Of a stretch of DNA of 15,171 nucleotides, positions 1 through 15,171 are shown one piece after another. The first letter of the stretch is position 1. Each line of letters begins with the position of its first letter. The notes beneath the pieces are model-generated. The model did no database searches. It saw only the letters and a list, made by a program, of their open reading frames with translations, and was not told the origin of the DNA. The stretch covers positions 1 through 15,171 of the forward strand of contig CACYEJ010000096.1 of the NCBI GenBank assembly GCA_902773395.1, given 5' to 3'. This DNA is from an uncultured Ruminococcus sp. (GTDB lineage: Bacteria; Bacillota_A; Clostridia; Oscillospirales; Acutalibacteraceae). Made by a program: the position numbers and the translations under genes.

Positions 1-501
1 TATGTGTTCATCTGCTATCTGCTCGGACTTCTGCCGCCCGACGAGGTTCAGCCGTTTGATCTGGACGGCAAGCTGAAGCTTGAATATTACAAGCTGCAAA
101 AGACATTCGAGGGCGCGATTGAGCTGAAAGAGGAAACCGGAGCGTTTACACCTGCCACTGCTAAAGGTGCTACAAAGCCCGAGGAAAAGGAACCGCTCGA
201 TGAAATCATAGAGAAAATCAACGAGCAGTATAAGGGCGTTTTCACCGACGCAGACAGAGTCATGGTCGATGTGCTTAAAACCGTCCTCATGCGCGACGAG
301 CACCTGAAAAAGAACGCCAAAACTTCCGACCCACGCATCTTTGCCGAAAGCATTTTTCCCAAAGCCTTCGGAACCGCCGCACAAAACAGCTATATGCAAT
401 CGCAGGACGCCTTCTCTTCGCTTTTTGCAGATCAGGCTAAGTATAACGCTATCATGCATGCACTAAGTTCAATTATCTATAGGGAAATGCGGATCAACTA
501 A
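1..501 (+). CDS. hsdR: Type I restriction endonuclease R subunit, C-terminal fragment (5' end outside window)
   Basis: This is the last 166 codons of a frame already open at base 1, so the true start lies upstream. Type I R subunits carry the nuclease and the ATP-driven DNA translocase motor; this tail is the helical C-terminal region that helps dock R onto the HsdM/HsdS methylase core. The recognisable pattern is YKLQKTFEGAIEL near residue 30, then a charged linker ending in EEKEPLDEIIEKINEQY, then a D/E-K-rich helical end. This order matches the EcoEI-type R C-terminal domain. The catalytic nuclease and helicase motifs are not in the window, so intactness cannot be judged. GC-rich codons (gac, gcc, ctg) differ from the AT-richer genes that follow, consistent with a module boundary near 501. 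Family assignment rests on memory of the family pattern. Confidence 0.8.
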   Translation, partial: YVFICYLLGLLPPDEVQPFDLDGKLKLEYYKLQKTFEGAIELKEETGAFTPATAKGATKPEEKEPLDEIIEKINEQYKGVFTDADRVMVDVLKTVLMRDEHLKKNAKTSDPRIFAESIFPKAFGTAAQNSYMQSQDAFSSLFADQAKYNAIMHALSSIIYREMRIN

Positions 502-648
502 ATAATACAAATTTATTCTTGGAGATTAGTTTGTTGCAAAAGTATATATATCTTGACGAATATAACGAAGTGAATTAAACTATTATGTAGGTTAGATTGA
601 AACGCAGTAGAGAATAATTATTTATTCACAGACTCACGCATGCTATCC
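502..648. other. AT-rich intergenic spacer
   Basis: This gap lies between the hsdR stop and the terminator of the convergent minus-strand gene. It is AT-rich, and I see no reading frame with a ribosome site and no strong hairpin of its own. The plus-strand hsdR transcript may end at the hairpin at 655-680, but no U-run follows that hairpin on this strand. Confidence 0.5.
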
Positions 649-680
649 AAAAAAGAGCGGTCACGAGAGTGTGACCGCTC
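649..680 (-). terminator. Rho-independent terminator of the 692-1636 gene
   Basis: GAGCGGTCAC (655-664) pairs perfectly with GTGACCGCTC (671-680) around a 6-base loop. On the minus strand the stem is followed by six T (complement of A649-654). It begins 12 bases after the stop codon of the minus-strand gene. The sequence shows this directly. Confidence 0.9.
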
Positions 681-691
681 ATAGGAAGTAT

Positions 692-1636
692 TCACTTGTC
701 AAGACGTCCCTTGGCGCGATTCGCGTACTTGGAGATTTGGTCTGCAACCACCTTGGGATCTCTCGAAAGAAGCCTGACGAGTCCCTTGTCTTTTTTGTAA
801 GACTCCTCGGTCAACTTGCTTACGGAAATAATGTTGCGGATGTCCTCAAGGTCGATACAGTATTTGGTAGCGATGTCAATAATGAGCTGAGCGAAGGTGT
901 TTTCATAACCATCGTTGATAATACGTGCTGCAAGATTGCCTGTTTTAATGCCAAGGTGCTTGCTCAAGCGAACAAACACTTCTGTGGGACGAGTGGACAA
1001 CATTGAGATTTCACTAAGGATAACCTTTTTCTTTTCAGCAAGATCTCTAGCCTGCTTGACCTTTTTCTCGGTCAATTCTCTGACTTTTTTAGTCTTGAGT
1101 TTTTTGGTCAGGTCTTTAATGGTTTCGCGCTCAAAAAACATGGCTTCTCCATTGTATGTAGTGTCGCCAATCAGGTCTTCGTAGGTGCATGCATCTTCTT
1201 TATTGACGCGCTGGCTTTTTACGACCTCATTCAAATAGATTAACTCAATGTCTTCGGGCGGAAGCGCTCGATAGCAGTCGTTGACCATATTGTTAACTAT
1301 GCGGTAACAATAATTCTTCTGTTTCTTGAGTGGCTGTTTCAGCACCAAATCAAGTTTGCTGATGATTTTGATAACGCAGTCATTTTTAATATCTTCAGCA
1401 GTAGTTGCTCCGAGCTTTTCAAGTCTTTCTACCTTGTAAATGTTGCCAGGAAGTGGTTCGCCTTTATCGTTCTTTCCACTTGTCTTGGAGCTAAGAGCAT
1501 ATTTTACAAATTCTCCAGTGGCAAACCAGAAAGAATTATATAAAGTCTGGTTAGCCATAAGTGCAGACTGAGTGAAAATGTTCTCCGAATTAATTTTTTT
1601 AAGTGCATTAATGAAGTTTACACATGTTTTTTTCAT
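692..1636 (-). CDS. Hypothetical protein, weakly sigma-factor-like, 314 aa
   Basis: I do not recognise this protein with confidence. Residues 80-125 (EDIKNDCVIKIISKL, then YCYRIVNNMVNDCYRAL) have the spacing and aromatic/Arg pattern of sigma-70 region 2, with an acidic segment after it (about 127-160) as in small sigma factors. Residues 172-208 are a Lys/Glu-rich helix that could be a coiled coil or a nucleic-acid contact. I see no clear region 4 helix-turn-helix. There is no signal peptide or membrane segment. The ATG at 1636 is chosen over the in-frame TTG at 1654 because GAGAGGAG sits 8 bases before the ATG, and the TTG would lie inside that ribosome site. It has its own terminator and is divergent from the 1877 operon, an arrangement typical of a regulator, but that role is inference. 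Confidence 0.85.
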   Translation of the reverse strand: MKKTCVNFINALKKINSENIFTQSALMANQTLYNSFWFATGEFVKYALSSKTSGKNDKGEPLPGNIYKVERLEKLGATTAEDIKNDCVIKIISKLDLVLKQPLKKQKNYCYRIVNNMVNDCYRALPPEDIELIYLNEVVKSQRVNKEDACTYEDLIGDTTYNGEAMFFERETIKDLTKKLKTKKVRELTEKKVKQARDLAEKKKVILSEISMLSTRPTEVFVRLSKHLGIKTGNLAARIINDGYENTFAQLIIDIATKYCIDLEDIRNIISVSKLTEESYKKDKGLVRLLSRDPKVVADQISKYANRAKGRLDK

Positions 1637-1704
1637 GATGAATTCTCCTCTCAATTTTTCCGAGGGAGGAGTTGCTAACGCAATTGATGTGCTTGTCCGT
1701 CCCT

Positions 1705-1733
1705 CTACTAAAAGGATAATCCATGGAGGTCAA
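1705..1733 (-). promoter_or_regulatory. Candidate promoter for the minus-strand gene
   Basis: On the minus strand, TTGACC (complement of 1728-1733) is followed after exactly 17 bases by TAGTAG (complement of 1705-1710). The -35 is good and the -10 mediocre. It would start transcription roughly 65 bases before the ATG at 1636. Confidence 0.35.
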
Positions 1734-1782
1734 GAGTTTGCATGGAGAGAGTCAATGAGAGAACAAGATAAAAAAAAGAATC

Positions 1783-1813
1783 TATCAAGAGTTCAAAGAA
1801 CGCTTTCTTGATA
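1783..1813. promoter_or_regulatory. Nested inverted repeat in the divergent spacer, possible operator
   Basis: TATCAAGA (1783-1790) and TCTTGATA (1806-1813) are perfect inverted arms. Between them lies a smaller palindrome, GTTC AAA GAAC (1791-1801). It sits between the two divergent genes and just upstream of the candidate -10 for the plus-strand operon, so a regulator bound here could affect that operon. No T-run follows, so it is not a terminator. Function is inferred. Confidence 0.35.
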
Positions 1814-1830
1814 AATTCGTGATGATAGAA

Positions 1831-1839
1831 TGTTAAAAT
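1831..1839 (+). promoter_or_regulatory. Candidate extended -10 promoter for the 1877 operon
   Basis: TGTTAAAAT fits an extended -10 (TGn plus TAAAAT). No convincing -35 lies 16-18 bases upstream; the nearest TTGATA (1808-1813) is 20 bases away. Transcription would begin near 1846, about 30 bases before the first start codon. Confidence 0.3.
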
Positions 1840-1876
1840 TAGATAGACGTTTAGTCTAAGAAGGACTGGGAATTCT

Positions 1877-3433
1877 ATGAAGAGTAACAAAATGCTCCGA
1901 GGTCTACAGCACAAGACTGAAGCACCTTATCTGGGCGTTGTTGTTCCTGGAACAGATAAGGAGCCAGCTGTCACTATAGCTGTGCGTGGAGGTACGATCC
2001 GCTATCGTATCATTTCGTATTTGTTGCAAGACATCGACGCAATAACTTGGGAAGGAAATTTAGAGCAAGATGTGTTAGATGATGTGGAAGCATGGGTTCA
2101 CGCCAATCTTCCCATGCTACTTGCGGAGGCGCAACTTCATCATATCATTAAGTTCGACAAAAAATCCAAGTGCTATTATGACTTTCAATCACATACCCTA
2201 TACGAGGCAAATGGATATTACGAAAAAAAAGGAAGTACGGCGGGCGGTTTAAAAAATGCAGCAGCTATTAACGGCAAACCAATAAAGATTCCCAATAGTG
2301 CTGTACCATTTATTGAAAAACTGACAAAACACCCTGGCGTAGGTTTTGAAACCGAGAGTTTTATTGATGAAGCTGTTTACGCCGATGACGACGATGAGGC
2401 TATTGTGAGAGCCAAAAATAATCTTTCTCAAGCATTCTATAAATTCTTAAGATATGACTCATCTATCAAGGACAAGTTTATTAAAGAAAATACAGGAGAC
2501 AGAAAGTTTATATATCTAGGTGAACCACAAGAGTGGTTTGTTGGTGAAAAAATCCAAAATGAGATTCTCACAGTAAAGATGATTTATGATGCAGTTTCTC
2601 AACACGAGATCCTAACGATATGTGATTCGGCAAGGGGAATGCCAACTAATATAGTTTTATCTAAAAATATTACAGCAAAGGAATCCTTAGCTTTTATAGG
2701 CATTGATACAGATTTGTTCGACAATAGATTGATTGACATCAAACAATTCTTTGAAACCAACTATTTTGAGACAGCCGAATTCCTCAAATCCTTACTATCT
2801 AGGTATTGCGTTGTGTTAGATGCAGTATGGGCGCAAATAGCAAAAAATATTAAGAATAACTTTTTACATAGTTTAAGTGCCTCAACATATTTTATCGACA
2901 CAGAAGAAATACCGAATCATCAGTCGGATTATCTGAAAACGTATCCCCTAAATGAGGATCGTCTTGGGATTATCCTAAAACGAATCTATCCTTCTGTAAT
3001 TAAACTTTTCAAAGACTTTGGGTTTGAAGATGATTTTTTCAAAAATTGCGATCTTAAAATAGCATCAGAAGATGGGGGCGTTGATATTAATAAGGCAATC
3101 GACGGCATCGTAGCTTTGCTTCTGATTTGCTTATATTGCGGTCAAACAGCTTGTGTTGATGAAGAACTTAATCGTTTGAAGAAACGGTATCACGGTGAAT
3201 TGCTTAGGCTTATTCACGAAAAGTTTAATTTCATTCCACCTAGTGGTAGCAGAGACAGCCTGTTTGAAGCCTTGCAAATAGGTTTACAAGACTTATTAGC
3301 ACTTCATGGACAGTTATTAAGCGAAGGACAAAATGCAAAGGCGTCGGTAATTGAGAAATTCTTTGATGATTTAAAACTCAGTTATAATGACGAGAATAGT
3401 TTGCTTCCGCCATCAATGGGCAGGGAGCTTTAA
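1877..3433 (+). CDS. Unknown 518-aa protein, first gene of the VirD4-like operon
   Basis: I do not recognise the family. The N-terminal ~90 residues alternate beta-like stretches (VTIAVRGGTIRYRIISYLL) with an amphipathic helix (VEAWVHANLPMLLAEAQLHH). Residues ~100-170 include short polar or aromatic strands, and ~170-518 are mainly predicted helical, with a charged C-terminal third. Leu/Ile/Cys-rich IDGIVALLLICLYCGQ near 415 could be a buried helix; it is too short and isolated to call a membrane protein. There is no signal peptide and no nucleotide-binding motif. AAGAAGGA at 1858-1865 precedes the ATG. The stop is followed within 10 bases by the VirD4-like gene, whose ribosome site overlaps this stop, so the two are probably made together. 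A partner or adaptor of the ATPase is the simplest inference. Confidence 0.85.
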   Translation: MKSNKMLRGLQHKTEAPYLGVVVPGTDKEPAVTIAVRGGTIRYRIISYLLQDIDAITWEGNLEQDVLDDVEAWVHANLPMLLAEAQLHHIIKFDKKSKCYYDFQSHTLYEANGYYEKKGSTAGGLKNAAAINGKPIKIPNSAVPFIEKLTKHPGVGFETESFIDEAVYADDDDEAIVRAKNNLSQAFYKFLRYDSSIKDKFIKENTGDRKFIYLGEPQEWFVGEKIQNEILTVKMIYDAVSQHEILTICDSARGMPTNIVLSKNITAKESLAFIGIDTDLFDNRLIDIKQFFETNYFETAEFLKSLLSRYCVVLDAVWAQIAKNIKNNFLHSLSASTYFIDTEEIPNHQSDYLKTYPLNEDRLGIILKRIYPSVIKLFKDFGFEDDFFKNCDLKIASEDGGVDINKAIDGIVALLLICLYCGQTACVDEELNRLKKRYHGELLRLIHEKFNFIPPSGSRDSLFEALQIGLQDLLALHGQLLSEGQNAKASVIEKFFDDLKLSYNDENSLLPPSMGREL

Positions 3434-3443
3434 GGAGCAGTAT

Positions 3444-5207
3444 ATGATTAGTTCAAACAACCCAAATCTATCACGGCCAGAAGTGTTGTTTCAGGAGTTT
3501 GCCCATCTTGATATAAACACTCACCATTTCTCGGGCAAGAAATCCTTTGATGGTCAAATCGGGGGCTTCCCGCTTTTGTACAACAAGGAGAAACAGCAGC
3601 TAGCTGTAGATGCCACTGACAGTCACACACTTGTCGTTGGCGCATCCGGTAGCAAAAAAACTCGCGCTCTTGTTCTGCCAGCCATCAAGGTTTTAGGTTA
3701 TGCCAGCGAGAGCATGATTATCAATGATCCGAAAGGTGAGCTTTATAACCGCACAGCAGGAGAGCTCCGCGACTTGGGATACAGCATTATTACTGTCAAC
3801 TTGCGTGACCCCTCGGTGGGACACGCATGGAACCCGCTCCAGATACCTTATAGTTACTATAAGGCTGGGGATATGGATAAGGCTGCAGAGTTTGCCAACG
3901 ACATTGCAAACACACTCATACTTGGTGAGATTGCGACTGACGATCCATTCTGGGGCTACTCGGCATATGACTGTTGCTTGGGTCTCATCATGCTTCTTTT
4001 TAAGCTTTGTAAAGAAATGGATTATCCCGACAACGCTGTGAACATCTCAAATCTTTTGCGGCTTAGACGGAAACTGTTTGAGAACGGAGTAAACGCAAAA
4101 AACTCCCCCCTTTGGAAATGGGCAAGCAAAGACGAGTTGATTGCAGCAAGCTTGACGGGAAGCGTTATGACTGCCCAAGATACTATGCGCGGAATTCTTG
4201 CGACCCTTGATCAAAAACTAAGGGCGTTGGCAATACAACCTTCTTTGTTGGAAATGCTAGCTAACTCAAACTTTGATATTGAGGAGATTGGACAGAGCAA
4301 AACAGCGGTTTATCTTATTACTCCGGACGAAAAGACGACCTATTCCTCGATTGTTGCGATGTTTATTTCGCAGAGCTATCAACATCTGATTTATTCTGCC
4401 ACACAAAGTGGCGGACGTTTGGGGATTCGTGTTAACTATATTCTTGATGAGTTTAGCAGCCTTCCCGCCATCGGTAGTGACTTCCCAAGCATGATTTCTG
4501 CTGCAAGATCAAGGAATATACGCTATCTCATTTGTATACAGTCGAAATCACAATTAGTAAAGCGATACAAAGAAGAAGCGGCAACTATCATATCGAATTG
4601 CACAAACTGGGTCGTCTTGTTTACACGAGAACTGGAGCTTCTTCGAGAAGTGTCTGAGTTGTGTGGTCAAAAGAAAGATCGGACGCCAAATGTTTCAGTT
4701 TATGATTTACAACATTTGTCGAAGGATAAGGATGAAGCCCTTTTACTGGCAGGGAAATCAAAACCGTGTCTTGTTAATCTGCTAGATATTGATCGTTTTG
4801 GGGAACGAAGTTACAAAGTTATCGATTTCTATACACCGGAAAGACTTTTGAGATTCAATATTGATTTTTCGGAGCTGCCTGCAGAAGCTAAAGCAATTAT
4901 CGAAGAAGAACGAGCACGAATGTCCGCTTCTTTGAATCCTAGTTTCAACCCATTAAACAAGTCGAGTTCAAGCACTCCTCCTACAACAACTACTCCGCCT
5001 ATAGCAGGAACAAGCTCACCGGAGCAGCAGTTGAATGTAGATGATCTTGTTGCAAAGATAGATAAACGGATTGCTGAGCTGGAAGAGGAAGAACGGAGAG
5101 AAACAAAAATAACAAACACATTTAAACTTAGCCATGTGGTTGATACAATAAAGGACCGCCGTGATGAATTATTTCAAGCCAGCGCAACTGATTCGACCGA
5201 AGAATAA
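3444..5207 (+). CDS. VirD4/TraG-like coupling-type ATPase, soluble form, 587 aa
   Basis: This is a member of the VirD4/TraG (type IV coupling protein) branch of the HerA/FtsK ATPases, which pump DNA or protein through hexameric rings. Visible landmarks are Walker A GASGSKKT (residues 66-73), IINDPKGELY (92-101), NPLQIPY (130-136), the SKTAVYLITPDEKTTYSSI segment (285-303), Walker B YILDEFSSLPAI (332-343) and ISAARSRNIRYLICIQS (351-367). Residues ~492-530 are a Ser/Thr/Pro-rich linker, followed by an acidic helix that may form a coiled coil. Two things are odd. The usual third glycine of Walker A is Lys (K71). There are no N-terminal membrane helices, which most coupling proteins have. The ATG at 3444 follows AAGGAG by 6 bases; a longer frame from 3387 would overlap the upstream gene and lacks a ribosome site. 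No relaxase, VirB4 or pilus gene is nearby, so conjugation is not supported here. Confidence 0.92.
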   Translation: MISSNNPNLSRPEVLFQEFAHLDINTHHFSGKKSFDGQIGGFPLLYNKEKQQLAVDATDSHTLVVGASGSKKTRALVLPAIKVLGYASESMIINDPKGELYNRTAGELRDLGYSIITVNLRDPSVGHAWNPLQIPYSYYKAGDMDKAAEFANDIANTLILGEIATDDPFWGYSAYDCCLGLIMLLFKLCKEMDYPDNAVNISNLLRLRRKLFENGVNAKNSPLWKWASKDELIAASLTGSVMTAQDTMRGILATLDQKLRALAIQPSLLEMLANSNFDIEEIGQSKTAVYLITPDEKTTYSSIVAMFISQSYQHLIYSATQSGGRLGIRVNYILDEFSSLPAIGSDFPSMISAARSRNIRYLICIQSKSQLVKRYKEEAATIISNCTNWVVLFTRELELLREVSELCGQKKDRTPNVSVYDLQHLSKDKDEALLLAGKSKPCLVNLLDIDRFGERSYKVIDFYTPERLLRFNIDFSELPAEAKAIIEEERARMSASLNPSFNPLNKSSSSTPPTTTTPPIAGTSSPEQQLNVDDLVAKIDKRIAELEEEERRETKITNTFKLSHVVDTIKDRRDELFQASATDSTEE

Positions 5208-5218
5208 GGAGGATTTAT

Positions 5219-6235
5219 ATGGAACACGAAGTAATTATTTCTTCTACAGATGAAAACAGTACCGTATTAGAAGAAGCAGAGGCGATTTGCCTCCCTATCA
5301 AAACTGCCAATGCGATAGCACAGACTTACATAGATAACATTTCAAGTGACGACTTATTTGAGGCAGAGGCTGCACTGAAAGATCTTGGGTCACTTGTTCA
5401 TAGAGTGATTCATCAAGCTGTGAAAGCTGGTGATGCCGATGATTGGCATAACTTTGCCGTTGATATTGCTCGAAAGGATTTATATGATCTTGCTTGCGAT
5501 CTTTTGGAGTGTGGCTTGTCCATTTATCCGAAGAACATCGATTTGCTGGCTGATTATCTCCAGTATGGTACTTCTTGCGGAAGAACTGAAAAATGCAAAT
5601 CGTTCTACAAGCTTCTCTCAAAAATCCCGAAGATTCGTTGGGGCTGGCGGGGATACAGTTTCTCAGTTAATTATCTGACATATCTATGGGAGCGGAGCGA
5701 CTCGGAAAAAGAACTGGAAAAGCTTCAAAAAGAGATGCTAAACCTTGCGGCTGAATTCAGAAATAATCTTCCCTTTGATGAGGAAAGCTATCGCTGCGAA
5801 GCTGATATCTATAAATTGCTGCACAAAAAGAAGGAAGAGGAGGAGGTTCTGCGCTTGGCCCTGAGCAATCTCAAGATTGCTCCGAAATGTGCGCTTAGAC
5901 TTTCAGATTTATTGTTTGATCGCGGAGATTATGAAGAAGCATTGACGCTAATCCAGCGTGGACTCCGTGATGCCATGCAAACGCAAAGATCGGTAAATGA
6001 GGGTTATTTATATTACCTGATGGGGCTTACGAAAATGGCTCTTGCACAACAGGAAGAAACTCTGATTTCTGAAGAAACTGCGTGTGGGATTTATGCTGAT
6101 TTCGATATTTCCTTACGACAGGAAGACAGACCAGCATATGTTAACACGATGATAGCAAAAACTATTGTACTTGTAAATAAATCTGGAGTTCCTGTCCCGG
6201 AAAAATATGAGGAACTTAATTACTGGATTCAATAA
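5219..6235 (+). CDS. TPR-like helical repeat protein, 338 aa
   Basis: An all-helical protein with degenerate tetratricopeptide-type pairs. Examples are the helix pair at ~89-125 (YDLACDLLECGLSIYPKNID then LLADYLQYG) and the clearest one at ~224-254 (ALRLSDLLFDRGDYEEALTLIQRGL), which has the TPR G-Y/A-L spacing. A Lys/Glu-rich segment lies at ~162-215. No catalytic motif, signal peptide or membrane helix is visible, so it is probably a cytoplasmic scaffold. Its ribosome site (AAGGAGG, 5206-5212) overlaps the stop of the VirD4-like gene, with only 11 bases between the genes, so translational coupling is likely. By position it may serve as an adaptor for substrate or complex assembly of the ATPase; that is inference from gene order. 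Confidence 0.85.
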   Translation: MEHEVIISSTDENSTVLEEAEAICLPIKTANAIAQTYIDNISSDDLFEAEAALKDLGSLVHRVIHQAVKAGDADDWHNFAVDIARKDLYDLACDLLECGLSIYPKNIDLLADYLQYGTSCGRTEKCKSFYKLLSKIPKIRWGWRGYSFSVNYLTYLWERSDSEKELEKLQKEMLNLAAEFRNNLPFDEESYRCEADIYKLLHKKKEEEEVLRLALSNLKIAPKCALRLSDLLFDRGDYEEALTLIQRGLRDAMQTQRSVNEGYLYYLMGLTKMALAQQEETLISEETACGIYADFDISLRQEDRPAYVNTMIAKTIVLVNKSGVPVPEKYEELNYWIQ

Positions 6236-6267
6236 GATTGTGAGCAACCTAGAAGATGGTGAGTATT

Positions 6268-7230
6268 ATGAGTGCTGATATTGCAAAACTGAATAAACAG
6301 GTTAATCAATTCTGTAGTAACCCAAGTCCTCTGTTTCTTGACGATACACAGATTCTTTTGAAGGAACTTCTTAAGGCGTTCTGCTACGAAGAGGATTTCT
6401 TGAGGCGCAACAAATTGGAACAACTTCTCGGTATGATTCGTCGCGCTTCAGAGACAAACGTGTCAACCTATGCGCGCGTTCTTCATTCCATCGCGTTTGA
6501 AGAATATAAAGCCGGGAATATTGACTTTGCAGAATACTTGTTCCGCAGTGCATGTGATTTAGTTGATGACAATTCCCTCAACAACAATTTGGCCTATGTT
6601 CTTCGAAGGAAAAGGGATGATTCGATTAACAGCTGTGAGGTTATTACATTGCTTCTCCCAGGTGTTCAAGAACGAGAACCATTCTGCCTCATAAATATGG
6701 GTCTGCTCTTTGCCTTAAGGCTTTCCACTCCTGATGATTGGAAAACCGCCGATGAGCTGTTCGCTTTGTTGCCTAACGGACTAACTGGAGCTGATTCCTG
6801 GTGGGAAAAGCTAGGCAAAAATAATGAATCTGAGGGCTACCTGGTTCATTTCTTCCTCTTACGACACGATAAAATCGAACGAAGCAACTTAGGTTCGATA
6901 AAGAGTATAACTTTGCGGTTGGCAAGGAGTATTGATGGATTTCCCGAGTGGCTTGCGAAGGATTATGCCATTGAGACGCTCGATGATGTAATTGAATGCC
7001 TGGATGATCCGGACTTTGATGCGATTCTTGAAGACTTCCTTGAGAAGATGCCATGTTCAAGGGAAAGTGTCGAGGAAATGCTGGAAACCGTCTCCGCCTT
7101 GGATCTCTGGCCGGTGTACAATAAACTGCTGACGGATTGTGTTGCTTTGCTTTCGACGGAAGAACTGGCAAAGTTAAAAACCGATTATAAAGAAAATTTC
7201 TCCATTCCGCTTCCTGGCGAGGACGAATAG
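6268..7230 (+). CDS. TPR-like protein, 320 aa, last gene of the tight operon
   Basis: A helical protein with one recognisable TPR-like unit (about residues 64-110: SIAFEEYKAGNIDFAEYLF then NNNLAYVLRR) and a longer run of amphipathic helices after it. The C-terminal part is acidic (DDPDFDAILEDFLEKM around 240-255). No enzyme motif is visible. The ATG at 6268 is preferred because GGTGAG lies just before it; an in-frame ATG at 6256 has only a purine patch directly abutting it, so the start is uncertain by four codons. It lies 32 bases after the preceding TPR gene and is probably co-transcribed with the ATPase. The two TPR proteins do not look like simple duplicates of each other by eye. Confidence 0.82.
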   Translation: MSADIAKLNKQVNQFCSNPSPLFLDDTQILLKELLKAFCYEEDFLRRNKLEQLLGMIRRASETNVSTYARVLHSIAFEEYKAGNIDFAEYLFRSACDLVDDNSLNNNLAYVLRRKRDDSINSCEVITLLLPGVQEREPFCLINMGLLFALRLSTPDDWKTADELFALLPNGLTGADSWWEKLGKNNESEGYLVHFFLLRHDKIERSNLGSIKSITLRLARSIDGFPEWLAKDYAIETLDDVIECLDDPDFDAILEDFLEKMPCSRESVEEMLETVSALDLWPVYNKLLTDCVALLSTEELAKLKTDYKENFSIPLPGEDE

Positions 7231-7271
7231 AAGCTTCTTGGAGAATAGCTGATTCTCCCCGTATTCAGAGA
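7225..7271 (+). repeat. 47-bp direct repeat, copy 1
   Basis: This matches 8691-8737 at 44 of 47 positions by eye. It begins within the last codons of the 6268-7230 gene (GAATAG includes its stop) and contains an inverted repeat, GGAGAAT (7240-7246) with ATTCTCC (7252-7258). The three differences are clustered in the loop region of that hairpin. Confidence 0.85.
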
Positions 7272-7290
7272 CGAACCGAATACGGGGAGA
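7240..7290 (+). promoter_or_regulatory. Two mutually exclusive hairpins between operon and Sel1 gene (attenuator-like)
   Basis: Segment 7252-7258 can pair with 7240-7246 (7 bp). Alternatively TCTCCCCGTATTC (7254-7266) pairs with GAATACGGGGAGA (7278-7290), a perfect 13-bp stem with an 11-base loop. The two folds compete for the same bases. No U-run follows the large stem, so it is not a classical intrinsic terminator. It could be an mRNA 3'-end stabiliser, a processing site or a regulatory switch. The pairing is visible in the sequence; the role is inferred. Confidence 0.5.
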
Positions 7291-7354
7291 TTGTAAAGGT
7301 TTACTGGTTTCTTGATGAATAAGATCTGAGTAATCTTGAATTAGGAGAAAAACA

Positions 7355-8659
7355 ATGATAAACAGACTAATTACTACACTGCTATATCCAGATATGGGTG
7401 AATATGCTCTTCGCTTAAATAATTCTTTGCATAGCGGCGAATTATCTTTGAAAATGTTTTCAGAACTAATCACTACCCTCCACAGACTATCTCTATGTTC
7501 ATACTACGAGATTACGGACGTAGATTTTGGTGATGTCAGTTGCAATTATCGCTATTTGGATCCAGGAGATTTATGTGATCATGGTGCGTCCTTTGCTCTG
7601 TTATGCTTAGAAAAAATGGTCGAGGATAACAAAGTGGAAAAGCAGAATTCGGTGGTAGTAAGGGAAGGCTACACACTAAATGTTCGCGAAGTAATAGCAA
7701 AGTTGGAACTCACTGCTGAAAAGCTTGGAGATGAGGATGAACTAACGGCTGATTGGATTAATAAACTTAATGCTTTTGTTTTATGGACTCAGGATAATAA
7801 CCATGATTTCCGCATTGAATTACTTGATATAATTAACCCTTCAAATGCGAATGTTATTTTTGGCTATTGTACTAGATATGGAAGGATTAGTTTGCCAGAT
7901 AAGCTTAAAGAGTATCAGGCCAAAAACCCAGAAGATTTCTTCACCTTCGAAGGTATTCGCGAGTATCATGCGCAAAGAACTCATTCTGTATTCTGCTATA
8001 GCTTTCTTGAGCGAGCAGATTCAAACGAACATGGAAAGGTAGTTACGGCTCAAAATAAAGCAGAGAAAGCTTTAACCATAAAAGAACTACTTTTAGCGCT
8101 TACTGAAGAAGATATATATTTAAATATTGATATCACATTCCCTTCCACAGTATACCGTATATTAACAGAAAAAACCTTTGATGTCCAATTAAAAAAGGCT
8201 CCGACAGATTGTGAAATCCTTAAAGATGACAGGGATATTCCAGATGAGTTGAAAGGTGTATTTGCTTCAGCAAGAAATGGGAATACGGAGGCTCAAAGTG
8301 AGCTTGCGTCCAGATATTTATCCGGGACTATGCTACCGAAAGATGATTATCGAGCAGTCTATTGGCTGAAGCTGGCCGCAGAAGGTGGCGACGCATTAGC
8401 CCAGACCAACTATGGCGTTGCTTTACAGAACGGATTGGGAGGATTAGAAAGAGACTACACGGAAGCTATAGAGTGGTTCTTAAAAGCCGCAGCAAAAAGT
8501 GAACCGGTTGCTCAGTATAATCTTGGACTTGCATACGCAAAAGGGCTTGGCGTCGAAAGAAATCTTAGAGAAATGGACAGATGGATGAAATTATCTGCAG
8601 ATGGAGGTTATTTTATGGCACAATTAATACTGCAGAATGGTTTGATTATCAATGATTAA
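7355..8659 (+). CDS. Sel1-like repeat protein with unknown N-terminal domain, 434 aa
   Basis: The C-terminal part (about residues 311-423) carries three Sel1-like repeats with the typical A-x-x-x-L-(G/A)-x-x-Y and A-x-x-W-x-x-x-A-A patterns: DYRAVYWLKLAAEGGD, DYTEAIEWFLKAAAK and LREMDRWMKLSADGG. Sel1 repeats are helical protein-binding scaffolds. Residues 1-300 match nothing I know; they are mixed alpha/beta with several aromatic residues. There is no signal peptide or membrane helix. AGGAG lies 7 bases before the ATG. It is separated from the upstream operon by 124 bases of hairpin-rich sequence, and a 47-bp direct repeat lies on each side of it, so it may have arrived separately. Base composition is more AT-rich than the downstream DUF1292-RtcB block. 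Confidence 0.87.
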   Translation: MINRLITTLLYPDMGEYALRLNNSLHSGELSLKMFSELITTLHRLSLCSYYEITDVDFGDVSCNYRYLDPGDLCDHGASFALLCLEKMVEDNKVEKQNSVVVREGYTLNVREVIAKLELTAEKLGDEDELTADWINKLNAFVLWTQDNNHDFRIELLDIINPSNANVIFGYCTRYGRISLPDKLKEYQAKNPEDFFTFEGIREYHAQRTHSVFCYSFLERADSNEHGKVVTAQNKAEKALTIKELLLALTEEDIYLNIDITFPSTVYRILTEKTFDVQLKKAPTDCEILKDDRDIPDELKGVFASARNGNTEAQSELASRYLSGTMLPKDDYRAVYWLKLAAEGGDALAQTNYGVALQNGLGGLERDYTEAIEWFLKAAAKSEPVAQYNLGLAYAKGLGVERNLREMDRWMKLSADGGYFMAQLILQNGLIIND

Positions 8660-8672
8660 TCATATATAAGTT

Positions 8673-8688
8673 TATCTTTTCGAAGATA
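8673..8688. repeat. Small TTCG-loop hairpin after the Sel1 gene
   Basis: TATCTT (8673-8678) and AAGATA (8683-8688) pair around a TTCG tetraloop, just downstream of the Sel1 stop and just before repeat copy 2. The stop codon itself lies inside the palindrome ATGATTAATCAT (8652-8663). Neither has a following T-run. Confidence 0.35.
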
Positions 8689-8690
8689 CC

Positions 8691-8737
8691 GAATAGAAGC
8701 TTCTTGGAGAATTACTGGTTCTCCCCGTATTCAGAGA
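8691..8737 (+). repeat. 47-bp direct repeat, copy 2
   Basis: Near-identical to 7225-7271 and 1466 bases downstream of it. It keeps the small hairpin (GGAGAA 8706-8711 with TTCTCC 8719-8724) but lacks the downstream arm that forms the 13-bp stem in copy 1. It includes the GAATAG that in copy 1 is the end of a coding frame, although here it is noncoding, suggesting it is the derived copy. Confidence 0.85.
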
Positions 8738-8810
8738 TAAACATGAAGAACCACTGCAACGAAGATTGTTGAGAAAAGCAATCTAATCGCAGCAGTTAAA
8801 GGGAGTTAAA

Positions 8811-9302
8811 ATGAACGCATTTGATTTCTTTATAGAAAAGGCCAACTCCATAGAGGTTGATTGTTATGCTGGGGGCTATATCAGTATTGATATTATTTTG
8901 GAACGTGACAGCTATGGAAGAACAAATCGCGCAATCGCTATCTCAAAAGATGAGAAAGGCTTGATTGAGGCGAGTTGTTATGAAGATTGGGGCGGAGATG
9001 GACAAGGGGCTGCATCTATTCTGGATGATGAGTTGCAGGCATTAATAGAATTTGTCCCTGCTTTTAAGTCCGGCCAGGATCAGATAAGTCAAATCGTTTC
9101 ATTGTTGTCATCGTCCGTGAATGACGCGTATAAAATGATTATTGCGATGTCTTCCATTGAATTAATAGGGAATTATGGGACTTATGATCAATACTCGTGC
9201 ATTGTTTTTAGAAACCAGAGTCTACGCTTTGAGGGTTCAGTACCGGAGCAGTTGAAAACAGAACTGCGGAAAATTGCAAACCTGATTTGGGAAAAGGAAT
9301 AA
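8811..9302 (+). CDS. Hypothetical protein, 163 aa
   Basis: Not recognised. The N-terminal half reads as beta strands (AGGYISIDIILERD; IEASCYEDWGGDGQGAAS) and the second half as helix (QISQIVSLLSSSVNDAYKMIIAM) followed by strand and a C-terminal amphipathic helix. The DWGGDGQG segment (about residues 60-67) is a conspicuous glycine-rich turn. There is no signal peptide or membrane segment. AAGGGAG precedes the ATG with good spacing. The next gene follows after 27 bases, so the two are probably co-transcribed. Size and acidic character would fit a small immunity or adaptor protein, but nothing in the sequence shows that. Confidence 0.82.
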   Translation: MNAFDFFIEKANSIEVDCYAGGYISIDIILERDSYGRTNRAIAISKDEKGLIEASCYEDWGGDGQGAASILDDELQALIEFVPAFKSGQDQISQIVSLLSSSVNDAYKMIIAMSSIELIGNYGTYDQYSCIVFRNQSLRFEGSVPEQLKTELRKIANLIWEKE

Positions 9303-9329
9303 TACCCTTGCGTGTTTGGAGGTCGGGAA

Positions 9330-10490
9330 ATGGGTCGTGATTCTTTAATAGGTTTGAAGCTTCGTTTTGGCAAGTATAATTGGAAAATAATTAATTGGGA
9401 AGCCAATGGCTGCATGCTTCTATGTGACGTTTTGGATGGGAACCAATTCTTCAGACAAGCATGGGATAGCTCATACCGTCTTGATGTTGGAGAAGACGTT
9501 GCTTGGTCGAAGTGTGAATTACACGATTGGCTGAATGATGATTTTATGAAGCATGCATTTTCCGAAGAAGAATCGGCTTGTATCGTCAATGAACCTTGCC
9601 GCATCGGTGATTTTTCAACCGATCAAGTGGGCGTTTTTCTCCTTCCGAGGAGCGAACTGATAAAGTATACCAATATTCATGTTGATCATTGTTGGACATT
9701 GGATGCAGACGTATGGGATTATGACGAAGAAGCAGTTACAAACGAAAAATATGTCCAGCCGGTGATTTGGATTGATTTTGCTTTGATAGACAGCTTAATC
9801 CCCGGATGGAAGGATCTGGCTGCCGTCTTGGCGTATTCTGACGATGGCGATTTTGGTATTCCAAGCCCAGTGCTATTCTATAAAGAGCTAACCGATGATT
9901 ATAATCTTGCTATTGGCTATCTTATGAAAATGCTCGAATGCGTATCAAAAAACGCTCGGAAATACTATTATGAACAGATTTATGAGATACTGTATGTCAT
10001 GGCGAGAAACGATGATGCGGCTTCAATAAACAGAGTGTTTGAATTGTGCCCGGATTTGGAACCGGAAGGCTATTACTCGTATGATCAGATGTTGCCGCTA
10101 GGCGAGGCAATTGAAAAAGAAGCATACGGAGCAATTAGCGCTCTTGTCAACAATGGATGCAACATCGATTGTGCATCCATGGATACACACACAACAATCC
10201 ATTTTGCGTCATCAGATAAGATGGTTTTGTTTCTGATTGAGAGAGGCGTGACCGTTGAGTTTTCTGACATTATGGATATTTGGGTTTGGGCAAAAAACTT
10301 CGAGTTAGCTAAGAAAGTAATCCAAATGACAGCATCATCGAATATTCAACAATACATAGATTGTGCAAGGCACTATTACGAAGATACATCCATATATTGT
10401 TACGGCGGTCTTGAAGAGAAAGAGAGGCAAGCCTTTAATAATATGATTGCTTATTTTGCTGAGATAAAAAACGCTCTTGATTGTGAATAA
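9330..10490 (+). CDS. DUF6273 domain protein with C-terminal ankyrin-like repeats, 386 aa
   Basis: Residues ~10-150 match the DUF6273 pattern: W-K-I-I-N-W then MLLCDVL, WSKCELHDWLNDDFMKHAFSEEE (about 59-81, key W59, L64, W67, L68, F79), and a VGVFLLPRSEL strand near 100-110. This domain resembles the fold of formylglycine-generating/sulfatase-modifying proteins and is common in Firmicutes surface or accessory proteins; its biochemical role is not settled as far as I know. Residues ~250-335 look like degenerate ankyrin repeats (LGEAIEKEAYGAISALVNNG; DKMVLFLIERG). There is no signal peptide, so it is probably cytoplasmic. The ATG at 9330 is chosen because GGAGG sits 7 bases before it; an upstream in-frame GTG at 9312 would precede that site. 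It closely follows the 163-aa gene. Confidence 0.85.
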   Translation: MGRDSLIGLKLRFGKYNWKIINWEANGCMLLCDVLDGNQFFRQAWDSSYRLDVGEDVAWSKCELHDWLNDDFMKHAFSEEESACIVNEPCRIGDFSTDQVGVFLLPRSELIKYTNIHVDHCWTLDADVWDYDEEAVTNEKYVQPVIWIDFALIDSLIPGWKDLAAVLAYSDDGDFGIPSPVLFYKELTDDYNLAIGYLMKMLECVSKNARKYYYEQIYEILYVMARNDDAASINRVFELCPDLEPEGYYSYDQMLPLGEAIEKEAYGAISALVNNGCNIDCASMDTHTTIHFASSDKMVLFLIERGVTVEFSDIMDIWVWAKNFELAKKVIQMTASSNIQQYIDCARHYYEDTSIYCYGGLEEKERQAFNNMIAYFAEIKNALDCE

Positions 10491-10522
10491 TACAGCACAG
10501 GCTTCCATGTGCAGATATACAG

Positions 10523-10552
10523 TTGGAGATTCGCTTCTGCCTTCCGTATATA
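10523..10552 (+). promoter_or_regulatory. Weak candidate promoter before the DUF1292 gene
   Basis: TTGGAG (10523-10528) is followed after 18 bases by TATATA (10547-10552). It would start transcription about 40 bases before the DUF1292 start. The -35 match is poor, so the cassette could instead be read through from upstream. Confidence 0.25.
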
Positions 10553-10602
10553 AGAACAGAGCACAAGATGTTCAATCGCTTACGAAAGGCAGGAACGAAA
10601 CC

Positions 10603-10884
10603 ATGATGAACGAAGAAATGTCCTTTGCCGTTTTAGATGAGAACGGCAGAGAAACCAAATGCGAAGCTCTCTTTACATTTGACAGCGAGGAAACCGGTAA
10701 GAGCTATATTGTGTACACCGACAATTCGGTAGATGAGGATGGCAACACGCAGGTTTTTGCGTCCATCTATAACCCGGATTCTGATGAGCAGCGGTTAATG
10801 CCCATTGAAACGGAGAAAGAGTGGAAAATCATCGAGATCATTCTGGAGGAACTTCAGGCTGGTATTAAGGGCGATAATGAGTAG
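10603..10884 (+). CDS. DUF1292 family protein, 93 aa
   Basis: A small acidic beta-rich protein of the DUF1292 (YrzB-like) type. The family order is visible: FAVLDENGRETKCEALFTF, then KSYIVYTDNS, then TQVFASIYNP, and a final helix EKEWKIIEIILEEL. The usual length (about 85-100 aa) fits. The function of the family is unknown; members often sit beside genes for nucleic-acid enzymes in Firmicutes. The ATG at 10603 (or the adjacent one at 10606) is preferred because AAAGGCAGG lies just upstream and the family begins here. A frame open from 10477 would add 42 residues with no family match, overlapping the preceding stop. It is followed after 27 bases by the ASCH gene. Confidence 0.85.
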   Translation: MMNEEMSFAVLDENGRETKCEALFTFDSEETGKSYIVYTDNSVDEDGNTQVFASIYNPDSDEQRLMPIETEKEWKIIEIILEELQAGIKGDNE

Positions 10885-10911
10885 AGTTCCATTAGGAGGG
10901 AGACTGTATTG

Positions 10912-11265
10912 ATGAAACATAAGATGAAACTGCGCTCTCATCCTTTCAACATGATTCGCTCCGGTCAGAAGACCTATGAACTGCGTCTCTATGATGAAAA
11001 GCGCCAACAGGTTAAAGTCAATGACGAAATTGAATTCAGTTGCCTCGACGGGAATGAAACTCCTTTTGTTGTGAGGGTAATCGCACTTCATCTCTTTAAG
11101 AACTTTGGGGAACTCTACGCAACGCTCCCACTCTTAAAATGCGGTTATACAAAAGAAACCATTGACGCCTCCAGCCCAGAGGATATGAATAAGTACTATA
11201 GCGTCGAAGAGCAGGCAAGACATAGGGTGGTTGGAATCGAAATAGAATTGATAAACAAAAGTTAA
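10912..11265 (+). CDS. ASCH domain protein, 117 aa
   Basis: A complete small ASCH domain: KMKLRSHPFNMIRSGQKTYE (start), ELRLYDEKRQQVKVNDEIEF (about 23-42), a VVRVIALHLFKNFGEL strand-helix, and RHRVVGIEIELI at the end. ASCH is a PUA-like beta-barrel; known or proposed roles are binding RNA or modified nucleosides, and some bacterial members are N4-acetylcytidine amidohydrolases. K-T-x-E-L-R near the N-terminus is the characteristic motif. AGGAGG (10894-10899) precedes the start. A TTG at 10909 directly before the ATG has slightly better spacing, so the start is uncertain by one codon. Together with RtcB downstream it suggests an RNA-related cassette, but that link is inference. Confidence 0.88.
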   Translation: MKHKMKLRSHPFNMIRSGQKTYELRLYDEKRQQVKVNDEIEFSCLDGNETPFVVRVIALHLFKNFGELYATLPLLKCGYTKETIDASSPEDMNKYYSVEEQARHRVVGIEIELINKS

Positions 11266-11269
11266 CACA

Positions 11270-11386
11270 ATGAATGAAGACTTACTACCAGAATATGATT
11301 GTCGTATATCAAGAAGAATAATCTTACATGAAAAATACTACATAGCAATGAGGAGGATACGATACAATGAAAACTGTTCACGGTAA
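11270..11386 (+). CDS. Possible 38-aa small ORF between ASCH and rtcB
   Basis: An ATG lies 4 bases after the ASCH stop and opens a 38-codon frame ending 20 bases inside rtcB. The peptide begins MNEDLLPEYDCRI and then becomes Arg/Tyr-rich. The L-P-E-Y-D start is reminiscent of small BrnA-like or DUF antitoxin N-termini, so this may be a decayed remnant or a coupling leader peptide. There is no ribosome site before its ATG; the rtcB ribosome site lies inside it. This is a weak call. Confidence 0.25.
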   Translation: MNEDLLPEYDCRISRRIILHEKYYIAMRRIRYNENCSR

Positions 11387-12581
11387 TTACGCAGACGCCC
11401 TGATATTCACCGATGTAGTGGAGGAAACTGCTTTAGAACAGGTAAAGACCTTATGTGATCAGCCTTTTGTAAAAGGGCGTCGTATCCGCTTGATGCCCGA
11501 CATCCATGCGGGTGCAGGATGCACCATCGGTTTTACCGCTGACTTGGGCGATATGGTCATTCCGAACATCGTAGGTGTCGATATAGGCTGTGGGATGCTG
11601 ACAGTCGAATTAGGAAAATCCGAGCCTGATTATGTCCTTCTGGATGAAATTATCCGTCAGAGTATTCCTTCCGGAATGAATGTTCACAATACTCCGGTAG
11701 CCGACTTTCCGAATCTTCATGAGCTGTATTGCTTTGACGACCTAATCCATAAGCAGCGACTTGAATGTAGTATCGGAACCCTTGGCGGTGGCAATCATTT
11801 TATCGAAGTGGATAAGGATAATAATGACTGTTTTTATCTGGTGATCCACACCGGCAGCCGCAACCTCGGTAAGCAAGTCGCTGAGATCTATCAAAATATC
11901 GCTGTCGAAGAACGCAAGGGCGTATTTGACCTTAGAGTCAGGACAGAGGAAATCATCCGTGAATACAAGGCGACAGGTCGCATGAGTGAGATTCAGTCGG
12001 CATTGCAGACTCTGCGTCAAACGCCCGGTGCTGTACCGCCTCCCAAGGAACTGTGCTATGTCACCGGTGAGAACCGTATGAAGTATCTGCACGATATGAA
12101 GCTCTGTCAGGAGTTCGCTGTGTTGAACAGAAAGACAATCGCTAACCGCATCCTCTCGGCGCTCTATGGCAAAGGACTGGATGATTTTGCTCACTTTGAG
12201 ACGATCCATAACTATATTGATCATGAGTCAAATATCATCCGGAAAGGTGCTGTATCCGCTCAGGAGGGTGAGCGTCTGCTGATTCCGATCAATATGCGTG
12301 ATGGAAGCTTGATCTGCGTCGGCAAAGGCAACCCCGACTGGAACTATTCCGCTCCGCACGGAGCCGGAAGATTGTTTAGCCGAGCTGCGGCAAGGGAGAA
12401 CTTCTCTCTCGATGATTACCGCAAGGAGATGGAAGGAATCTATTCAACCTCCGTAGTCGATGAAACACTCGATGAGTGCCCAATGGCGTACAAGCCGATG
12501 GAAAGCATTGTTAAGAACATAGCACCGACAGCTGAAATTATCATGGTTATCAAGCCGACCTTTAACTATAAGGCTAATTAA
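11367..12581 (+). CDS. rtcB: RNA-splicing ligase RtcB, 404 aa
   Basis: RtcB joins RNA ends bearing 2',3'-cyclic phosphate or 3'-phosphate to a 5'-OH, using GTP and Mn2+, acting in tRNA/rRNA repair. The family motifs are all present: DIGCGM with metal-ligand Cys75, GGNHF with His144, HTGSR with His161, HNYIDHE with His281, and SAPHGAGR with His331, the position of the guanylated nucleophile in characterised RtcB. The length (404) matches the E. coli-type enzyme (about 408) rather than the longer archaeal type, and it appears intact. GAGGAGG precedes the ATG with about 11 bases of spacing. No rtcA or rtcR is visible. It follows the ASCH gene by 101 bases. Damage repair after an RNA-cutting toxin or phage attack is a plausible role in this setting, but it is inferred. 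Confidence 0.97.
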   Translation: MKTVHGNYADALIFTDVVEETALEQVKTLCDQPFVKGRRIRLMPDIHAGAGCTIGFTADLGDMVIPNIVGVDIGCGMLTVELGKSEPDYVLLDEIIRQSIPSGMNVHNTPVADFPNLHELYCFDDLIHKQRLECSIGTLGGGNHFIEVDKDNNDCFYLVIHTGSRNLGKQVAEIYQNIAVEERKGVFDLRVRTEEIIREYKATGRMSEIQSALQTLRQTPGAVPPPKELCYVTGENRMKYLHDMKLCQEFAVLNRKTIANRILSALYGKGLDDFAHFETIHNYIDHESNIIRKGAVSAQEGERLLIPINMRDGSLICVGKGNPDWNYSAPHGAGRLFSRAAARENFSLDDYRKEMEGIYSTSVVDETLDECPMAYKPMESIVKNIAPTAEIIMVIKPTFNYKAN

Positions 12582-12611
12582 GTAATTACTATCATGATTG
12601 ACTTTCTATTG

Positions 12612-12639
12612 TTGACATGTTTTTCTTTGGTAGTAAATA
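12612..12639 (+). promoter_or_regulatory. Sigma-A-type promoter for the sprT-like gene
   Basis: Perfect TTGACA (12612-12617) is followed after 16 bases by TAAATA (12634-12639). Transcription would start near 12646, giving a leader of about 205 bases before the ATG at 12852. No strong terminator separates it from rtcB, so some read-through is possible. Confidence 0.55.
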
Positions 12640-12645
12640 ATTTTT

Positions 12646-12851
12646 AACTGATTCCCTCTGAGAAATTGAATCTAACATTTGATATTTGGGATGGTTGGAA
12701 TCAAAGCAGAATTGCTTACAATAAAAGATATACGCAAATTGAACCTCAGATCACTTGATCTTGAGGTTCTCTTATTTGGAGAAAGCATAAACTCCAATCG
12801 TAATAATGAACAGGTACTCAAAAATGAGATTATCACGATTGGAGGAGTTAT
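12646..12851 (+). promoter_or_regulatory. Structured 5' leader with a hairpin that masks the sprT-like ribosome site
   Basis: Two stems are visible. Hairpin 1: GAACCTCAGATC (12741-12752) pairs with GATCTTGAGGTTC (12757-12769) with one bulged T and loop ACTT, followed by TCTTATTT. Hairpin 2: CTCCAATCGT (12792-12801) pairs perfectly with ACGATTGGAG (12835-12844). After one mismatch it continues with ATAAT (12803-12807) against ATTAT (12829-12833). Hairpin 2 takes up the GGAG of the ribosome site GGAGGAG (12841-12847), so opening it would permit translation. No known riboswitch class is recognised. Translational control by temperature, protein or ligand is inference. Confidence 0.55.
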
Positions 12852-13586
12852 ATGTCTACTCTTCATGGCAAATGGAGCGTTGAGGATATCCGCAAGGTTA
12901 TTCAGAGTCTTGACAAAAAAACGGGAATGAACGGGGCATCAATCCACATTAGTCTTTGTAAGACTTTGGGAAACGGGTCAACACTCGGAACATATCGCCC
13001 GAGTGATAATCACAGCTGGCGTAGTTTTTGTTTTTCTTTGGCTTATTTTAATGACTCAAATTTCAAAGATTTGGCAGCTATTGATGTTATCAGGCATGAG
13101 TACTGCCATTATTTGGTTGATGCATTGAATCTTAATGCCATATTTGATGACAGAGATGACCACGGAGTTGCTTGGAAGACGGTTTGTGGTCTTCTCAATA
13201 CCGACCAATATGGCACATATCGCGCATGGATTTTTTGTTTAGCTACTGATAAGACTCTCCAAAACGCGTTTATGTCCGACGATATTCCTCGCGTTGATAT
13301 TCTGGATCAAATCAACCGATGGGGACTTCAACTTCCTTCGATTAAAAGGCGCAATTATTTGGAGAAAGCTCTTATCAAAAAATTTACAAAGCTTCGTGTG
13401 TTTTCAGTTGACGATCAGATTGTTCATGGACGATTTGGAAAAGGTGTTGTTATGGACACAATGCCTTATGGAAATAAACAAATGCTTTATGTTATGTTTG
13501 AAGATAATATACCACGTTTTGTGCAAAACCGACAGGTATATAAAGTAATAAACGGTCAAATAAAGAAACCCCGTTTTAAGGCATAA
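12852..13586 (+). CDS. SprT-like zinc metallopeptidase with a UvrD/PcrA-tail-like C-terminal domain, 244 aa
   Basis: The N-terminal ~135 residues are a SprT-like peptidase. The zinc motif HEYCH (residues 82-86, HExxH with catalytic Glu83) is followed by the third ligand in DDHGVAWKTVC (His104), the usual SprT H-G-x-x-(F/W)-K pattern. SPRTN, the eukaryotic relative, cuts proteins crosslinked to DNA; bacterial SprT substrates are mostly unknown. Residues ~186-232 (VDDQIVHGRFGKGVVMDTMP, then MLYVMFEDN) resemble the C-terminal Tudor-like domain of PcrA/UvrD helicases (V-x-H-x-x-F-G-x-G-x-V), which binds RNA polymerase. The usual C-terminal zinc ribbon of SprT proteins is absent. The strong ribosome site GGAGGAG lies 4-6 bases before the ATG and is sequestered in a hairpin. 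A perfect terminator follows, so it is probably monocistronic. Confidence 0.87.
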   Translation: MSTLHGKWSVEDIRKVIQSLDKKTGMNGASIHISLCKTLGNGSTLGTYRPSDNHSWRSFCFSLAYFNDSNFKDLAAIDVIRHEYCHYLVDALNLNAIFDDRDDHGVAWKTVCGLLNTDQYGTYRAWIFCLATDKTLQNAFMSDDIPRVDILDQINRWGLQLPSIKRRNYLEKALIKKFTKLRVFSVDDQIVHGRFGKGVVMDTMPYGNKQMLYVMFEDNIPRFVQNRQVYKVINGQIKKPRFKA

Positions 13587-13619
13587 CCTCCCTAAAACGA
13601 AAAAACATACATCTTCGAG

Positions 13620-13647
13620 GACCTCAGGTAAAACTGAGGTCTTTTTT
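13620..13647 (+). terminator. Rho-independent terminator of the sprT-like gene
   Basis: GACCTCAG (13620-13627) pairs perfectly with CTGAGGTC (13634-13641) around GTAAAA, followed by six T (13642-13647). It lies 34 bases after the stop codon. Confidence 0.93.
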
Positions 13648-13967
13648 GGAGATTGTTTTTTTACTTACGTATAAAAAAGCACTAGAACACGAAAGGGTAT
13701 GTATCCTTTGAGGATAATACTGATGGTGTATTTAAAAACGATGGGCTCTGTAAGATCGTCAATGGCGTTGCTTTCCCTTATAAGATGAAGCGGTGATGAA
13801 TAAAGCTTGTGAGCGAGGAAAGATGTACGCAAAAAAACATTTTCTCGACCACAGAACCCCCAAAATGGAGATTTCCAATACTTCTCCGTATATATAAGCA
13901 TACAAGAGAGAAATAAAAACAATACAAATCCAACTGAAAAACATTTATAACGAAAGGATGTACCAAA
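13648..13967. other. Spacer before the ybjN gene, with a possible decayed coding remnant
   Basis: These 320 bases hold no complete gene that I can support. On the plus strand, 13686-13793 is a 36-codon frame between a TAG and a TGA; its translation (GYVSFEDNTDGVFKND, then IVNGVAFPYKMKR) is protein-like in composition but has no usable start codon, so it may be a remnant. The AT-rich part from about 13885 onward, with a TATATATAAG stretch, probably contains the promoter of the ybjN gene, but I cannot assign a -35/-10 pair. Confidence 0.4.
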
Positions 13968-14582
13968 ATGAGCAAGTATGAATTCAAAGCAATCAATCTT
14001 ATCGCTGAGACCTTTGAGCAGCGTGATGTCAAATTCGACGTAATTAGTCATCACGGAAGCGAACAGCTTCTGGCCGGCTTTTCCGTTGACTGTGGTCCTA
14101 ACGTGATTATGCGCTTCATTAGCAGCGACAATGACAATGACGTAGCCGCTCGCATCTTCGGTTTGATCTCCAACATTCCCGAAAGAAAGAGAGCCCGTGT
14201 TATGGAAGCCTGCAATGTGCTCAATCACAAGATCCGTTACACAAAGTTCTACCTTGATACCGATGGTGACATCAACGTCGAGTATGACTTCCCCATGAGC
14301 ACCCCTGATGAAGGTATCGGTGAGATGGCATTCGAGATTCTCGTCCGAATGATGCAGATTCTTGATACAGAATACGGCATCTTTATGAAGGCACTCTACT
14401 CTGATGAAGACCTCAACATTCAGGAATACAGCATTTCAGCCGAACTGATACAGAATCTCCAGAGATTTCGCAAAATGATGGAGACACGAATGGCTGATGC
14501 AGATAACTCTGCTGATGAAGAAGCTGATGATTTCGAATTGGGTTTCGATTCGGTAGATTCTCCCAACGATATCGCATGCTAA
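13968..14582 (+). CDS. YbjN domain protein, 204 aa
   Basis: Residues ~5-145 fit the YbjN family, whose fold resembles type III secretion chaperones. Landmarks are the N-terminal helix (FKAINLIAETFEQRDVKFDV), the strand VIMRFISSDNDNDVAARIFG (about 46-65), IPERKRARVMEACNVLN (70-86), the strand pair KFYLDTDGDINVEYDF (94-109) and the long helix AFEILVRMMQILDTEYGIFM. The C-terminal ~40 residues are acidic and probably disordered (ADEE-, DDFEL-type). In enterobacteria YbjN is a stress/motility regulator; elsewhere its role is open. AAAGGATG precedes the ATG. It is followed after 115 bases by the ubiquitin-like repeat gene, and both share C-ending, highly-expressed-type codon use unlike the AT-rich genes upstream. 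A chaperone role for the neighbour is possible but inferred. Confidence 0.87.
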   Translation: MSKYEFKAINLIAETFEQRDVKFDVISHHGSEQLLAGFSVDCGPNVIMRFISSDNDNDVAARIFGLISNIPERKRARVMEACNVLNHKIRYTKFYLDTDGDINVEYDFPMSTPDEGIGEMAFEILVRMMQILDTEYGIFMKALYSDEDLNIQEYSISAELIQNLQRFRKMMETRMADADNSADEEADDFELGFDSVDSPNDIAC

Positions 14583-14632
14583 GTCCACAATATCTTCCCA
14601 CGTAAACGAGAGCCGGATGGTAATCAATCAAA

Positions 14633-14669
14633 ACTACAGTTGCTATGAGTGCTGTAGTAGTGGGAAACT
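14633..14669 (+). promoter_or_regulatory. Hairpin pair in the spacer before the ubiquitin-like gene
   Basis: ACTACAG (14633-14639) pairs with CTGTAGT (14652-14658). An overlapping small stem, TAGT (14658-14661) with ACTA (14666-14669), competes with its last base. No T-run follows, so it is not a terminator. It lies about 13 bases before the ribosome site AAAGGAG (14682-14688) and could tune translation or processing. Confidence 0.35.
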
Positions 14670-14697
14670 ACCAATAATAACAAAGGAGATAAAAGCT

Positions 14698-15171
14698 ATG
14701 ACAAACTATCCTATTGACGGCGCTCTTGCCGCCACCGAAGGCACTTTTGAGATCGATCTGCTCAACAAGGTGACCGGTACAACGTATCCCCAAGCTGCCG
14801 TGTATGGCACTAACACCCTCGGACAGGTTCTCCAGGAGTATGCTGTTGACATTGGCGTGAATCCCAACGACAGCAAGATTCTCTTCGAGAACAAGCGTAC
14901 CGGCGCATCTACCAGCGACACAAACGAAACCGTTGAAGGCTTTGGTCTCCAAGAAGGCGATGTGCTGGCTATCAGTGACAACGCTGGTGTGGCCGCCGGA
15001 GAAGAGGCCTTTGAGATTGACCTCCTCAACAAGGTAACCGGAACGACCTATCCTCAGGCTGCCGTGTATGGCGCTAACACCCTCGGACAGGTTCTCCAGG
15101 AGTATGCTGTTGACATTGGCGTGAATCCCAACGACAGCAAGATCCTCTTCGAGAACAAGCGTACCGGCGCA
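14698..15171 (+). CDS. Tandem ubiquitin-like (beta-grasp) repeat protein, 3' end outside window
   Basis: The frame starts at an ATG 9 bases after AAAGGAG and stays open for 158 codons to the last base. After a short leader (residues 1-15) it encodes a domain of beta-grasp shape: strand FEIDLLNKVTG, hairpin strand TTYPQAAVYG, helix TLGQVLQEYAVDIG, strand DSKILFENKRTG, and the ubiquitin-like ending ETVEGFGLQEGDVLAIS (77-93). A linker DNAGVAAGEEA leads into a second copy that begins 88 residues after the first (E18 to E106) and is identical except T38A for the 53 residues visible. No signal peptide is seen. This resembles bacterial poly-ubiquitin-like proteins found near E1/E2/JAB genes; the linker has AAG but no Gly-Gly. 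YukD-type beta-grasp proteins are an alternative. The fold call is by pattern, not by a search. Confidence 0.85.
   Translation, partial: MTNYPIDGALAATEGTFEIDLLNKVTGTTYPQAAVYGTNTLGQVLQEYAVDIGVNPNDSKILFENKRTGASTSDTNETVEGFGLQEGDVLAISDNAGVAAGEEAFEIDLLNKVTGTTYPQAAVYGANTLGQVLQEYAVDIGVNPNDSKILFENKRTGA
14749..15171 (+). repeat. 264-bp tandem coding repeat inside the ubiquitin-like gene
   Basis: Unit 1 starts at 14749 and unit 2 at 15013, a period of 264 bases (88 codons). Over the 159 comparable bases (14749-14907 against 15013-15171) I count 11 differences. Nine fall in the first 45 bases and are all synonymous; the remaining 114 bases differ at only two positions (14809/15073, giving Thr to Ala, and 14880/15144, silent). 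Unit 2 is cut by the window end, and more units may follow. Confidence 0.9.

Follow-up and report, generated by a model that had tools for sequence, protein, structure and literature searches.

What does the gene that runs off the end of this locus encode, and in what process would its product take part? The window, a DNA stretch of 15,171 nucleotides analysed as a whole, ends inside an open reading frame that the initial annotation read as a poly-ubiquitin-like protein of nearly identical 88-residue tandem repeats, the tag component of a conjugation locus in a Firmicute. The ubiquitin-like protein (Ubl) very probably does belong to a conjugation system, whose enzymes are known from relatives only. 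We further consider it probable that this is the gene of a polyubiquitin-like precursor, which would supply the tag for an E1-E2-JAB operon on mobile elements of Oscillospiraceae-type gut bacteria.

The tandem arrangement is visible in both the DNA and the protein. The DNA contains a single family of direct repeats, with two 191-nt copies (14717-14907 and 14981-15171, 88% identical) that are spaced by 264 nt, or 88 amino acids, and reach the window end; Tandem Repeats Finder gave no row for the window, in which fewer than two full copies are present. Counted from FEID, unit 2 extends over 54 residues up to the window end and is 98.1% identical to unit 1, and the boundary between the units reads ...SDNAGVA/AGEEAFEID.... 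Over the 54 common codons there are 10 synonymous differences and 1 non-synonymous difference (dN 0.008, dS 0.33), and this low dN relative to dS indicates a likeness kept by selection, not an assembly slip. In a 94%-identical relative with two full units (locus L001), 42 codons differ synonymously and 7 non-synonymously (dN 0.044; dS 2.7, near saturation), and the synonymous excess in both genes indicates that both units are under purifying selection. Unit number differs among close relatives (two in L001, three in P0002), and the window gene is incomplete. The start is backed by the upstream AAAGGAG and by homologues beginning MTNYPI; a start at the alternative ATG 14617 would lengthen the frame.

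Structure prediction for one unit gave a ubiquitin/SUMO fold (pLDDT 85.8), a beta-grasp in which an N-terminal helix precedes the strand-strand-helix-strand-strand order already read from the sequence, and the modelled unit thus has the form of the modifier in ubiquitin-like conjugation systems. A match to LcrG (PF07216, 24.3 bits against a cut-off of 24.1; NCBIfam, 24.1 against 90.8) was judged a chance helix match because the model is a beta-grasp; the label also occurs in the precomputed annotation of several Ubl homologues. DUF2604 (PF10790) is matched weakly by the Ubl of the window (E 0.016, 16 bits) and that of L001 (E 7.4e-4, 20.3 bits), both below the Pfam cut-off of 25 bits, and is the precomputed annotation of 6 of the 120 Ubl homologues listed. 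Neither an LPxTG motif nor an evident signal sequence was seen by eye, and with no gene or motif in support the readings of the protein as a cell-wall adhesin or as a relative of YukD of type VII systems were dropped. Rfam and tRNA searches of the window gave no match.

Table 1. Features of the window and their coordinates
Feature	Coordinates	Strand	Remarks
VirD4/TraG-type ATPase	3387..5207	+	PF02534, E 2.4e-34; relatives in L001 (91%) and L002 (48%)
SprT-like protein	12852..13586	+	HExxH read by eye; PF10263, E 0.0015, below cut-off
YbjN-family protein	13968..14582	+	PF10722, E 6e-8; upstream neighbour retained in L001 and L025
AAAGGAG, ribosome-binding-like, before ATG 14698	14682..14688	+	read by eye
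Tandem ubiquitin-like precursor gene	14698..15171	+	open at window end; start MTNYPIDGALAATEG
Ubl unit 1 (FEIDLLNK...DNAGVA)	14746..14994	+	modelled beta-grasp
Predicted processing site Val-Ala/Ala, unit 1/unit 2	14989..14997	+	inferred from homologue boundaries
Ubl unit 2, first 54 residues, cut by window end	15010..15171	+	

The genes that follow the Ubl were examined in relatives. Locus L001 is an IMG/VR contig (G708, 45,670 bp) that has the T4CP-like, TPR, SprT-like, YbjN and other genes upstream of the Ubl in common with the window, at 71-91% identity. In the window as in L001 and L025, the genes before the Ubl include YbjN and a SprT-like one, pointed out earlier as unusual neighbours; in L002 and L007 they were not found. 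The window also encodes an RtcB-type RNA ligase upstream of the Ubl (11367-12581, PF01139, E 7.5e-61), of which no relative was found in the other loci compared.

In G708, the two-unit Ubl is followed by a 140-aa zinc-type membrane protein (by eye, with a hydrophobic start, a proline-rich middle and C-terminal cysteines), E1 (ThiF, E 3.8e-16), E2, JAB, a transglutaminase-like protein (Transglut_core, E 3.7e-8), an SPFH protein with a zinc ribbon (Band_7_1, E 1.4e-16), two small proteins, a HerA-like ATPase (DUF87, E 1.4e-5) and a nuclease (Colicin-DNase, E 4.8e-11; WHH, E 3.4e-7; PF12639/PF14414), the gene for which overlaps that of HerA. Past the nuclease, the contig encodes ClpP (PF00574, E 1.3e-64), then a small protein resembling ATPases, another T4CP-like ATPase and an M50 peptidase. 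The ThiF/E1, E2 and JAB genes that had been anticipated downstream are thus present in relatives, in that order, and the order Ubl-zinc-type membrane protein-E1-E2-JAB occurs in the IMG/VR contig and in three genomes belonging to a single family. The Oscillospiraceae MAG G001 (L002/L010, 66-92% identity to G708), which supports a Firmicute host, retains the block from Ubl to M50, as does G1165 (L025/L026, 57-93% identity); three of the four close loci thus add the transglutaminase, SPFH, HerA-like ATPase and WHH nuclease, then ClpP. In the fourth, G295 (L007), JAB is followed by a nuclease of PF13930 (27.4 bits against a cut-off of 27), a TrwB-like ATPase and an M48 peptidase, with ClpP and a T4CP-like ATPase further on. 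Two large STAND/AAA-type NTPase genes lie upstream of this operon (L007:14922-19962).

A distant E1-E2-JAB run (27%, 22% and 25% identity) is present in G044 (L009:9757-12553) beside metabolic genes, and relatives of ClpP, HerA and the WHH nuclease were not found in this stretch. JAB is followed there by an 89-aa protein ending GDVA, with two homologues listed; hhalign gave no real similarity to the window Ubl, and the protein is retained as a candidate Ubl only.

Several further features of these islands were noted. In L025 (5022-6521), four single-unit Ubl genes in a row, with similar leaders, replace the fused gene, and the third ends prematurely and lacks the Val-Ala tail. Between the nuclease and ClpP is a small conserved ORF (MKTFEEIMSIGN...; L025:16555-16757, with equivalents in G001 and G708) that might encode an immunity protein. 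A P-[L/M/I]-P-x-R motif (e.g. PPPLPPR, PPPLPDR, PPPMPER, PLPPRNR) occurs in five of the ten operon proteins scanned per island in L001, L002 and L025, namely the zinc protein, E2, JAB, SPFH and TM183 proteins, and in none of E1, the transglutaminase, the small zinc-TM protein, HerA and the nuclease; it is possibly a docking tag common to the operon proteins.

The enzymes of the relatives differ in how readily they are recognised. The E1-type adenylating enzyme carries a conserved Cys and has one ThiF match (residues 20-252 of 423). The E2 gave no Pfam match in L001 up to E 0.5, and a sequence-only PDB search with the E2 profile returned no E2 (best E 0.12); the E2 fold was apparent from the model alone, and the active-site Cys121, in the spacing S-P-N-x7-Cys, is invariant in 56 of 56 sequences. 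JAB was identified mainly by its motif, which is present in all five loci, the Prok-JAB profile (PF14464) scoring far below its cut-off in L001 (E 0.062); no residue could be assigned as the catalytic Glu, and PDB searches gave nothing useful with a three-row profile and weak matches to Rpn11 with a five-row profile. E1 and JAB are separate genes in all five loci. With PADLOC, the matches of E1 are to E1-E2 models and those of the large ATPase to HerA, mad8 and DndH models; Ubl, E2 and JAB have none.

A search of 5.8 billion proteins gave 186 Ubl homologues, of which the 120 listed were analysed; by profile, and with fragments included, 56 have one unit, 55 have two and nine have three. Equality of longest-contig sizes gives an indirect indication that Ubl and E2 genes sit on the same contigs: between the 120 listed proteins of each kind, 14 sizes of at least 4 kb are exactly equal (64 and 82 distinct sizes), against 0.1 expected from jittered sizes. 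The system is rare and patchy. In overlapping samples, the E1 query (E 1e-20) found 3 of 300 genomes in the family of G001 (G001, G295 and G044) and 1 of 394 in its order (G001 itself); the E1 profile found only the starting genome in each of two genera (1 of 32 and 1 of 35); and the E2 profile found 1 of 391 genomes in the class (G001), 2 of 400 in the family of G295 (G295 and G1165) and 1 of 398 in the phylum (G295). Annotated plasmid and phage collections gave no Ubl match at E 1e-5, and in further viral scans only the G708 contig matched.

The C-terminal end of the unit bears on how the tag would be made. The unit does not end in Gly-Gly, as had been remarked for the unit boundary; the end, earlier given as AAG, closes in Val-Ala and is not a variant of Gly-Gly. 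Among the 120 homologues listed, 92 end in -VA and 71 in -AGVA; the -VA end is found in 49 of the 51 single-unit proteins of 95-105 aa, with Gly at -3 in 45 of these 49 and I, V, N or D in the other four. There are 64 multi-unit proteins, of which the 61 with a near-complete last unit were used and three were dropped. Val-Ala is retained at 65 of 70 internal boundaries (next residue A in 41, G in 23, S in one) and at 42 of 61 termini (Fisher p 0.0005, a value that, like those that follow, is optimistic because the sequences are related by descent). Five of the 19 terminal exceptions have Val-Ala followed by an extension starting with A or G; when these are scored as kept, the internal-terminal difference is weaker (terminal count 47 of 61, p 0.013; paired comparison 12 against 3, p 0.035). 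For unit pairs less than 75% identical, Val-Ala is kept in 32 of 36 internal and 15 of 29 terminal tails. Unusual last-unit tails (-CCP, -GGCP, -CGHFA) occur, as if a cap, in P0003, P0004, P0007, P0031, P0045 and P0049. Internal tails, hidden unless cut, are thus conserved no less than exposed ones, a pattern in favour of processing after Val-Ala and of the earlier suggestion that tandem copies form a precursor. Cleavage after Val-Ala is therefore the probable course, as judged from these tails. Conjugation of the unit through its C-terminal Ala is favoured, from the same tails and by analogy with type II CBASS cyclases, which PMC10097602 reports to be conjugated by way of a C-terminal Gly or Ala.

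Other uses of the protein must be weighed against this reading. The tandem protein might stay uncut and be conjugated whole through its last C-terminus, in the manner of ISG15 or BilA, the latter described as a tandem two-domain Ubl (PMC11354881, available text); ISG15 chains are among the best VIA matches, and the linkers between units are mostly 4-5 residues long. Such use appears unlikely in view of the 51 single-unit proteins among the 120 homologues listed, of which 49 have the same terminal residues, of the four separate, unfused genes in L025, and of a retention of internal tails at least equal to that of terminal ones, the reverse of what an uncut protein predicts. JAB might instead trim Val-Ala and expose ...Asn-Ala-Gly, as BilC exposes Gly in BilA in the same text, and the frequent Gly at -3 would suit this; however, Gly is replaced in four of 49 proteins where Val-Ala closes 49 of 51, and A or G after internal Val-Ala in 64 of 65 cases points to a cut there, and a Gly-ended tag is the less likely reading. 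A sulfur carrier (ThiS/MoaD) or a secretion accessory of the YukD type, with no protein modified, would agree with the ThiF superfamily of the E1 and with a HerA/FtsK-type ATPase downstream. This is most improbable, since the same run encodes JAB and a protein with the E2 fold and an active site of E2 type, and no thiamine, molybdopterin or WXG100 gene occurs among the proteins scanned.

With the folds, motifs, gene order, mobile setting and tail conservation observed computationally, the favoured course with a Val-Ala cut can be outlined as follows. The JAB peptidase would cut after Val-Ala to give free units ending -Gly-Val-Ala. The ThiF-type E1, by its family and conserved residues, would adenylate the C-terminal Ala and take the unit onto its Cys183, from which it would pass to Cys121 of E2 and then to the substrate. 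This transfer is perhaps positioned by the zinc-type membrane protein, whose gene lies between those of Ubl and E1, and JAB may also strip the tag from substrates. As the HerA-like ATPase and nuclease end the same gene run and ClpP comes next, the most likely use, and the weakest step of the outline, would be control or targeting of a nuclease effector against phages or rival elements.

The setting of the operon is mobile. The G1165 island has a G+C content of 0.45-0.60 within DNA of 0.61-0.67, and its neighbours include an FtsK-like gene, a Rep-like gene (PF02407, slightly below cut-off) and a serine recombinase (PF00239). The recombinase is in two ORFs (L026:8451-9179, covered by the PF00239 scan, and 9257-9919), the second of which overlaps a tRNA-Met gene (L026:9876-9951). 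A search for direct repeats flanking this island gave only one 14-mer, taken as chance; the island looks like an integrative element. One flank of G708 contains phage-type replication genes (DNA polymerase A, an Enc34-type ssDNA-binding protein and a D5-type primase). The island there also adjoins an ABC-three-component (ABC-3C) gene and a restriction-modification pair of the Eco29kI type (L020:3084-8203).

The nuclease genes bear on the role of the operon. In L025 a 17-pair terminator lies 3' of the nuclease gene, followed by the small ORF and ClpP. An exchangeable nuclease domain, as in polymorphic toxins, is present (PF12639/PF14414 in L001, PF13930 in L007). A role in conflict is suggested by nucleases from two Pfam families at or just past the end of the conjugation genes, by HerA as a neighbour and by the mobile setting. 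PF13930 and the L001 families may presumably belong to the same metal-finger superfamily; we therefore call these nucleases different, not unrelated, and lowered our estimate for a conflict role, from evenly balanced to a little under an even chance. ClpP is present in all four close-family loci (the other three 40-93% identical to that of G708) and is tied to the Ubl system by position only. A more specific ubiquitin-ClpP conflict system, in which units released by JAB after Val-Ala and ligated through Ala by E1 and a eukaryote-like E2 steer a HerA-bound nuclease or its inhibitor to a dedicated ClpP, with infection or a rival element as the trigger of the nuclease, is a doubtful proposition. 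Alternatively, the operon might be cargo or serve a housekeeping function, with nuclease, HerA, ClpP and T4CP-like ATPases as passengers such as transfer or stability genes: T4CP-like genes are typical of conjugative elements, and the G044 run lies beside metabolic genes, in a stretch where no relative of the supposed passengers was found. Against this tentative but appreciable possibility, the nuclease comes directly after JAB in G295 or ends the run before the terminator in G1165, these two nucleases are from different Pfam families, and ClpP recurs in four of four close-family loci.

Tandem Ubl operons were described in 2006 by Iyer, Burroughs and Aravind (PMC1779556, Table 1, row 6e). As tabulated there, the row 6e PolyUbl resembles the present system in its two to three tandem Ubl, in E1 and JAB in the neighbourhood and in its mobile, sporadic occurrence; however, its E2/RWD-like protein is inactive, whereas Cys121 is kept here, its JAB is fused to E1 or replaced by another domain, whereas the genes are separate here, and its hosts are proteobacteria, actinobacteria and cyanobacteria, whereas those here are Clostridia. 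The Bil system (BilABCD), as described in the available text of PMC11354881, has the same four activities (Ubl, tandem in BilA; E1; E2; JAB), and its JAB peptidase has a counterpart here by motif, if with weak profile scores. BilD has an inactive and an active adenylation domain, whereas one ThiF domain is present here; BilB has Cys-Glu-His-His (C, E +6, H +8, H +13), whereas C121 of L001 has P, T and T at these positions; and the present proteins, of one to three units, have the Val-Ala end, with Gly at -3 in most single-unit ones, so that trimming to a reactive C-terminal Gly as in Bil may occur. In type II CBASS, conjugation through a C-terminal Gly or Ala by Cap2 is reversed by the isopeptidase Cap3, and the tag is the cyclase itself, whereas here it is a beta-grasp protein (PMC10097602, available text); no CD-NTase/cyclase gene is among the genes scanned, a subset of the ORFs at the window and relative loci. 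FtsH-ternary systems, predicted to act in conflict, also combine Ubl, E1, E2 and JAB with ATPases and effectors, but in the part of PMC7159879 available their tri-ligase has Ubl fused with E2 and EAD1, and vWA, MoxR, FtsH and caspase-like proteins are partners, none of which, nor the fusion, was seen among the genes scanned here.

The operon thus resembles row 6e and Bil in its presumed working. It is not filed under either, as it lacks the inactive E2 and JAB-E1 fusion of the former and the two-domain E1 and CEHH of the latter. It differs from the tandem Ubl operons described since 2006 in the predicted active E2, the unfused E1 and JAB, the Val-Ala end and the ClpP/HerA/nuclease context. In the literature searched we recognised nothing on the Clostridial family, Val-Ala ends or a ClpP link; the primary Bil/Bub papers lay outside its scope, and absence in print is not shown.

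If the proposal is true, some gut Clostridia carry mobile Ubl systems that have many components in common with eukaryotic ones, including a multi-unit precursor, an E1, an E2 with S-P-N-x7-Cys, a JAB for deconjugation and, nearby, a compartmental protease. Two questions become open to test: do bacterial Ubls besides CBASS cyclases use alanine for conjugation, and do such tags deliver proteins to a ClpP protease? The occurrence of one, two and three fused units alongside four separate genes in one genome would show a route to a polyubiquitin gene.
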